In this document: piece after piece, positions 1 through 64,000 of the stretch | Numbering within the stretch: the first letter of the stretch is position 1 | Layout of the letters: each line of letters starts with the position of its first letter | Assembly: GCF_902784195.1 (NCBI RefSeq) | Contig: NZ_CACZTX010000009.1 | Coordinates: 1 to 64,000, forward strand | DNA: 64,000 nucleotides | Reading direction: 5' to 3' | DNA from: an uncultured Methanobrevibacter sp. | GTDB taxonomy: Archaea > Methanobacteriota > Methanobacteria > Methanobacteriales > Methanobacteriaceae | Translations under genes and position numbers: made by a program | Notes under the pieces: model-generated | What the model was told of the DNA's origin: nothing | Databases searched by the model: none | What the model saw: only the letters and a program-made list of their open reading frames with translations

Positions 1-676
1 TCACAGACATAACAATCAAATATCACCACATCTATTTTACCAACATCAAACACTAAGTTAAACTTAGGTTCTCACGAATAAATTTATGATAAAAAATGAT
101 TGATATCATATAATCATAATACATGCTACAAAGGTAGCACATCTATTAAGCAAAGCTACAACATTTACAAAAATAAAAATTAAATATTGCAAAATTTTAT
201 TATAATTGAATTTAAGAAAAAAATTTAAAAAAAATTAAAAAATAATTAATATTTACTATTTATTACTAAAATAAACAAATTCAATAAAATTTTTCACAGT
301 TTGTTTCATATCATAAAAACTAAATTAAAATGATCTTAAATTTGATGGACCTTTATTAGATTAAGAATTGGATAAAAATAAGGCAAATACAAGAAAATAT
401 GGAAAAGTTTATATACTATTAGTTTAAAAAAATTAAGGAAAGTTTTAGAAATAATGTTAAAAATTAATTTAAATTAAAGAAAACCAATGAAAACCATGAA
501 ATTTATTAATAATAAAGAAAAATATGGAATATTTTAGGGAAATAATAAAAAATATTAGAATATTAAAGAAAATAAGAATTTAAAATAAAAAATAAAATAA
601 AAAATATAATAAATAGATATCATATAATATATGTAATTTTAAAAAAAAGAAAAAAGAAAATAGATTAATTTTACAA
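1..676. other. AT-rich intergenic region, no gene supported
   Basis: No convincing coding frame is visible in this very AT-rich stretch. It holds a 15-bp palindrome at 53-67 (CTAAGTT-A-AACTTAG) and a 6-bp hairpin at 124-139 (TGCTAC-AAAG-GTAGCA). A minus-strand gene could begin at position 10 (ATG TCT GTG) with a GGTGAT element at about 22-27, but only three codons lie in the window, so this is only a possibility. Toward 676 the DNA is A-rich, meaning T-rich on the minus strand, and probably serves as the terminator region of the acyl-CoA synthetase gene. Confidence 0.5.
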
Positions 677-2776
677 TTAACCTAATTTAATTTTAATATC
701 TAAAGCACTTGATCCTTTTTCATATACAAAGATTGGGTTAATATCAAGTTCAGATATTTCAGGGAAGTCTAAAGTTAATCTAGCAACTCTGACAATAGCT
801 GATTTAACAGCATCTATATCACCAGGAGCTTCTCCTCTGAAACCTTTAAGTAATCCCATAACTTTAGTGTCTTCCATTTGTTCAGTAATTTCTTCAGTGG
901 TCATTCCTTTTGCCAATTTGAATGAAACATCTTCTAAAAGGTTTACAAGAACTCCACCCATACCAAATGCAATCATTGGACCGAATTGTGCATCTCTGAT
1001 CATACCAACAAGAACTTCAATTCCAGAGTCCATCATCTTTTGAACTTCTACACCATTTGGAACAATGTCTGGATGAGCTTTCTTAGCATTAGCAATGATT
1101 TCTTCATAGACTGCTTCAGCTTCTTCTTTGGATTGAATACCTACTTTTACACCACCAATATCAGATTTGTGTAAGATCTTATCAGATGCAATCTTAAGTA
1201 CAACTGGGAAGTCCATTTCTTCTGCAAGCTGACCTGCTTCTTCAGCAGAAGTTGCTAACTTAATAGGGGCTGCTTCAATACCATAAGCTTCAGCCACAGC
1301 ATATGCTTCACTACCAAGCAAGGTGTCTCTTTCTTCTTCTTTCACTTTAGCGAAAATAGCTTCAACTGCTTCCTTATCTACATCATCAATTTCTCCAACA
1401 GGATCATCATAGTTTCTATCTTGAACAGCAGCGAATCTTGCAAGGTAATCGAATACTTTTACAGCGGTTTCAGGGAATACATAGGTAGGAATTCCATTAT
1501 CCCTTAATACATCATTAGCGTTTTCAAAGGTAGGTCCACCCATGTTAACTGCAATAACAGGTTTATCAAACTCACTTGCACCTTCAACAAGTGCTTGAGC
1601 AATTCCATCAGCATCAGCAGATGCAGTAGGACAAACCATTACCACTAAACCGTCAACATCATCACTGTCCAATACAGCTTCTAAAGATTCCTTATATCTT
1701 ATAACAGGAGCATCACCTAAAACATCAATAGGGTTTTTAATACTTCCCTCTTCAGGCACAGCTGCTTTTAATCTTTCATTGGTTTCTTCATCAAATTTAA
1801 CAAGTTCCAATCCGTATCTTTCCATTGCATCTACGGATAAAACTCCTCCACCACCTGCATTGGTAATGATTGCAAGGTTACGTCCAGTTGGAAGCGGACA
1901 TTTGGAGAATGCTAAGCCTACATCAAACAATTCATCCATAGTGGTTACTCTGAATACTCCAGATTGTTTGAATGCAGTATCAAATGCTACATCACTACCA
2001 GCTAATGCGCCAGTGTGTGAGGATGCAGCTTCAGCACCAGCAGAACTTGAACCGGATTTCAAGATAATAACTGGTTTCTTATAGGATACTTTTCTTAAAG
2101 TTCTGACAAAATCATCATCTTCAGTGATGGATTCAAGATAACAGATAACTACTGCAGTTTCATCATCATCAGATAAATATTCAATTAATTCAATCTCAGT
2201 AGTTCCAGCTTTATTTCCTAAACTGATAATTTTACTGAATCCAATTCCAGAAGTTACACTCCAATCAATAATAGCTACCATCATAGCTCCACTTTGGGAG
2301 ATAAATGCAATATTACCTGTAGGAGGCATAATCTGTGAAAATGAAGCATTTAATAATGAATGTGAATCAGTGATACCTAAACTGTTAGGACCAATAATGT
2401 TTATGCCATATTTTTTACCAAGAGCTACAAGCTCATTTTCTCTTTCTACACCTTCTCCACCAATTTCCTTAAATCCTGCAGTGATAACTACCATATTTTT
2501 AACGCCGAATTCACCACATTCTTCAACAACTGGGTTTACTAAAACACTAGGAATAGAAATAATTACAAGGTCTGGAACTTCAGGCAAGTCAGACACATTT
2601 TTATATGCTTTTAATCCTTGAATTTCATCATCTTTAGGGTTAATAGGATAAATATTTCCTTTAAAACCATCATTAATCATATTATTTACTATAATATAAC
2701 CAACTTTTCCTTCTGAGTTGGAAGCTCCAACAATAGCAACAGAGTCCGGATTAAACATCTTAGTAAGATCAGTCAT
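677..2776 (-). CDS. ADP-forming acyl-CoA (acetyl-CoA) synthetase, fused alpha-beta type
   Basis: 699 aa. Enzymes of this family interconvert acyl-CoA, ADP and phosphate with acid, ATP and CoA in the cytoplasm. Domain order is a CoA-binding Rossmann domain (about 1-130, with AIVGASNSEGKVG near the N-terminus), a succinyl-CoA-ligase-like domain (about 150-460) carrying the phospho-His motif SSHTGALAGS near residue 255, and a C-terminal ATP-grasp domain (about 480-699, VVLKIASDKILHKSDIGGV). The alpha and beta halves are joined in one chain, as in many archaea. GGAG lies 10 nt before the ATG. In a hydrogenotrophic methanogen it could either activate acetate or make ATP from acyl-CoA; the acyl substrate cannot be read from sequence. 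Confidence 0.9.
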   Translation of the reverse strand: MTDLTKMFNPDSVAIVGASNSEGKVGYIIVNNMINDGFKGNIYPINPKDDEIQGLKAYKNVSDLPEVPDLVIISIPSVLVNPVVEECGEFGVKNMVVITAGFKEIGGEGVERENELVALGKKYGINIIGPNSLGITDSHSLLNASFSQIMPPTGNIAFISQSGAMMVAIIDWSVTSGIGFSKIISLGNKAGTTEIELIEYLSDDDETAVVICYLESITEDDDFVRTLRKVSYKKPVIILKSGSSSAGAEAASSHTGALAGSDVAFDTAFKQSGVFRVTTMDELFDVGLAFSKCPLPTGRNLAIITNAGGGGVLSVDAMERYGLELVKFDEETNERLKAAVPEEGSIKNPIDVLGDAPVIRYKESLEAVLDSDDVDGLVVMVCPTASADADGIAQALVEGASEFDKPVIAVNMGGPTFENANDVLRDNGIPTYVFPETAVKVFDYLARFAAVQDRNYDDPVGEIDDVDKEAVEAIFAKVKEEERDTLLGSEAYAVAEAYGIEAAPIKLATSAEEAGQLAEEMDFPVVLKIASDKILHKSDIGGVKVGIQSKEEAEAVYEEIIANAKKAHPDIVPNGVEVQKMMDSGIEVLVGMIRDAQFGPMIAFGMGGVLVNLLEDVSFKLAKGMTTEEITEQMEDTKVMGLLKGFRGEAPGDIDAVKSAIVRVARLTLDFPEISELDINPIFVYEKGSSALDIKIKLG

Positions 2777-3193
2777 AGATTTTAACTCCTTTATTTCAAT
2801 TAATTTAATATAATTATGATTTTAAAATTTTCACTTTAAAATTCATATTAATTTATAATTGTTTTATTAATATTTGAATATTAATATTTACAATATAATG
2901 TTTGTTATTATATTATATGTAATTCATCATATTTATAATGATAAATAATTAACAATTATATTTTTGTCTTAAAATAGTATAAAAATTTTAATATTTATAA
3001 TTATCTGAAAGTTTTCATGGAAAAACTAATGAAACTATGAAAAAATGAAAAATTAGATAAATAAAAAATGAATAGAATTATAATAATGAAATAAAATTAT
3101 AATAATTTAATAGAATTAAAAAAAATAAAAAAAAGAGAATAATGATTAGTAAAACTAATCACTAAAAATTATTGATTAATTTAAATAATTTAT
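2777..3193. other. Intergenic region between the acyl-CoA synthetase and cysS genes
   Basis: A 417-bp AT-rich gap. Its right part is the upstream region of the leftward acyl-CoA synthetase gene and its end near 3143-3161 holds the cysS terminator hairpin. No small gene with a Shine-Dalgarno site was found. Confidence 0.5.
3143..3161 (-). terminator. Hairpin plus U-tract downstream of cysS
   Basis: Perfect 8-bp stem TGATTAGT/ACTAATCA with an AAA loop. On the minus strand it is followed by long T-runs (the A-runs at about 3120-3135 of the plus strand). It begins about 33 bp past the cysS stop codon. It looks like a factor-independent terminator, although archaeal termination normally needs only the T-tract. 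Confidence 0.6.
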
Positions 3194-4654
3194 TTAATCG
3201 CTTACTTCAATACCTAATGAAACAAGTTTGTCCCTAATCTCATCAGATAAATCATATTTCTTTTCAGCTCTTAATTTTTGACGAACATCAGCAATTATAT
3301 TCAATAATTCCTCTTCATCGCCACTGGTTTCATCATCATTTGCGAAGAAATCAATACCTAATATTTGACTGATATCTGCAAACCAGTGCTTAATAGCTAA
3401 AAGATCATCAATGATTATTTTATCTTCATTCAAATCCTTATTGGATTTCTTGATAAATGAGAAAATAGCTGCAATAGCTTTAGGAGTGCTGAAGTCATCA
3501 TCCATACTCTTGAAGAACTCACTAACTCCCTCATTTAACACATCATAAGAAGATTCATAGTAGTCAAAATTAAGCAATTCTTCGAAAAGTTCACTTTCAT
3601 TTAAGTCTGCTAAATAAGCAATATCATCAGAAACATTACCTTTTTCAAACTCTGCACTAATCTTCTCATCTAAGACTTGAAGATAATTTTTTATCCTAGC
3701 TACATTTTTTTCAGCTTGATGCAAACTCACTTCACTAAAGTCTATAGGACTTCTGTAATGGGTTGCAAGAACAAACAATCTGAATGTTTCACCAGAATAC
3801 TCTTTCAATAAATCTCTAATGGTAATGAAGTTACCTAAAGATTTAGACATCTTTTCTCCAGAAACATTCAAGAAACCTGTATGCATCCAGTATTGAACTA
3901 ATGGTTCCTTACCTGATACAGCTTCCATTTGAGCAATCTCAGAGTCGTGGTGAGGGAATATTAAATCGAGACCTCCACCATGAATGTCATATTGTGGTCC
4001 AAAGTATTTTTCAGTGATTGCGGTATCCTCAATATGCCAACCAGGTCTTCCTTTACCCCATGGGGAATCCCATACAGGTTCACCTGCAAACTCTTCTGCT
4101 TCTCTGTTTTTCCATAAAGCAAAATCATTAGGGCTTTTTTTAGAACTGTCAATATCAATCCTATGAGTTTCAAGCTCTTCAATCTTACGATTAGCTAATT
4201 TACCATAATCCTTAAACTTAGCAACTTCAAAGTAAACTCCAGTTTCAGTTACATATGCAAATCCTTTATCGATTAACCTTTGGATTTGATCTAAAATCTC
4301 TTCCATATGGTCAGTAGCTCTTGCAAAATAGTTGACGCTTTTCACATTCAAAGCAGCCATATCTTCAATAAATCTCTTTTCAAATTTCTTTGCAAGCAAT
4401 TTGGAGTCTACACCACTTTCTTTTGCTCTGTTAATGATCTTATCATCAATATCAGTGATATTTTGTAAGTAGAATACAGAATATCCTTTAAATTCCAAAT
4501 ATCTTTTAATGGTATCAAAGGAAATGTATGTTCTTCCGTGACCAATATGAGCATCATCATAAACTGTAGGGCCACAAACAAAGAGTTTGATCTTATCTTC
4601 AAATAATGTATTCAACTCTTCCTTTTCCCTTGACATAGTACTATAAATTTCCAT
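3194..4654 (-). CDS. cysS: Cysteinyl-tRNA synthetase
   Basis: 486 aa class Ia aminoacyl-tRNA synthetase that charges tRNA-Cys. It shows the HIGH-type motif in TVYDDAHIGHGRTY near residue 33, Zn-ligand regions (CGPTVYDD; HHDSEIAQ), the KMSKSLGNF motif near 270, and a helical anticodon-binding C-terminus. Length is normal for the family. AGGAG sits 5-6 nt before the ATG. It is followed upstream by an HTH regulator, cysE and cysK on the same strand, so tRNA charging sits beside cysteine synthesis. This implies direct cysteine charging rather than reliance only on the SepRS/SepCysS route used by some methanogens (inference). Confidence 0.97.
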   Translation of the reverse strand: MEIYSTMSREKEELNTLFEDKIKLFVCGPTVYDDAHIGHGRTYISFDTIKRYLEFKGYSVFYLQNITDIDDKIINRAKESGVDSKLLAKKFEKRFIEDMAALNVKSVNYFARATDHMEEILDQIQRLIDKGFAYVTETGVYFEVAKFKDYGKLANRKIEELETHRIDIDSSKKSPNDFALWKNREAEEFAGEPVWDSPWGKGRPGWHIEDTAITEKYFGPQYDIHGGGLDLIFPHHDSEIAQMEAVSGKEPLVQYWMHTGFLNVSGEKMSKSLGNFITIRDLLKEYSGETFRLFVLATHYRSPIDFSEVSLHQAEKNVARIKNYLQVLDEKISAEFEKGNVSDDIAYLADLNESELFEELLNFDYYESSYDVLNEGVSEFFKSMDDDFSTPKAIAAIFSFIKKSNKDLNEDKIIIDDLLAIKHWFADISQILGIDFFANDDETSGDEEELLNIIADVRQKLRAEKKYDLSDEIRDKLVSLGIEVSD

Positions 4655-4789
4655 TATATCTCCTTAAAACAATTTAATAAATAAAAATAAGTCTAAATTA
4701 AATAAAAATAAACTAAAGGATATAGAATAGGTCATTTACTGCTATCCCATACCAATCCAAAAATAAATTAGTAGAAATTCTACCAATTT

Positions 4790-5170
4790 TTATAATAAAT
4801 GTGCTTCAGAACCTAAACATGCTCTACAATCTGCTGGCATGTGTCCTTTTTCCTTATGTATTTGACAAATGACATCTTCTGTTTTGATTCTTTTACAGAT
4901 GTAACAAGTACGTGGAATAATATCTAATTTAGTTGCAGTTCCTTCATTTAAGTCATTTGCAAAATCCTGAATCAATGCTTTTACATCATCATTGAACTCA
5001 ATGCCGCTACCTCTTTTATCAGTTAAATACTGAGAAACAGCAGGTTGTGTAATATCCATTAATTCAGATATCTTCTTTTGTTTCATTCCTAATTTCAATA
5101 AATCTTTTGCTAATTCAGATCTTATAGCTGGTATAATATACCATACTACCATTTCACAAGGTGGTTTCAT
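4790..5170 (-). CDS. XRE-type HTH regulator with C-terminal Cys cluster
   Basis: 126 aa. Residues about 10-60 form a helix-turn-helix (LLKLGMKQKKISELMDITQ then PAVSQYLTDKRGSG) like the archaeal predicted regulators of COG2522. The C-terminal 40 residues carry CYICKRIKTEDVIC, then H and CRAC, a likely Zn-binding knuckle or possibly an Fe-S or thiol sensor. It has a strong AGGAGG Shine-Dalgarno site. It lies between cysS and cysE, separated by 135 bp and 72 bp, on the same strand. I infer that it controls the cysteine genes, perhaps sensing cysteine, sulfide or metal through the Cys cluster; the ligand is unknown. Confidence 0.8.
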   Translation of the reverse strand: MKPPCEMVVWYIIPAIRSELAKDLLKLGMKQKKISELMDITQPAVSQYLTDKRGSGIEFNDDVKALIQDFANDLNEGTATKLDIIPRTCYICKRIKTEDVICQIHKEKGHMPADCRACLGSEAHLL

Positions 5171-5242
5171 ATAATACCTCCTAATGTTTAAAAAATTTTA
5201 ATTTGATTACCTAAATAAATTATCTAATCTATAAGAGTAACT

Positions 5243-5983
5243 TCATTCATCTTCGATATAATTATTTAATCTATAAAACAATTTTTCATCAGCACCCTTG
5301 AATACCTCTTCAACTTCAGAATCATGACTCAATTCAACATGTTCTATATCGTGGAAGTGGCTTAAGATATTGACTCTTTTTTCAAGCTCTTCCTGACGTT
5401 CTAAAAGCAAATCAATAGCTGATGAAACAGGGTCTGGGAATTCGTGCTCCAAGTCCAAGACACATTTACGGTCTTCACGAATGATTCTGCTTGGTACCCC
5501 AACTGCTGTAGCCCCTCTTGGAACATCCTGCAATACAACTGCTCCAGCACCTACCTTACAGGAACATCCTAAGGTAATGTTTCCTAAAACCTTTGCTCCA
5601 GAACCGATAACCACTGCATCTTCCACAGTAGGGTGCCTTTTGCCTTTGCTTAAACTTGTTCCACCAAGAACTACTCCCTGATAAATTAAAACATCATCTC
5701 CAACAATAGTTGTTTCACCTATTACAATACCCATTCCATGGTCAATAAAGACCCTTTTGCCTATTTGAGCACCAGGGTGAATTTCTATACCTGTCAAGAA
5801 TCTTGATATCTGAGAGAAGAACCTTCCCCAAAAAGGCAAGTGATGTGTCCAAAGCCAGTGATTCAATCTGTGCAAAATGATGGCCCAAATTCCAGGATAA
5901 CAAAGCAGAATCTCTAGACTGCTTCTTGCAGCAGGGTCTCTCATTTTTGCAGCTTGGAGATCATCTCTTAAATCATCAAACAT
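5243..5983 (-). CDS. cysE: Serine O-acetyltransferase
   Basis: 246 aa. It makes O-acetylserine from serine and acetyl-CoA, the first step of cysteine synthesis. A short N-terminal helical domain (1-60) is followed by the left-handed parallel beta-helix of hexapeptide repeats (about 65-175: IHPGAQIGKRVFIDHGMGIV, then VVIGSGAKVLGNITLG) with the catalytic-type His in FIDHGMGIVIGET. Its acidic tail (to 246) is somewhat longer than in the short CysE forms. GGTGA precedes the ATG. It neighbours cysK, which uses its product, with a 233-bp gap. The gene is of bacterial type, so old transfer is plausible. Confidence 0.95.
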   Translation of the reverse strand: MFDDLRDDLQAAKMRDPAARSSLEILLCYPGIWAIILHRLNHWLWTHHLPFWGRFFSQISRFLTGIEIHPGAQIGKRVFIDHGMGIVIGETTIVGDDVLIYQGVVLGGTSLSKGKRHPTVEDAVVIGSGAKVLGNITLGCSCKVGAGAVVLQDVPRGATAVGVPSRIIREDRKCVLDLEHEFPDPVSSAIDLLLERQEELEKRVNILSHFHDIEHVELSHDSEVEEVFKGADEKLFYRLNNYIEDE

Positions 5984-6216
5984 ATATTCACCATAATCAA
6001 TAAGTATACAAATGCAATAATTTAACTATTGTTAATTATATTATTATATCTAATTTAATTTTATATAAACTTAACATTTGTTATAATAACAAAGTTATAT
6101 TTTATCTTTTTTACTATATATACTATTTTAATCAATGATGGAAATTTAAAATAAAATAATAAAAAATAAGAAAAATAGTTTAATTTTTTTAAAAAAATTA
6201 TAAAAAGAAGATTTAT

Positions 6217-7173
6217 TTAGAATAAATCTCCAAAGATCCACTCAGTGGATAAGTATCTCTCACCAGTATCTGGCAATATGACTACAATAGTTTTTCCTTC
6301 ATTTTCAGGACGTTTAGCAAGTTCTAATCCTGCCCAAGTAGCTGCACCAGATGAAATACCAGTGAAAATACCCTCTTCTCTTGCAAGTCTTAATAAAGTA
6401 GCCCCTGCATCCTCATCTTTTACAGGAATAACCTCATCAACAAGGTCTAAGTCAAGCACTTCTGGAACAAATCCTGGTCCAATACCTTGGATTTTGTGAG
6501 GTCCTTTTTCACCTTTACCTAAAGTTTGAGAGGTAGCAGGTTCAACTGCAACTGCCTTAAACTCTGGTTTTAACTCTTTTATGTATTGAGCAATTCCAGT
6601 TACAGTACCACCAGTTCCAGCAGCAGACACTACGATATCCACTTTACCATCAGTGTCTCTGTAGATTTCAGGACCAGTGGTTAATCTGTGAATTTCAGAG
6701 TTTGCCTTGTTTTCAAATTGCTGTGGCATGAATGAGTTCGGAGTGTTTTCAACAAGCTCTTTTGCCTTAGCAATAGCTCCACCCATACCTTCGCTTCCAG
6801 GTGTTAAGACGATTTCAGCACCAAATACAGCAAGCAATTTTCTTCTTTCAATAGACATTGTCTCAGGCATGGTTAAAATTAACTTATATCCTTTTGCAGC
6901 TGCTACAAAGGAAAGACCAATACCAGTGTTACCGCTTGTAGGTTCAATAATTACTGAATCCTCTTTAAGCAATCCTTCTTTTTCTGCAGTTTCAATTAAG
7001 TTCACTGCAATACGATCTTTAATACTGCTTACCGGATTGAAAGATTCAACTTTTACAAGCACGTCTGCATTCAATCCTTCTGTCAATCTATTTAATCTTA
7101 CAAGAGGTGTGTTACCAATAGCTTCTGTCATATCATTAGCTATGCCTCTTTTCAATTCAGGAATGTTTACCAT
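6217..7173 (-). CDS. cysK: Cysteine synthase (O-acetylserine sulfhydrylase)
   Basis: 318 aa PLP enzyme joining O-acetylserine and sulfide to cysteine and acetate. The PLP lysine is in SSIKDRIA near 50, the substrate loop in [10 protein letters not shown] near 80, the phosphate-binding glycine loop in [11 protein letters not shown] near 185, and [10 protein letters not shown] at the C-terminus matches CysK/CysM. A GTG three codons upstream is part of a GTGAT Shine-Dalgarno element, so I start at the ATG (7173, [10 protein letters not shown]). With cysE and cysS it completes a cysteine synthesis and use module. Confidence 0.96.
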
Positions 7174-7555
7174 AATTATCACATCATAAAATTTAATTGT
7201 TAAAATAATTTTTAAAAAGTCTATTATTAAAGAATATAAAAAATAATATCTTTGCTTAAATCCCTTCTAATAACCAATACTTAATATTTAATATATAATT
7301 TAATAACTTATTTTATTTATAATTTTAATTTCATCTTTTCAAAAAGTCAAAATCAAAACTATAAAATTACAACAAAAGTTAAAAATATAACAATTGTTAT
7401 ATAATAGTTAATAAATGATGATATATAAATATTTCTATAGAAAACTAGAATTTCATCAAAAATTAAAGAAAATAAAGAATTAATATTATACAATAACTAT
7501 AAATAAATTTATAAGATTATATTATTTTAACTATTTTATTAAAAAAGATGATAAA
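7174..7555. other. Divergent promoter region of cysK and ogt
   Basis: A 382-bp AT-rich region between two divergent genes. It must hold the promoters for cysK (leftward) and ogt (rightward); several TATA-like runs are present (for example near 7424-7430 TATATAAAT) but none can be assigned safely. No open frame with a ribosome-binding site was seen. Confidence 0.45.
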
Positions 7556-8161
7556 ATGACTCTCTTTAAATACATTATTAATCCAAGCCCAATTGGAGAA
7601 ATAACAATTATCTGGAGGAAAAAACCTAAATTCCAAATTGAAGAGATTATCCTCTCAAGACCAGATAAAAGTTCATCACAAATAGCTGAAGAAAAATACG
7701 AGCAAGAAGATAAACTACCAATTAATAAGAAATCAAAGCAATTGAATAATGTATTGAAAGAATTAGATAATTACTTCCATGAAAAGGATGCAAGATTTTC
7801 ACTCGAATATCTTAATTTAGAAAAATTTACACCATTCCAAAGAAAAGTATTGGAAACTGAATTCAAGACAAAAAAAGGAACCATAAACACCTATAAGGAT
7901 CTTGCAAAGGCAGCAGGCAGTCCGAAGGCATACAGATCAGTAGGCACTGCACTTTCAAAAAATCCATACCCTATAATCATACCATGCCACAGAACAGTTA
8001 AATCAGATAGAACCATCGGAGGATTCGGTGGTGTTGCAGAAGGACTTGAATCTAAAAAAATACTTCTTGAATTAGATGGATTGATGATACAAGGCAAAAA
8101 AGTAGTAGGAGATAGCCCTATAATTGCACTTGATAAAACAAGCCAAACAAAACTTGTCTAA
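7556..8161 (+). CDS. ogt: Methylated-DNA--[protein]-cysteine S-methyltransferase
   Basis: 201 aa suicide DNA-repair protein that takes alkyl groups from O6-alkylguanine. The C-terminal domain has the HTH ([20 protein letters not shown]) and the active-site [10 protein letters not shown] with the acceptor Cys near 143, followed by [21 protein letters not shown]. The N-terminal 80 residues are a degenerate RNase H-like domain with a hydrophilic insertion. GATGAT lies just before the ATG. Its stop overlaps the stop of the convergent nth gene by 4 bp, so two repair genes share a 3' junction. Confidence 0.93.
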
Positions 8162-8793
8162 TCATCTAACTTGCTTGAATCATAGTCACAAAGGTCTGTA
8201 AGAGGACATTTATCACATTGAGGACCTATAGGTCTGCAAATGGTCTGACCAAACTGGACCATCAAATCATTTAAATCTACCCAAAGCTCTTTAGGAACTT
8301 TTTCCATCAAAACAATTTCAGTCTCTTCAGGTTCCTTTGTATCAGCAATTCCCCACCTATTGGAGATCCTATGAACATGAGTATCTACAGGAATAGCTGC
8401 ATCCTGGAATGCAAATACAATTACACAATTAGCTGTTTTTCTGCCTACACCTGGAAGCTTTAGCATTTCGTCCATTTCTCTTGGAACTTCTCCACCATAT
8501 TGGTCAATCAGAATCCTTGAAACCTCTAAAATACGTGCTGCCTTAACTCTATAAAAACCTGCAGGCCTAATCAATTCCTGAACATGCTCTACAGGAGCAT
8601 CAGCAACTGCATAAATATCTGGATAAACATCAAATAATGCATTTGCAGCCTGATCAGTATTTTCATCCCTTGTCCTTTGAGATAAAATAGTTCTAATCAA
8701 TACTTTATAAGGGTCATGGTCATGAAAAGTGCGGATAGTGTAAATTTCATTTAATCTTTTAAAGATTTCTCTTATTCTCTCTTCATCATTCAT
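8158..8793 (-). CDS. nth: Endonuclease III (DNA glycosylase/AP lyase)
   Basis: 211 aa base-excision repair enzyme for oxidised pyrimidines. The helix-hairpin-helix [12 protein letters not shown] (about 100-111) holds the catalytic Lys and [15 protein letters not shown] supplies the catalytic Asp. The C-terminal Cys set C-x6-C-x2-C-x5-C ([17 protein letters not shown]) is the [4Fe-4S] loop. GGAG precedes the ATG. It is convergent with ogt with a 4-bp overlap and lies 39 bp from aroA, upstream on the same strand. Confidence 0.95.
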
Positions 8794-8832
8794 ATTCTAA
8801 TCTCCAATAATATTCCAAAAAAGATTTTCAAT

Positions 8833-10200
8833 TTATTTCAATTCCATTTCAATGCCTATTTCACCCATAAGCTCTATAAAATTAGGGAATGATACATTAA
8901 AGCATTCTCCATTTTCCACTTCAACATCATGTTTCAATCCAAGCAATGAAAATGCCATAGCCAATCTATGGTCATTATGGGATTCAACTTTTCCATCACC
9001 AATAGTCTGGCCATAAATAGTCATTCCATCCTCAAACTCTTCAAGTTTGCATCCTAATTTTTCAAGCTCTCTGCATGTGGTGTCAATTCTGTCAGTTTCC
9101 TTTAATCTTCCATGCTTTACACCAGTGATTGTTGTTTTTCCTTCTGCAACTGCTCCAAGAACTGCTACAGTAAGCAATAAATCTGGTGCATTGGATAAGT
9201 TTACATCAATTCCTTTAAGATTTCCATCAGATCTAAGTGAAGCATAATCATCAAATTGAGTTACATTAGCACCCATCTCTTCTAAAATATCTAAAATAAA
9301 TTTATCTCCTTGTTTGGAATCGCTGAATAGATTTTCAACTCTCACATAACCTCCTGCAATAGCTGTAGCTGCAAGCAAATAGGAAGCAGAGGAATAATCC
9401 CCCTCAACAATATAATCGCTGGCAATGTACTTTTGAGGCTTAACATTAAATTTAACTCCTAAGCAATCAGTATGCTCTTTCTTGCAGGTTTCATGGAATT
9501 GATAATTATCTTCCCCAATAGCTATTCCAAATTTTTCTAAAATAGATATAGTCATATCCACATAAGGTTTTGATACGAATTCAGGATAAACTTCAAGTTC
9601 AACTCCTTTTTCAGATAATGGTGCAGAAATGAGAATAGAAGATATGAATTGAGAACTGATACTTCCCAGAATATCTGTTTCTCCACCAACATAACCCGGA
9701 TAAATCTTAAGAGGTGCTTTGTTATTATCATTTAATGATTCTATCTTAACGCCTAATCCTTCCAATGCATCAATCAATGCACCCATAGGCCTTGATTTGA
9801 GAGAATCATCCCCTGTAAATATTACTTCATTATCAGACAATGCAGCCACACTTGTCATAATCCTAAGTGTAGTGCCGGAGTTAGCGAGATCAATCATGTC
9901 TTCAGATGGATTTTCGCTAATATTATGTAATTTACCGCCAGTTCCATAAACTTCCAAATAGTCAACAGTTTGACTTCTATCCCCTTTTAAGATGATTTCT
10001 TTCTTTCTGTCAATCTTAGCGCCAAGAGCTTCACAAGCCCTAATTGAAGATAATACATCTTCAGAGTAAAGCACATCAAATAGCTTGGATTTCCCTTCAG
10101 CAAGTGATGCAAGAATAACTGCCCTATGACTATAACTTTTAGAAGAAGGAGCTTTAACGGTTCCATTAATTTTAGAAAAGTTTTTTATTTTAAGATTCAT
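8833..10200 (-). CDS. aroA: 3-phosphoshikimate 1-carboxyvinyltransferase (EPSP synthase)
   Basis: 455 aa shikimate-pathway enzyme joining shikimate-3-phosphate and PEP. N-terminal APSSKSYSHRAVILA binds substrate, DLANSGTTLRIMTS (about 105-118) and KSRPMGALIDAL follow, and GDYSSASYLL, GRLKETDRI and ESHNDHRLAMA near the C-terminus are the family signatures. It is about 25 residues longer than usual, with an insertion before the NSGTT motif (residues about 80-98). AGGATG precedes the ATG. Confidence 0.96.
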   Translation of the reverse strand: MNLKIKNFSKINGTVKAPSSKSYSHRAVILASLAEGKSKLFDVLYSEDVLSSIRACEALGAKIDRKKEIILKGDRSQTVDYLEVYGTGGKLHNISENPSEDMIDLANSGTTLRIMTSVAALSDNEVIFTGDDSLKSRPMGALIDALEGLGVKIESLNDNNKAPLKIYPGYVGGETDILGSISSQFISSILISAPLSEKGVELEVYPEFVSKPYVDMTISILEKFGIAIGEDNYQFHETCKKEHTDCLGVKFNVKPQKYIASDYIVEGDYSSASYLLAATAIAGGYVRVENLFSDSKQGDKFILDILEEMGANVTQFDDYASLRSDGNLKGIDVNLSNAPDLLLTVAVLGAVAEGKTTITGVKHGRLKETDRIDTTCRELEKLGCKLEEFEDGMTIYGQTIGDGKVESHNDHRLAMAFSLLGLKHDVEVENGECFNVSFPNFIELMGEIGIEMELK

Positions 10201-10400
10201 TTAATACATCCTTTGATTAATTTTCAATAATTAATCTCTTTATAATTAATATTCTATTTTATATTTAGATAAAATTTATTATATAGTTAACTAATAAAAA
10301 AAGAATTTGAATGATTAAAATTTAAAAAAAAGATGAAAAAAGATAATAAAAAAAGAAATAAAAAAGAAAATTTAAAATGGAATTCCAAATATTTTAATAT

Positions 10401-12020
10401 TTAAAAGTCAATGAAGTATCTTACTACTGTGAAGACACCAAGAGCCAAACTTATTGTAAATCCTATAAAACCAAGCACCGGCATCTCATAAAATCTTGGA
10501 CCTACATCAATCAACATAACAAGAGAAGAACCAATTAAAAGCGCTGCAATAATGATTGCAAGTGAAAGCTGGTTTGCTATCTCACTTATATGCTTAACTT
10601 CAATATTTACGGTGACTTCCCCTTCCTCTATCTTATAGAAGGTTTTTGAAATGAGACTTGGCAATCCTTTCAAGACATGTTCAAATGCAAAGAAACTATT
10701 TTTAGCATTATTGACCATTTTCTTAGGATTATACCTTTGAACTATAAGTTTTCTTGCAATAGGCTTAAGATATTCCACAACATTGATATTTGGATCCAAA
10801 CGTAGTGCAATGTTTTCAACCATTGACAATCCTCTTGCCATTAGTACAAACTCATTTGGAAGCCTTACCTCATATTTCTGCATTAAAAAGAGCAAGTCCT
10901 CTATAATACCATTGAAACGGCTAAGTTCCATACCATAATACTTTGCGAACAAGTCATTTAAATCGCTTTTCAAGATATTGATGTCTGTTTTCTCATTCAG
11001 GATATCCATACGAATCAACTGATTAATCAAACCATCAATATTATGGTCTGAGAAATTAATCATCAATTCAGCCAAATCTTGCCTAAACTCATCATCAAGA
11101 ACACCCATCATTCCAAAATCAATAAAGCATACTGCATTATCATCTGTAATGAAAATATTACCTGGATGAGGGTCTGCATGGAAAAATCCATCGAGGAAAA
11201 TCTGTTTTAAATAAGCGCGAACTATCCTATCTGCAATAAGGATCTTATTATATTTCGGGTCATCTCCAGCAATGACTTCAGATAATTTTACACCTTCAAC
11301 ATATTCCATAGTCAAGACTTTTTCAGTGGAATAGTCAGGATATATTACAGGAACAATAATCTTGTCATTATATTTGAAATTATCATTCAAATGCCTGATA
11401 TTCATCAATTCATTGTCAAAATCCATCTCCTTATGGATAGACCTATCAAATTCATGAATAACTGCAGGAAGATTAAGGTGCTTGAATCCAGTATCAAACC
11501 TATCGGATTCATTTGCAATGAATTTCATTATGCTTAAGTCAGTTTCAACAATATCCTCAATATTAGGCTTTTGCACCTTAACGGCTACTTTCTCACCGCT
11601 ATGCAATTTAGCCACATGAACTTGAGCAATGGAAGCTGTAGCAAGAGATTTTTCAGAAAATTCAACAAAGAACTCATTTAAACTTCCTCCAAGTTGATCT
11701 TCTATCAGTTCCTTAATCTCTTCATAGTTTACAGGTGGATTATCATCATGTAACTGTGAAAGCTCTTCACTAATCTTTTCCCCAACTAAATCAGGCCTTG
11801 AAGCTAACAATTGACCAAATTTAATAAATGTTGTTCCAAGTTCCTGAAGCATTAATCTTAATCTTATAGGAAAATCTTCTTTCAATAATTCCTTATTATC
11901 CGCTTCATTTCTAAATGGACTTATCTTATTACGAGTAGTCTGACCTAAAACCTTATCAAAATCGTATTTCCTTAAGATTTTTATAATCTCATCAAAACGT
12001 GATAATGTTCTTCTTTGCAT
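10401..12020 (-). CDS. UbiB/ABC1-family atypical protein kinase-like membrane protein
   Basis: 539 aa. The central kinase-like fold has the Lys motif KVAVKVQKPNI (about 150), the substrate-blocking KxGQ-like motif IKFGQLLASRP near 70, HADPHPGNIF and CFIDFGMMG (about 285-310). The C-terminus has two hydrophobic helices (about 478-536). Bacterial and mitochondrial homologues support quinone synthesis, but methanogens of this order lack ubiquinone, so a role in isoprenoid lipid handling is only an inference. I choose ATG 12020 over an upstream GTG because AGGTG sits 7 nt before it. Confidence 0.85.
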   Translation of the reverse strand: MQRRTLSRFDEIIKILRKYDFDKVLGQTTRNKISPFRNEADNKELLKEDFPIRLRLMLQELGTTFIKFGQLLASRPDLVGEKISEELSQLHDDNPPVNYEEIKELIEDQLGGSLNEFFVEFSEKSLATASIAQVHVAKLHSGEKVAVKVQKPNIEDIVETDLSIMKFIANESDRFDTGFKHLNLPAVIHEFDRSIHKEMDFDNELMNIRHLNDNFKYNDKIIVPVIYPDYSTEKVLTMEYVEGVKLSEVIAGDDPKYNKILIADRIVRAYLKQIFLDGFFHADPHPGNIFITDDNAVCFIDFGMMGVLDDEFRQDLAELMINFSDHNIDGLINQLIRMDILNEKTDINILKSDLNDLFAKYYGMELSRFNGIIEDLLFLMQKYEVRLPNEFVLMARGLSMVENIALRLDPNINVVEYLKPIARKLIVQRYNPKKMVNNAKNSFFAFEHVLKGLPSLISKTFYKIEEGEVTVNIEVKHISEIANQLSLAIIIAALLIGSSLVMLIDVGPRFYEMPVLGFIGFTISLALGVFTVVRYFIDF

Positions 12021-12207
12021 GATAAGCACCTTTTGAATTAGAATAATTTAATTGTTCTTTATTAATTATAACTGTTTTTTATTAAGACTTTTAAGATTAA
12101 ATTTATTACTATAAATATATATGATTAAAATTATAATTAAATTTATCTAAAATTTAAAAAAAAGATTAGAAAATCAGTGATTAAAGAATTAGAAAATAAA
12201 ATTGAAA

Positions 12208-12993
12208 TTATACAAACTTATTTTCAAATTCCACTAAAACATCTAAAAGGTCATAAGACAATCTATGAACTGCTTTAGAATGAATATCATTTGGAACTTC
12301 CCAATATGCTGATGCAATTCCACCTGCAATAGCTGCCATGGTATCTGCATCCCCACCTAATGAAATGCAATTTCTAATTGTATCCTCATAATCATTAGCT
12401 TCTAAAAAGCAAATTATAGACTCTGGAACAGACCCTTGACAGGAAACATCAAATCTATAGTGAGGCCTTATTTCATCAAGAGTCCTACTTAAGTCATAAT
12501 CATATCGTACCGCTATATGGTCTCTGATTTCTTCCTTTGATGAGCCAAGTCTTGCCAAATAGATAGCATCTGCAGTAGCTAATGCACCCTTGACACCTTC
12601 AGGATGATCATGAGTTACAATAGAAGATAATACCGCAAGCTTTTGAACCTCTTCCAAAGAGTCCCCTACCCATGCTACTGGAGAGACTCTCATTGCAGAA
12701 CCGTTTCCCCAACTTCCATAAGGTTTCGGATGGTCTGTTCTTAACCATTTCTTAAACATTCGACCATAGCCACCATTAGGATACTTGTTTCCAAAATATT
12801 GGAGTTGCCTTACCAATTCATCTTTGGAGTTTTTATCATTAAGCAGCCATTTAGCTACAGCAAGGGTCATGATTGTATCATCTGTAAAAGTAGACCTTTT
12901 ATTAAAAAGAGAGAATTCCTTAGTCTTGATAGGATGGAACTCATAAGTGGATCCTATTATATCTCCTGCGATTGCGCCAATAATTCCTTTCAT
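12208..12993 (-). CDS. ADP-ribosylglycohydrolase (DraG-like)
   Basis: 261 aa all-helical hydrolase that removes ADP-ribose from proteins or small molecules. Metal-site motifs are AGDIIGSTYEF at the N-terminus, FTDDTIMTLAVAKWL near 37, and GGDADTMAAIAGGIASAYW near 213-231, which supply the binuclear Mg ligands. GGGGG precedes the ATG. No ADP-ribosyltransferase or nitrogenase reductase lies beside it, so its substrate is unknown. Confidence 0.88.
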   Translation of the reverse strand: MKGIIGAIAGDIIGSTYEFHPIKTKEFSLFNKRSTFTDDTIMTLAVAKWLLNDKNSKDELVRQLQYFGNKYPNGGYGRMFKKWLRTDHPKPYGSWGNGSAMRVSPVAWVGDSLEEVQKLAVLSSIVTHDHPEGVKGALATADAIYLARLGSSKEEIRDHIAVRYDYDLSRTLDEIRPHYRFDVSCQGSVPESIICFLEANDYEDTIRNCISLGGDADTMAAIAGGIASAYWEVPNDIHSKAVHRLSYDLLDVLVEFENKFV

Positions 12994-13050
12994 ATTATAC
13001 CCCCATATTATTATATAATATTAATATGAACTCCGTTACTTATAAAAATA

Positions 13051-13170
13051 TCTAAAACTAATCTAAATAAATCTAAATAAATCTAAATAAATCTAAAATA
13101 AATCTAAAATATGTCTAAAATATGTCTAAAATATGTCTAAAATATGTCTAAAATATGTCTAAAATAAATC
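13051..13170. repeat. Phased 10/11-bp tandem repeats in a divergent promoter region
   Basis: Three copies of a 10-bp unit (ATCTAAATAA, 13061-13090), transitional units, then five copies of an 11-bp unit (TCTAAAATATG), ending at about 13170. Unit length equals one helical turn, so the A-tracts are phased and the DNA may be intrinsically curved. It lies between the divergent ADP-ribosylglycohydrolase and flavoprotein genes. Replication slippage is the simple explanation; a regulatory role is possible. Confidence 0.8.
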
Positions 13171-13236
13171 AAAAAAGCAATTTTTATAAATCTCATGATA
13201 AATAATATTTAATAGAAAAGATGAAAAGGTGGATAG

Positions 13237-13842
13237 ATGAAAACTATTGTAATCAATGCAGACCCTAAAATAAAACAGGAAATAGGAAAGATATTGAAAT
13301 CTGCAGCTAAAGGTGCTGAGTCTGTAGGAAGTGAAGTGGAATACTTTGATTTATACAAAATAGACATGAGAGGTTGCATGATCTGTTCAATCTGCAAAAA
13401 GAAAAATAAAGAAAGCTTCAAATGTTACTGGAAAGATGATTTATCCCCAATAATTGAAAAAATCTTAAACGCAGATACACTTTTAATAGGTTCCCAAATA
13501 TTCTTCAATGAACCGACAAGCCATTATAGGGCTTTGGTTGAAAGACTCATCTATTGTATTGTTTCATATGATAGGAATTACTATTACAAAGGAAAAGTCA
13601 ATGTAGGTATCTTTTATAGCATTATCTCCCTGAAAAAGCATTTTGAAAATAAAGTTCGTCCAAACCTTAAATCAACAGAAGACTTATTTAAAATGCTGAA
13701 TGGAAAAGTTAAAGTTTATGAATCTTACAAAGGAATGACAAGCAAGAAAAAGACTGAGGAAGAAATTAAAGAATTGGAAAAACAATTTGAAATTGATTTG
13801 AAAAATGCATTTGAAATAGGTGCGGAATTAAGTAAAAAATAG
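13237..13842 (+). CDS. Flavodoxin-fold NAD(P)H/iron-sulfur flavoprotein-like oxidoreductase
   Basis: 201 aa. The N-terminus fits the flavodoxin/FMN-reductase fold (INADPKIKQEIGKIL) and residues about 47-63 have closely spaced cysteines (GCMICSICKKKNKESFKC; C-x2-C-x2-C-x9-C), like iron-sulfur flavoproteins (Isf). LIGSQIFFNEPTSHYRALVERL matches the FMN/dimer segment of the family. AGGTGG precedes the ATG. It resembles the protein at 48108-48740. The substrate is unknown, and the Cys set is slightly wider than the classic Isf spacing, so cluster binding is uncertain. Confidence 0.75.
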   Translation: MKTIVINADPKIKQEIGKILKSAAKGAESVGSEVEYFDLYKIDMRGCMICSICKKKNKESFKCYWKDDLSPIIEKILNADTLLIGSQIFFNEPTSHYRALVERLIYCIVSYDRNYYYKGKVNVGIFYSIISLKKHFENKVRPNLKSTEDLFKMLNGKVKVYESYKGMTSKKKTEEEIKELEKQFEIDLKNAFEIGAELSKK

Positions 13843-13915
13843 ATAAAAATTAAATTATGGATTATTAATGAAAAATATAAAATTAATTAAAAAATAAATT
13901 AAAAAAAAGAGTTTA

Positions 13916-13956
13916 CATGAAAAGCATTAAACTTTTCATGAAATTAATTTTTTTTA
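13916..13956. terminator. Bidirectional hairpin terminator between convergent genes
   Basis: Perfect 9-bp stem CATGAAAAG (13916-13924) / CTTTTCATG (13932-13940) with a 7-nt loop. On the plus strand it is followed by a run of eight T (after AAATTAA). On the minus strand it is followed by TAAACTC and eight T. It lies between the stops of the rightward flavoprotein gene and the leftward valS, so it can serve both. Confidence 0.75.
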
Positions 13957-13972
13957 AAATACTGAAAAACAG

Positions 13973-16723
13973 TTATCTGATTACTTCTACGATTACACCA
14001 AGCTTTTCAGATTGCAATATGTCAACTTTCTTACCGCTTGCACCTACAATTTCCTTTTTCATCTTTAGGAAATCTTCAGTGATTACACCATCAGCACCAT
14101 TTTCAGCTAATTGTTTAGCTATTTCATAAGGAGCAGTTGACTTGATGAATCCAATGACTTGGCCTGCATTCTTCTTAAATGTTGGTCCAATCTTACTCAT
14201 GTCAGGTTCGATTTCAATGACCTTCTCATGAACTTCAGGTTTACCAGTGGTAACTTGGAAGTTTTGGATTTTTAAAGTTCCTTTAATGTCATCTGAGAAG
14301 TATTCAAATACATCTTTCAAGTCTTCTGTCTTTTCATTTAAGTAAACAGTTGCACTTTCCACATCAGCATTCAATGGGATTTTAGAAGCGGATTTGAATC
14401 TTCTGACTTCACCAATGAGTTCAATAGCTAAGTCCCCATCCTCTTCCACTTGAGTGGAATCTAATTTAGGGTCAATTTCAGGCCAAAGCTCATTGTGAAT
14501 GCTGCCTTCATGACCGAAGTATTGGTAAACCTCTTCTGCAAAGAATGGGGCAATTGGAGCAAGCAATTTTAAAGTGTCTTCGATTACAGTTCTAAGAGTG
14601 TATTTAGCTGCAATTCTAGACTCTTCGCTAATATCATCATTGTATAACCTATATTTTACCGCTTCAATGTATTCATCACAGAAATCATGCCATACAAACT
14701 GTTCGATTGTATTAACAGCAATGCTGTAATTATAATCATAAAACGCTTCATCCACGATTTTATTGACTTTATTGAGTTTTGCAAAAATCCAGGTATCCAT
14801 TGGATTCAAGTTTGCCTTAATAGCTTCAATATCTCCACTTAAAGCCTTTTCAGACTCTTCATCGAAGATGTGCATACTGATAAATCTGAATGCATTCCAG
14901 AATTTTCTAATGAATTTATATCCGTGCTTGATGTTTTTCCAATCAAATGCAACATCAGAACCAGGAACACTGTTAGCAGCCCATAATCTTAAAGGATCTG
15001 CACCATATTCTGCAATAACCTCCTCAGGACCTGTTACATTTCCACGGGATTTACTCATTTTGTAACCGTCTTCACCAAATACCATACCATTGATTACAAT
15101 GTCATCAAACGGTTTTTGGCCGGTTAATGCTAAACAACGGAGAGTGGTATAGAAAGCCCAAGTTCTAATGATATCGTGTCCTTGAGGACGAATGCTTGAT
15201 GGGAAAATATCTTCCCAACCAGGATTTGGCCAGTTTGCAACAGACAATGGGGAAATGGAACTGTCCATCCAAGTGTCCAATACATCTTCCTCTCCAATGA
15301 ATTCAGTGCATCCACATTCACATGCATGTTTTGGTTTATCTACTGTTGGGTCTATTGGCAATTGGTCTTCATCCGGAAGGATTACCTTACCGCAGTCTTT
15401 ACAGTACCATACAGGAATAGGAGTTGCAAACAATCTTTGTCTTGAAATACACCAATCCCATTCCATGGAATCTGCCCAATTCAATAAACGGCTTTCCATA
15501 TGTTCTGGAACCCAACGCATTTCATTTGAAGCCTTTTTACTTTCATCAATCATTTTTGTTACAGCTACAAACCATTGCTTTTTAACCAAGATTTCGATAG
15601 GGGTCTTACATCTCCAGCATTGACCTACATTTTGGTCAACTTCTTCTTGCTTGGTCAAATAGCCTTCTGCTTTCAAGTCTTCAATGGTTTGCTTTTTAGC
15701 ATCAGGAAGTTCCATACCTTCGTATCTTCCTGCAGCTTCAGTCAATATTCCTTGTTCAGAAATAGCTTCAATTACATCCAAGTCATATTTGTTTACCCAA
15801 GCAACGTCAGTCTTATCCCCGAAAGTACAAATCATTACTGCACCGGTACCGTATTCCATATCTACCTCTTCATCAGCAATAATCTTAACCTTTTGACCAG
15901 ATAAAGGAACTTCTACATACTTGCCTAATAATGAGTTGTATCTTTCATCCTCTGGGTGAACTACTACTGCCACACAAGCAGACATGAGTTCGGGACGAGT
16001 GGTAGCAATCAATACACCTGGAACGCTTGCATCAGCTTTCTCAGGATAATCAGCATATCTTACATATGAATTGCCTTCAACGTTTGCAAGGACTTCTTCT
16101 GGAACATCTGCAGGTGGGAAGTTCACATAGTTCAAAAATGTAGTGTTGTCACTGTATTCAACTTCTGCAAATGCAATAGCTGTTTCACATCTTGGACACC
16201 AGTTTACAGGGTGAATTCCTTGATAGATCAAACCTTGATCATACATTTTCAAGAATGATAATTGGGTTCTTTTTCTGTACTCTGGAGTCATGGTAATGTA
16301 TTCCCTACTCCAATCTTGTGAGAAACCAACAGAACGCATTTGTCCTCTCATAACTTCAATGTTGTGAGTTGTGAGTTCAGTACACATATCTCTGAACTCT
16401 GCTCTTGTAACATCGTTCTTTTTAATGTTATGAGTTTCCTCTACCTTTACTTCAGTAGGAAGACCGTGACAGTCCCAACCTTGTGGGAACAATACATCCA
16501 TACCTTTTTCTCTCCTGTATCTTGCATTGAAGTCCATATAAGCCCAATTTAAGATGTGACCCATATGAAGCAATCCAGTTGGATAAGGTGGTGGAGTATC
16601 TATAATGTATCTTGGTCTTGTTCCATCACCAATAAATTTATAAACTTCATCATCTTCCCATTTTTTCTGCCATTTTTCTTCGTTTTTATGGTCATAATCT
16701 TTAGGAATTTCTTTATTTGTCAA
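13973..16723 (-). CDS. valS: Valyl-tRNA synthetase
   Basis: 916 aa class Ia synthetase. HIGH-type motif [15 protein letters not shown] near 50, an editing domain (CP1, about 190-370), a Zn-like CWRCKTPIE motif, a CKDCGK knuckle, and KMSKSRGNV near 560 identify it, and the C-terminal half is the anticodon-binding domain. The start is a TTG with GGAGG five nt upstream; no ATG lies nearby. Length fits archaeal ValRS. The neighbouring pheT is also a synthetase gene but lies on the opposite strand. Confidence 0.97.
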
Positions 16724-17005
16724 AATATTCCTCCAAATAGAATGAATAATAAAAATAATTAATTAAAAATGTAATCTTCGAAACTTCAATTTCAAAATAA
16801 AACATTCTAATTTAATATTTATTAAAAGTATTTATTAAATATTGTTGTAAATTATAATAATTTTAGAAATTTGGAAATAATTTTTAATTTTAATCTTAAA
16901 AACAATAATTATATAATAAATAATAGACAAAAAGAAACATAGTATAATAAATATTATAACTGAAATTAACTTTATTATTTGATTAACTAAATACGAGGTG
17001 ACAAA

Positions 17006-17362
17006 ATGCATTTATTATGGTTTTATGTAGCTATTGCACTTGCTATAAGTGATGAAGTTCATAGCAGACTTGTTTGGGACTATGTAAGAGACTTCTACAT
17101 AATATTTGGAGGCATAATCAGCAGTGCATTAGATTCTGTAATGGAAACCTGGATTGTTCATGAAGCTTTAGAAGCACTTTTCCATTTTATTTTTGTGTCT
17201 TGTGTATTCTTCTCATTGAAAGTGGGATTTTTAGCGGCATTAATACATTTCCTATTGGATGTAAGCCATTCAATTGCAATTAGACATATGCCATGGTTAC
17301 CTCATAGAGCATTACACTTTGTCTTTGAATCTTTATTCTTTATCGCCGTATTTGGATTATAA
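17006..17362 (+). CDS. Small conserved integral membrane protein
   Basis: 118 aa with about three hydrophobic segments (about 2-14, 55-82 and 103-118) and a His-rich character (HLLW, HEALEALFHF, HFLLDVSHSIAIRHM, HRALHF). Conserved-looking His and Asp in the helices suggest a metal- or lipid-related membrane enzyme, but I do not recognise the family. GAGGTGAC precedes the ATG. It lies 149 bp before pheT on the same strand. Confidence 0.7.
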   Translation: MHLLWFYVAIALAISDEVHSRLVWDYVRDFYIIFGGIISSALDSVMETWIVHEALEALFHFIFVSCVFFSLKVGFLAALIHFLLDVSHSIAIRHMPWLPHRALHFVFESLFFIAVFGL

Positions 17363-17511
17363 AGAATAAATCCTATTTTTAATTAATTATCAAAATAGAG
17401 AACTCTATGATTAATTAAAGATTAAAAAAAATTATTAGATGAAAATTAGTTAATTAATTCTAAATTAAAAATTAAACTTATAAAATATTATTAAAGAGAT
17501 TAGGAGATAAT

Positions 17512-19164
17512 ATGCCTGTAATTACATTTAAATATCAAGATTTAAAGGATTTGGGTATTGATATGGAAAAAGATGAGCTTATTGATACCTTACCTATGAT
17601 GGCAAGTGATATTGAAGATTATGATGATGAAGAGATTAAAGTAGAATTCTTCCCAAATCGTCCAGATAACTTATCTGTTGAAGGAGTGGCAAGATCATTT
17701 AAAGGATTCTTAGGAATGGAAACTGGACTTCCAAAATATGAAATTGAACCATCTGGCGAAAAGGTTTATGTGAGTCCTGAAGTTGCAGAAATCAGACCTT
17801 TCATCAGATTTGCAAGGATAGAAGGAGTGGACTTCACAGGAGATAAGATCAAATACATTATGGATTTCCAGGAAAACTTGCATTGGGTTATTGGAAGAGA
17901 CCGTAAAAAAGTGGCAATTGGTGTTCATAACGCAGATGTCATAAGCGGACCATACAAATACATTGCAACTCCAAAAGACGAACATTCATTTGTTCCTCTT
18001 GAAATGGATGAGGAAATGACTCCTGATGAAATATTGAAAGATCATGCAAAAGGAGAGAAATATGCTCATTTGATTGATAAGTTTGACAAGTATCCTCTCA
18101 TTATCGATAATGATGAACAAGTATTATCAATGCCTCCAATCATCAACGGAGAATTAACCAAACTTAAAGAAGACACTACAAACATCATTGTTGATGTAAC
18201 TGGAACTGACGAGAGAGCAGTCGAACAGTCATTAAACATTCTCTGCGCATCCTTTGCAGAAGTTGGAGGAAAAGTCAAATCCATGGAAGTGATTTATGAA
18301 GATGAGACAATAGTCTGTCCGGATTTCACTCCAAAGGTGAAAAATGTTCATGTTGATTTAACCAATGAATTGATTGGTGGAACCGATTTAACCGCTGAAG
18401 ACATTAAAGGATTGCTTGAAAAGGCAAGATTCGATGCTAAAATCATTGATGATAACGAATTGGAAGTGCTTATTCCACCTTACAGAGTCGATATCTTGCA
18501 TGAAGTTGATATTGTTGAAAACATTACCATCCAATATCATATCAATGCAGTCGAAGCAAAATTGCCTGATATCGTCACTGTAGCAAGTGAAGATAACTGG
18601 TTTAAAGGTGAAAAAACAATTAGAGAAGTTATGGTAGGTTTAGGATTCCAAGAAGTAATGAGCTTAATGTTAACCAGTGAAGAAAGCCAATATGAAAAGA
18701 TGAATCAGGAAGAGGTTGACCATGTTCAAGTCTCCAAACCAATTACCATTAGTGGAACCATGATTAGAACAAGCTTGCTCAATAGCTTAATGGAATTCTT
18801 GGAAGACAACAAGCATGAAGACCTTCCACAAAAGATCTTTGAAATCGGTGATGTCTTATACATGGATGAGAAATCATCAAATAAAACAAGACAAGTTAAA
18901 AAATTAGCGGGTATGATTTGTCACAGCTCTGCAAACTTTACTGAAATAAAATCAACAGTTTCCAGTGTTCTTTCCAATTTAGGATACAGCATGGAAATCA
19001 GTGATTCAAGTAACACTACTTTTATTCCAGGTAGAGTGGCTGATGTCAGTGGCGAGTCTAAAAGTGGTAAAATAACTGGATTCTTTGGTGAAATAGCTCC
19101 TGAAGTTATTAGAAACTTTGAATTGGAATATCCAGTTATAGCATTTGAAATTGAATTCCTCTAA
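17512..19164 (+). CDS. pheT: Phenylalanyl-tRNA synthetase beta subunit (archaeal type)
   Basis: 550 aa; pairs with PheS (not in the window) to charge tRNA-Phe. The N-terminal B1 region, B3/B4 editing domain (about 90-250), B5 ([18 protein letters not shown], about 322) and the catalytic-like fold (about 350-550) are in order. The length is that of the archaeal/eukaryotic form, shorter than the bacterial one of about 800 aa because the C-terminal domain is absent. GGAG stands before the ATG. T-rich DNA follows the stop. Confidence 0.96.
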
Positions 19165-19300
19165 TTGAATTCAATTTATTTTTTCTTTTTAATTTCACTC
19201 TTTTATTTTTTCAAATATTTTTCTTTTTAATTTTTCTTAATAATTTTTCTTTTTTCAATAATTTTTTATTTAAAAATTTTAAACTATTTTTCAAAATCCC
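19165..19300 (+). terminator. T-rich termination region after pheT
   Basis: Repeated runs of four to six T on the coding strand directly after the stop (for example near 19178, 19202 and 19260). This fits archaeal T-tract termination. No strong hairpin was seen. Confidence 0.55.
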
Positions 19301-19319
19301 CTATTTAAATCATTATCTA

Positions 19320-19556
19320 TTATTTCTCTTTATGAGCAGTTATTATTGTATAGCTAGAAGCATTTACAGTGATAATAATCCCATCAACACTTACATAATA
19401 ATTCTTCCCTTTCCTTTCAATAACTGCATTTTCCTGTTTTATCTTATCAATGCAATATGCTACAATATCCTCGACATCAACTTCTATGTTTCTTTTTATC
19501 CTATCCACACCCATTTCAGTAGTGTGTACCTTATCTAAATTATTCAATAATTTCAT
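19320..19556 (-). CDS. DUF3781 family protein
   Basis: 78 aa. The sequence (LLNNLDKVHTTEMGVDRIKR, then AVIERKGKNYYVSVDGIII and SYTIITAHK) matches what I recall of DUF3781, a small family of unknown function found in bacteria and some archaea. No catalytic residues can be named. GGAG precedes the ATG. It lies 67 bp downstream of the large glycosyltransferase gene's start side neighbour region and is probably a single gene. Confidence 0.7.
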   Translation of the reverse strand: MKLLNNLDKVHTTEMGVDRIKRNIEVDVEDIVAYCIDKIKQENAVIERKGKNYYVSVDGIIITVNASSYTIITAHKEK

Positions 19557-19623
19557 AATTTAACTCCAAATTATCATATGATGTTAATTGAATTACTTTT
19601 CTATAAAAAGAATAAAATAAAAA

Positions 19624-22272
19624 TTAATGAGATAAAAGCCAATCATAAACACGTTTACAATTATTTTTATCATTGAATTTGAAGAATTTATCCACCCTTC
19701 CTTTATATTCTTCTTCCATTAAACAATCATTAGTGATGTAATCCATGATTTTATCAACTAGATCATCCTCAGATTTTATAACATCACCAAATCCCATAGA
19801 TTCATATTCAAAATAACCTTTCTCATAATGATATGGGGAATTTTGATAATAAATTACTGGTTTTTTTAGATATGCAAAATCAAAAGCAACTGAAGAATAA
19901 TCTGTAATTAATAATGAGGATTCATTAAAGAGCTTCTGATAAGATTCATCCATAACAAATTCAACATGTTCATTAGTATCAAATAAATCTATAAAATCCA
20001 ACAGACCATGATGAAGCTTAAATAGAAGCTTATAATTATTTTGATTTAAAAAATCGATTAATTTCTTATTATTGATAAGCCCATTAACATTTTTAAAAAA
20101 ATCTGATTGTAAAAATTTTTTTTCATCATTTTTAAGATACAATCTCCAAGTAGGCATGAATAAAATCTGTTTTTTAATATTATGATTATTTAAATTATCA
20201 AATCTTGGAAAACCTAATGTTTGAACAACTTTTTCATCATAATTATAATTTTCAGATAATATGGAATTCCTCTCCAAATCTGAAGAAGTTACTAACAAAT
20301 AATAATTTTTATAAAACTTCTTAAACCAATTAGAAACATCATCCTTTGTTACACCATGTTGCAAGAAACATTTTTCAATTGAAGAAAGACCATTATAAAA
20401 TTTAATATTTTCGTCATAGAAAGGATTTAACCATGAATGATTAATATGAGAAGATATTACCTTCTCAGCGAAAACATATAATATTTTTCGTTTGAATGAA
20501 TCAAATGGAACTATATGTTTATCAATCTTTAACATTTCATTATAGCTATTAGAGTCTTTTTCAACAATGAAATATTTCTTAATATCATCCTTTTGTTTTA
20601 TAGCATAAGAAAATAAATGTTTAGCATTATCATCAGCAACATCAGGTTTATCCTGGAATAACCAAATCTTCTTATTTTTCATAAAAGGAAGTAATAACAA
20701 ATAGACAATCCTTAAATGTATAGCAGACAGATAATCCTCTTCTTTAAGTTCATATAACTCTTTAATTGTATTAATTTCTAATTTTAAGACATTATGATAA
20801 GAATAAGGTAAGGTATAAAATGAATTTTCTTCAAATAATACAATTAGAGAATCCTTAATGAAATAATTACTTATTTCTGATAAATCAGCATGCTTCCTAA
20901 AGACTATATTATTTTTCATTTCAACTTTTTCACCATTTTCCTCATAAACCATGAAGAAATCTATTTTAGATTGTTCATTTTTATTCATAGGTACTTTTAA
21001 ATCAAAATTATAATTAAATCTCCAATCAATACCTAAAAACCTTTGATCTTTACGATTAGTAGTTGGATATTCAACTTTTTTAGCAGTGAAAACTTCTTTT
21101 GAACCATTTTGAAGAGTTTTTATAGCTTTTACAGTTAAGGCCTCCGGAATGCATGAACATACAAAATTTCCAGAGAAATTTAAACACCCCTCTTTAAACT
21201 CTATAATATCAAAATGAAACCTATGATTGTGCAATCTATTAATAATATTGTTGTCAGATTTTAAGAAAACCTTAGATTTATTAGGTTTTACAATTATATT
21301 AAAATCTTTATGATTTTTTAAATAAATAAGAAAACGTTTAATATAAACCTTTTTAATATCAGGATGTTTAAAAATTATCTTTTTATCAATATTATCCAAA
21401 ATGTAATAAAGCAATCTCCAAAACTCTTCAATTTCCTCATCACACATATCTTCTGGAAAATCAGAAATCTTATAAAAGTGCTGCATCTCATCAACCACCA
21501 GATATTGTATAAAATCAGCCACATTTCCTTCCTTATCTAAAGAGTAATCAATAAGAGATTTATAATTATTTAATTTAATGTTTAAATATTCGTTTTTATA
21601 TCTGAACATATCAAGAGTAGAAGATTCCTCACATCTTTTTAGACAGAAACATCCGGTTTTATTAACTTGGCCATATTTTTTCTTATTAAGAAGAATTTTA
21701 TTAATAATAATTGAGTCTTCATCTTGACTTAAGTTAGTATCAAATTTAAAATCATGAAAAATTTCATTCTTCAGGAATGATGAGGATAAAGATAACTGGG
21801 AATATTCTGGATTTTTAATTAAATCAACAATTCCGTCTTCCTCAGACTTCTGATTTGATAAATAACCCTCATTTTCACTATCAGAATATACTAAAGGAAT
21901 GCTTACAAGATCTATTTCTTCAATATGCGCTGAAAAAAAATCATAAACGCTACTTAAAACGTTTGGGGATAATTCATCATCATTATCAAGAAAGTTTATA
22001 TATTCTGCATCTGCATATTTTAATCCTAAATTACGAGCAGATTCTTGATTTCCATTGTCTTTAGTTAAAGCAATGATATTTTGAGGATACATATCTTGAT
22101 ACTTTAAAGAAATATCATAAGAATCATCTTTTATCCCCTCATTAACTAAAATTAGCTGAACATTATCTTTAAAACAGATATCTTGATTAATGACAGATTG
22201 AATAGTTTTTTCAGGATATTTCTCATTATTAAGAATAGTCATCACAATAGAAAACTTAAAATTAAAAAACAT
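19624..22272 (-). CDS. Bifunctional GT2 glycosyltransferase / CDP-glycerol glycerophosphotransferase
   Basis: 882 aa fusion. Residues about 5-240 are a GT-A family 2 glycosyltransferase (FSIVMTILNNEKYPEKTIQ, then NFLDNDDELSP as the DxD region). A central linker leads to a TagB/TagF-like domain (about 520-880) with FLQHGVTKDDVSNWFKKF, LFMPTWRLYL, KLHHGLLDF and LLITDYSSVAFDF. In bacteria such proteins build teichoic-acid or capsule polyols. Here it probably adds glycerol- or polyol-phosphate to a surface glycan over the pseudomurein wall (inference). The ribosome-binding site is weak (AGGGGTT). No other cell-wall genes adjoin it. Confidence 0.88.
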   Translation of the reverse strand: MFFNFKFSIVMTILNNEKYPEKTIQSVINQDICFKDNVQLILVNEGIKDDSYDISLKYQDMYPQNIIALTKDNGNQESARNLGLKYADAEYINFLDNDDELSPNVLSSVYDFFSAHIEEIDLVSIPLVYSDSENEGYLSNQKSEEDGIVDLIKNPEYSQLSLSSSFLKNEIFHDFKFDTNLSQDEDSIIINKILLNKKKYGQVNKTGCFCLKRCEESSTLDMFRYKNEYLNIKLNNYKSLIDYSLDKEGNVADFIQYLVVDEMQHFYKISDFPEDMCDEEIEEFWRLLYYILDNIDKKIIFKHPDIKKVYIKRFLIYLKNHKDFNIIVKPNKSKVFLKSDNNIINRLHNHRFHFDIIEFKEGCLNFSGNFVCSCIPEALTVKAIKTLQNGSKEVFTAKKVEYPTTNRKDQRFLGIDWRFNYNFDLKVPMNKNEQSKIDFFMVYEENGEKVEMKNNIVFRKHADLSEISNYFIKDSLIVLFEENSFYTLPYSYHNVLKLEINTIKELYELKEEDYLSAIHLRIVYLLLLPFMKNKKIWLFQDKPDVADDNAKHLFSYAIKQKDDIKKYFIVEKDSNSYNEMLKIDKHIVPFDSFKRKILYVFAEKVISSHINHSWLNPFYDENIKFYNGLSSIEKCFLQHGVTKDDVSNWFKKFYKNYYLLVTSSDLERNSILSENYNYDEKVVQTLGFPRFDNLNNHNIKKQILFMPTWRLYLKNDEKKFLQSDFFKNVNGLINNKKLIDFLNQNNYKLLFKLHHGLLDFIDLFDTNEHVEFVMDESYQKLFNESSLLITDYSSVAFDFAYLKKPVIYYQNSPYHYEKGYFEYESMGFGDVIKSEDDLVDKIMDYITNDCLMEEEYKGRVDKFFKFNDKNNCKRVYDWLLSH

Positions 22273-22556
22273 GTAACCCCTAAAAATAAGTAAATAAATA
22301 TATATTTATATTACATTTAATTCTATTTAAATATTTTTAAAATTAAAAATAATGAAAAAAAAGATTAATCAGAAAATCAAAGAATAAGTGCAATAATACA
22401 TTACTTTGAAAACCTAATTCTATAATAATACATGCTAATGAACCATTCTACAAAAATTTATTAATAAGGGGCAATAAACACTTAATTAAGCAAAAGATAA
22501 AAAAAATATTTGATTTATAATAATATCTTTACCAAGTTTTTAAGAGAGTGAATAAG

Positions 22557-24278
22557 ATGTCATTTACAGCATATATGTTGGATGTAGTATCTGATACTAT
22601 TTATCCTGCTAGAATTACAATAGAAGATGGTTTATTTAAAGAAGTGACCCCAATTACAGTTTCTGAAAAAGACATTGTTAAAATTGATGTGAAAGGATTA
22701 ATGCTTCCAGGATTCATTGATTCCCATATTCATATTGAAAGCAGTATGGTTACACCTGCACAATTTGCTAAAATTGCAGTTCGTCATGGTACTACTGCTG
22801 TTGTTTGCGATCCTCATGAAATAGCTAATGTTTTAGGAATTGAAGGGGTTGAAGCAATGATTGAAAATGCAAAGCAAGTCCCTTTTAATTTTTTCTTCAC
22901 TGCCCCATCTTGTGTGCCTGCTACTGGATTTGAGACATCAGGTGCCGTTTTAGATTCCTCTGATATAGAATACTTGCTTAAAAAAGAGGAAATTGTGGCA
23001 TTAGGGGAAATGATGAATTTCCCAGGTGTCATTAACGGCGATGAAGAGGTCCACAAGAAATTGGAATTTGCAAGAAAAATTGGAAAACCAATTGATGGTC
23101 ACGCCCCACTTGTTACTAGAGATGACTTGGATAAATATCTTGCTGCAGGTATAAGTACAGACCACGAATGCAGTAATGTTATAGAAGCTCTTGAGAAAAA
23201 GATAAAAGGTATGAAAATTATGGTTCGTGATGGATCATCCGCTACGGATATGGAAGGCCTTTTTGATATAGAAGAAGCGGGTAAAGACCTTGATTTCTCA
23301 GGACCTATGGGCCCAATGTTTAGAGACATTTTCGAGAGAAGAATCTACTCCCCTTTATTCGATTTTATAGTTAGTGATGACAAGCATCCGAACGATTTAA
23401 TCAAGGGGCATTTAAACAAATCCATTAATAAAGCTGTTGGTTTAGGAATTGATCTTATTAAAGCCATTAATATGGTAACAATTAACCCTGCATATCATTA
23501 TAACCTTAATTGTGGAGCTATTGTACCTGGTGCAAAAGCAGATTTCATAATTGTTGACAGCATATATGACTGTAACGTTTTAAAAACATATGTTGGTGGA
23601 GAATGTGTATTCGATGGAGAAAACGTTTTATTTGACGTTCCGGAAATCGAACCTAGAAATACAATCAATACAACTAAAAAGACTGCCGGCGACTTTGACA
23701 TACATTATGATGGTGACGAATGTGAAGTCAATGTAATAGAGTGCTTTGACGGTGATTTGCTAACTAAAAAAGCAACTGCAAAGTTATATGTAAAAGATGG
23801 TGTGGTGCAACCTGACATTTATCAGGATATCTTAAAGATTGCTGTTGTAGAACGTTACGGCGGAAACACTATTGCTAACGCATTCATTAAAGGATTTGGA
23901 CTTAAGAAAGGAGCAATTGCTTCATCAGTTGCACATGACTCCCATAACATTATCGTCATCGGTTATAACTCTCAAATGATGGCGGATGCGGTAAATCAAG
24001 TCATTGATGATAAAGGAGGTATCTCTGTTGTTAGTGAAGATTTCTCTGACTCCTTGCCTCTGCCAATTGCTGGATTGATGTCTAATGAAGATGTGTATGA
24101 TGTCGCTGATAAATTAGGCATTTTACATAATATGGTTAAAGCGTTAGGATGTCAAGTAGAAGCGCCATTCATGACAATGGCATTTATGGCATTACTGGTT
24201 ATTCCATCAATTAAAATATCCGATAAAGGATTGTTTGATGGTGATAATTTTGAATTTATGGATGTAATTATTAAATAA
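22557..24278 (+). CDS. ade: Adenine deaminase
   Basis: 573 aa amidohydrolase converting adenine to hypoxanthine in purine salvage. Metal ligands are in [20 protein letters not shown] near 65, [18 protein letters not shown] near 90, [11 protein letters not shown] near 183 and STDHECSN near 203. The C-terminal domain (about 390-573) is the adenine-deaminase-specific part ([14 protein letters not shown]). I start at ATG 22557, because the GTG at 22548 lies inside the GAGTG Shine-Dalgarno element. T-rich DNA follows the stop. Confidence 0.95.
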
Positions 24279-24375
24279 GGTCATTCCTGTTTAATAATTC
24301 TTTTTTCTTTCTTTTTTTAAATTTTTTAAAAACTTAAACTTAAAATTATTTCTTTTTTAATTCTTTTCACTTATC
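24279..24375 (+). terminator. T-rich termination region after ade
   Basis: Runs of six to seven T (near 24300-24315 and 24350-24358) right after the ade stop, in a gap shared with the convergent SWIM gene. Confidence 0.5.
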
Positions 24376-24380
24376 TTAAC

Positions 24381-24620
24381 TTATTTTAACTTATCTCTAA
24401 TTTCTAAAATCTTTTTTATGTGTTTGCAATGGTTTTCCTTATCGCTTACTTTGACACCACCGAATTTAAGGTTTTCCCTGCGGTATTTAAAGTCTTCACA
24501 GTCACAGCTAACTGTATCCTCTAAAAGGTCAAAAGTGATAATGTAATGCTTATTGGAGGACTTGCTCTTGATGAAATAATCTTCCCACTCCTCATTTTTA
24601 GAAACTTTTTCTATTATCAT
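24381..24620 (-). CDS. Small SWIM-type zinc-finger protein
   Basis: 79 aa. The C-terminal half has C-x-C-xn-C-x-H (CDC near 38, then CKH near 66), the SWIM zinc-finger pattern, preceded by a beta-rich segment (KHYIITFDLLEDTVSCDC) typical of SWIM domains. It is a stand-alone domain. SWIM fingers bind nucleic acid or proteins; the role here is unknown. The ribosome-binding site is weak. Confidence 0.65.
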   Translation of the reverse strand: MIIEKVSKNEEWEDYFIKSKSSNKHYIITFDLLEDTVSCDCEDFKYRRENLKFGGVKVSDKENHCKHIKKILEIRDKLK

Positions 24621-24798
24621 AACTAATCATCAAAATTAATTATAAATTCATAATAAATAAAAGTTTTTGAAAATAATAAAATTATGAAAAAATCCATACA
24701 AAAAAGTTTGTAAGAAAAATAGCTTAATAAAAAATATTATAATAAAAAAAGTAAAAAGTAAACAAAGTGAAAATAAAAAAGAAAAAAGTTAATCAATA

Positions 24799-25308
24799 TT
24801 ATTCAATATCAATCTTGATCTTTTCATTTCTTTTCTGTTTTGCTTCCTTAATGTCGTTTAACTTATCTGTAAACTCTTTAGCATTCTGCAATTTCAATTC
24901 AATTTCAGAAAGCTCTTCCTTAAGAAGCATTTCATCTCTTTTTAATGAGTTGATATAATCTTCACTGCCATTATTGTAATCCTCATATATTTCCAAAATC
25001 TCTCTTGCTGAAAGGATGGATTCCTCTTTTAGGAATTTTTTGGTATGAGGTTTCACTCTAACACTTAAAGGCTGCAACCTTTCCTTTTCACCAGCTTTTC
25101 TTCCTGAAGCTTCTGTTTTGGAATCTTCGTAAGCGTCCCAGAATTCAGTGTTTAGATCCTGCAATATCTTAACTCTATCTTTGAATATTTGTTCTAAATC
25201 CCAAATATCAAACTCATCTGCATCTTTGTAATCCTTAGCTTTGAATCCAGAGTTGTCAAATTCATAGTTATTGCTTTTTTGCTCATTATTTTCTTTATTT
25301 TCAGGCAT
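24799..25308 (-). CDS. Uncharacterised charged coiled-coil protein
   Basis: 169 aa from ATG 25308, where GGGGGAG lies 6-7 nt upstream; a longer frame begins at 25407 but lacks such a site. The protein is acidic and basic mixed, with a C-terminal coiled coil (about 115-165, EEILSAREILEIYEDYNN then LLKEELSEIELKLQNAKEF). Residues 60-100 contain SGRKAGEKERLQPLSVRVKP, a basic patch that could touch nucleic acid. No family recognised. Confidence 0.65.
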   Translation of the reverse strand: MPENKENNEQKSNNYEFDNSGFKAKDYKDADEFDIWDLEQIFKDRVKILQDLNTEFWDAYEDSKTEASGRKAGEKERLQPLSVRVKPHTKKFLKEESILSAREILEIYEDYNNGSEDYINSLKRDEMLLKEELSEIELKLQNAKEFTDKLNDIKEAKQKRNEKIKIDIE

Positions 25309-25544
25309 TTTTCTCCCCCATTTAAATAAAAATATTTTAAATTTATAAAAATAATCCAATAATGTAATACATAAATTACTTTTGTATACTATTAAATTGT
25401 CATACAAAATATATAAATGTATTCATTTTTTACTATGAAATGGTTGAAAAAAGATATTGTTAACATATAAACAATAAAAATTTAATAAAATGAGATAGAT
25501 AAAATATAATGAATTAAAAAAACATAAAAAACTTAAGTGAAATA

Positions 25545-26432
25545 ATGAAGAGGATATACTTGCTTTTACCAATCCTTGCAGGAATAATGTTTGGATCCAC
25601 AGGAATATTTGTCAGAACCTTAACTGAAAATGGAGTGGATTCAACCACATTGCTTTTTTTAAGATTTTCAATAGCTATCCTATACATATTTATAGCTATA
25701 TTCCTCACTGATAAAAGCCTTTTGAAGATTAATAAAGAGGATATTCCATTATTTGTACTGTGTGGACTATGCATCCTTGGATTGAACTTATGTTACAATA
25801 GCTCCATCAATACAGTCCCATTATCCCTTGCAGCCATACTATTGAGCACTGCACCAGTTTTCGTACTGGTATTGGAATACTTACTGTTTAAAGAGAAAAT
25901 CACTTCAATTAAAGTATTATGCGTAATTCTTGTACTTATTGGATGTACATTGGTAACTGGACTTCTTGAGGAAAATTCAATTGACATTTCATGGATAGGA
26001 ATAATAGCAGGTATTGGATCAGCTATTTTCTGGGCAATCTACTCAGTAACATCAAGAAAATCAATTGATATGGGAAGGCATACATTCACAATACTATTAT
26101 ACTCATTGATTACAATCACAATAGTGACAATCCCATTTACCAATTTCACCCAAATTGCTAATTTCGTTAACTTGAGTCCAGTCCAAAACATATTGTTCCT
26201 ATTATTGCATTCATTGGTCTCATTCGCATTGCCTTATGTATTCATAACAATTTCATTGAATCATTTAGACGCGGGAACAGCGGTCATATTATCCTCTGGA
26301 GAGCCAATTGCTGCTCTTGCATTTGGTATGATATTTTATTTGGAAATGCCTACAGTATTAATGGTTTGTGGAGTGGCCATTACAATAGTGGCATTGATAC
26401 TCTTAAGCAGAAGCTCTGCAAATGAGGTCTAA
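25545..26432 (+). CDS. EamA/DMT-superfamily transporter
   Basis: 295 aa with about ten membrane helices in two EamA repeats (about 5-135 and 148-290). GIMFGSTGIFVRTL near the N-terminus and SGEPIAALAFGMIFYLE in the second half are typical. Members export amino acids, metabolites or nucleotide sugars; the substrate cannot be told. AAGTGA precedes the ATG. Confidence 0.88.
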   Translation: MKRIYLLLPILAGIMFGSTGIFVRTLTENGVDSTTLLFLRFSIAILYIFIAIFLTDKSLLKINKEDIPLFVLCGLCILGLNLCYNSSINTVPLSLAAILLSTAPVFVLVLEYLLFKEKITSIKVLCVILVLIGCTLVTGLLEENSIDISWIGIIAGIGSAIFWAIYSVTSRKSIDMGRHTFTILLYSLITITIVTIPFTNFTQIANFVNLSPVQNILFLLLHSLVSFALPYVFITISLNHLDAGTAVILSSGEPIAALAFGMIFYLEMPTVLMVCGVAITIVALILLSRSSANEV

Positions 26433-26502
26433 AAAATAGAATGTGAAAAAAATAGCTAAAAAATTAAAATTGGAAATTAAATGGATATAAAATAAGAAAA
26501 TA

Positions 26503-26571
26503 TTATTCTGCACTAATACTGCAACATAAAAATCCTACTGCAAATAATAACAGAATCATAAATAAAACCAA
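26503..26571 (-). CDS. Candidate 22-aa hydrophobic microprotein downstream of tfb
   Basis: A short frame starting with TTG (26571) has GGAGG (26579-26583) exactly 7 nt upstream. It encodes 22 residues, nearly all hydrophobic (MVLFMILLLFAVGFLCC, ending SISAE), and stops at 26503. It starts 67 nt past the tfb stop on the same strand, so it could be translated from the tfb mRNA as a small membrane peptide. An in-frame ATG lies four codons later. Only the Shine-Dalgarno site and the composition support it; it may be chance. Confidence 0.3.
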   Translation of the reverse strand: MVLFMILLLFAVGFLCCSISAE

Positions 26572-26637
26572 AGAAAAACCTCCAAAATTTTTAGACCATA
26601 CAAATTTAAAAAAATTAAATATTAAACAGGATTAAAC

Positions 26638-27657
26638 TTATACAAAGTCTAATTTACTGTTTAATTCCTTAAATCTGTTTCTAATGGTAACTTCAGTTAC
26701 ACCAAGTGTTTTTGCAATCTCAGTTTGAGTTTTACGCTCTCCGAACAACATGGAAGTTCCATACAAAGTTGCAGCTGCAACACTTGCAGGATCTTTGCCT
26801 GAAGTCAATCCCAAGTCTTTTGCCTGATCAATGATTTCAATGGATTTAACTTCCACTTGGGAAGACAAACCTAATCTGCTAGCAAATCTTGGAATGTAAT
26901 CATTTGGAGAGATAGGGGATAACTTAATGCCCAATTCTCTTGCTAGAAATCTGTAATTTTTACTAATGGTCTTTTGATTTATTCCAGTGCCTTTCTCGAT
27001 CTCATCTAAAGTACGTGGAACTTTACAGAGCCTGCAGGAAATGTAAACAGTAGCAACCAAAAGTTTGCTAATGCTTCTTCCTCTGATTAAATCCTTATCC
27101 AATGCTTTTCTATAAATGGATGCAGATTCCCTTTTTACGCTGCTTGAAAGAGCTAATTTGGAAATTACCAAACCCAACTCAGTGAAAGCTCTGGATAAAT
27201 TTCTATCACGAGTGCCCCCTACACGAGATTGATTGTGCAATCTTTTCAAACGTTTCCATTTGGCATAGTCTTTGATATTTCCTTTATTGATATCAAAAGT
27301 GGTAGACAATCCACCATCGTGAATAGTGATATCATTAGGTGCACCATTTTGACCTTTGAAATTACCTTCCTTATCTCTAGCGGTTCCTCTGAAGGTTGAA
27401 TCGATAATGTTCTCTTCAAGAACCAAGCCACATTTTTTACAGGATTTTTCAGAACGGATGTTATCAATGAAAAATTCACTGGATCCACAAACTGGACATG
27501 TGACTACTTGAACTTCATTGCTTTCTAAGCGGGAAAATCTTCTACGTCTAGATTGATTCCTTAAGATAGATGAATATTCTTTTTCTCCAATTTCATTTTT
27601 AAAAATAGTTTTACTGCCGGATACACTGTTTTTAATAATAGATTCTTTTACGCTCAT
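26638..27657 (-). CDS. tfb: Transcription initiation factor IIB (TFB)
   Basis: 339 aa basal factor that bridges TBP/TATA and RNA polymerase. Order: an N-terminal extension of about 50 residues with basic RNQSRRRRFSRL, a Zn ribbon (CPVCGSSEFF, then CKKCGLV, about 54-77), the B-reader/linker with STTFDINKGN, two cyclin folds (about 145-330) and the recognition HTH KTQTEIAKTLGVTEVTIRNR. The N-terminal extension makes it longer than the usual 310 or so. AGGT precedes the ATG. It has a long intergenic region upstream with a structured block and candidate operators. Confidence 0.97.
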   Translation of the reverse strand: MSVKESIIKNSVSGSKTIFKNEIGEKEYSSILRNQSRRRRFSRLESNEVQVVTCPVCGSSEFFIDNIRSEKSCKKCGLVLEENIIDSTFRGTARDKEGNFKGQNGAPNDITIHDGGLSTTFDINKGNIKDYAKWKRLKRLHNQSRVGGTRDRNLSRAFTELGLVISKLALSSSVKRESASIYRKALDKDLIRGRSISKLLVATVYISCRLCKVPRTLDEIEKGTGINQKTISKNYRFLARELGIKLSPISPNDYIPRFASRLGLSSQVEVKSIEIIDQAKDLGLTSGKDPASVAAATLYGTSMLFGERKTQTEIAKTLGVTEVTIRNRFKELNSKLDFV

Positions 27658-27722
27658 TTTTTACCTTTTAATACATACGAATTCAGATTACTACTCCATT
27701 ATCAAAACTTAAGAATAAATGG

Positions 27723-27754
27723 GTGGGATATGGTTTTATTAATAAAGTGGGATA
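27723..27754 (-). promoter_or_regulatory. TATA-like box flanked by GTGGGATA direct repeats upstream of tfb
   Basis: GTGGGATA occurs at 27723-27730 and again at 27747-27754, 24 bp apart. Between them lies an AT-only box (plus-strand TTTTATTAATAAA, 27734-27746). The box is about 80 bp upstream of the tfb start. Two GC-rich copies flanking a TATA-like element in AT-rich DNA look like operator half-sites of a tfb regulator; the assignment is inferred. Confidence 0.45.
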
Positions 27755-27857
27755 ACAAAGTTGACAACTTAATAGTAATTAAATCAATACTATTGCAATT
27801 AAAAAATAGAACTAAAAAAGAAAGTGTCCTATAATAAATATGATTTGATGATGTTTG

Positions 27858-28035
27858 ATTTCTCTACAATTTCAATTAACTGGTTATTAATTGAAAGCTA
27901 AGCTTTTGGCATAACTTAGCACGAATCCAAGTCGTGGTATATGTATGTTTTGGGAACTTTGATAGCCCCATTACTAATAGCAAAGTTACTGCAGTTACAA
28001 TAACATGAATTAACCTTTGCAATAATTGTTATTTT
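27858..28035. ncRNA. Candidate structured RNA in the tfb upstream region
   Basis: Consecutive hairpins: a perfect 10-bp stem with a 7-nt loop (27870-27896), then immediately a 6-bp stem GCTAAG/CTTAGC (27897-27920), a 5-bp CACGA/TCGTG element (27920-27936), a 7-bp AACTTTG/CAAAGTT stem (27955-27987) and a 6-bp AATAAC/GTTATT stem (27999-28033). The block is GC-richer than its surroundings. The strand is undecided. On plus, a TATA-like run (27830-27840) precedes it and a T5 run follows. On minus, a good TATA box lies at 28231-28241. It could be a small RNA or part of a tfb leader. No known archaeal RNA was recognised. Confidence 0.45.
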
Positions 28036-28230
28036 TAGTGATATATGACAAATTAATCTATTCTGGCTAAATAAATTAATTTCTGGTGTTTTCAATAAAA
28101 ATAAAAGAATTTAGAAAAAATTTTTCAATTTTTCTAAAAACTTATGATGGTTTTAATCAAATATTAAAAACCTTTATGAAATTAATCAAACTTGCGAAAT
28201 ATACAAGTAGGACATAATATTATGATTCCG

Positions 28231-28241
28231 TTATATATAAA
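28231..28241 (-). promoter_or_regulatory. Strong TATA box just downstream of the carbonic anhydrase gene
   Basis: TTTATATATAA on the minus strand, preceded by an A-rich BRE-like GCAAACC. It lies 9 bp past the carbonic anhydrase stop, pointing into the 590-bp gap before tfb. Predicted start of transcription is about 28205. It could drive a tfb transcript with a leader of about 550 nt or a separate RNA. Confidence 0.45.
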
Positions 28242-28249
28242 GGTTTGCA

Positions 28250-28777
28250 TTAATAATCTTCTTTCAAGACTTTTAGTTCTCCAGTTACAATGTCAATGAT
28301 AAGACCATGCACTGGAACATCTGGAATCAATGGATGATTTTTGATCTTGTCAACAACATCAAGCACATTTGCCTCTTCAGATTCAAATCCTCCGATCCAT
28401 TCTGCCAAGTCATATTTTGCAATGTCTTCCTCTTTAATGCCTCTAGCAATCATTTTTTCTTTCAATGCATCTGCATCAGCCCCAGCCATACCACATTCAG
28501 TGTGACCTACAACCAATACCTCTTCAGCACCGAGATTGTATAATGCAGCACCAATGGATCTGATTGCATCTTCTCCTACAATGGAGTTTCCTGCATTTCT
28601 GACTATTTTTGCATCTCCTCTTTTAAGTCCTAAAGCAGGTTCAAAGAAGTCAATCAATCTGCAATCCATACAAGTAAGGATAGCTAACTTCTTTTGTGCA
28701 TGGTGAGACATTTCCTCTCCTTCAAAGTTTTCGACAAATTTCTTGTTATCTTCTAAAATACCATCCAATATAGTCAT
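28250..28777 (-). CDS. Beta-class carbonic anhydrase
   Basis: 175 aa, the size of the Cab enzyme known from Methanothermobacter. It hydrates CO2 in the cytoplasm and can supply CO2/bicarbonate for methanogenesis and carboxylation. Zn ligands are Cys in LTCMDCRLIDFF near 36 and His and Cys in VVGHTECGMAG near 95-98; the Asp-Arg pair (MDCR) fits the active site. AGAGGTG precedes the ATG. It appears monocistronic. Confidence 0.93.
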   Translation of the reverse strand: MTILDGILEDNKKFVENFEGEEMSHHAQKKLAILTCMDCRLIDFFEPALGLKRGDAKIVRNAGNSIVGEDAIRSIGAALYNLGAEEVLVVGHTECGMAGADADALKEKMIARGIKEEDIAKYDLAEWIGGFESEEANVLDVVDKIKNHPLIPDVPVHGLIIDIVTGELKVLKEDY

Positions 28778-29094
28778 ACAAACACCTCTAAATACCTTAA
28801 GACTAAAAAGATAATTTATTTTTATAATTTATAATTATAGTCTTTATAATTGATTTTTAAAGTATAAAATTGATTAGATAATCATACAATTTTATATAAT
28901 AATTTATGTTTTCTAAACTATATAAAATTATCTTAATCTGTTTTAAAAAATGGTATTCCGATTATTAATCGTTTAAAAATACTTAATTAAATTAAATAAT
29001 GATTAAAAATAAAAAAGGAAAATTGTTAATAAAAAATAAAAAAATTAGAAAATAAAAATCAAAGAAAAAAATAAAGAAATAATATAAATCAAAA
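28778..29094. other. AT-rich intergenic region upstream of the carbonic anhydrase gene
   Basis: A 317-bp gap upstream of the leftward carbonic anhydrase gene. It holds its promoter (TATA-like runs near 28890-28930) and, at its right, A-rich DNA that acts as the T-rich end of the 29095-29556 gene. Nothing else seen. Confidence 0.45.
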
Positions 29095-29556
29095 TTAAAC
29101 CTCAAAATAAAAAGCTTCTTCCCTAATATATTTCACATTCTCCACATATAAAACATCTTTAGGATATTTTACATTTCCTAATGTATGATTTTCTAGAATA
29201 TCACATGAGAATATTTCATTAAATATTACGTCACAAGCATAAATTGAAGGAATCTTATCTGAATCACTCTTATCCATAACTACAAATGCATCCTCTGAAA
29301 CAAAAACGTATTTATTTCCTAAGGATTCCATCCATTTTACGGTTTCATTATCATAACCTTTGTAATAATCTGCGGTTTTAATGTCATCAATAATTTTAGA
29401 AAGTTCAATAGGGCCTTCAGATGACACATTCAGTGTCGCATTATGAATTATCGCATTTGTTGCATCACCATCTCTTGGAGAAGTGCTTAAAAATGCTAAT
29501 GCTCCAAACAGAATTAAGAAAACTATTGCTATGATAATCATATGGTTTTTCTTCAA
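29095..29556 (-). CDS. Membrane-anchored or secreted protein of unknown function
   Basis: 153 aa. The N-terminus has KKNH and a hydrophobic stretch (about 6-24: MIIIAIVFLILFGALAFL), a signal anchor. The rest is a small extracytoplasmic domain with two Cys (CDVIFNEIFSCDIL). No family recognised. It begins with TTG, with GGGGGTGAT three nt upstream. It lies 32 bp downstream of mrp on the same strand and may be co-transcribed. Confidence 0.65.
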   Translation of the reverse strand: MKKNHMIIIAIVFLILFGALAFLSTSPRDGDATNAIIHNATLNVSSEGPIELSKIIDDIKTADYYKGYDNETVKWMESLGNKYVFVSEDAFVVMDKSDSDKIPSIYACDVIFNEIFSCDILENHTLGNVKYPKDVLYVENVKYIREEAFYFEV

Positions 29557-29588
29557 TAGATCACCCCCAAAAATAGATGATGTGAAAA

Positions 29589-30458
29589 TTAATCATCATC
29601 TAAAAATGCTAATTTTATATTGTCAATTATTTCGGAAAACTTTTGACTGACTTCAGAATCAGCATAGCTATTTACCATAGTGCTGTCTTGATTTGCAGAT
29701 TCAGGAACCTGTTCAGTTAAAGGCAAATTGCCTAAATAAACAACTCCCATATCAGTTGCAAACTTTTCACCTTGGGACTCACCGAATATATTGGTTTTCT
29801 CACCACAATGAGGACATACATAATAGGACATATTCTCAATAAGTCCAATATCCTCTATGTTTAGCATCTTAACCATACCTACACATTTCAATACATCTTC
29901 CTGTGATAGGCTATTTGGTGTGGTAACCATAATGACCGCATCAACATTAGGCAATGATTGAAGCACAGTCAACGGTTCGTCACCAGTTCCAGGAGGATTG
30001 TCAATGATCAATACATCAAGATCTCCCCATGCAGTGTCCGCCATGAACTGCTTGATTGATCCTGATTTTTGAGGACCTCTCCAAATGATTGGAGTGTCTT
30101 GAGAGTCTATCAAGAATCCCATTGACATGACCTTGATTCCATTATTGCTCATTACAGGAATCATTTCCCCATGTTCAATCATAACATCCTTACCTTCAAC
30201 CCCTAACATCTTAGGAATGTTTGGTCCGTGAATGTCTGCATCTAGTATACCAGTTAATAATCCTTTTTTCTGAAAAGCTTCTGCCAAGTTAGCAGCTACT
30301 GTGGATTTACCTACTCCACCTTTTCCACTCATGACAGCTATTTTATATTTGATATTTTTCATATGTTCAAAGAGCCTTAATTCCTGTTCAATCATTTGCT
30401 TCTGTTGTTCAGGAGTTAAATTTGCAGCTCCATGATGTCCATGTCCATTATTTGCCAT
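29589..30458 (-). CDS. Mrp/NBP35-family Fe-S cluster carrier ATPase
   Basis: 289 aa cytosolic P-loop ATPase that carries or inserts Fe-S clusters. Deviant Walker A GKGGVGKSTVAANLA is near 45, DNPPGTGDEPLTV near 148, and the cluster-binding CxxC is in YYVCPHCGEKTNIFG near 223. The N-terminus is His-rich (NNGHGHHGA). The longer frame begins at 30470, but its first codons (ATGAGG) form the GAGG Shine-Dalgarno site for the ATG at 30458, which I use. Confidence 0.92.
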   Translation of the reverse strand: MANNGHGHHGAANLTPEQQKQMIEQELRLFEHMKNIKYKIAVMSGKGGVGKSTVAANLAEAFQKKGLLTGILDADIHGPNIPKMLGVEGKDVMIEHGEMIPVMSNNGIKVMSMGFLIDSQDTPIIWRGPQKSGSIKQFMADTAWGDLDVLIIDNPPGTGDEPLTVLQSLPNVDAVIMVTTPNSLSQEDVLKCVGMVKMLNIEDIGLIENMSYYVCPHCGEKTNIFGESQGEKFATDMGVVYLGNLPLTEQVPESANQDSTMVNSYADSEVSQKFSEIIDNIKLAFLDDD

Positions 30459-30830
30459 TTTATGCCTCATTAGTTTTTTTAAACAGTATAATATATCATA
30501 CTTAAATTATTTAAATATTATTTTTTTAATAAAATTGCTTTTTAATATGGCCAGATGTAGATATATGCAAACACTATAACATGAAAATTAGATAACTATT
30601 AGAATTAATTAAAAATCGATTAATTAAATCAATAAGTTTATCACAACTATTAAAATTATTATGTCTAAAATTAATATAATTGAAGTAAAAAATTATTGGA
30701 AAATTATTAGAATATTGAAAAATTAATTGAAAATAAAATTTTATAAAGAAATTGAAAAATAGAAATAAAAATAGAAAAAATAGAAATAAAAAATTAAATA
30801 AAAAAATAAAAGGTTAAAATTTAATTACCA
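30459..30830. other. AT-rich intergenic region between mrp and the adhesin gene
   Basis: A 372-bp gap. It holds the mrp upstream region and, toward 30700-30820, A-rich DNA that is T-rich on the minus strand and suits termination of the adhesin gene. No small gene seen. Confidence 0.45.
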
Positions 30831-33758
30831 CTAGAATGTTAAATGAACAAGCTGCTCTTGAAGGGTAAATGAATTTGTATTCCAATTCTGAATATTACCT
30901 AACTTGTTTCTGCTGCTTGTTGCATCAGCAGAATACCATACACCATCAACATAGATTTGCGCCCATACGTGACCAGTGTTCAAACCACTTGAGAACTTAC
31001 AGTTCTTACCATGGGAAAACCTTGCAGGTATGTCAGCTGCTCTACAAAGAGCAACAATCAAGTTTGCATGATCACAACAGTTACCTTTTTTATTGCTTAA
31101 GGTACCAGTTGCCTTATATTTGGTGTTTGCATAATATTCATAATTGATATTGTCTCTAACCCAATTAAATATAGCTTCAGCTTTAGCCCATACAGTAGAT
31201 TTGCCTGCAGTTAAATCATTAGCCAATGAACGGATGGCTGAATTAAGCGCATCATTTCCAGAAGAGCTTAGATATTGAGCTAGTTGAGCAGAAGTAAGAG
31301 CCTGTACCTCATTTAATCCTTTTTTATACTGGGCGGTATTTCCTCTTTTATTGACATCTGACCCGGGTGTACCATCAACATCCTTTGCATTGAAAGTAAT
31401 GTAATTTGGCAATCTATAATTATTTGAATAGAAATCTAAAGCTTTAGAAAGTCCAAATATGTATAAGTTAGGATAGATTTTCCCTATATTTGTGTCAATA
31501 AAATCTGGAAGTTTTTCATTGGATACAGCCCCATTAATTAATGCATTTGCTAAATCTATATATTTTGTTTTATTCAAATCAGCATTAATTGAAGAGCTTC
31601 CATTATTAGTGTAATTAGAACTAATATTGATAACTTCTACATCAAGCTTTTTACCATTATTAATATTAATAACAGATTTAGACATCAAATAAGCAAAACT
31701 GGTTATGTTAACATTAATACCATTTACAGAAACTGTAGATGGGAGATATCCCTTAGATTCAACAAATGATCTCAAACTTTTAGATGCATCAACAATCTGA
31801 TTAAATGTGAAAACCTTATCCGATTTAACATTTAAGTTTACAGAACCTGATGAAGCATCATAGACACTATCTCCTGCAAATGAATAAGTTAATTTAGCTG
31901 TTTTAGGGGAATTCTCTACAATGAAGAGACTTGCAGCACCATTAGCATCTGTAGTGTCAGTATAAGTCTTACTATCAAAATTAAATGTAATAAGTTTATT
32001 AGCTAAAATCTTTGAATTAGAATCCCTTAAAGTAACCACATAAGAACTGTTATTCATTATAGAACTTCCAGAATTCTTTATATTACTTGAAAGCTTTACT
32101 GCAATATTTTTAGTTCCAGAAGAGGACCTATTATAATAGGAAGTTCCAGCATATTTATAAGACAATTTATAAGTTTTACCTGCTGCTAGACTAATAGTTA
32201 AACTAGCAACTCCTTTAGAACTGGTAGTTTTAGTATAAGTCTTACCATCAAGAGTAAAGGTTATGGTTTTACCTGATAATACCTTACCATTACCATCTTT
32301 TAAAGTGACTTTATAAGCACTTCCTTTAATTATAGTTGTTGCAGAAGGTCCAGACAAACTAGTTGCCATCTTAGTTTTGAGTCTTAATGAACCAGAACTA
32401 GAACCATAATAACTACTTCCACCATATTTATAAGAAAGCTTATATGTATAACCTATTGGAGAATTTATCTTTAAGCTGACTTGTCCTTTGGAATTAGTAG
32501 TTTTCTTATAAGTTTTTCCTCTGTATGTAATTGATACTGTCTTTCCAGTTAAAACCTTGCCTTTATAATCCTTTAAAGTAATGTAATAATATTTTCCTTT
32601 ACCAACTGAACTTCCTGAATTGGATAATTTAGTTGGAGTTTTAATGAATACATTTACTTTTTTAGAAGAAGCCCCATAATAGGAACTGCCTGCATACTTA
32701 TAAGTGATTTCATAAGTTTTTCCAGGAGTTGGGCTTAAAGTTAAGGTTACAACCCCTTTTGAACTTGTGGTTTTAGTATAAGTTTTGCCATTATAAAGTA
32801 CTTTAACGGTCTTTTTAGATAGGGCCTTATTGTTAGAATCTTTTAAAGTAACAGTATATTTACTTCCTTTCACTATACGTGCATCAGATCCAACAATTTT
32901 TGTAGGCATTTTAACCTTAAGGCTTACTGAACCGGAACTAGCAGCATAATAATCATCACCAGCAAACTTATAAGTTAATTTATAAGTCTTGGCTACTGTA
33001 CCAGTAATTGTTAAACTAACTTTTCCTTTTGAATCGGTAGTTTTAGTATAAGTCTTACCATTAAAGCTAAGAGTTACTTTTTTAGAGGATAACACTTTAC
33101 CATTTTTATCTTTTAAAACAACATAGTAAGCTTTTCCTTTAATTGCAGAACTACTTGCATTGGTAATGCTTGTTGGAGTCTTGCTAACAGTTACTTGAGT
33201 AGAAATAGATGAATTTTCATATAACTCATCACCTTCAAAAAGAACAGCAATAGTATAGACACCAGCTTTTCCACTAATTTTTAAACTAGCAACTCCATTA
33301 GAATCAGTAGTTCTAGTGTAATTATTTCCATTAAATGTGAAAATTAAGTTTTTTCCAGATACCGGATTTCCATCCTTATCTTTTAAAGTGACGGAATAAT
33401 CTTCTCCATTAACTACTTTAGAGCTAGAACTTATAATAGTTGTAGAATTCTTAGTAGTTTCCTCTGAACTATCACCAACAGAATCAGAATTAGGGATTAT
33501 ATCAGAAGACTCTGCACTTGAATCATCAGACGCTCCATTATCATTTCCAATTAATTCTGAATTATCATTTGTTGAATCAGACATTTCAGAAGAAACAATC
33601 TCTTGATTATCTAAATCCTCACTAACTGATCCATCACTTTCTGCAAGATAATTCTGATTATCATTTATGTCACTCACATCACTTGCTGATACTGAAGCAA
33701 TTGAAACAATGAACAATGCTAAAATCAACAAAAGTAATGTTTTGTTTTTATTCGAAAT
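30831..33758 (-). CDS. Adhesin-like surface protein: Ig-like repeats, pseudomurein-binding repeats and transglutaminase-like domain
   Basis: 975 aa exported protein. After a signal peptide (KNKTLLLLILALF, ending at SVSA) comes an acidic Ser/Asn/Asp-rich linker to about 105, six Ig-like repeats of about 90 residues, a region resembling pseudomurein-binding repeats (KSLRSFVESKGYLPSTVSVN and the later YSNNYRLPNYITFN), and a C-terminal transglutaminase-like domain with Cys near 894 (GNCCDH), His near 930 (GHVW) and Asp near 945 (ADATS). That triad also occurs in pseudomurein endoisopeptidases, so wall remodelling is possible as well as adhesion. In-frame upstream of the first TTG no ATG exists; an ATT at 33758, 4-5 nt after GAGGTGA, gives a full signal peptide. 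Confidence 0.88.
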   Translation of the reverse strand: MSNKNKTLLLLILALFIVSIASVSASDVSDINDNQNYLAESDGSVSEDLDNQEIVSSEMSDSTNDNSELIGNDNGASDDSSAESSDIIPNSDSVGDSSEETTKNSTTIISSSSKVVNGEDYSVTLKDKDGNPVSGKNLIFTFNGNNYTRTTDSNGVASLKISGKAGVYTIAVLFEGDELYENSSISTQVTVSKTPTSITNASSSAIKGKAYYVVLKDKNGKVLSSKKVTLSFNGKTYTKTTDSKGKVSLTITGTVAKTYKLTYKFAGDDYYAASSGSVSLKVKMPTKIVGSDARIVKGSKYTVTLKDSNNKALSKKTVKVLYNGKTYTKTTSSKGVVTLTLSPTPGKTYEITYKYAGSSYYGASSKKVNVFIKTPTKLSNSGSSVGKGKYYYITLKDYKGKVLTGKTVSITYRGKTYKKTTNSKGQVSLKINSPIGYTYKLSYKYGGSSYYGSSSGSLRLKTKMATSLSGPSATTIIKGSAYKVTLKDGNGKVLSGKTITFTLDGKTYTKTTSSKGVASLTISLAAGKTYKLSYKYAGTSYYNRSSSGTKNIAVKLSSNIKNSGSSIMNNSSYVVTLRDSNSKILANKLITFNFDSKTYTDTTDANGAASLFIVENSPKTAKLTYSFAGDSVYDASSGSVNLNVKSDKVFTFNQIVDASKSLRSFVESKGYLPSTVSVNGINVNITSFAYLMSKSVININNGKKLDVEVINISSNYTNNGSSSINADLNKTKYIDLANALINGAVSNEKLPDFIDTNIGKIYPNLYIFGLSKALDFYSNNYRLPNYITFNAKDVDGTPGSDVNKRGNTAQYKKGLNEVQALTSAQLAQYLSSSGNDALNSAIRSLANDLTAGKSTVWAKAEAIFNWVRDNINYEYYANTKYKATGTLSNKKGNCCDHANLIVALCRAADIPARFSHGKNCKFSSGLNTGHVWAQIYVDGVWYSADATSSRNKLGNIQNWNTNSFTLQEQLVHLTF
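31815..33440 (-). repeat. Six tandem Ig-like repeat units in the adhesin gene
   Basis: Six in-frame units of about 270 nt, each encoding a pattern like VTLKDKNGKVLSGK, FNGKTYTKTTDSKG and KYAGSSYYG. Tandem coding repeats such as these can expand or contract by recombination, changing how far the adhesin reaches from the wall. Confidence 0.85.
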
Positions 33759-34615
33759 TTTTTCACCTCAATACATTAAAAAAGATGAACTAACATAATA
33801 AAATAAAAATAATGTTAATTATTATATTAAAAACAAATTTTTAATATATTTGTAAAAATAAAATTATTTTAGAACTTTTTTAACAAAATAAAAAATTCTT
33901 TTTTAATGTTATATAAAAATTTTTAATTAATATAATATAAATGTTTCTCTTAAAAAAAAATTAATCCAGAAGATATAATTAGTTTAAATTAAATATAAAA
34001 ATCTAAAATTCATTAGATTTAAAAATAAATTATATTTTATACATATCTATGGAAAATAATAAAAAATATTAAGTTAAATAAGAAAATAAGAATAATTATT
34101 GAATAAAATCAAAAACAATCTAATAATGCTTTATTAGATAAATAAAGAGCTATACATATGTATTTTATTAAAATATAACAAAATAATAATCAAATAAATG
34201 AAATATAAACAAAATTAAGATAATTTAATTAAAAAAGCAATAAACAACGCTTTTTAAATTGAAAAACAGAAAAGTAAAATCCCATATCATATATAATATT
34301 AATATATAATTAAAAAAAGATTTTTTAAAAAATAGAACATTCTTATTCTGAAGAATAAAGTACAAATCAAAGGTAAAATGGAAAATAAAGCATTAAAATG
34401 AAAGATAAAAAATCATATTTAGATAACCTAATTAAGTATGAAAATTGCTTAAAAATAACAGGAAAAATAATGTTAAAACTATTAAAAAATTAATTTAAAA
34501 TGGATTTAAAAATTTGATAAAATTTAAAAAATAATTAAAAATCTAAAAATAAAAATGATAGAAAAAGAAGTGAGAAAAACATAAAAAATGAAAAAAAGAA
34601 TTAATGGATAATTAA
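33759..34615. other. Long AT-rich intergenic region upstream of the adhesin gene
   Basis: About 860 bp with no supported gene. A 7-codon frame at 34378 overlapping a 31-codon frame at 34398 was considered and rejected. The adhesin promoter must lie near 33780-33950, and the right end is A-rich and suits termination of the Ser-rich gene. A weak hairpin (ATTCTT/AAGAAT) lies near 34340-34357. Confidence 0.45.
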
Positions 34616-35086
34616 TTATCCTGAATCAGTAGCTCCTGAAGAAGATCCTCCACCATCAGATGAACCTCCACCATCAGAAGATCCTCCTCCACCAGAGGAC
34701 CCAGAACCTGAATCACTAGAACCAGAACCAGAACCACTGGAACCTGAATCACTAGAACCAGAACCAGAACCATTAGAACTTGAGGAACTAGAACTTCCAG
34801 AATGACTTGGACTTGCAGAATGGCTAGAACTTGAGGAACTAGAACTATATCTTACAGTAGAGCCTGAAGATGAGGAACTAGTGCTAACACTGGTATCTGT
34901 GCCATCATCAACTGTTAAATTCTCTGTTTCATTAATTGTTGTGTTAGTAACATTAGTTACATTTTCTTGCAATTCTGTATCTTCTGAGTTTCCTAATCCA
35001 TTAGATATGAAAAGGAAACCGCAAACAAGTGCAGCAATTGCAATCAAGATAAGTAAAATAATAATTATTTTATTTCCAGTATCCAT
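34616..35086 (-). CDS. Ser/Gly-rich membrane-anchored surface protein
   Basis: 156 aa. Residues 5-28 form one hydrophobic helix (IIIILLILIAIAALVCGFLF). Residues 39-57 hold about five N-glycosylation sequons (NVT, NVT, NTT, NET, NLT). The remainder is low-complexity Ser/Gly/Asp. GGAG precedes the ATG. It looks like a glycosylated stalk on the outside of the cell; its neighbour is the large adhesin. No enzymatic domain. Confidence 0.65.
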   Translation of the reverse strand: MDTGNKIIIILLILIAIAALVCGFLFISNGLGNSEDTELQENVTNVTNTTINETENLTVDDGTDTSVSTSSSSSGSTVRYSSSSSSSSHSASPSHSGSSSSSSSNGSGSGSSDSGSSGSGSGSSDSGSGSSGGGGSSDGGGSSDGGGSSSGATDSG

Positions 35087-35207
35087 AGAATTACTCCTAA
35101 ATTTTTTAAAACATTAGTAAATAATTTTTTAAGATTTACACAATAATAATATTTCTTTTTTAATAAATATAAATATTATCATAAATAATAGCTTTAAAGA
35201 AATCCTA

Positions 35208-35822
35208 TTATCTGATAAAATTAGTTCTTTGTTTTTCTCCTTCATGATTAGGCAATTCTGAATTTTCAATTGATTTTAAAATCCATGCCATATTAGTTGC
35301 CAATGTCCTCATGGTTTGAAGACCTTCCAAATCTTGCCTGACTTCTTCAGGAGTGTTTCCATGTACACTATTCCAATATTGTGATGCAACTATTGGCATG
35401 TTTGAAATTGTGAAGTACTTGTTCAATCTGTCAAAGCTTGCACTTGCACCTCCTCTACGGCAGCTTACGATAGAAGCTGCTGGTTTAAATGCAAAGTTAG
35501 CGCTTGCAGCATAAAAAACTCTATCGAGTATAGCGCATAATGCACCATTAGGACCTGCATAATAAACTGGTGAACCTACAATTACCCCATCAGATTCAAT
35601 TAGCTTATCAATTATTTCATTTGCTGGATCATCGTCAAATGCACATTTTCCATTGTTATGACCACATTTTAGACAAGCTATGCAACCTCGAACAGGCTTA
35701 TTGCCAATCCAGAAGATTTCACTGTCAACACCCTCTTTCTCCAATTGGTTTTTGATTTCAGTCAATGCTGTAAAAGTGCATCCTTCCTTATGCGGACTTC
35801 CGTTAATTAGTAAAACTTTCAT
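35208..35822 (-). CDS. Flavodoxin-fold NAD(P)H/iron-sulfur flavoprotein-like oxidoreductase
   Basis: 204 aa. LLINGSPHKEGCTFTAL is the FMN phosphate loop, and GCIACLKCGHNNGKC (about 47-60) has the classic C-x2-C-x2-C-x6-C spacing of iron-sulfur flavoproteins. GSPVYYAGPNGALCAILDRV fits the FMN/dimer segment. I start at ATG 35822 (MKVLLINGSP), 8 nt after GGAGTGAG, not at the ATG ten codons upstream. It may reduce FMN-dependent substrates or O2/H2O2; the substrate is unknown. Confidence 0.8.
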   Translation of the reverse strand: MKVLLINGSPHKEGCTFTALTEIKNQLEKEGVDSEIFWIGNKPVRGCIACLKCGHNNGKCAFDDDPANEIIDKLIESDGVIVGSPVYYAGPNGALCAILDRVFYAASANFAFKPAASIVSCRRGGASASFDRLNKYFTISNMPIVASQYWNSVHGNTPEEVRQDLEGLQTMRTLATNMAWILKSIENSELPNHEGEKQRTNFIR

Positions 35823-36033
35823 TTTCTCACTCCAAAAATTTTGATTAATCATTTTTCAAAATTTAATATAATCATATACTATTTAATTAAATTATTAGTT
35901 TTATATTTTAGGATAAAATATGGAAAATAAGAATAAAAATAAAAAAATGATAAAAAATTTAAAAATATAAAATAGGAAAAATAAGAATAAAAAAAAGAAA
36001 AGAAGAAACTATAAAACTGATTATAGTTTATTC

Positions 36034-36645
36034 TTAAAGATGGTTTATCTCATTGAAATACAAAATATCATCACATATTACATCAAGCAAGTCTTTATCA
36101 TGACTGACAGCTAGAATACCAATATTATTAGCTTTACAATGCTTAATAAGTGCTTCCCATATCTGCACTTGAGTTACAGCATCAAGCATAGTGCTTATCT
36201 CATCTGCAATGATAAATTTTGTTTGGGGATTTAAAGCCCTTAATATACTGAAACGTTGCAATTCCCCACCAGAAAGTTCACTTGGCCAACGAGTCAACCA
36301 ATTATCTTTTAGACCAAAAGTGTCTTTCAAATTCTGTGGAGGAATCCATGATTCTCTTAATACCTTTTCCATCTTCCATTTAGGATTCATAGTCTTTTCT
36401 GGATGTTGGAAAATTAATTGAATAGGATCATAACCATTTCTATTAACAGAATTACCATCAATAGTTACCTCACCAGCATAATTGCTAATATAACCGGAAA
36501 TAATCTTACATAATGTACTCTTACCACTACCACTATCTCCAATTAATCCGATTATCTGATTACTGTTAAGAGATAACGAAACATCTTTTAATATTGGTTT
36601 CTTCTTATGATATGAAAAAGAAATATTTTCTGCCTTAAGCTCCAT
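36034..36645 (-). CDS. nikE: Opp/Nik-type ABC transporter, second ATPase (NikE-like)
   Basis: 203 aa cytoplasmic ATPase. Walker A GDSGSGKST near 35, signature LSGGELQRFS, Walker B FIIADEISTMLD and H-loop AVSHDKD are intact, so it should hydrolyse ATP. It lacks the C-terminal Cys extension seen in NikD. I start at ATG 36645 (MELKAENISF) after GAGGGGG, six nt upstream; this overlaps the nikD stop by 11 bp. It is the last gene of the importer operon. The nikel-type name is by operon context; oligopeptide or metallophore substrates are possible. Confidence 0.85.
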   Translation of the reverse strand: MELKAENISFSYHKKKPILKDVSLSLNSNQIIGLIGDSGSGKSTLCKIISGYISNYAGEVTIDGNSVNRNGYDPIQLIFQHPEKTMNPKWKMEKVLRESWIPPQNLKDTFGLKDNWLTRWPSELSGGELQRFSILRALNPQTKFIIADEISTMLDAVTQVQIWEALIKHCKANNIGILAVSHDKDLLDVICDDILYFNEINHL

Positions 36646-37642
36646 CATTAGCCCCCTCATCATTAAGTTCTCCTTCAACTACTTCCTCCGAAACAGGCTC
36701 TTCAGGAATAACTTTATCAAAATTAAAGCACCTGATCATTGCACCATCATGTTCAATAAGTTCTGGTTTTGATTGATTACATTTGTCTGAACGTATTGGA
36801 CAATTTTCATAATAAGGGCAACCGGGGACCTCCTCCAATGGCTGAACTCCTTCAGTTAACTTGAAACCATTCTTTGGCAATGCATCGACTAAAGCTTTGG
36901 TATAGGGGTGCAATAAGTTTTCAGAATTCAAGAAGTTTTCCACTTTATTGATTTCAATCACATACCCTGAATAGAATATTGCAATCTTATCTGCTGTCTT
37001 TAAAGCCACATCTATTTCGTGAGTAATCAGTAACACACCTTTACCTTGATCTTTTAATTTTCTAATGTCATGAATTGTCTCTTCAACACTTTTTGCATCA
37101 AGACCTGGAGTAGGTTCATCAGCAATCAATAAATCAGGATCATTCAATAAAGCTGTAGATAATAATACTTTTCTCGCCATTCCACCAGACAACTCAAAAG
37201 GATACAAATCATCTACACTTTCATCCAACCCATATTTACTGAATACTTCCCTTTGTCTTATTTGTTTCTCTTTACGCTCATTATCATCTTTACATTCACC
37301 AACAGCCTGTTGGGAAACTTTCATTAAAGGATCCAAGAAATTTACAGATTGAGGTATTAAGCAGATTTCCTTACCTCTTATTTTTTCTTTCATCTCTTGG
37401 TTTAAAACTTGCCCATTATATTTAACTTCTCCTGTCACATGAGCATTGTAAGGCAAAATACCTAAAATTGTGTGAGCTAAAAGACTTTTGCCTGAACCAC
37501 TGGAACCTAATACAGCTACGATTTCACTTTCACCAATATCAAGTGACAAATCAGAAATTACCTTTAAATCGTGCCTAACTAATCCTTGGACATATTGTGT
37601 AAAAGATATTGATAAATTATTTACTTCTAATAATTTCTCCAT
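36635..37642 (-). CDS. nikD: Opp/Nik-type ABC transporter, first ATPase (NikD-like)
   Basis: 335 aa. Walker A GSSGSGKSL near 45, signature LSGGMARKVL, Walker B LLIADEPTPGLD and H-loop LITHEID are intact. The C-terminus has four Cys in GCPYYENCPIRSDKC and RCFNF, the oligopeptide/Nik ATPase extension that can hold an Fe-S cluster in some homologues. The acidic tail is extra. AGGTGG before ATG 37642 decides the start over an upstream in-frame codon. 13 bp separate it from nikC. Confidence 0.88.
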   Translation of the reverse strand: MEKLLEVNNLSISFTQYVQGLVRHDLKVISDLSLDIGESEIVAVLGSSGSGKSLLAHTILGILPYNAHVTGEVKYNGQVLNQEMKEKIRGKEICLIPQSVNFLDPLMKVSQQAVGECKDDNERKEKQIRQREVFSKYGLDESVDDLYPFELSGGMARKVLLSTALLNDPDLLIADEPTPGLDAKSVEETIHDIRKLKDQGKGVLLITHEIDVALKTADKIAIFYSGYVIEINKVENFLNSENLLHPYTKALVDALPKNGFKLTEGVQPLEEVPGCPYYENCPIRSDKCNQSKPELIEHDGAMIRCFNFDKVIPEEPVSEEVVEGELNDEGANDGA

Positions 37643-37655
37643 AATACCACCTAAT

Positions 37656-38507
37656 CTAGTTATTTGCCTCTCCAGGGTCAAGCAAGCGTTTTAAATTATC
37701 TCCAATAATATCAAACAACAATACTACAATCAATAATGCAAGACCTGGGAAGAATGCTAACCACCAAGCGCCCATTGCAAGATAGGACATTGATTCGGAT
37801 AGGATAATACCAATAGCTGGCTCATGTGGTGATAACCCAAATCCTAAGAATGTTATACTTGCTTCATGCATAATTGCATGAGGGAATACAAGCAAGGTTC
37901 CTACAAATATTTGAGATATTACTAAAGGTAAAATATGCTCCTTTGCAATCCATAACTTGCTTCTACCTAATCTATTGGATAAAGCAACATATTCAGATGT
38001 ATTAATTTGCAATACTTCCGCCCTAAGTACTCTAGTTAAGTTAACCCAGTGCGAAAAAGCTACAGCCATAATTACACCGAATGCACCTTTACCTAATGCA
38101 ATTGATATCATCATAAGCAATAATATATGGGGAATGGATGCAAACAAGTCAATTGCCCAAGAAACAGCCTCATCCAACCATTTATTTGCACTTGCAAGAA
38201 ATGCTAAAATAGTGGCTATTATGCTGGAAATTACTGATGCACCGATACCAATGACAATACTTAAGCTTAAACCTTTTATTGTACGGGTAAACATGTCCCT
38301 TCCCATCCAATCAGTACCAAATGGATGAACCAATGAAGGAGCTTGCATTTTTATGGAAAAGTCTGTTGGTAAATTGGCATTAGTCATCCATCCGCAAATG
38401 AAAATAACCAATAAAATCAGCCCAGTAAGACCAATGGTCAAAAGTGTTTTTTGCCTTAAGTTCAATGAACTGAATAATCCTTTATTGTACCATGGCATCT
38501 CACTCAT
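37656..38507 (-). CDS. nikC: Opp/Nik-type ABC transporter permease (NikC-like)
   Basis: 283 aa with an N-terminal helix and five or six membrane helices of the BPD_transp_1 fold. FGTDWMGRDMFTRTIKG and the EAA-like loop YVALSNRLGRSKLWIAKEHILP identify a DppC/NikC/CntC type permease. Its start region overlaps the nikB stop by 8 bp (ATG at 38507, or 38510), after AGAGGTGAGG. It pairs with NikB to form the membrane channel. Confidence 0.88.
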   Translation of the reverse strand: MSEMPWYNKGLFSSLNLRQKTLLTIGLTGLILLVIFICGWMTNANLPTDFSIKMQAPSLVHPFGTDWMGRDMFTRTIKGLSLSIVIGIGASVISSIIATILAFLASANKWLDEAVSWAIDLFASIPHILLLMMISIALGKGAFGVIMAVAFSHWVNLTRVLRAEVLQINTSEYVALSNRLGRSKLWIAKEHILPLVISQIFVGTLLVFPHAIMHEASITFLGFGLSPHEPAIGIILSESMSYLAMGAWWLAFFPGLALLIVVLLFDIIGDNLKRLLDPGEANN

Positions 38508-39495
38508 CATCCTCACCTCTTAATCTTGGATCAACATATTTATAGATTATATCTGCAATAAGGTTCCCAGTAAATACAAAGATTGCACTGATAATCACAA
38601 TACCAAGCAATAATGGAACATCAGACCTTAAACCAGCAGCGACAGTTGCCTGTCCGATTCCTGGATATGCGAATACTTGTTCTACAAGAATGGTTCCACC
38701 GAACAACTCATTAAATGACAAGAATTGGATGGAAATAGCTGGGAGCAAAATATTTCTTATTCCATGGTTTTTGATTATTCCCCAAAAGCTTTCACCTCTT
38801 GCTTGTGCAAACAAGAAATAATCACTTTTTTTTACTTGAATAAGCTTGTCTCTTGTGAACATTGTTAAGGAAGCTATTCCTACAATACTTAAAGTCACTG
38901 CAGGCAATATCAACCGGTATAACCATTGCCAGAAGGTTACAGTATCAGACAATTGACCAATAGGTACAGAAAGACCTATTGGGAACCAACCCAAGTAAAC
39001 TGAAAATAACATTAACAATACCAACCCTATCCAAAAGGTAGGTGAAGATTGTAATATATAACTGTAGGTTTTAATTGCCTTATCAATCCAAGTACCTTCT
39101 TTAGCACCGGCAAGCACACCTAATCCAAAACCAAAGATTCCGGATATTACCCAAGAAGTTGCCATAAGAGTTAATGAAGCGGTAAATTTCTGTACAATAA
39201 CTTCTGTTACAGGGACTCGATAAATCAATGAAAATCCCATGCTTCCAGTAGCTAAAGTTGAAAGCCAACCAACTACTCTTTCACCTAAAGACAAATTAGT
39301 TCCCCAATATTCTCCCATAATGGCTAATTGCTCTTGACTAACAATCCGTTGTCCTAAATAAGCTCTAACAGGATCAATAGGGGACATTTGTATCATAATA
39401 AAACTGATAGCAGCTATAACGATCAATAAAATTATTAATCTCACTACTTTCAATCCTAAAAATTTAGCTAAATTTTTACTATTAATTTTAATCAA
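38500..39495 (-). CDS. nikB: Opp/Nik-type ABC transporter permease (NikB-like)
   Basis: 331 aa with six predicted membrane helices. QMSPIDPVRAYLGQRIVSQEQ near 35-55 and the EAA loop FLFAQARGESFWGIIKNHG fit DppB/NikB. A TTG start is used in the longest frame; the ribosome-binding site there is poor (ATGGG), and a GTG 17 codons later (after AGGA) is an alternative. 310 bp with repeats separate it from nikA, unusual within an ABC operon. Confidence 0.85.
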   Translation of the reverse strand: MIKINSKNLAKFLGLKVVRLIILLIVIAAISFIMIQMSPIDPVRAYLGQRIVSQEQLAIMGEYWGTNLSLGERVVGWLSTLATGSMGFSLIYRVPVTEVIVQKFTASLTLMATSWVISGIFGFGLGVLAGAKEGTWIDKAIKTYSYILQSSPTFWIGLVLLMLFSVYLGWFPIGLSVPIGQLSDTVTFWQWLYRLILPAVTLSIVGIASLTMFTRDKLIQVKKSDYFLFAQARGESFWGIIKNHGIRNILLPAISIQFLSFNELFGGTILVEQVFAYPGIGQATVAAGLRSDVPLLLGIVIISAIFVFTGNLIADIIYKYVDPRLRGEDDE

Positions 39496-39557
39496 CCCAT
39501 ATAATCTATTAAAAAAATAAGTATGAAAATACTTAAAAATTATAAAAAATGCGTAAT

Positions 39558-39656
39558 AAATAATTAAAAAATTATTTGAAGAATCTTTTAATGAATAATA
39601 AAAAAAATCCTTGATAAAATAATTAAAAAATTATTTAAAGAATCTTTTAAAAGATT
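39558..39656. repeat. 33-bp direct repeat and palindrome between nikA and nikB
   Basis: Two copies of a 33-bp unit (39558-39590 and 39617-39649, one mismatch, offset 59). Each contains AATAATT-AAAA-AATTATT, able to fold into a hairpin. The second runs into a perfect 16-bp palindrome AATCTTTTAAAAGATT (39641-39656). The block lies in the long gap between the binding-protein and permease genes, so it may act as an mRNA end, processing or attenuation signal that gives more NikA than permease. Confidence 0.6.
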
Positions 39657-39805
39657 ACTCAAAAATCTTAAAAAATTCTTTAAATGATTCTAAAAATAAT
39701 TAAAATATCAAAAAATTATTAAAAAATGATTTATTATAAAATAAACCATTTATATTTTAATAATTTTTAATTTAACAATTTCACTTGCATTAAATTTTTA
39801 ACAAT

Positions 39806-41428
39806 TTATGCAGTTTCATTTGTTTCAAGACGTTTCCAGTCGTAGATGTTACCCCAAATATCTCCACCGTGTGGGTAGATAAGGTGAGTGCTGTTGGAAA
39901 TGTCTAAATCATCACTTACAAAGTAAGTGTAGTCCATAGTACCAATCCATAAGAATGAATTGTGGGAAGTAGCTTGTTTTGCAGCTTGCTTCCAAGTACT
40001 GTAGGAAGCATCGGTAGGTTGAGCCATTGCTGTATCAATTAATGCATCTACAGCAGAATCTTTAAGATTACCTGGGTTATCATAACCTACACAAGCTACA
40101 TCTGAACCGTATTGGTGCTCAATTGAGTATGGATCCGCTGAACCGAATCCCCATACAACTCCTTGACTGTATTTATCTGGGTCAATTTCATCCCAACTTG
40201 CACCTTTAGGAGTGATTTCAATACCTAATTCTTTAGCTTGTTCAGCAAGAGTTACTGCAATTGCCTGTCTTTCAACTGCGGATGCTTTGTAGTAAACTGT
40301 GAATTCTGCTTTTTGACCATCTTTTTCTCTGATACCGTCACCGTCAGTGTCTTTCCATCCAGCTTCTTCAAGAATAGCTTTAGCTTGATCTACTTGACCG
40401 TCTTTGTATCCAGCATCAAATGCCCATGGTAATTGGTCAGCCACACCAGTGTAGGATACATTACCGTATCCGTTTAATGCACCATCTATTAACTCTTCTC
40501 TGTCAATACCAATAGCTAAAGCTTGTCTGACAGCAGGGTCTCCAGTTACATTGTTACCGATTGCAACACCATCTTCACTGGTTTTACCTTCATCCATTGT
40601 GGTTGGTAAGGAAACACCACGTACATCAATGGAATCGAAGTATTCCATGTGGTAACCATCGATTTTTTCATCTGCATAGGATACTGCTACTTCAGCAATG
40701 TCCACATCTCCATTTTTAACTGCTGCGAATGCTGCATCAGGGTCAAGGAAGAGGTTAGTAATTTTGTTGAAGTAAGGTTCTTCACCATAGTAATCAGGGT
40801 TTTTCTCTAAGATGAATTGTTGACCTTTGTCCCATTGAGCTAATTTATAAGGTCCAGAACCGATTGGGTTTTGACCATATGTTGCATTGTCATAAGTAGC
40901 TTCTGGAACGATACCCACATCAGTCAATTTATTGATGAATGTGGAATCCGGTTGATCAAGAGTAAAGACTACTTTATCTCCATCTGCTTTAGCTTCTTCC
41001 ATATGGGTTAAGTCTGCACCTTCTCCAAACTCTTTAGCAGTGTTATAGGAGAAAGCCACATCTTTAGCGGTTAATTTGGAACCATCTGTGAATTTAACAT
41101 CATCACGAATAGTTACAGTATATGTTTTCAAATCATCAGATATTTCATAATCTGTTGCCAAGTCATTTACAAATTCGTTGTCAGCATTTCTTTTCAGAAT
41201 TGTACTTTGAATTAATGGGTCTGTTCCGGAATCATGGTATCCCCAACCGTGCATTGGGTCAAACCCGAACTCCGGTTCTTCACCGTGTGCTGCTACACAA
41301 GTGATTAACTCATCAGGAGCATGTTCAGATCCTCCTGTTAAAAAGTCAAACCAGCCTGCAGAAGCAGAACCTACGCTGATAATTGCTATTAATACAATTA
41401 CAGAACCTACTAAAATCTTTCTATCCAT
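39806..41428 (-). CDS. nikA: ABC transporter substrate-binding protein (NikA/CntA/OppA-like)
   Basis: 540 aa SBP_bac_5 protein. A Sec signal peptide (VIVLIAIISVGSASA, ending near 24) has no lipobox Cys, so it is released or held by its N-terminus instead of lipid. DYEISDDLKTYTVTIRDDV, FTDGSKLTAKDVAFSYNTA, GSGPYKLAQWDKG and the C-terminal YFVSDDLDISNS are family blocks. AGGAAA lies before the ATG. Upstream is operator cluster A. In bacteria close families bind nickel-histidine, nickel-metallophore or staphylopine-metal complexes; the nearby nicotianamine-synthase-like gene favours a metallophore here (inference). Confidence 0.88.
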   Translation of the reverse strand: MDRKILVGSVIVLIAIISVGSASAGWFDFLTGGSEHAPDELITCVAAHGEEPEFGFDPMHGWGYHDSGTDPLIQSTILKRNADNEFVNDLATDYEISDDLKTYTVTIRDDVKFTDGSKLTAKDVAFSYNTAKEFGEGADLTHMEEAKADGDKVVFTLDQPDSTFINKLTDVGIVPEATYDNATYGQNPIGSGPYKLAQWDKGQQFILEKNPDYYGEEPYFNKITNLFLDPDAAFAAVKNGDVDIAEVAVSYADEKIDGYHMEYFDSIDVRGVSLPTTMDEGKTSEDGVAIGNNVTGDPAVRQALAIGIDREELIDGALNGYGNVSYTGVADQLPWAFDAGYKDGQVDQAKAILEEAGWKDTDGDGIREKDGQKAEFTVYYKASAVERQAIAVTLAEQAKELGIEITPKGASWDEIDPDKYSQGVVWGFGSADPYSIEHQYGSDVACVGYDNPGNLKDSAVDALIDTAMAQPTDASYSTWKQAAKQATSHNSFLWIGTMDYTYFVSDDLDISNSTHLIYPHGGDIWGNIYDWKRLETNETA

Positions 41429-41469
41429 ATAATTTCCTCGTTAAATTACTTAAAAAATAACATCCTCCA

Positions 41470-41661
41470 GTATTACTATTTTAAACAAAATTCTAAAAAA
41501 GTAATACTATTCATGAAAAAGATATTACAATTATAATTATGATTTTAAAGTATATAAATGTAATACATTATTCTAAAAAAGTATTACTTTATTGTAAAAA
41601 ATTAGTGAAAAAGTAATAAAAAAGTATTAATAAAAATGCTTAAAAGTAAAAAAAGTAATAC
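41470..41661 (-). promoter_or_regulatory. Operator cluster A and promoter of the nik operon
   Basis: Five GTAWTAC sites at 41470, 41501, 41560, 41581 and 41655 (start positions), three within the full 9-bp palindrome AGTAWTACT. GTAATAC-N14-GTATTAC at 41560-41587 is a paired site (centre to centre 21 bp). A minus-strand TTTATATA (41551-41558) is the TATA box, with one base between it and the operator at 41560. Transcription is predicted near 41525, so two sites lie in the leader. The arrangement predicts repression of nikABCDE. Confidence 0.75.
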
Positions 41662-41791
41662 AAAACCAGGTTAAATATAAAAATAATTGAAAAAAAGGGA
41701 AAAATAAGATAAAAAAGCATAAAATAATAATTAATTAATAAAAAAAGAAATTAACATAAAAAAATAATGTAATAGTGAAAAATATGAAAAA

Positions 41792-42184
41792 TTATTCTTT
41801 TAAGTATTCACAGACCTTTTCACCTGCAAATAAGCATACTTCAACACATGGAGATTTGTCATCACCATCTTTTGAAATGTATCCGCATGTTACAGATTCA
41901 TACTTGTCCTTGAATTCATTGAATAACTTTTTGGAAGCGGAAATGATTTGCTTTTCATCTGCACCTAAAAGACCTAAAGCCATTACAGCTCCAGTTACAG
42001 CACCACAGGTCCCTTCAGAGAATGTTCCACCAATTCCTCCAGAGAATCCTTTTGCAAGAAGAGCCAATTCTTCAGTAGGCATACCTGCAACATCACAAAT
42101 TCCCATAAGAGTTGCTTGTGAACAACTGTAATCCTTTCTGTATTCTTCAATTTTCTTTACTACTTCATTTGAATCCAATTCCAT
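41792..42184 (-). CDS. C_GCAxxG_C_C family protein
   Basis: 130 aa. Cys in YSCSQATLMG, GTFSEGTCGAVTGAVMALG, VTCGYISK and SPCVEVCLF match the C_GCAxxG_C_C family, thought to bind metal or act in redox reactions, often beside transport or reductase genes. GAGGGATT precedes the ATG. It lies 268 bp downstream of the P-type ATPase start side... that is, after the ATPase stop, on the same strand, and upstream of the nik operator cluster, so it sits inside the metal island. Function is unproven. Confidence 0.82.
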   Translation of the reverse strand: MELDSNEVVKKIEEYRKDYSCSQATLMGICDVAGMPTEELALLAKGFSGGIGGTFSEGTCGAVTGAVMALGLLGADEKQIISASKKLFNEFKDKYESVTCGYISKDGDDKSPCVEVCLFAGEKVCEYLKE

Positions 42185-42313
42185 AATAATCCCTCACAAT
42201 TAATTTAAATCAAATTTTGAATAATTCGAATTATTTAAAACATTGTTATAGTTAGTATAAACTTCAATATTAATAAGTTTTTATAAATCAATTAAATATA
42301 ATAATTTGGAAAA

Positions 42314-42415
42314 ATAGTAAAAAAAGAAATAAAAAACTATAAAAAAAGAAATAAAAGACTATAAAAAAAGAAAATAAAAAATAGTAAAAAAAGAAATAAA
42401 AAATAGTAAAAAATA
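42314..42415. repeat. A-rich tandem repeat of about 22 bp
   Basis: About 4.5 copies of a 22-23-bp unit (core CTATAAAAAAAGAAATAAAA or TAGTAAAAAAAGAAATAAAA) in the gap between the ATPase stop and the C_GCAxxG gene. Period is close to two helical turns. On the minus strand it is strongly T-rich and can terminate ATPase transcription. Confidence 0.6.
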
Positions 42416-42452
42416 GCTATAAATAAATATTATTTAATAAAAAAGAAAAAGA

Positions 42453-44501
42453 CTAGTTGTGATAGGTTTCACAACTTTGTCTAACCAATGCATGCTTGTG
42501 AGCATGCATATGCTTAATTCCACTTTCTGTTTTGATTTCATCAATTATCTTAATGCCGTCATGAGAATGTGAGTGCTCACCATCGTTGTGGAAATGATAA
42601 TGTGAATGCTCTACATTTTCAGTATCGATTTTCTTAATTGAATCATCAAATTTCCTGTCATACAGCAATGCTGCATTAAGCACTACAAGACATGACCCTG
42701 CATTGTGTACAATAGCTCCAGTAACAGGATTCAACAATCCTAAAACGGAACATACAATAGCTACTGCATTGATTGTCATGGAAATGATAATGTTTGCCTT
42801 GATTGTAAACAAGGTTGAATTTGAAAGCTTTTTAAGATATGGAATCTTGCCAATGTCATCACCTAAGAGTGCAATGTCTGCTGCCTCAATTGCAACATCA
42901 CTTCCAACGGATCCCATTGCTACACTTACATCAGCTGTCTTAAGTGCAGGTGCATCATTTACACCATCACCAATCATACAGACTTTCTTGCCTTCACTTT
43001 TGAGCTTTTCAATCCAATCAAGCTTTTCTTGAGGAAGAAGATTACCATATACCTTTCCAATTCCAACTTGAGAGGCAAAATAATTAGCGGTTTCAGTATT
43101 ATCCCCTGTAAGCAATATGGTTTCAGTTCCTAAATCATGCAAGTTCTCAATCATGTTTTTGGAATCTTCACGTATCACATCAGATAATCCGATCAAACCG
43201 ACTACGCCATCATTCAAAGCAACGATAATTGAAGCCTTACCTTCATGTTTTAACTGGTTTAGTTCAGCATCAACATTAAAATCAATATTATTTTCTGATA
43301 GAAATTTGGAGTTTCCTGCATATACTTGACCATAAGAGTTTTTACAACTTACCCCTTTTCCAGGGACCATCTTAAAGTCTTGTGGTTCTTCAATATCAAT
43401 TTCCGCTTCTTTTGCTTTGTCTACAATAGCTTTAGCCAATGGATGCTCACTTAATTTCTCACAAGAAGCAACTATATTTAAGACATCCATTTCATCTAAA
43501 TCGTCTTTCAAGGAAATAATATCTGAAACTGCTAAATTACCATAAGTTAAAGTACCTGTTTTATCAAATACTAAGGTATTCAATCCACCTAATGTCTCTA
43601 AAGCTTCACCAGATTTAATGAGAACCCCATATTTTGTTGCCTGACCAATAGCTGCCATAATTGCAGTTGGTGTAGCAAGTATCAATGCACATGGACAGAA
43701 CACTACGAGGACTGTCACCCCTCTTTCAATGTTTCCTGTAATGAGCCAAGCTGCAATTGCGATTATCAATGCAACAGGAACAAGCCATGTAGCCCATTTA
43801 TCTGCAATCCTTTGAGTTGGAGCTTGCTTTTCATCAGCTGCCTTTACAAGGTCAATCAATTTTTGAAGTGAAGAGTTTTCACCTAAACTGGTTGCTTTAA
43901 TGTCAATTGCACCATACAAATTCATGGTACCACAGAATACCTCATCCCCTATATCCTTATCAATCGGCAATGATTCACCAGTCATGATAGATTGATCAAG
44001 AGAAGAAGTACCGTTTATAATTTCACCGTCAACAGGTACACTTTCACCAGGAAGAATTCTTAAAGTATCTCCGATTTTAATCTCATCAACGGAAATCATT
44101 TCTTCCTTGCCATCAACAATTCTCCTACCTGTTTGTGGAGTTAAATTAATAAGATTTCTTAAACCTTTTTTAGCTCTTTCAACTGTCCAGTCTTCTAAAA
44201 GAGCACCTAAAGCCATAATCCATGCCACTTCACCTGCTGCAAATATCTCACCAATCAAGAGTGATGCTACCATAGCTATTGCAATAAGAAGTGCAGATGA
44301 AATCCACTTTTCACGGATTAATCTGGTTAAAGCCAATAATAACATTGGAATACCACTTATTATTACCGCACCCCATGCAGGGTTTAGGTAAATTGGAGTG
44401 TCAATTCCAAGTATCATGAAAATAACAGCGATTACGAGAAATATGGCTGAAATAATGGTCATTTTCAAACCAAATAAGAAATCAGTTATTTCATCAATCA
44501 A
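42453..44501 (-). CDS. Heavy-metal P1B-type ATPase with His-rich C-terminus
   Basis: 682 aa. It has an A-domain (MTGESLPIDK), the transmembrane metal motif FCPCALILATPTA, phosphorylation site DKTGTLTYG, SEHPLAKAIV, GDGVNDAPALKTADV, and a late helix with HNAGSCLVVLNAALL. No N-terminal heavy-metal-associated domain is present, but the C-terminal 60 residues hold about 13 His (HSHYHFHNDGEHSHSHDG). Such pumps expel Zn, Ni, Co or similar ions. GTG 44510 overlaps an AAGGTG Shine-Dalgarno site, so I start at TTG 44501. Operator cluster B precedes it, tying it to the nik regulon. The exact metal is not determined. Confidence 0.9.
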   Translation of the reverse strand: MIDEITDFLFGLKMTIISAIFLVIAVIFMILGIDTPIYLNPAWGAVIISGIPMLLLALTRLIREKWISSALLIAIAMVASLLIGEIFAAGEVAWIMALGALLEDWTVERAKKGLRNLINLTPQTGRRIVDGKEEMISVDEIKIGDTLRILPGESVPVDGEIINGTSSLDQSIMTGESLPIDKDIGDEVFCGTMNLYGAIDIKATSLGENSSLQKLIDLVKAADEKQAPTQRIADKWATWLVPVALIIAIAAWLITGNIERGVTVLVVFCPCALILATPTAIMAAIGQATKYGVLIKSGEALETLGGLNTLVFDKTGTLTYGNLAVSDIISLKDDLDEMDVLNIVASCEKLSEHPLAKAIVDKAKEAEIDIEEPQDFKMVPGKGVSCKNSYGQVYAGNSKFLSENNIDFNVDAELNQLKHEGKASIIVALNDGVVGLIGLSDVIREDSKNMIENLHDLGTETILLTGDNTETANYFASQVGIGKVYGNLLPQEKLDWIEKLKSEGKKVCMIGDGVNDAPALKTADVSVAMGSVGSDVAIEAADIALLGDDIGKIPYLKKLSNSTLFTIKANIIISMTINAVAIVCSVLGLLNPVTGAIVHNAGSCLVVLNAALLYDRKFDDSIKKIDTENVEHSHYHFHNDGEHSHSHDGIKIIDEIKTESGIKHMHAHKHALVRQSCETYHN

Positions 44502-44540
44502 TATAGACACCTTCTTTTATACTTATTATTAAAATTTATC

Positions 44541-44736
44541 GTAATATTAAAAAGTATTACTTTTTTTAAGTTTTCATATATTTAGTATTACTTATAATTA
44601 ATATATACAATAGATTATATAAATGTTATTACTTTTTTGTAGTTTTTTGTATGAAAAGTATTACTTTTAGAAAAATTTGTAAAAAAATATAGAAAAAGTA
44701 TTACTTTTTTGCCTATTTTGGTATAAAAAGTATTAC
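44541..44736 (-). promoter_or_regulatory. Operator cluster B and promoter of the P-type ATPase gene
   Basis: AGTATTACT centred near 44557, 44588, 44661, 44701 and 44733 (five full matches), plus the variants GTAATAT at 44541 and GTTATTAC at 44625-44632. A minus-strand TTTATATA (44616-44623) is the TATA box, with one base between it and the 44625 variant, the same geometry as cluster A. Spacings of 31, 32 and 40 bp are near whole helical turns, so several dimers could bind one DNA face. Confidence 0.75.
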
Positions 44737-44879
44737 TCTTAAAAAAATCTAATAAAAAATTAATAAAAATTAATAAAAAAGAGTGTAGAAATTATGAAAA
44801 TTTAAAAAAAAATCATAAAAATAGATATGAATAGAAATAGAAAAAATAAAAAAAGATGTGAAAAATTAAAATTATCTGA

Positions 44880-45701
44880 TTAACTAATCTTCCTAATTAA
44901 TACGGAAGTGTTGTTTGTTTTTCCTCTAGGAAGCAACATGACTTCCTGATGGAATCCTCTTGTATCCTTTTCAGTTACTGGAGAGTAAAGAATGGCTCTC
45001 ATACCAGTATAGGTCCTGTAAAGTACAGGAGTCTTCTCGTCAACAACATCCCAAACATTTGCAAATACCCTGTCCTTAGGTTCAGCAAATGCTGCAATCA
45101 TCAAGATGTCATAATCCAAGTCTGCAATGGTCTTTTCATTACCTGTTATAATCTCAATTCCTTCATCAAGGTCTAAACGTTTTAATACTTTTCTTGACAA
45201 TTCAGCAACATCAGGATCTTGTTCAATACCAATACATTTGCATCCAGTTACCATATTAAACATGATTATTGTTAATGGCAAAGGACCGCTTCCTAAGAAT
45301 ACAAAAGTCTTGTTTTCATTGAATTTAGCCAATTGCATCTCATTTTCAATAAGGCCAATATACCTGTCATAAAAATGGAATGAATCCAAAACAGCTTTAG
45401 GATCATCAGATTCCAATATCTTCATAGCATTTTCACGTTCCAATCTTGCACCGATATAAACATAGAACTTACGAATCAACTGCAATGCCTTATTCATTTT
45501 CTCATCATCAAGAATATGCTTTGCAGAGTCAAAGTCTATTTCTTTATCATGGGCAATGACTTCAATATCATCCAAAATCTTTGTAATCTCCTCAATGTCT
45601 GTGCCATCTAAAGCAGAAAGCCCCTCGTTGTCTAAGTCCCCATAACTTGAAAGCTTATTTGCAATCTCTTCAATTGTTCCCCAATATTTATAGCAACTCA
45701 T
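44880..45701 (-). CDS. Nicotianamine synthase-like (archaeal NAS family) protein
   Basis: 273 aa. It has the SAM-binding motif FLGSGPLPLTIIMF near 138 and the conserved IGARLERENAMKIL and FYDRYIGLIENEMQ segments, which in the archaeal enzyme of Methanothermobacter carry the active-site Glu and Tyr. That enzyme condenses SAM-derived aminocarboxypropyl units with glutamate to thermonicotianamine, a metal chelator. The start is ATG 45701, four nt after GTGAT; the TTG 45713 frame lacks a site. It lies 148 bp downstream of GNAT and upstream of the metal ATPase on the same strand. I infer a metallophore made for the nik importer. Product is untested. Confidence 0.85.
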   Translation of the reverse strand: MSCYKYWGTIEEIANKLSSYGDLDNEGLSALDGTDIEEITKILDDIEVIAHDKEIDFDSAKHILDDEKMNKALQLIRKFYVYIGARLERENAMKILESDDPKAVLDSFHFYDRYIGLIENEMQLAKFNENKTFVFLGSGPLPLTIIMFNMVTGCKCIGIEQDPDVAELSRKVLKRLDLDEGIEIITGNEKTIADLDYDILMIAAFAEPKDRVFANVWDVVDEKTPVLYRTYTGMRAILYSPVTEKDTRGFHQEVMLLPRGKTNNTSVLIRKIS

Positions 45702-45849
45702 TTTATCACACAAAAAGTCTTTAAAAAAAAAATATTTTTATCCCTAAGTTTATTTTTTAATTTTATATAAAAAAATGTAAAATTAAATTTAATATATACT
45801 TTATATTAAAGAATATATAAATTTTAAATTAAAATTAATAAAATAAATT

Positions 45850-46368
45850 TTATTTACTTGATAAATTCTTTACCATATGAACTGTCTGGAGCTCATTATT
45901 TGTATCCCAAGTTACATTGAATCCCACCTTTTTCCAAAAGCTAAATCCAGCTTCAAGATTCTTATGGGTATGCAAATAAATCTCGTTGAAGTTATTTTCA
46001 CAGCAGAATTTTTCAACAGCATTATACAACTGTGTAGCCAATCCACAACGCCTATAATACTTATCTACAAAGAGTCTCCAAATGCTTGCTGTAGATTCCT
46101 TGGAGTATAAGTCCTGAAATTCCATAAAGTTCTTATCATACTGCCTAACCGCTATGGTAGCAATGATTCTTCCATTGCCACTATCCTCAACATAAAACAG
46201 ACTATTTTTCTTGGAATCGATATAATACTTATTCAAGTCTATTATGTCCTTATGCCATGATGGAATGTAACCATAGCCATATTCAGACCTTATTTGGGAA
46301 AACAGGAAATTTCTCACCCTAATCTTTGTATCACAATCATCAGACAATTGATTTATGGTAAAATTCAT
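45850..46368 (-). CDS. GNAT-family N-acetyltransferase
   Basis: 172 aa. The acetyl-CoA fold is seen in IIATIAVRQYD, SIWRLFVDKYYRRCGLATQLYNAVE (the Q/RxxGxG/A-like loop is RRCGLA) and LHTHKNLEAGFSFWKKVGF. GTGATC precedes the ATG. It is the first gene after operator cluster C and is followed by the nicotianamine-synthase-like gene, so it may acetylate the metallophore or a precursor amine. Other GNAT substrates are equally possible by sequence alone. Confidence 0.82.
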   Translation of the reverse strand: MNFTINQLSDDCDTKIRVRNFLFSQIRSEYGYGYIPSWHKDIIDLNKYYIDSKKNSLFYVEDSGNGRIIATIAVRQYDKNFMEFQDLYSKESTASIWRLFVDKYYRRCGLATQLYNAVEKFCCENNFNEIYLHTHKNLEAGFSFWKKVGFNVTWDTNNELQTVHMVKNLSSK

Positions 46369-46443
46369 TTGATCACTTTAATCATTTTTAAGAATAATTA
46401 ATATAACTCATAAATAAATTAAAAAAAAATAAAAAATCAAAAA

Positions 46444-46675
46444 GTAATACTTATTATGAAAAAAATATTATATTAATACTTTATATTTAATAATTATGAT
46501 TTAATATATAAAAATATTTCTAAAAAAAGTAATACCAAATAGCTTATTTTAGGTAAATAAGTAATAATTATTACTAAAATCCATTTTACTTATATATTAA
46601 GTAATAATTTTCAATTTAAAAAAGTATTACTCTTTAGTATTACAAAAGAAGTAAAAATAGATAGAATAGTAATAC
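46444..46675 (-). promoter_or_regulatory. Operator cluster C and promoter of the GNAT/nicotianamine-synthase-like unit
   Basis: GTAWTAC sites at 46444, 46529, 46624, 46637 and 46669 (start positions), three inside AGTAWTACT, plus a perfect 16-bp palindrome AGTAATAATTATTACT at 46560-46575. A minus-strand TTTATATA lies at 46505-46512. The 13 bp AAATCATAATTAT follow the TATA box, as in cluster A. Sites lie both upstream and downstream of the box. Confidence 0.7.
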
Positions 46676-46822
46676 TGAAAATATTAGAAGAAAATAAGAG
46701 AAAAATTGGATATAAAAACAAGAAAAATAGTGAAAATTAAGAAAAATAGAAAAAGAAAAAAAGTAATAAATAGCTAAAAATAGCTATTTAAAATTCTCAA
46801 ATACTAAGAATAAATACTAAAT

Positions 46823-47788
46823 TTATTCAATACCGAAGGATTTTTTGAGTAATTCTGCGTTAACGAATCCTTCTTTGTATAATTTACCAGTGGTTAAATC
46901 GTTGATAACAACTTCAGCTGGTGCAAACATTCCTTTGTCGATTTGGTAGAAGTCGAATCCTGCATCTTTAAACACGTCAAAGAATGGTTTACCATATCCG
47001 TCAGCTGCAGAAGATGGTAATTGAGCTGCTACTGCTGCAATGTCATCTCCTTCTTCAGATTTGACATAGTAATAAGTTCTTCCACCGAATAAAACTGCAT
47101 CATTGGTTTTACCCATAGCTTTTAATCCATCTGGGTCGATAGGAGCGATTGGTGCAATACCTGCTGCATGTACAACTTTTTTAACGTCAAATTTTAAGAA
47201 TTCTAACATTTTGTAGGTACCGTTTTCAACTACTCTTCCTGCAATTTGGATAGATCCAACTAAGGAAGCGGTAGGAGCTACAAGTAAGAATACATTTTCT
47301 ACAGCTACACCACATTCATCTGCAATGTATTGAGCTACGTCTTCACCAGGCAATACATCAGCTTCTAAAGTTAAGATTGCGAGATCAGCTTCATCTTTGT
47401 AATCAATTTCTTCATAGGTTTCAGCTGGTTTTAATGATAATGCTCTAGCTGGACCGGAACCTAATGCAAAGAATTCACCTACAGAAACAGACCAACCTGC
47501 TTTTTGTGCACCTAAAGTGGAAATAGCTGGGAAATCGGTTTTTATTTTTACAGAAGGTAATGCGAATTTTTCAGATAAGTCTCCAGGAATGGAAATACCC
47601 ACATCAGCTAATCCTCCAAGACATACTTTAGTATATAATTCACCTGCTTTAAAACTACCAGCAACATTTACACCACAGTCAATAACGGTTGCTCCGTTTC
47701 CTAATTTGGAAACAGCAATGTTAAGGTCGTCAGCTTTTTCAATCATTACATCTACAGTTTTTTTAGCTTCTAAATTGACACTAACCAT
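46823..47788 (-). CDS. mch: Methenyl-tetrahydromethanopterin cyclohydrolase
   Basis: 321 aa core methanogenesis enzyme that interconverts formyl- and methenyl-H4MPT. VNLEAKKTVDVMIEKADDL begins it; GSGPARALSLKP, VFLLVAPTASLVGSIQIAGR and HAAGIAPIAPIDPDGLKAMG are family blocks. Its low-complexity-free, highly biased codon use suggests strong expression. GAGGTT precedes the ATG. It is on its own, with a 319-bp upstream gap. Confidence 0.97.
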   Translation of the reverse strand: MVSVNLEAKKTVDVMIEKADDLNIAVSKLGNGATVIDCGVNVAGSFKAGELYTKVCLGGLADVGISIPGDLSEKFALPSVKIKTDFPAISTLGAQKAGWSVSVGEFFALGSGPARALSLKPAETYEEIDYKDEADLAILTLEADVLPGEDVAQYIADECGVAVENVFLLVAPTASLVGSIQIAGRVVENGTYKMLEFLKFDVKKVVHAAGIAPIAPIDPDGLKAMGKTNDAVLFGGRTYYYVKSEEGDDIAAVAAQLPSSAADGYGKPFFDVFKDAGFDFYQIDKGMFAPAEVVINDLTTGKLYKEGFVNAELLKKSFGIE

Positions 47789-48107
47789 AGTTTAACCTCA
47801 ATTAAAATAATAAAAATAATTAAATTGATTTAAAATTATTGATTTAAATTGAATTTACTTATTGATAATGAATAAAATATTATAATAATAATTTTAATTA
47901 ACTAACTATTTAAAATTTTATAAATTTATTCAAATACAAAATGGTTATTATAAACAATATATCACAAAAATTAAAAATTAAAAGAATGATAAGAAAAAAC
48001 AATTATAAATAACAATAATAGTTAAAATAAATTATAAAAATTAATTCATATAATGAACTTTTTTCAATATATGATGATTTTTTTTACAAATTTTAAAAGG
48101 AGATAAA
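47789..48107. other. Divergent promoter region of mch and a flavoprotein gene
   Basis: A 319-bp AT-rich gap between leftward mch and the rightward flavoprotein. It holds both promoters; TATA-like runs (near 47875-47885 and 48030-48070) cannot be assigned with certainty. No gene seen. Confidence 0.45.
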
Positions 48108-48740
48108 ATGGCTAAAAAAATAATAGCAGTCAATGCAGGACCTAGAAAAGGATGGAATACTGACACTTTAATTGATGAAGCGATAAAGGGAGCGGAATCT
48201 GCAGGTGCAGAAGTCCAGAAATTCAATTTGTTCCATTTGGAGAAATACACAGGATGCATTTCATGCTTTGGATGTAAAAAAAATAAATATAAAGGAAATT
48301 GCATACGCAAAGACGGTTTGACAGAGGTATTGGATGCAATTCGTGAAGCTGATGGATTGATAATAGGATCTCCAAACTACTTAGGTGAACTTACAGCATC
48401 CTTTAGAGCTCTTTATGAAAGATTGGTATTCCAGAATTTGACATACAATACCGAGACTCCATGCTGCAATGAAAATCCTATTCCAACATTGCTCATAATG
48501 ACAAGCAATTCACCAGATACCATGTATGAGGAATTGCTTAAAAATTATCAAAATGTTTTTAACGGCTTTGTAGGCCCAACTGAAGTCTTTGTATCTGGAG
48601 AAACACTTCAGCTTAAGGATTATAGCAAAACAGATTGGCCATGGTTTTTCAATGCTAAAGAAAGATACGAAAGACATGAAAAGATTTTCCCTAAGGAAAG
48701 AGAAGCTGCTTTTGAAAAAGGAAAAGAATTAGTATTGTAA
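48108..48740 (+). CDS. Flavodoxin-fold NAD(P)H/iron-sulfur flavoprotein-like oxidoreductase
   Basis: 210 aa. AVNAGPRKGWNTDTLIDEA is the FMN loop, and GCISCFGCKKNKYKGNC (about 48-63) gives C-x2-C-x2-C-x8-C. IGSPNYLGELTASFRALYERL matches the FMN/dimer segment. It is close to the 13237-13842 protein in length and Cys set. GGAG precedes the ATG. It ends 83 bp before the convergent methionine synthase gene. Confidence 0.78.
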   Translation: MAKKIIAVNAGPRKGWNTDTLIDEAIKGAESAGAEVQKFNLFHLEKYTGCISCFGCKKNKYKGNCIRKDGLTEVLDAIREADGLIIGSPNYLGELTASFRALYERLVFQNLTYNTETPCCNENPIPTLLIMTSNSPDTMYEELLKNYQNVFNGFVGPTEVFVSGETLQLKDYSKTDWPWFFNAKERYERHEKIFPKEREAAFEKGKELVL

Positions 48741-48758
48741 TTAAATATTTGAATAAAA

Positions 48759-48793
48759 AAAATCGGATTATGATTAATTTCATATCTGATTTT
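48759..48793. terminator. Hairpin between convergent flavoprotein and methionine synthase genes
   Basis: A 10-bp stem AAAATCGGAT / ATCTGATTTT with one G-U pair and a loop that can extend the stem by ATGA/TCAT. On the minus strand a run of seven T follows, so it suits the leftward methionine synthase gene; on the plus strand only A-rich DNA follows. Confidence 0.5.
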
Positions 48794-48823
48794 AAATCAA
48801 ATTTAAAAAAAAAAGTAAATTTA

Positions 48824-49780
48824 TTAGTTAAACTCTTTAGCCAAATCAGAGAGGATTCTTAGTTTTTCCTTTGCAATTGGAATATCCACTTTTCTAAGGC
48901 CACAATCAGGATCAAGGAGCATGTTTTCCTTGCCTACTGCTGCAATTCCTCTTTCAACTAAAGCTTTAACTTCTTCTTTGTCATCAACAGCATTTACAGC
49001 TGAATCGACACAACCGAATCCTAATTTTTTGCCTTTAAGCAAATCAGCATTTGCTTCCAGAATACCAATATTCACATTGTTTCCTGCAAATTCACAATCC
49101 AAGATATCAATAGGGAACTTGGCAATATCCTTGAAGCATCCATCAAGATTACCGCAGACATGCATTCCCATAGGCATTTCAATGCCATCAGTAAGGATTC
49201 CTATCGCTTCCTTTGCAACTTTCAAGTCAACCATACCAGTAGATAAGAATGGCTCATCGATTTGAACATATTTTGCTCCAGCTTTCTCTGCTGACTCCAC
49301 TTCACGCCTTAATGCATAAGCGCAATCAATGATAGCTGGATTTCTCTCTTTATAAAATGATTCTAATCTTGAAGAATGGACAATAGTTGAAGGTCCTGTC
49401 AACATAAGCTTTACTCCTTTCTTGCTTGCCTCATCCTCACTCATGTTCCTATCCTTAATCTCTTTTTTAAGGACATTTAGAGCAAATTTCAAGTCCTTGA
49501 TCATTATATCAACTTGAGGGGCCCTTATCTTGGATACAATAACTGAAGAATTCATTTCATATGAGAATCCTGGAATATGCTTTACAAAGGAACCTACCAT
49601 ATCCCCTCTTGGCTGACCATCCCCAATAATGTCTATTCCACAGTCCAATTGCAATTTGACTGCCTCTTCAATAGCTATTTTATATGGATCATACAATCCA
49701 ATTGAAGACTTTATCTTTTCACCAAGAGTTTCAGGTTCCTTCAAATCAATCCCAAAACTACCTACAACAGTTGTAATCAA
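48824..49780 (-). CDS. Archaeal folate-independent methionine synthase (short MetE-type)
   Basis: 318 aa, corresponding only to the catalytic half of MetE. Zn ligands appear in MHVCGN near 207 and LLDPDCGLR near 293, with IDIIGDGQPRGDMVG near 50 and IDEPFLSTG near 170. Methanogen homologues methylate homocysteine using a methyl-corrinoid donor rather than methyl-folate. TTG start, GGTGAT three nt upstream. It heads a cluster with DUF1894 and DUF1890, found beside this gene in other methanogens as I recall, suggesting linked function. Confidence 0.9.
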   Translation of the reverse strand: MITTVVGSFGIDLKEPETLGEKIKSSIGLYDPYKIAIEEAVKLQLDCGIDIIGDGQPRGDMVGSFVKHIPGFSYEMNSSVIVSKIRAPQVDIMIKDLKFALNVLKKEIKDRNMSEDEASKKGVKLMLTGPSTIVHSSRLESFYKERNPAIIDCAYALRREVESAEKAGAKYVQIDEPFLSTGMVDLKVAKEAIGILTDGIEMPMGMHVCGNLDGCFKDIAKFPIDILDCEFAGNNVNIGILEANADLLKGKKLGFGCVDSAVNAVDDKEEVKALVERGIAAVGKENMLLDPDCGLRKVDIPIAKEKLRILSDLAKEFN

Positions 49781-49830
49781 ATAATCACCATCAATAAACT
49801 AAAATAATTAATTTAAATCGTTAATATTAA

Positions 49831-50139
49831 TTAAACACCAATATCCATTGCTCTGACATCTGCAATTTCTTCTGGACTAATTGGAATTTTAATAGCTGCA
49901 GTTCCATGGCAAGGCTTGGTATAGGTAATCAATATTGTTCCTTCATCCTCATTGATTCCCACAGGTATTGGAGGAAGACCTATCAATCTTGCGCCTAAGA
50001 CCTTATCACCCGGATTTACATGAATGATTTCCTTTGCATTCTCTTCAATGAGCTTATAGCATTGCTTTACACCAGAACGTTGCACAAGTATTTCATAATC
50101 ATCATTTTGTTGCAAATATGTTTCTAAACAGAAAGACAT
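49831..50139 (-). CDS. DUF1894 family protein
   Basis: 102 aa. LETYLQQNDDYEILVQRSGV, GDKVLGARLIGLPPIPVGIN and TYTKPCHGTAAIKIPI fit my memory of DUF1894, a methanogen-specific family of unknown function. GGTGAT precedes the ATG. It sits between DUF1890 and methionine synthase, with gaps of 63 and 50 bp, on the same strand. Confidence 0.78.
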   Translation of the reverse strand: MSFCLETYLQQNDDYEILVQRSGVKQCYKLIEENAKEIIHVNPGDKVLGARLIGLPPIPVGINEDEGTILITYTKPCHGTAAIKIPISPEEIADVRAMDIGV

Positions 50140-50202
50140 CTAATCACCATCATTTCTTTAATAAATAGTTAAGTATAATTTATCTCCAATTAAAATTTTT
50201 CC

Positions 50203-50661
50203 TTATTCCTCTAAAGTTTTTAAATATTTGTCAAATCTTACCTTAATTGGATTTGGATTATGGAAAGCTCTTACAGCAATGATATCTGCATCAGTAGAGG
50301 ATTCAACCATATCTGCAAATTCAGCCACTTCTTCTGCATCCCTTGAGAATACAAGAGCCAATGACTTGCATTTCAATATATGGTAATATGTTATGAAGAA
50401 AGTAGCTGCCGCATCCTTATGAACGCAACCTACCAATAAGTCATAATCTCCTTCCTCAATCTCATCCAAACATTTTTCAATATCGACTCTTTTTTTAACG
50501 TAAACCCCTTCAGGATCTGAAATATCCAATATCTTTCCTGCTGCAGGATTGCTTGATACTGTTACATCATAGCCCATTTGTCCTAACTTGTATGAAGCAT
50601 ACAACCCAATAGGAGTTTGTGAAGGAGCTTCAGGACATCCAAGTAAAACTAATGCTTTCAT
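50203..50661 (-). CDS. DUF1890 family protein
   Basis: 152 aa. KALVLLGCPEAPSQTPIGLYA, VTVSSNPAAGKILDISDPEG and DYDLLVGCVHKDAAATFF match DUF1890, a Rossmann-like methanogen family. Motifs suggest nucleotide- or corrinoid-like binding but no activity is known to me. GTGAT precedes the ATG. It is first in the DUF1890-DUF1894-methionine synthase set. Confidence 0.8.
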   Translation of the reverse strand: MKALVLLGCPEAPSQTPIGLYASYKLGQMGYDVTVSSNPAAGKILDISDPEGVYVKKRVDIEKCLDEIEEGDYDLLVGCVHKDAAATFFITYYHILKCKSLALVFSRDAEEVAEFADMVESSTDADIIAVRAFHNPNPIKVRFDKYLKTLEE

Positions 50662-50862
50662 TTTATCACTTTAATAATTTTTAAATAGAAATATTTTATA
50701 AATTTTCATTATTAATTTTAGAATAATTAATCACTTTATATCTTTGTTAATTATTATAAATAAAATTAATTAATATGATAGAAAAATAGATTAAGAATTA
50801 GAAAAAGAATAATTAAAAAAATAAAAAATAGAATAGTTTAATCAATTTTTAAAAAGTTTATA

Positions 50863-51000
50863 TCAGTCATCACTGCTACCGCCATTATAGACTGAACCAG
50901 GAGCAAAAGGATCCAATGGATGAGTTCTCATCCAATATCCACAGTTCCAGCAACGACCATCACTATCCAATGGATAACCGCAAATCGGACAAATAAGCAT
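50863..51000 (-). CDS. Tiny zinc-knuckle protein 1
   Basis: 45 aa. ICPICGYPLDSDGRCWNCGY gives two CxxC pairs (C4/C7 and C17/C20), a rubredoxin-like zinc ribbon, followed by an acidic Gly/Ser tail. AGGTGAT lies before the ATG at 51000. It shares its fold and layout with the next gene. Role unknown; such small ribbons often bind other proteins or RNA. Confidence 0.75.
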   Translation of the reverse strand: MLICPICGYPLDSDGRCWNCGYWMRTHPLDPFAPGSVYNGGSSDD

Positions 51001-51025
51001 AATAATCACCTAAATAAATGAGCCT

Positions 51026-51160
51026 TCAAGGCAAGTATTCATCATTAAAATCATCATAGTCATAATCATCAGGACTTCCAAAATGGACCATATATCCACA
51101 TACCCAACAGTTTCCTTCGTCGTCTAATTCACTTCCGCAAGCAGGGCATAAACCATACAT
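51026..51160 (-). CDS. Tiny zinc-knuckle protein 2
   Basis: 44 aa. LCPACGSELDDEGNCWVCGY gives the same two CxxC pairs as the neighbour 25 bp downstream, followed by a strongly acidic tail (DDYDYDDFNDEYL). GGGGGAA precedes the ATG. Clear tandem paralogues of each other; co-transcribed by position. Confidence 0.75.
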   Translation of the reverse strand: MYGLCPACGSELDDEGNCWVCGYMVHFGSPDDYDYDDFNDEYLP

Positions 51161-51302
51161 AAAATTCCCCCTATAACTTCCAAATATTATTTAAAACTAT
51201 TTATTTAATAATATTTCATTTAATAATTATAATGATTATAGTTACATTTAAAGTTTTCTATATTATTTAAGAGACAATATACAACAGAATATAATAAAAT
51301 AA

Positions 51303-51794
51303 TCAATATTTACGTGCAGAATAAAGTTCATCCCTATAAAATACATGATTGTAATCCAGCTCATCATCCAGATTCACCAATTTATAAGGCATATCCCCCC
51401 TCTGATAAATCAACAGATCAGTAGCGCTGAAATCGCTTAACTCATAAATGACACCATCGATAATCATCTGTTCATCTTTAGTAAAATTAAACAATGGAAT
51501 CTGTCTTAAGTAATATCTTTTGATTAGGTAATAATAGTAGATCTCTTGTCTATAATACAAATTATGAGACTTTATAAGCTGATTCATAGTGTCATTGAAA
51601 TGTTTTGGAACTATTCCAATCCTTGATTTTAAATAAATTTCATTGGTCAATGATTCGCCGTATAATTCATAATAATTGAAGTCAATGAAATAAAGCAAAA
51701 CCGAAATGACAGTTTTTCCAAGATTTTCCTTATGTGTGCAACGTGATATGATGTATAGTATAATTTTTATGTACTTTTCTTTTTTAAAATCCAA
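51303..51794 (-). CDS. Panacea/SocA-like (DUF4065) protein
   Basis: 163 aa. KTVISVLLYFIDFNYYELYGESLTN and the late ATDLLIYQRGDMPYKLV resemble the Panacea/SocA domain, which acts as antitoxin or proteolytic adaptor in many toxin-antitoxin pairs and is common in phage. No toxin gene adjoins it. I start at TTG 51794 (six nt after GGTG), since earlier codons overlap that site. Assignment rests on remembered patterns and could be wrong. Confidence 0.6.
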   Translation of the reverse strand: MDFKKEKYIKIILYIISRCTHKENLGKTVISVLLYFIDFNYYELYGESLTNEIYLKSRIGIVPKHFNDTMNQLIKSHNLYYRQEIYYYYLIKRYYLRQIPLFNFTKDEQMIIDGVIYELSDFSATDLLIYQRGDMPYKLVNLDDELDYNHVFYRDELYSARKY

Positions 51795-51980
51795 TTTAAA
51801 CACCAATCATTAATTCAATAATCAAATAAACCAAATAAAATGATTCAAATTTAATATTGTAAATTAAAAAAGAGTAACCATATGAACATTAGAATATTAG
51901 TTTCAACTTGCTATTAAAAGAAAAGAAAGAGCATATGAAAATTAATAAAAAATTGAAAATATTTATATAATATAAAATTA

Positions 51981-52017
51981 AAAGGTACCTATAGAAAAAT
52001 AATTTAAAGGTACCTTT
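51981..52017 (+). promoter_or_regulatory. Tandem GGTACC operators before the exporter operon
   Basis: AAAGGTACCTAT (51981-51992) and AAAGGTACCTTT (52006-52017) are two near-identical palindromes 25 bp apart, each followed by AGAAAAAT-type DNA. A TATA box (ATTTATATAA, 51961-51970) lies just upstream. The sites would lie around the transcription start, fitting repression by the MarR protein encoded last in the operon. Confidence 0.7.
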
Positions 52018-52040
52018 AGAAAAATTATAGGAATAAGATT

Positions 52041-53846
52041 ATGGATTTTACTAAAACACTAAAAACTATAGGGAAACTTCTTAGCCCTTTAAAAAAGAGC
52101 ATAATCCCACTTATTCTCATTGTTGCATTCCTACTCATTGATGTTTACTGTAACCTTACTCTGCCTAAATACACTGCAGACATTGTAGATATAGGCATAC
52201 AGAACACAGACTTCAACTACATAATAAGTGTAGGAACAATGATGATGGCTATGGTATTAGTTGGGGTTTTGGCCACAATAGGACTCTCATACTTCTCAAG
52301 CAAAGTGTCAGCAGCCTATGGAAGGGATTTAAGAAAAATAAGCTATGAGAAGATATTAAAATTTTCAAACTTTGAATTGAACAAGATATCAAGAGCATCA
52401 CTCATTACACGTAATACAAACGATGTATATCAAATACAGATATTCTTAGGACTGTTCTTTACAACAATACTATTTTCACCAATATTAGGTATAGGAAGCA
52501 TACTTAAGGCAATGGAACTTGGAACCAACCTTTTATGGATCATTGCAGTGACATTTGCTGCGGCAATCATTCCTTTTGTCATAATATTCATCAGAACAGT
52601 TCCTTACTTCAAGGTAATGCAGGAATTGACTGATAAGATCAACCAGACTTCAAGGGAAATATTGATGGGAATACCTGTAATCAAGGCATTTGTAAGACAG
52701 GACTACGAAGAGGAAAGATTTAGAAAAACCAATGAAGACTTCAGAACAGTGAACTTGAATGTATTTAGAATTCTCTTAGTCCTATTGCCAGCGATGACTT
52801 TACTCTTGAACCTAATGATAGTCCTCATTTTATACTTTGGTGCATACGATGCTATACAAGGGGAGATATTAACTGGAACAATCATAGCATTCATCCAATA
52901 CGCTACACAAATCGTTATGGCATTTTTAATGATGGGTGGATTCCTTGTCATGATTCCAAGGATTTTGGTATCTGGAAGACGTGTTGCTGAAGTGATAAAC
53001 ACTGAAATAACAATTAGCGATGGGCCAATCAATAAAATAGAAGATAACCCTACAATTGAGTTCAAGGATGTTCTCTACAGTTATCCTGGAAGTGAAAAGG
53101 AAACATTGAAAGACATAAACTTCAAATTGGAAAAGGGAAAAACCACTGCAATAATTGGAGGAACTGGAAGCGGTAAATCCACAATCTTGAATCTGATTCC
53201 TCGTCTTCAGGATGTAACTGGCGGTGAAATCCTAGTCAATGACAAGAATATCAAGGATTACAAATTAACAACCTTGAGAGAAAGAATCTCCTATGCTCCA
53301 CAAAAGGCAATCCTTTTTGAAGGAACAATAAGGTCAAATATGCTGATAGGAAAAGAGGATGCAAGTGATGAAGAGATTGAAAAAGCATTGAAAATGGCAG
53401 AAGTTGACTTTATAGAAAGCCTAGAGGATGGAGTTTCACAAGGGGCATCCAATTACTCTGGAGGTCAAAAGCAACGTCTACAGCTTGCAAGATCCATATT
53501 GGCTGAACGTGACTTCTACCTATTTGACGACTGCTTCTCAGCACTTGACATGAACACTGAAGCAAAGGTGAAAGAGAACCTAAAAGGCTTAAAGGAAAAC
53601 TCATCAATGCTTATTGTATCACAAAGGATTTCAACAATCATGGATGCTGATGAGATAATCGTTCTTGATGAGGGGGAAATAATCGATAAGGGCAGCCATG
53701 ATTACTTGAATGAAAACTGCAATATCTATAGAGAAATCGTATCCTCACAAATAGACCGTTCAAAAGACTTATTGTATGAGAATGAGGAATCCTCTAATTA
53801 TGTCCTAGATACAAGTTACCTTAAGAAAACAGCGGGAGGCAAATGA
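52041..53846 (+). CDS. Multidrug-type ABC exporter, degenerate-site subunit
   Basis: 601 aa half-transporter: six membrane helices (about 15-310) and a nucleotide-binding domain. Walker A GGTGSGKST (about 372) and signature NYSGGQKQRLQLAR are intact, but the Walker B reads FYLFDDCFSALD, with Asp where the catalytic Glu belongs, and the H-loop is SQR, Gln for His. It therefore is the non-catalytic partner and pairs with the next gene. It probably exports drugs or toxic amphiphiles. Confidence 0.9.
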   Translation: MDFTKTLKTIGKLLSPLKKSIIPLILIVAFLLIDVYCNLTLPKYTADIVDIGIQNTDFNYIISVGTMMMAMVLVGVLATIGLSYFSSKVSAAYGRDLRKISYEKILKFSNFELNKISRASLITRNTNDVYQIQIFLGLFFTTILFSPILGIGSILKAMELGTNLLWIIAVTFAAAIIPFVIIFIRTVPYFKVMQELTDKINQTSREILMGIPVIKAFVRQDYEEERFRKTNEDFRTVNLNVFRILLVLLPAMTLLLNLMIVLILYFGAYDAIQGEILTGTIIAFIQYATQIVMAFLMMGGFLVMIPRILVSGRRVAEVINTEITISDGPINKIEDNPTIEFKDVLYSYPGSEKETLKDINFKLEKGKTTAIIGGTGSGKSTILNLIPRLQDVTGGEILVNDKNIKDYKLTTLRERISYAPQKAILFEGTIRSNMLIGKEDASDEEIEKALKMAEVDFIESLEDGVSQGASNYSGGQKQRLQLARSILAERDFYLFDDCFSALDMNTEAKVKENLKGLKENSSMLIVSQRISTIMDADEIIVLDEGEIIDKGSHDYLNENCNIYREIVSSQIDRSKDLLYENEESSNYVLDTSYLKKTAGGK

Positions 53847-53847
53847 T

Positions 53848-55635
53848 ATGGCAAGAAAACCAAGAAGAGCACCTCCTGAAAAACCGGCAAATGCTAAGCA
53901 GTCAATAAAGAACATATTCTCTCTTTTGACTGGATATAAATTAAAATTGAGCTTGACAGTCATTTGCGGAATCATATCAACAGTGTTTTCAGTCATAAGC
54001 CCTCTTTTAATAGGATTTGCTACAACTGCAATATTTGATGGAATAAACTCTGGAAATATGGATTTGAATCATATAATCAATTTGCTCATTGCAATCGTAA
54101 TCCTATATATCATAAGTGCAGTGTTCTCATATCTTCAAAGTTATCTCCTCTTGGATATAACAACTGACATCAGTTATAATCTAAGAAAAGACTTGATTGA
54201 GAAAATCACTCACTTGTCAATGGGTGATTTGGACATAAATACCAGAGGAGACATTCTATCAAGAATCACAAACGATGTAGACTCTCTCCAAACAGGAATT
54301 GTCCAAACATTCAATCAATTGTTGACTGGAGTCATTACAATTGTGGGAGTTACAGTGATGATGCTTTCCATTAACCTATGGCTAACACTCACCACAATCG
54401 TATTGGTTCCAATAGCTTTCCTGATTATAACTTACATAACCAAATTCTCACAGGATTATTATCTAAAGCAGTTAAGATACAGAGGAAACCTGAATGGACA
54501 AATCGAAGAATCATTTACAGGCCACGAAATCATTCGGTCATTCAATCAGGAAAAAGAATCCATGAGAATCTTTGAAGAGGAAAATGAAAACTGGTATGAA
54601 CAGGAATGGAAATCCAAGTTCTTCTCAAGCCTATCCGGTCCTTTCGTACACTTCATTTCCAATTTGCAATATGTGATCATATCAGTTCTTGGAGCAGTGC
54701 TCGTACTTCAAAAGGCAATAAGCGTTGGAGACATCTTGGCATTTATCCAATACTCCAAGAACTTCACAACCCCTATTGAACAGATAACAAGAATAATGAA
54801 TATGATACAAACTGCAATGGCTGCAAGTGAAAGAATATTCGAATTCCTTGAAATAAAGGTTGAAGAAAACCCTTCAAAAGAGAAAATCACCGAAATTGCT
54901 GATGAAATCAGTTTTGAAAATGTCAACTTCGGTTACGGCGATGATGATTTAGTGATTAAAGACCTTTCATTCAAGGTCAAGAAGGGTGAGAAAATAGCTA
55001 TTGTAGGTGAAACCGGAGCAGGAAAAACAACAATAGTGAAACTGCTCATGAGATTCTATGACTTGAATGGCGGAGAGATAAAAATTGATGGGGTCAACAT
55101 CAACAATTATGACAAGCATAGCGTAAGATCTCTTGTAGGAATGGTGCTTCAAGACACTTGGCTATTCAATGACACAATATACAACAATATACGTTATGGT
55201 AAATTGGATGCCACTGAAGAGGAGGTCATAAACGCTTCAAAAGAGGCTCATGCAGACCATTTCATAAGGCAAATCCCTGAAGGATATGAAAGTGAGCTTA
55301 ACGAAGATGCTGACAATATATCCCATGGTCAAAAGCAGCTCTTGACAATTGCAAGAACCATTCTCTCAAACAAGCAGATATTGATTTTGGATGAAGCGAC
55401 ATCTTCAGTTGATACAAGAACCGAAAAGATAATTCAGGAAGCTATGGACAAGCTGATGAAAGACAGAACAAGCTTCATCATTGCTCACAGATTGTCAACA
55501 GTCAGAAATGCAGACAAGATACTTGTAATTGAAGACGGCCATATAATCGAGCAAGGTTCACATGAAGAGCTATTGGAGCAAAAAGGATATTACTACAATA
55601 CCTTGAATGCGCAAAGTAAGGAGAGTATCATATGA
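53848..55635 (+). CDS. Multidrug-type ABC exporter, catalytic subunit
   Basis: 595 aa half-transporter: membrane domain (about 25-325) and NBD. Walker A GETGAGKTT (about 387), Walker B ILDEATSSVD with catalytic Glu, and H-loop AHR are canonical, while the signature is ISHGQKQ instead of LSGGQ. Together the two genes make a heterodimer with one good ATP site and one degenerate site, as in TM287/288. GGGAGG lies before the ATG, within the previous gene; the gap is 1 bp. Confidence 0.92.
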   Translation: MARKPRRAPPEKPANAKQSIKNIFSLLTGYKLKLSLTVICGIISTVFSVISPLLIGFATTAIFDGINSGNMDLNHIINLLIAIVILYIISAVFSYLQSYLLLDITTDISYNLRKDLIEKITHLSMGDLDINTRGDILSRITNDVDSLQTGIVQTFNQLLTGVITIVGVTVMMLSINLWLTLTTIVLVPIAFLIITYITKFSQDYYLKQLRYRGNLNGQIEESFTGHEIIRSFNQEKESMRIFEEENENWYEQEWKSKFFSSLSGPFVHFISNLQYVIISVLGAVLVLQKAISVGDILAFIQYSKNFTTPIEQITRIMNMIQTAMAASERIFEFLEIKVEENPSKEKITEIADEISFENVNFGYGDDDLVIKDLSFKVKKGEKIAIVGETGAGKTTIVKLLMRFYDLNGGEIKIDGVNINNYDKHSVRSLVGMVLQDTWLFNDTIYNNIRYGKLDATEEEVINASKEAHADHFIRQIPEGYESELNEDADNISHGQKQLLTIARTILSNKQILILDEATSSVDTRTEKIIQEAMDKLMKDRTSFIIAHRLSTVRNADKILVIEDGHIIEQGSHEELLEQKGYYYNTLNAQSKESII

Positions 55636-56222
55636 ATAGGGAAAATAATTCAAACCATTATCTTGAGTTTGATGAGGCAAATAATCAAATATTGTTCCAT
55701 AAATTCATTATGATAAATGAGATTCTGGATAGAAGAATCAAAAAGCAAAATCCAGAAATGAAAAGCATTACAAAGGGACAGGGCAGATTAATCATTCTTT
55801 TAAAGAGAAAAGACGGATTTTCTACTAAGGAATTATCTGAAATATTGAATATCAGTGTAACTTCCCTTAATGAAACCTTGAATAAACTAGAACAGCAAAA
55901 TCTCATCAGAAAGGTTCCATCTCCTAAAGATAAAAGGGTTCTGCTTGTTGAATTGACAGAAGAAGGAAGAGCATTAGAATTTAAGAATCATGAAGATATT
56001 GATATCTTTGACACTTTAAGTGAAGATGAAAAGGAAAATCTGAATGAATATTTGAATCGCTTAACTGTAGCCCTTCATAAGAAATTCAAGGAAGAAAACC
56101 CTGAAAAATATGAAAAGATAATTAAAAACAGAAAGGAAATCTTTGAAAAATACTTTAAGGAAGATAATCCAAATGAAGAATGGTTGCAATTGATGAATTG
56201 CAATAAAAAAAGAAAAAAATAA
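55632..56222 (+). CDS. MarR-family transcriptional regulator
   Basis: 196 aa. A winged helix (TKGQGRLIILLKRKDGFSTK, then LSEILNISVTSLNETLNKLE and the KDKRVLLVELTEEGRA wing) is the MarR DNA-binding core; the C-terminal 60 residues are a charged helical tail. Its start overlaps the exporter stop by 4 bp (ATGA). It likely represses the operon through the GGTACC sites and releases when the exported compound binds (inference). Confidence 0.9.
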   Translation: MNRENNSNHYLEFDEANNQILFHKFIMINEILDRRIKKQNPEMKSITKGQGRLIILLKRKDGFSTKELSEILNISVTSLNETLNKLEQQNLIRKVPSPKDKRVLLVELTEEGRALEFKNHEDIDIFDTLSEDEKENLNEYLNRLTVALHKKFKEENPEKYEKIIKNRKEIFEKYFKEDNPNEEWLQLMNCNKKRKK

Positions 56223-56236
56223 AATATTGGAAAAAT

Positions 56237-56260
56237 AATTAAGAGTGAAAACTCTTAATT
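56237..56260. terminator. Perfect 10-bp GNRA-loop hairpin after the exporter operon
   Basis: AATTAAGAGT/ACTCTTAATT stem with a GAAA loop, between the stop of marR (56222) and the stop of the convergent UDP-sugar dehydrogenase gene (56279). It can act for both strands. No long T-run follows on either side, so the hairpin may stabilise the mRNA ends rather than terminate. Confidence 0.55.
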
Positions 56261-56278
56261 TCATCCATTATAAAACTA

Positions 56279-57502
56279 TCAGTCTCTCCTAAATAGATCT
56301 CTTGTATATACCTTATCCACAACATCACCAAGAACCTGTGAATCAAATCTATTTGCAAGAATGACATCACTTTCACTCTTGAAGCGATCCAAATCATTCA
56401 CCACTTCAGACCTAAAGAATTCAGTTCCATCATCAAGTGCTGGCTCATAGATAATTATTGGAATTCCCTCTGCTTTTATACGCTTCATAACGCCTTGTAT
56501 AGCAGATGCTCGGAAATTGTCACTATTGCTTTTCATGGTAAGACGATAAACTCCAACTGTTTTTGGATTTTTTGAAATAATCTGATCCGCAATGAAATCC
56601 TTACGCACTGAATTGGAATGAACAACAGCCTCTATCATAGTTTGTGGAACATCCTTATAGTTTGCCAACAACTGTTTTGTATCCTTAGGCAAACAGTATC
56701 CGCCATATCCAAATGATGGATTATTATAATGCCCACCAATACGAGGGTCCATACATACTCCATCTATAATCATCTGTGTATCAAGGCCTTTGGTCTGAGC
56801 ATATGTATCAAGTTCATTAAAGTAACTTACCCTTACAGCAAGAAAAGTGTTTGCAAAAAGCTTAATGGCTTCAGCCTCTGTCAAATGTGTCAACAATACT
56901 GGAATATCCTGTTCAGGAGAATTAAATTTCTTCTCTTCTTCTCTTGCACCTTCCAAAAGAAGGTCTGCAAACATCTGCCCCTCTTCCATTTGGTCATCAT
57001 CACAACCGACAACTATACGGCTTGGATGAAGATTGTCATAAAGCGCTTTTGACTCACGAAGGAATTCTGGGCTGAATATGATATTCTTAACACCATAGTT
57101 CTCACGAACAGATTCTGTATATCCGACAGGAATTGTTGACTTTATAACCATAAGCACATCAGGATTAACTTTAAGAGTCCATTCTATAGCATCCTCAACA
57201 GCAGAGGTATCAAAGAAATGAGTGACATCATCATAATTTGTGGGGGTAGCTATAATAACAAGATCTGCATTCTTATATGCAGTTTCCTTATCAGTAGTTG
57301 TATTAAGATGAAGTTCTCGTTTACCTTCACGAGCCTCTTTAAAAAATCTTTCTATCTCATCATCTTGAATAGGACTAATAAGATGATTTAGTTTTTCCGC
57401 TTTTGATTCTGTTGTTGTAATAGCAGTAACATCATGTTTTTGAGCTAGTAGAACAGCAAGGGAAAGCCCTACATATCCTACACCTGCGACTGTAATTTTC
57501 AT
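56279..57502 (-). CDS. UDP-glucose/UDP-sugar 6-dehydrogenase
   Basis: 407 aa NAD enzyme making a UDP-uronic acid for surface glycans. GxGxxG in [17 protein letters not shown] at the N-terminus, [26 protein letters not shown] and the catalytic Cys in [16 protein letters not shown] near 250 identify it. The length fits UDP-glucose dehydrogenase. I start at ATG 57502 ([10 protein letters not shown]) after GGAG eight nt upstream. It sits beside DUF354, another glycan-type gene. Confidence 0.92.
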
Positions 57503-57626
57503 TTTAAATGCTCCAAATTTCATCAATTTAAATTCATAAATAAAAGAAGAATAAAAAAAATATTTTTTAAAATAATCTATTAAAATAATCTATTATAATA
57601 ATTTAAAATAATTTATTAAAATAAGT

Positions 57627-58658
57627 TTATTTTTTAGAGTTACCTAACTCATAGGTCTTGTTGACAATCAATCCAAATAAATCATCTGTTTTAAAATCAA
57701 TTGGCTTATGCGGATTAACAATAAAACTAAGTGCCTGTTTAGTAATATCCTCTAAATCAGTTGTCCTATACATCAAACCATTATCTACATAAAACTGATC
57801 AACAGATAAAGTGTCTCCAGGGTAACATGAAATGACTGGAGTCTGTAGAATAGCTGCTTCCCTATTCATTGTTCCACCTGCACCAATGACAAGGTCACAT
57901 GCCTTGATTATACTAGAAGTGTCAACAGGTGGCTTTAGAATGGTTACATTCTTAATTCCTTCAAAAATCTCTGCCTGCTCCTTAAATCTAGGAAGAATAA
58001 GAATATTAGCATATTCCTTTAAGACATCGACAACTGGAGATAAAACAGACTTTCTGCAATCAGTATTCAAATAAGAAGCAAGAGATGGTTCAGGCCTCAT
58101 TAAAATAGTCTTTTGGAGAGGCAAATCCAATCCCAAATCCTCAAAAATATTCTCATTGAATACAAAGTTGTTAAAGTGCATCAATTCAGAAGTTCCATTA
58201 TACTTGATGATGTCATTTGGATTTGCACCATATTGCAATAATTTCCACTCATCGATAATGCTTGGAACTATAATCTTGCTACATAATGGAAGAGTAAGCT
58301 TATTGGCAGCCATTGCATGTTCATTATCCAAAACAAAGAGACTTGGAATTCCAAGGCCAAATGCCACTCTTGGAAGCTCGATTGAATGTTTGGATAAAGC
58401 TACATCAAAGTTTTCACCTGAGATCAAATCAGCTAAATTGACAACTCTCTCCGCACTTTCCTTAAGCTTTTCCTCTAAGGTGACTCCATGTTTACCTACA
58501 GATACAAAATCTATGTCATACATATCCATTAATTTATGAATATCTCCAAACTTACGGGCTGTAACTAAAACATCTTCTCCTTCATTCTCAAAATACTTGA
58601 TAACATCCTTAAAAAATCTTACATGAGGAGCATTTGATATATCAATCCATATTTTCAT
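57627..58658 (-). CDS. DUF354 glycosyltransferase-like protein
   Basis: 343 aa. WIDISNAPHVRFFKDVIKYF and the C-terminal GAGGTMNREAAILQTPVISCYPG are DUF354 hallmarks, a GT-B-fold family resembling UDP-GlcNAc epimerases/transferases. Role unproven but likely in surface glycan or lipid glycosylation. AGGTGAT precedes the ATG. A GTAATAC site of the metal-regulon type lies 29 bp upstream of its start. Confidence 0.85.
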   Translation of the reverse strand: MKIWIDISNAPHVRFFKDVIKYFENEGEDVLVTARKFGDIHKLMDMYDIDFVSVGKHGVTLEEKLKESAERVVNLADLISGENFDVALSKHSIELPRVAFGLGIPSLFVLDNEHAMAANKLTLPLCSKIIVPSIIDEWKLLQYGANPNDIIKYNGTSELMHFNNFVFNENIFEDLGLDLPLQKTILMRPEPSLASYLNTDCRKSVLSPVVDVLKEYANILILPRFKEQAEIFEGIKNVTILKPPVDTSSIIKACDLVIGAGGTMNREAAILQTPVISCYPGDTLSVDQFYVDNGLMYRTTDLEDITKQALSFIVNPHKPIDFKTDDLFGLIVNKTYELGNSKK

Positions 58659-58686
58659 GAAATCACCTTTTATAAATATTATTTTA

Positions 58687-58693
58687 GTAATAC
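58687..58693 (-). promoter_or_regulatory. Single AGTAATACT site upstream of DUF354
   Basis: AGTAATACT at 58686-58694, same palindrome as clusters A-C, 29 bp from the DUF354 start. One site in AT-rich DNA could be chance. Confidence 0.35.
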
Positions 58694-58832
58694 TTAATAA
58701 ATTTTAGTAAAAATTAAAATGAAAAAATAAAATTAAAAGAAAATAAAAAATAAAAGAAATATAAATCTAAAGAGATTTATTTAAAATAAAACATTTTGAA
58801 AAAAGTTAAAAAATAAAAAAAATGAAAAAAGA

Positions 58833-59573
58833 TTAATGATGATGGTCATGACTATGGCCATGCTCATGTTCATGACTGTGGTCGTGTTCATGATCATGGT
58901 CATGATGGTGATGTTCAGCAGCGTGTGCTTTAGCATCTTTAATAGCTTCAATCACTTCATCTAATCCTTTACCTTCTTTTAAGCTGGTAGTGATGACTTT
59001 AACATCCGGATTAAGTTTTTTAGCATCAGCAACCATCTTATCAGTGCTTGCACCGACAGCATCAGCCAAATCAATCTTATTGATGATGATTAAGTCAGAA
59101 TCCTTGAAAATGTAAGGGTGTTTCTCTACTGTATCATCACCTTCAGTAACACTGACAACAACAATTCTCATATGAGAACCTAACTGGAAGTCAACAGGGC
59201 AGATTAAATTACCTACGTTTTCAATGAAAAGGTAATCGATATCATCAAGAGGCAAGTCACCTAAACCATGACTGACCAAATGTGCATCCAAGTGACATTC
59301 AGTACCAGTGTTCAATCCGACAACAGGTGCATTGTGTGATTTGATCCTATCTGCATCAAAATCACTGATGATATCTCCTGCGAGTACACCAACTTTTTCA
59401 TCAAGATTATCAATTAAGTCTTCAATAAGAGCAGTTTTACCAGATCCAATAGCTCCTACGAAGTCTATACAAAATATATCGTGGTCTTCCAATAAATGTA
59501 AATTCTTATGTGCTAATCTGTCATTAGCATCCATAATATTCTTTGCTATCTCTACATCTGCAATCTTATGCAT
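58833..59573 (-). CDS. hypB: Hydrogenase nickel-incorporation GTPase HypB
   Basis: 246 aa SIMIBI GTPase that delivers nickel to [NiFe]-hydrogenases. P-loop GAIGSGKTALIEDL near 40, the D-x-D/metal region with ECHLDAHLVSHGL, and NKIDLADAVG identify it. The last 25 residues are His/Asp/Glu-rich (HHHHDHDHEHDHSHEHEHGH), a nickel store. ATG 59573 (MHKIADVEIA) is used after GGTGA; a TTG frame at 59588 overlaps that site. It lies 133 bp downstream of hypA. Confidence 0.95.
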   Translation of the reverse strand: MHKIADVEIAKNIMDANDRLAHKNLHLLEDHDIFCIDFVGAIGSGKTALIEDLIDNLDEKVGVLAGDIISDFDADRIKSHNAPVVGLNTGTECHLDAHLVSHGLGDLPLDDIDYLFIENVGNLICPVDFQLGSHMRIVVVSVTEGDDTVEKHPYIFKDSDLIIINKIDLADAVGASTDKMVADAKKLNPDVKVITTSLKEGKGLDEVIEAIKDAKAHAAEHHHHDHDHEHDHSHEHEHGHSHDHHH

Positions 59574-59721
59574 ATGATTCACCTTCAAAACATATAATTT
59601 TATAATAAGTTTAATAATTTTAAAAATTTGGACAATATTTTTAATAGTTTATCAAAAAAGTATAAGAATTATCAAAAGACATATTAATTATTTCAATAGA
59701 ATTTTCTATTGTCATTTTTAG

Positions 59722-60105
59722 CTAATTTTCATCATCCTCTTTTTCAATACTAATGCTTCTAACGGTAATGTCTTTACCATTTATAACTTGAACCCTATGA
59801 CTTTCACATTCAGGGCATAAAATCATAGGAGCATAATGATCGCTGTCATCAACATTACCTATACCTTCAAAGCCACAATTATGACATTTAATTTCAACAT
59901 CAATGGTATTAATGATCATCTTGGCATTTTTAGTTAATTCTTCACCTTCAAGCATAACGCCAAGCATAAATTTCAATTGTTCTGGATTTAACATAGCCAA
60001 CTTCCCAATTTCAATTACCATTTCAGTAACTTCAATTGCATCATTAGCTTGTGCTGTTTCTAAAACTGTGTTGAAAATCCCTTGAGCCATAGCAAATTCG
60101 TGCAT
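59722..60105 (-). CDS. hypA: Hydrogenase nickel metallochaperone HypA
   Basis: 127 aa. MHEFAMAQGIFNTVL carries the nickel ligand His2; the Zn site is CHNCGFEG with CPECES near 100. It hands nickel to HypB. GGAGATATGAA precedes the ATG. A GTAATAC site lies about 110 bp upstream. Same strand as hypB. Confidence 0.96.
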   Translation of the reverse strand: MHEFAMAQGIFNTVLETAQANDAIEVTEMVIEIGKLAMLNPEQLKFMLGVMLEGEELTKNAKMIINTIDVEIKCHNCGFEGIGNVDDSDHYAPMILCPECESHRVQVINGKDITVRSISIEKEDDEN

Positions 60106-60212
60106 TTCATATCTCCAAATAAAATTATTTAAATTATAATATAATATTTTAATTAATATAATATAAAACTATTGTTGATTAATCAAACAATTATTATTGA
60201 AATAATTCGTAA

Positions 60213-60219
60213 GTAATAC
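60213..60219 (-). promoter_or_regulatory. Single AGTAATACT site upstream of hypA
   Basis: AGTAATACT at 60212-60220, identical to the cluster A-C motif, with a minus-strand TATA-like box (TTTTATATTATATT, about 60155-60170) about 43 bp downstream of it. Its position in front of a nickel chaperone gene supports a nickel link to the regulon, but it is a single copy. Confidence 0.5.
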
Positions 60220-60352
60220 TTTTTTAAAAAGAAAATAAAAGGACTAAAAAAATTAGTGGAAATCCCAATAAAAAAATAAAAAAATAAAAAAATTAATTTA
60301 AAAAATATTGGAATAAAAATAAAATAATAAAATAATAAGATATAGATTAAAT

Positions 60353-61273
60353 TTATCTTAAAGCATCTGCAATCAATTTTGCTACAGAAATTGAACTGAC
60401 ATCAGATTTCAAAGTGTCAGTACTTGATAAGTCACGAGCTCCTGCAGCCATGATCTTTAAGACAGCATCATTTACAAGCACAGGGTGAACACAACATACA
60501 TCTACAGATTTTGCACCATGTTCCTTTAAGATGCCGATTGCATTAACAATTGTTCCACCAGTAGCAATAATGTCATCAATGATAACCGCTTCTTTTCCAG
60601 CTACAGAATCAATATTAACTTTAGAATCCTTTTTAACCTTATCAAGATCTTCTGAATCAAAATCACATTGAACATCAACGATTCTGGTTTCAACCTTATC
60701 AGGACCTAATCTGACTTTGCTCATATAGGTGCAATTGCAACCAAGAATTTCAGCAATTTCCTCTGCAAATCCTAAAGCGCCTTTATCTGGAGCAATGATT
60801 ATAGGATTTTCCACTTTATCAGCAATGTATTCTGCAATTGGAGCCATAGCAGAAAGGTTTGCAGTTGGAATGTTGAAGAAGTCTCTGACACTATCTTCAT
60901 GCAAGTTGATTGAAATGAATTCATCTGCACCAGATTCTTCAATAAGATTAGATACCAATTGAGCAGAAATAGCTTCTCCATCCTTAAATCTTAATTCCTG
61001 TCTACCATAACCTAAATATGGAACAACCACTTTAATATGCTCTGCCCCTAAGTCCTTAAGAGTTCTGAGTATAAATAACAATTCAATTAAATTTTCATCT
61101 TGAGGAAAACCGGTTGATTGAATAACTGTAACATTCTTTTCAACTTCCCCTTTAATCCTAACATACCTTTCTCCATCTGGGAATTTTTTAGTTTCAAGAG
61201 GACATAAGGTTTCTCCTAATTCCTTAGCAACATTTGCTGCCAATTTTTGTGATGCTGAACCACCAATTATCAA
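60353..61273 (-). CDS. prs: Ribose-phosphate pyrophosphokinase
   Basis: 306 aa PRPP synthase. FPDGERYVRI, the PRPP loop VIIDDIIATGGTIVNAIGIL near 215 and HEDSVRDFFNIP fit the archaeal class. The start is TTG 61273 (giving MIIGGSASQKL), placed 4 nt after GGTGAT; the longer GTG/TTG frame overlaps that site. Other archaeal Prs proteins start at the same point. Confidence 0.94.
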   Translation of the reverse strand: MIIGGSASQKLAANVAKELGETLCPLETKKFPDGERYVRIKGEVEKNVTVIQSTGFPQDENLIELLFILRTLKDLGAEHIKVVVPYLGYGRQELRFKDGEAISAQLVSNLIEESGADEFISINLHEDSVRDFFNIPTANLSAMAPIAEYIADKVENPIIIAPDKGALGFAEEIAEILGCNCTYMSKVRLGPDKVETRIVDVQCDFDSEDLDKVKKDSKVNIDSVAGKEAVIIDDIIATGGTIVNAIGILKEHGAKSVDVCCVHPVLVNDAVLKIMAAGARDLSSTDTLKSDVSSISVAKLIADALR

Positions 61274-61430
61274 AATAATCACCAAAAATATTGTCGTTAA
61301 TCTTAAAATTTTATTAATTAATCAAATTAATAATATACTAATATTTTTATAAATGTTTATAATTAAATATTACTATTTTAAGAAATGGTGAAAATAAAAC
61401 AAAGAAGTGAAAATAGAAATTGATAAAAAA

Positions 61431-61514
61431 AGTTAAAATAAATAAAAAGTTAAAAAAATTAGAATAAATTAAAAAAAGTTAAAATAAATAAAAAGTTAAA
61501 AAAATTAGAATAAA
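61431..61514. repeat. 38-bp direct repeat, two perfect copies
   Basis: Identical 38-bp copies at 61431-61468 and 61477-61514 (offset 46), with further partial copies to about 61530, in the gap between prs and the 61568-62665 gene. Minus-strand T-rich, suits termination of the latter gene. Confidence 0.6.
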
Positions 61515-61567
61515 ATAAAAAAGTTAAAATGAAAAATAAAAAAAATAAAAAATAGAAAAATTATTTT

Positions 61568-62665
61568 TTATCTGCTTACAGCTTCATTGCTGTCTCTTCT
61601 AATGGTTACAGTATGAGCCAATACTAAAGATCCCAAGAACATGAATGTGAGTAAAGCCATACCGTTTACAGTCCTGTTGAATAAGAAAAGACCAATCACC
61701 GCTTGAGAAACAAAACCTGTAAGTGAACCTATTAAAAGGACCTCTTTACCAAGGTATTTTCTATTTTTACTTTCTCTTTTATGTCTATATTCTCTTAAAA
61801 TCATTAATCCAACTATAATGGTTCCTAGAACTATTAAGAGCAATATCAAGAATGTAAGATATCCAAAGTCATAAGCATAACCAAAAATACCTGGAAGCAT
61901 ATAATCGATAGTATCCTTTCTGGTTACTAATAGACCGAAGAAGAGAGGGAACGGTAAACCAAACAATAAGATGAATTGCATTGGCAAACTGATATACCCA
62001 TCAGCAAATCCGGAACTATTGGACCAGTAAGAGGATGAAGGGTCATGCCCAATCAACCAAGTATTTCCAACTACCAGTTTCAAACTTGACAATGAATTTG
62101 CTGCAAGTCTTGAAATCCTAAGTACAGGAGAGAAAACCTCCATACCACTGATTCTTGCAACTATCTCTAATACTCCAAAAGCAACTAATGCCGCTCCAAA
62201 GAACATACCAATTCTCCTTAGTGTAAGAATGGATTTTTGTCTAAAAGATTTTGAAATAATAGTATACCCTATGAATAAACCGACAAACCATAATAATAAG
62301 AAAGATCTATGCATTGCTCCTCCAAAGATAGTAATTGCTGCAAGAAGTATGTAAACTATCCTTTTCAGCCGCGCTACATTAACCCCCGACTCTTCCATCA
62401 CCTTCAGCGAAGCTAATGCAGTCATAATAGCTAAAAGAGCAATTGGGCCGAATGGGTGAGTAAATTCATGCTGACCAAATGACAATATCAAGAACGCTAA
62501 ATCCACTCCGAATAAAATTGCAAATCCTCCAGATAAGAATAGTGACAGGAAAGTGACTACACTTAATGAAAAAGGAACTAGATTTAGAACGAAAATCATG
62601 GTAGCAAGTAAAATCAAACCTACTTCGACTATAAGTTGAAAATGATTTTGAGCTATCAATAACAT
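61568..62665 (-). CDS. Multipass membrane protein of unknown function
   Basis: 365 aa with about nine or ten hydrophobic helices (near 8-40, 41-62, 72-88, 100-120, 120-140, 155-175, 215-235, 255-280, 305-345). No cofactor motifs. I start at ATG 62665 after GTGAT (six nt upstream); an in-frame TTG at 62677 is not preferred. It lies between prs and the next membrane-anchored protein, upstream of lonB. Not recognised. Confidence 0.7.
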   Translation of the reverse strand: MLLIAQNHFQLIVEVGLILLATMIFVLNLVPFSLSVVTFLSLFLSGGFAILFGVDLAFLILSFGQHEFTHPFGPIALLAIMTALASLKVMEESGVNVARLKRIVYILLAAITIFGGAMHRSFLLLWFVGLFIGYTIISKSFRQKSILTLRRIGMFFGAALVAFGVLEIVARISGMEVFSPVLRISRLAANSLSSLKLVVGNTWLIGHDPSSSYWSNSSGFADGYISLPMQFILLFGLPFPLFFGLLVTRKDTIDYMLPGIFGYAYDFGYLTFLILLLIVLGTIIVGLMILREYRHKRESKNRKYLGKEVLLIGSLTGFVSQAVIGLFLFNRTVNGMALLTFMFLGSLVLAHTVTIRRDSNEAVSR

Positions 62666-62954
62666 GAAATCACACAATAATAATTTTAATTTTTAAATTT
62701 TATATTTTATAAATTGAATAAAAATAATCTTTAAAAAGTCTAAAATAACTTTTAAGATTATATATACATCATTATTTTTATTTAATTAAGTATTTAAATA
62801 TTAGTAAAAATAGGATTGATAATTAAAAATTAGGATTTAAAAATTAGAAATAATGATTTGAAAATAGATAGAGAAAAAGATAGCAAAATAAGATAAAAAT
62901 AAAAAATTAAAAAAAGAAAGAGAAAAGTTAGTTTTGAAAAAGGATTCAAAACTA

Positions 62955-63437
62955 TTAAATTAACATGATTTTAATATTACCTAACAGGATATCCGGAATA
63001 ATTGGTAATGGATTTACATGTGTAATACTCATAGCAACAGCATCTCCACGAGAGTTTCCTTCAACCCAGTCATGTTGACGAATAGTATCTAAAATATTAT
63101 CCCCAAAGATGTGTGCAGCTGCTTGATCGTTAATAATCACTAAAATATGAGGGCTTACATCATATGTATATTCCATGATTTCCTTAGCATCCTGATATGG
63201 ATTATCAGTCATGTAAATGTTATGAAGGGTATGACCATTTGCATTATGTGAACTTCCAGGATAAATCCAAGTGAATCCACCATTTATACTCCATAAAGCA
63301 GCCATATCTACTCCAGGAATTCCTCCTTCAGTATCATCTTGAGCTAAAATCAAAATACCAGAAAATGCAGTTATCACAAAAAACAAAACAAAGACAACCG
63401 CTATGATACCTACAGCTTTTTTTAATGTAGTTGCCAT
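62955..63437 (-). CDS. Membrane-anchored extracytoplasmic protein of unknown function
   Basis: 160 aa. ATTLKKAVGIIAVVFVLFFV is an N-terminal signal anchor. The remainder (with NGHTLHNIYM and HDWVEGNSRGDAVAMSITHV) looks like a small folded outer domain. GGTGGTGAT before ATG 63437 decides the start. Together with the 61568-62665 gene it may form a unit; function unknown. Confidence 0.65.
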   Translation of the reverse strand: MATTLKKAVGIIAVVFVLFFVITAFSGILILAQDDTEGGIPGVDMAALWSINGGFTWIYPGSSHNANGHTLHNIYMTDNPYQDAKEIMEYTYDVSPHILVIINDQAAAHIFGDNILDTIRQHDWVEGNSRGDAVAMSITHVNPLPIIPDILLGNIKIMLI

Positions 63438-63626
63438 TTTATCACCACCATAATTCATCAAATTGAAAAACGTCAATTGATAAAAATGAAATTTTCTTAT
63501 ATATTATTATAAGATGTTTTTACATCTAATTATTATTATAATCTATTTTTAATATATAAACTTTTTGCATATATAACAATAAAAAAGTGAAAAATAGCAA
63601 TGAAATAGGGGAATAACGAAATTAAA

Positions 63627-63700
63627 AAATTATAAAAAAATAATTATAAAAAATTATAAAAAAATAATTATAAAAAATTATAAAAAATTATAAAAAAGAA
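63627..63700. repeat. 24-bp AT-rich tandem repeat
   Basis: Units with ATTATAAAAAAATAATTATA repeat at a 24-bp period, followed by shorter ATTATAAAA units, in the lonB 3' gap. Minus-strand T-rich. Confidence 0.5.
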
Positions 63701-63720
63701 AAAAATAGAAAAATTAGAGA

Positions 63721-64000
63721 TCAGTTATGACTTGGATTAGACAAAGCCATAGAATCAGCGGATACTTTACTGGTTACAGCACCACTGATTTCTCTCATTT
63801 TCTTGATTAATCTTTCCTTTTTGCTACCATTGATTAAGATATTTTCTAAAACATCTTCGATGGTTTCAATAGGAATGATTTCAATCATGTCTTCATACTT
63901 TTTCTCAAGCATTACATCATCCATATTGGATTTAGGAAGTAAAACTTTCTTAATGCCTGCTTCTGCTGCCGCTTCAATCTTAGCAGTAGCTCCACCAATT
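63721..64000 (-). CDS. lonB: LonB-type ATP-dependent protease, C-terminal fragment
   Basis: Partial; continues beyond the right edge of the window. The visible 92 or so residues (IGGATAKIEAAAEAGIKKVL, then PKSNMDDVMLEKKYEDMIEI and IETIEDVLENILIN) are the end of the Lon S16 proteolytic domain, including the Gly-Gly region and catalytic-domain C-terminal helices, and match archaeal LonB. The catalytic Ser-Lys pair lies outside the window. The internal ATG at 63924 is not the gene start. Membrane-bound LonB is the main archaeal Lon. Confidence 0.8.
   Translation of the reverse strand, partial: IGGATAKIEAAAEAGIKKVLLPKSNMDDVMLEKKYEDMIEIIPIETIEDVLENILINGSKKERLIKKMREISGAVTSKVSADSMALSNPSHN

Follow-up and report, generated by a model that had tools for sequence, protein, structure and literature searches.

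Clustered copies of the palindrome AGTAWTACT very likely mark a single nickel-related regulon in this methanogen, and the palindrome is likely to be the half-site of the nickel regulator NikR in Methanobacteriales, with two half-sites making up an operator. The window analyzed here, a stretch of 64,000 nucleotides, belongs to a draft genome of 2.05 Mb whose McrB is 98-100% identical to that of rumen Methanobrevibacter, an M. olleyae assembly among them. It contained 20 copies of the core GTAWTAC compared with 5.8 expected. An earlier note on this DNA had counted 15 of these, 11 being the full AGTAWTACT, in the intergenic regions upstream of nikA, a P-type ATPase gene (P-ATPase) and a GNAT gene; our count returned the same numbers, with five GTAWTAC in each region (sites at 41470-41661, 44554-44736 and 46444-46675, respectively). 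The chance expectation in that note, less than one copy per region, was borne out by 2000 dinucleotide shuffles of the three regions (363, 369 and 454 bp; 14-15% GC), which gave 0.14 GTAWTAC and 0.043 AGTAWTACT for the regions summed, with maxima of 3 and 2, respectively. Extending the count to the whole genome, as the note had suggested, revealed no gross excess of AGTAWTACT (57 sites versus 52 for a reversed control word), and the signal is thus one of placement, not count. Sites were instead concentrated in intergenic DNA: 46 of the 53 sites in the 313 kb of genome read were intergenic, at a density of 0.66 per kb compared with 0.03 per kb in coding DNA, and control words had no intergenic bias in the same 313 kb; because these stretches were picked around sites the AGTAWTACT density is inflated, but the contrast with the controls is still fair. 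Pairs of AGTAWTACT within 40 bp numbered 16 genome-wide, compared with 1-3 for the control.

The three clusters in the window surround putative promoters in a similar way. All three TATA-like boxes were read in the sequence, by eye, on the minus strand as TTTATATA. The nikA box (41551-41558) lies between two candidate operator pairs, AGTATTACT plus AGTAATACT on its gene side, 31 bp apart centre to centre (41470-41507), and GTAATAC-N14-GTATTAC, 21 bp centre to centre and one base from the box (41560-41587); a fifth GTAATAC is found at 41655-41661. The earlier note had taken the N14 pair as NikR-type, and its 21-bp spacing is correct for this, but its architecture is untypical here, as exact pairs are mostly 31-33 bp apart. 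The transporter genes (36034-41428, minus strand) encode a peptide/nickel-type ABC system with a solute-binding protein (39806-41428), two permeases and two ATPases. Pfam places the 'nikA' product among the family 5 solute-binding proteins (SBP_bac_5); NikA was its best NCBIfam match, but at 132 bits compared with a cut-off of 393, so that nickel is a presumed substrate of the transporter. At the P-ATPase and GNAT-NAS promoters, as at nikA, sites flank the TATA box on both sides. The P-ATPase box (44616-44623) has a candidate operator pair with 31-bp spacing on its gene side (44554-44591), a single AGTATTACT upstream (44658-44664) and a distal candidate pair with 32-bp spacing (44698-44736); the genes are those for a heavy-metal P-type ATPase (42453-44510) and a C_GCAxxG_C_C protein (41792-42184), together 41792-44510 on the minus strand (Pfam/NCBIfam). 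The GNAT-NAS box (46505-46512) has AGTAATACT on its gene side (46444-46450, with a 5/7 partner at +21), GTAATAC immediately upstream (46529-46535) and three distal sites with spacings of 13 and 32 bp (46624-46675); here the genes encode a GNAT acetyltransferase (45850-46368) and a nicotianamine-synthase (NAS)-family protein (44880-45713), together 44880-46368 on the minus strand (Pfam).

The adjoining NAS-family enzyme, GNAT, P-ATPase and NikA/CntA-like transporter (39806-46368) resemble a metallophore system. Among the parts of a Cnt-like system, the NAS domain was present (Pfam), the binding protein scored 101 bits compared with a CntA cut-off of 800, and no opine dehydrogenase was identified among the ORFs listed near the NAS gene. 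NAS was present in 19 of the 27 genomes tested. In one Methanothermobacter-like genome (G010, C1:992928-993718) the NAS gene consists of two overlapping frame pieces with a stop, and a 32-bp site pair lies upstream.

Two single full palindromes in the window had been proposed as further members of the regulon. The AGTAATACT upstream of hypAB (60213-60219) has a 5/7 partner at 22 bp and is a plausible site; hypA (59722-60105) scored above its NCBIfam cut-off and hypB (58833-59588) was assigned from its translation, the two spanning 58833-60105 on the minus strand. The AGTAATACT beside the DUF354 start codon (58687-58693) is a doubtful operator, because it abuts the start codon and leaves no promoter space. 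The regulon also extends well beyond the window, as cbiMN, cbiQ, cfbA, mcr and frhA bear sites too. Outside the window, clusters were identified upstream of cbiMN (7 sites), cbiQ (3), cfbA (two sites with 31-bp spacing) and mcrB (3); frhA has a single site nearby, and others lie singly in the interval separating a second cbiM from hypC and in front of a cbiO-like ATPase gene. FrhA, McrB, CfbA, HypA, HypC and CbiM scored above NCBIfam cut-offs, and CbiM, CbiQ and NAS were target families confirmed by Pfam. Nickel uptake and nickel-enzyme genes are represented among the targets by cbiM, cbiQ, hypA, hypC, cfbA, mcrB and frhA. By our own assessment, about half of the two dozen loci with sites are related to nickel or cobalt; sites without a nickel link occur at genes for a zinc-ribbon protein and a DUF4013 protein, 560 bp from an MFS transporter gene, in the coaBC-flpA gap and in a prophage. 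The CfbA protein (L035:3067-4050) is of double length and His-rich, with two chelatase-like halves; a single half is found in many other genera.

Two further settings of the motif were observed outside the window. A geneless gap of 1.45 kb (L020:8333-9786; C1:308332-309785; L376-L383) carries five sites and a 200-bp element whose conservation extends over nine genomes of the genus; the element contains an exact TTACACTTGAAA and an invariant hairpin. We take TTACACTTGAAA to be the Methanothermobacter Cdc6-binding (ORB-like) box; it is clustered eight-fold at one place in G010. No tRNA or Rfam RNA was found in the five-site gap and the 200-bp element had almost no covariation; it may be a replication element or a small RNA. 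Four of the eight TTACACTTGAAA boxes in the genome lie within ~420 bp of a GTAWTAC (box/site at C10:8527/8946, C14:13617/14018, C14:15518/15295 and C1:309245/309055), which may be chance. In the prophage (L016:6132-6329, 11492-11510; L275:7834-7874) there are a 32-bp site pair and also a close dyad; a 96% identical IMG/VR provirus with taxon prefix 646311943, presumably M. ruminantium M1, has kept both. Among the matches listed in the IMG/VR pair scan many had codon-multiple lengths, and the scan was informative only for one Methanobrevibacter prophage.

The motif also recurs upstream of orthologous operons in relatives, a point on which the earlier note had staked its claim. Sites upstream of cbiM were found in 25 of 27 genomes from three families, which argues for one ancient metal regulon. 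Across the 27 genomes a 32- or 33-bp pair recurs upstream of cbiM, and in about a dozen of them the promoter-proximal site ends 10-11 nt short of TTTATA (TATA box). Pairs of the form AGTAWTAC-N1-30-GTAWTACT were present in 134 of 149 genomes of the order, with the control mostly zero; they were sparser in two thermophilic families (f2 and f3) and some genera. Upstream of mcrB, a full palindrome was located at -228 to -237 in many Methanobrevibacter and in none of the other orders sampled. The cfbA and NAS sites were conserved more narrowly than those of cbiM. Taken together, the clustering, the target set and the conservation of the cbiM sites uphold the earlier reading of one metal-related regulon.

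Examination of the spacing between sites revealed a clear preference. At the relatives' loci, 69 of 198 close pairs of exact sites were spaced by 31-33 bp, compared with 2 at 20-22 bp, and control words gave at most one close pair at the same spacings. When isolated full palindromes in AT-rich DNA were searched for a weak partner (at least 5/7 matches; mean background 5.5%), 23% had one at exactly 21 bp, 16% at 32 bp and 11% at 43 bp; partner distances therefore follow steps of one helical turn (11, 21, 32, 43). Where the spacing is 21 bp, a strong half-site is mainly combined with a weak one. No weak half-site was found at 21 bp inside or outside the strong 32-bp pairs, which speaks against a 21-bp reading of these pairs, and the two arrangements, strong plus weak at 21 bp and strong plus strong at 32 bp, look like alternatives. 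With respect to the promoter, the cfbA TATA box, like the others read by eye, is followed by both sites just downstream. The positions at nikA, P-ATPase, GNAT-NAS and cfbA suit repression. A TATA box between paired sites was not a general rule; other boxes were located beside a pair or upstream of it. At cbiM, the distal pair directly precedes the BRE/TATA region and more sites lie in the presumed leader, with ~150-157 bp between the distal and proximal groups in most genomes from several genera; looping between the groups is possible.

The earlier note had suggested NikR or another metal sensor as the regulator, and a search of the rest of the genome identified one nikR gene (C1:156540-157040; L036:6541-7041). 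Its product has NikR_C (1.7e-31) and RHH_1 (6.6e-7) domains and is the only RHH_1 protein that a profile search detected in the genome; its nearest solved protein is P. horikoshii NikR. Alignment to 2bj1, and also to 20 relatives, revealed that the four nickel ligands (QH...HIHM...C) are kept. The predicted DNA-reading strand, RISMSLP, is invariant across the order and shares the R-S-S pattern with the NikR proteins of H. pylori (RFSVSL) and P. horikoshii (RFSISI). As for the half-site, its TAWTA core equals an H. pylori NikR pentamer, and GTATTAC matches the deltaproteobacterial GTGTTAC at 6 of 7 positions. On the strength of this gene, its ligands and the half-site likeness, NikR is the best of the candidates suggested and probably reads AGTAWTACT, a prediction made from sequence. 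NikR_C was detected in 88 of 90 good genomes of the order, so its co-occurrence with sites has little power. One genus (g13) has NikR and few sites, two incomplete genomes (G101 and G128) have pairs and no detected nikR, and no DNA-reading residues of NikR were changed in site-poor genera. Autoregulation was not indicated, as there is no site upstream of nikR. The dominant 31-33 bp spacing matches no characterized NikR operator, and a repressor of uptake would not, on the simplest view, be expected to control an export-type P-type ATPase.

We infer NikR as the binder, a three-turn binding mode and the direction of regulation, as follows. The NikR tetramer would use each of its ribbon-helix-helix dimers to contact one palindrome, and an operator would comprise two half-sites. 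A strong half-site would be joined either by a weak one two turns away (21 bp) or by a second strong one at three turns (31-33 bp), with several operators piled around the TATA box at high-copy promoters. When nickel is replete, Ni-NikR would most likely sit on operators that adjoin the TATA box or overlap the start site, and this occupancy would turn off uptake and metallophore-like functions, namely the nik-type ABC transporter, the P-ATPase operon, GNAT-NAS, cbiMN and cbiQ. Sites at mcr, frh, hyp and cfbA would couple nickel use to supply, and the sign may vary by promoter. The mcr and F430 genes are probable targets of the regulon. We propose only tentatively that NikR of Methanobacteriales reads ~32-bp palindrome operators and that nickel supply thereby exerts direct control over the mcr operon and the gene of the F430 nickelochelatase.

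It is unlikely that the sites belong instead to some other metal sensor, such as one for cobalt from another family, whose dimer would bind one palindrome, with the pairs reflecting cooperative dimers. One dimer needs no more than a 9-bp perfect palindrome, CbiM/CbiQ/CbiO are able to carry cobalt besides nickel, the prevailing spacing is not NikR-like and nikR has no site of its own; however, HypA, Frh, Mcr and CfbA have strictly nickel functions, the weak partner at 21 bp is a NikR signature, and the half-site core is identical to the H. pylori pentamer. It is very improbable that the palindromes reflect some structural or chromosomal property of AT-rich DNA, for instance histone positioning or elements linked to replication: the sites do lie in DNA of 14-18% GC, one five-site array adjoins the conserved element that bears the ORB-like box, and a handful of sites are in a prophage or near nickel-unrelated genes, but shuffling identical DNA yields ~0.1 site, reversed control words do not cluster, and the sites track nickel genes at a TATA-box distance that is fixed across genera.

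Regulation by NikR would matter because nickel limits methanogenesis, and the regulon would take in the methane-forming enzyme and its cofactor. One searchable motif yields a testable regulon across the order that holds the main gut and rumen methanogens, and the three-turn half-site spacing poses a well-defined structural problem in the NikR family. In the open-access literature searched, we found no operator or target set of a nickel regulator in hydrogenotrophic methanogens and no description of the AGTAWTACT motif; an archaeal NikR motif may have been described before, in older work on nickel/cobalt transporter regulons. Relative to the literature searched, what is new is the spacing of three turns and the presence of mcr and cfbA in the regulon.

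Among known systems, E. coli NikR binds GTATGA-N16-TCATAC. The predicted system resembles it in a Ni-dependent RHH/ACT tetramer and, in its strong-plus-weak arrangement, in two half-sites about two turns apart, and differs in half-site sequence and symmetry and in that E. coli nikABCDE has a single operator. H. pylori NikR recognizes the pentamers TRTTA and TAWTA, 20 nt apart centre to centre (PMC5385501); shared features are an RHH nickel regulator, half-sites of the TRTTA/TAWTA type, a two-turn spacing that here is mainly that of weak partners, and the joint control, predicted here, of nickel uptake and nickel enzymes (PMC5385501). Unlike in H. pylori, the GTAWTAC palindromes are perfect, mostly in three-turn pairs, and grouped in arrays of several sites about archaeal TATA boxes; nikR lacks a site, and the probable targets include mcr and F430 genes. 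Deltaproteobacterial NikR sites, GTGTTAC-N13/14-GTAACAC, have a half-site one base of seven apart from ours and lie upstream of nikMNQO/cbiMNQO-type transporters, as sites do here, and their spacing corresponds to the N14 pair at 41560-41587 (PMC545781); in contrast to their one site per promoter, exact N14 pairs are rare here and N24-26 prevails. In Methanothermobacter, two reports describe nickel-regulated frh transcription (M. marburgensis), a NikR homologue that rises under nickel limitation, and annotated NikR paralogues (PMC3087415, PMC12350162). Methanothermobacter belongs to the same order, and the present motif would supply an operator and a target set for its nickel response.

Follow-up and report, generated by a model that had tools for sequence, protein, structure and literature searches.

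We report that the nicotianamine synthase (NAS) locus of an uncultured Methanobrevibacter is probably a nickel-controlled chelator module made up of three co-regulated transcription units, and that the metal it handles is very probably nickel. This reading draws on the identities of the genes, their linkage across lineages, an operator that they have in common and the nickel genes that this operator also precedes. Because the NAS gene adjoins, and shares control sites with, nickel importers and nickel enzymes, its product is probably a small molecule that captures or carries nickel, a metal needed for methane production. To our knowledge, no physiological role has been assigned to the NAS of Methanothermobacter thermautotrophicus (MtNAS), whose crystal structure has been available for years. 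Membership of NAS and a neighbouring GNAT acetyltransferase in a nickel regulon gives that enzyme a testable role and names candidate importers; it would also bring the scavenging of a metal into the ecology of the methane producers of rumen and gut. The locus lies in a 64-kb stretch of DNA, here called the window, which is part of a 2.05-Mb genome. Where relatives of its NAS locus carry a name, this is uncultured Methanobrevibacter or M. olleyae; most of them come from ruminants.

Genes and layout of the locus

Profile and structure-database searches recovered, on the minus strand, every gene named in an initial annotation of the window, in the order GNAT, NAS, P1B ATPase, C_GCAxxG protein, substrate-binding protein (SBP) and NikB–E-like genes (Table 1). 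That annotation had described an archaeal same-strand cluster; the genes and their strand stand, and the single operon is replaced by a multi-transcript regulon. Most genes of the cluster are spaced by gaps of 148–369 bp, three of which hold operator arrays of their own, which rules out a single tight operon. As read from the sequence, the cluster is three units (GNAT–NAS, ATPase and importer), each with its own operators, rather than one operon. Among the NAS loci compared, the C_GCAxxG protein adjoins NAS only within the genus of the window. Near the importer end, positions 30831–33731 encode a long surface protein in which, as judged by eye, Ig-like segments recur and the C-terminus resembles a transglutaminase.

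Table 1. Genes and operator sites of the NAS locus, with positions in the window.
Feature	Position	Strand	Evidence or remark
GNAT acetyltransferase, conserved methanogen subfamily	45850-46368	-	Pfam Acetyltransf_1
Archaeal NAS, MtNAS-type	44880-45701	-	Full length; ATG at 45701; Pfam NAS 77 bits; PDB 3fpe 281 bits
P1B-type heavy-metal ATPase, CPC motif, His-rich C-terminus	42453-44510	-	TIGR01525 582 bits
C_GCAxxG_C_C redox protein	41792-42184	-	Pfam PF09719
SBP_bac_5, YntA-like family 5 substrate-binding protein	39806-41428	-	PDB 4ofl (YpYntA) 322 bits, single sequence
NikB-like permease	38500-39495	-	Profile matches
NikC-like permease	37656-38516	-	Profile matches
NikD-like ATPase	36635-37681	-	Profile matches
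NikE-like ATPase	36034-36678	-	Profile matches
Operator array 5' of GNAT–NAS	46442-46675		4 AGTAATAC sites
Operator array, NAS/P1B ATPase gap	44552-44738		5 sites
Operator array 5' of importer	41468-41663		4 sites
Single operator 5' of hypA–hypB	60211-60221		hypA–hypB at 58833-60105, minus strand

The predicted NAS scores above the Pfam family cut-off of 27.1 bits and aligns over residues 5–275 with MtNAS (PDB 3fpe), to which it is about 52% identical over its full length. The equivalents of the MtNAS catalytic residues Glu81 and Tyr107, which are essential in AtNAS1 (PMC10248798), are invariant in an alignment of 12 diverse sequences. Loss of these active-site residues was to have counted against the metallophore system proposed in the initial annotation; the retention of both favours that proposal, and the family and structure matches bear out the identity as a NAS.

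The importer is complete, comprising an SBP_bac_5 protein, two permeases and two ATPases, which is the composition of NikABCDE and YntABCDE. The nearest solved structure to its SBP is Yersinia YntA, with a profile score of 470 bits against 208 for the next family and 145 for CntA; the AF2 model of the SBP is of moderate confidence. Unlike NikABCDE and YntABCDE, the window importer is linked to NAS and a GNAT, and its SBP scores 132 bits with the NikA equivalog model, short of the cut-off of 393. As in the staphylopine and pseudopaline Cnt systems, a NAS-family synthase lies near a family-5 ABC importer, and some bacterial Cnt-type clusters also carry acetyltransferases (PMC7438024). The locus differs from Cnt in that the synthase is not CntL (46.2 bits, equivalog cut-off 350), the SBP is not CntA (101.6 bits, cut-off 800), the operator is a nickel operator and no exporter is linked. 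The likeness to staphylopine drawn in the initial annotation thus holds for the pairing of synthase and family-5 importer, but not for the importer itself, which is closest to YntA rather than CntA. A search for the CntM opine dehydrogenase by PF10100 gave no match in any of 152 genomes, the control genomes being silent as well.

The operator and its nickel targets

A palindrome, AAGTA(A/T)TACTT with the core AGTAATAC, is repeated in the gaps of the locus, often as a pair of sites (AAGTAATACTT), most often 31–32 bp apart. The core occurs 15 times in the window against 2.15 expected, a number reached by none of 100 shuffles, and 13 of the 15 sites lie in three gaps, 5' of GNAT–NAS, the ATPase and the importer, a concentration that is post hoc because the motif was found by reading those gaps. 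In other Methanobacteriaceae loci the operator was observed 5' of 29/32 GNAT, 24/26 SBP and 8/11 P1B genes; for genes of all other kinds the figure is 50/548, and the reversed-motif control is near zero; upstream of C_GCAxxG genes it was found in 0 of 9 cases. NAS genes that are unlinked carry the operator in 20 of 57 cases and lack it in 37. The divergent GNAT/NAS promoter of Methanothermobacter keeps GTAATAC in all eight genomes, and wherever the distance was measured a partner site lies 32 bp from it. A scan for bacterial sigma-70 promoters, a model not suited to archaea, gave no excess over shuffles.

Counted genome-wide as exact 11-mer matches only, the operator occurs 17 times in the window genome (reversed control, 10) and 28 (8), 29 (3) and 23 (13) times in genomes G019, G036 and G013, respectively. 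In the window genome, 12 of these 17 matches stand ahead of nickel or cobalt genes: five belong to the NAS cluster, three to nikMN–nikQ, and one each to hypA–hypB, frhA (the [NiFe] hydrogenase large subunit gene), a CbiX/CfbA chelatase and an ECF ATPase. The hypA–hypB pair, for nickel insertion into [NiFe] hydrogenase, was identified by Pfam matches to HypA (91 bits) and cobW/HypB (86 bits). In G019, sites precede hmd (four), the mcr operon (two) and nikMNQ (six), as well as an importer and a GNAT away from NAS, and in G036 the operator likewise precedes an importer away from NAS.

Under nickel limitation Hmd is increased and Frh, Mvh and Mcr are decreased, and in M. marburgensis CobN1 and NikR1 reach a high level only in this condition (PMC12350162; PMC3087415). 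The window-type operator is carried by hmd, frh and mcr, genes that respond to nickel. Since the operator precedes nickel genes, and since Mcr, Frh and Hmd are known to respond to nickel limitation, the NAS cluster, which shares this operator, is placed in the nickel regulon. NikR is reported in 99 of 102 Methanobacteriales (PMC10617489), in a paper that cites a 2006 prediction of methanogen NikR sites. Beyond the NAS cluster the operator precedes nikMNQO, hypAB, frh, cfbA, hmd and mcr, and the initial annotation is corrected to nickel as the very probable metal.

Most of the genes that the operator marks are specific to nickel (PDGLE-type NikN, hypAB, frh, mcr, hmd and CfbA) and NikR lies inside one NAS cluster, which makes a zinc or cobalt metallophore sharing these importers, in place of a nickel one, quite improbable, even though the NikM and CbiM families overlap, a ZnuABC-type importer precedes NAS in one Methanothermus-like locus and one NikR homologue may be zinc-responsive (PMC3087415).

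Three copies of the nickel operator were also noticed in a gap of about 1 kb between convergent dfp and fibrillarin-like genes in two species (L251 2697–3161, at about 77.2–77.7 kb of contig C3 in its own genome, and L263 3579–4032); this gap may conceal a short gene or a small RNA under nickel control.

NAS neighbourhoods across lineages

The survey of Methanobacteriota covered 152 genomes, with NAS in 104, the GNAT in 112 and the SBP in 106, and about 140 NAS loci were compared in total, including those of other phyla. Among 86 Methanobacteriaceae NAS genes, 21 have importer genes within 8.5 kb (about 1.2 expected) and 29 have the GNAT within 3.5 kb (0.5 expected); these expectations rest on estimated copy numbers, and the genomes are related, so that the counts are not phylogenetically independent and independence is better judged from locus structure. 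The importer precedes NAS, follows it, converges with it or is split to either side of it, in at least six arrangements, and three SBP paralogue clades are each linked to NAS, the other two being 43–55% identical to the window SBP. The neighbourhood check across Methanobacteriales that had been suggested for the locus returned linkage of NAS to both importer and GNAT, in scrambled gene orders, an outcome that favours the proposed system.

Linkage without function, as an old gene order kept in close genomes, is a very improbable account of these data. Most linked cases do come from Methanobrevibacter-like genera, and NAS stands in differing neighbourhoods in many genomes, but the account is largely refuted by the variety of arrangements and of importer clades in an otherwise scrambled gene order, by the operator shared between separate units and by the pairing of NAS with another kind of importer outside this phylum. 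Comparison of sequences across genera and phyla, together with the common operator, supports a functional link between NAS and importer in archaea. A 4Fe–4S protein (L269 4140–4832 and homologues, cluster c48) lies divergent from the third importer clade and has the nickel operator in seven genomes.

The Methanothermobacter NAS loci (20 kb) share only NAS and the GNAT with the 64 kb of the window. MtNAS adjoins a GNAT as the window NAS does, with the operator between the two genes in Methanothermobacter. Downstream of NAS, where the window instead has the NikABCDE-type importer, Methanothermobacter carries secreted CobN/FmdE-like proteins, a DUF2162 'predicted transporter', MotA/ExbB and DUF2149 (L271 14961–16672 and upstream CobN-like genes). 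These CobN–DUF2162–ExbB genes look like an undescribed uptake set for nickel limitation. In a genome taken as that of M. marburgensis, a distance of 112 bp separates the operator from the CobN-like gene located after NAS, and gene counting would place the nickel-induced 'Transporter MTBMA_c10530' within a few genes of the NAS cluster.

NAS is missing from 25 of 91 good genomes of Methanobacteriota, and in G144 and G151, which we take to be M. marburgensis, it is frameshifted by an identical one-base deletion (L039 and L040; NAS at about 10.0–10.5 kb), with the neighbouring GNAT and operators still present. These losses indicate that NAS is not essential. The NAS gene at L112 (5560–7800) is split in two by roughly 1.4 kb of inserted DNA, which holds a 401-aa ORF.

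An ECF Ni/Co importer is present at 14 of the 37 Halobacteriota NAS loci, where the genes often run M-N-Q-O-NAS, with DUF4198 or PDGLE-type nickel components; at the single Methanosarcina-like NAS, the other common type there (16 loci), no importer neighbour was found. In one archaeal cluster the gene order is FecBCD, NAS (frameshifted), CbiM, NikR, CbiQ and CbiO, that is, NAS adjoins nikMN–nikR–nikQO, and in two bacteria, a Peptococcaceae MAG and Desulfosarcina cetonica, NAS lies beside CbiMQO-type genes. On the NAS tree the importer label changes at least 23 times.

Archaeal-type NAS, 53–56% identical to MtNAS, also occurs in bacteria, namely Syntrophaceticus schinkii and further syntrophs or anaerobes (L135, L134 and L138), which suggests inter-domain transfer. 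Tandem divergent NAS pairs were seen in Halobacteriota and Desulfosarcina (L230–L233, L236, L240, L242 and L201), for which a heterodimer or a two-step synthesis is possible.

Proposed roles of the NAS product and the GNAT

A mechanism is proposed in which a nickel-responsive regulator, with NikR as the likely candidate, would act through the AAGTA(A/T)TACTT sites, and NAS would use SAM to make a ligand that resembles nicotianamine, just as MtNAS builds its product from glutamate and two aminobutanoyl units. This ligand would supply nickel for F430/Mcr and the [NiFe] hydrogenases. In the simplest form it would be a nickelophore, the nickel complex being retrieved by the YntA-like importer and elsewhere by other nickel importers, and the GNAT would modify the free or imported ligand, possibly freeing nickel inside the cell. 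We give secretion and re-uptake of the ligand close to an even chance. The broader proposal, that a nickelophore of the nicotianamine type is produced and taken back by methanogens from two archaeal phyla, under nickel control, with a GNAT, without an opine dehydrogenase and through unrelated nickel importers, is tentative and falls somewhat short of even odds. Candidate importers of such a nickelophore are the YntA-type ABC system, the NikMNQO/NikKLMQO ECF systems and perhaps the CobN–DUF2162–ExbB set.

No exporter is significantly linked to NAS, which leaves secretion unsupported and makes an intracellular nickel carrier the main rival. MATE exporters, found by NAS at 12 loci, were rejected: about five would be expected from an estimated 7–10 MATE genes per genome, the hits come mostly from one clade and the operator precedes none of 10 MATE genes. 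Under that rival, the NAS product would buffer or chaperone nickel, stay in the cytosol and carry the metal to F430 synthesis and hydrogenase maturation, and the importers would take up free nickel or Ni–histidine and be merely co-regulated. Plants use nicotianamine internally, YntA is annotated as a nickel-binding protein, and the presence of the operator before the CfbA/CbiX nickel chelatase, hypAB, frh and mcr points to internal nickel use; NAS is, however, repeatedly linked in unrelated lineages to importers rather than to nickel enzymes, and we consider the buffer rather unlikely.

Earlier work has pointed to the NAS of oral Methanobrevibacter as a gene that may serve metal uptake (PMC8485483, PMC10819710), bacterial opine clusters have been mapped by means of CntM in a survey of which archaea were not part (PMC7438024), and the Methanothermobacter nickel transporter has been called unidentified (PMC3087415). 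Our literature searches found no paper that assigns NAS or the GNAT to a nickel regulon or describes a NAS–NikMNQO linkage, an earlier mention being possible, and nothing relevant on nicotianamine with CbiM or Methanosarcina or on a nickelophore. We regard the system as a form of nicotianamine-type metal handling that is new and dedicated to nickel. We know of no earlier archaeal metallophore pathway; the nickelophore, if true, would be the first.

The GNAT subfamily is marked in the alignment by the motifs FGYGYIPxxHxDI, YLHTH and TVHMxK and is linked to NAS from Methanobrevibacter to Methanothermobacter. Its AF2 model (pLDDT 90) retrieved only generic GNATs in a structure search, with no substrate hint and no specific relative. 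The initial annotation had suggested that the product might be acetylated thermonicotianamine; on this reading the GNAT would N-acetylate the NAS product before export. This is consistent with the presence of the GNAT in 62 of the 66 good genomes that have NAS (Fisher 7e-7), with its adjacency to NAS in many genera and with the acetyltransferases of some bacterial opine clusters (PMC7438024), but the GNAT also occurs in 11 NAS-negative genomes among the 91 good ones and, in many genomes, beside importers far from NAS. Its substrate therefore need not be the NAS product, and the suggestion is weakened. Acetylation of an amine donor would, moreover, normally weaken chelation, and the lack of a specific structural relative also counts against N-acetylation before export, which we regard as unlikely. 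The GNAT may instead act on an imported ligand or on something else.
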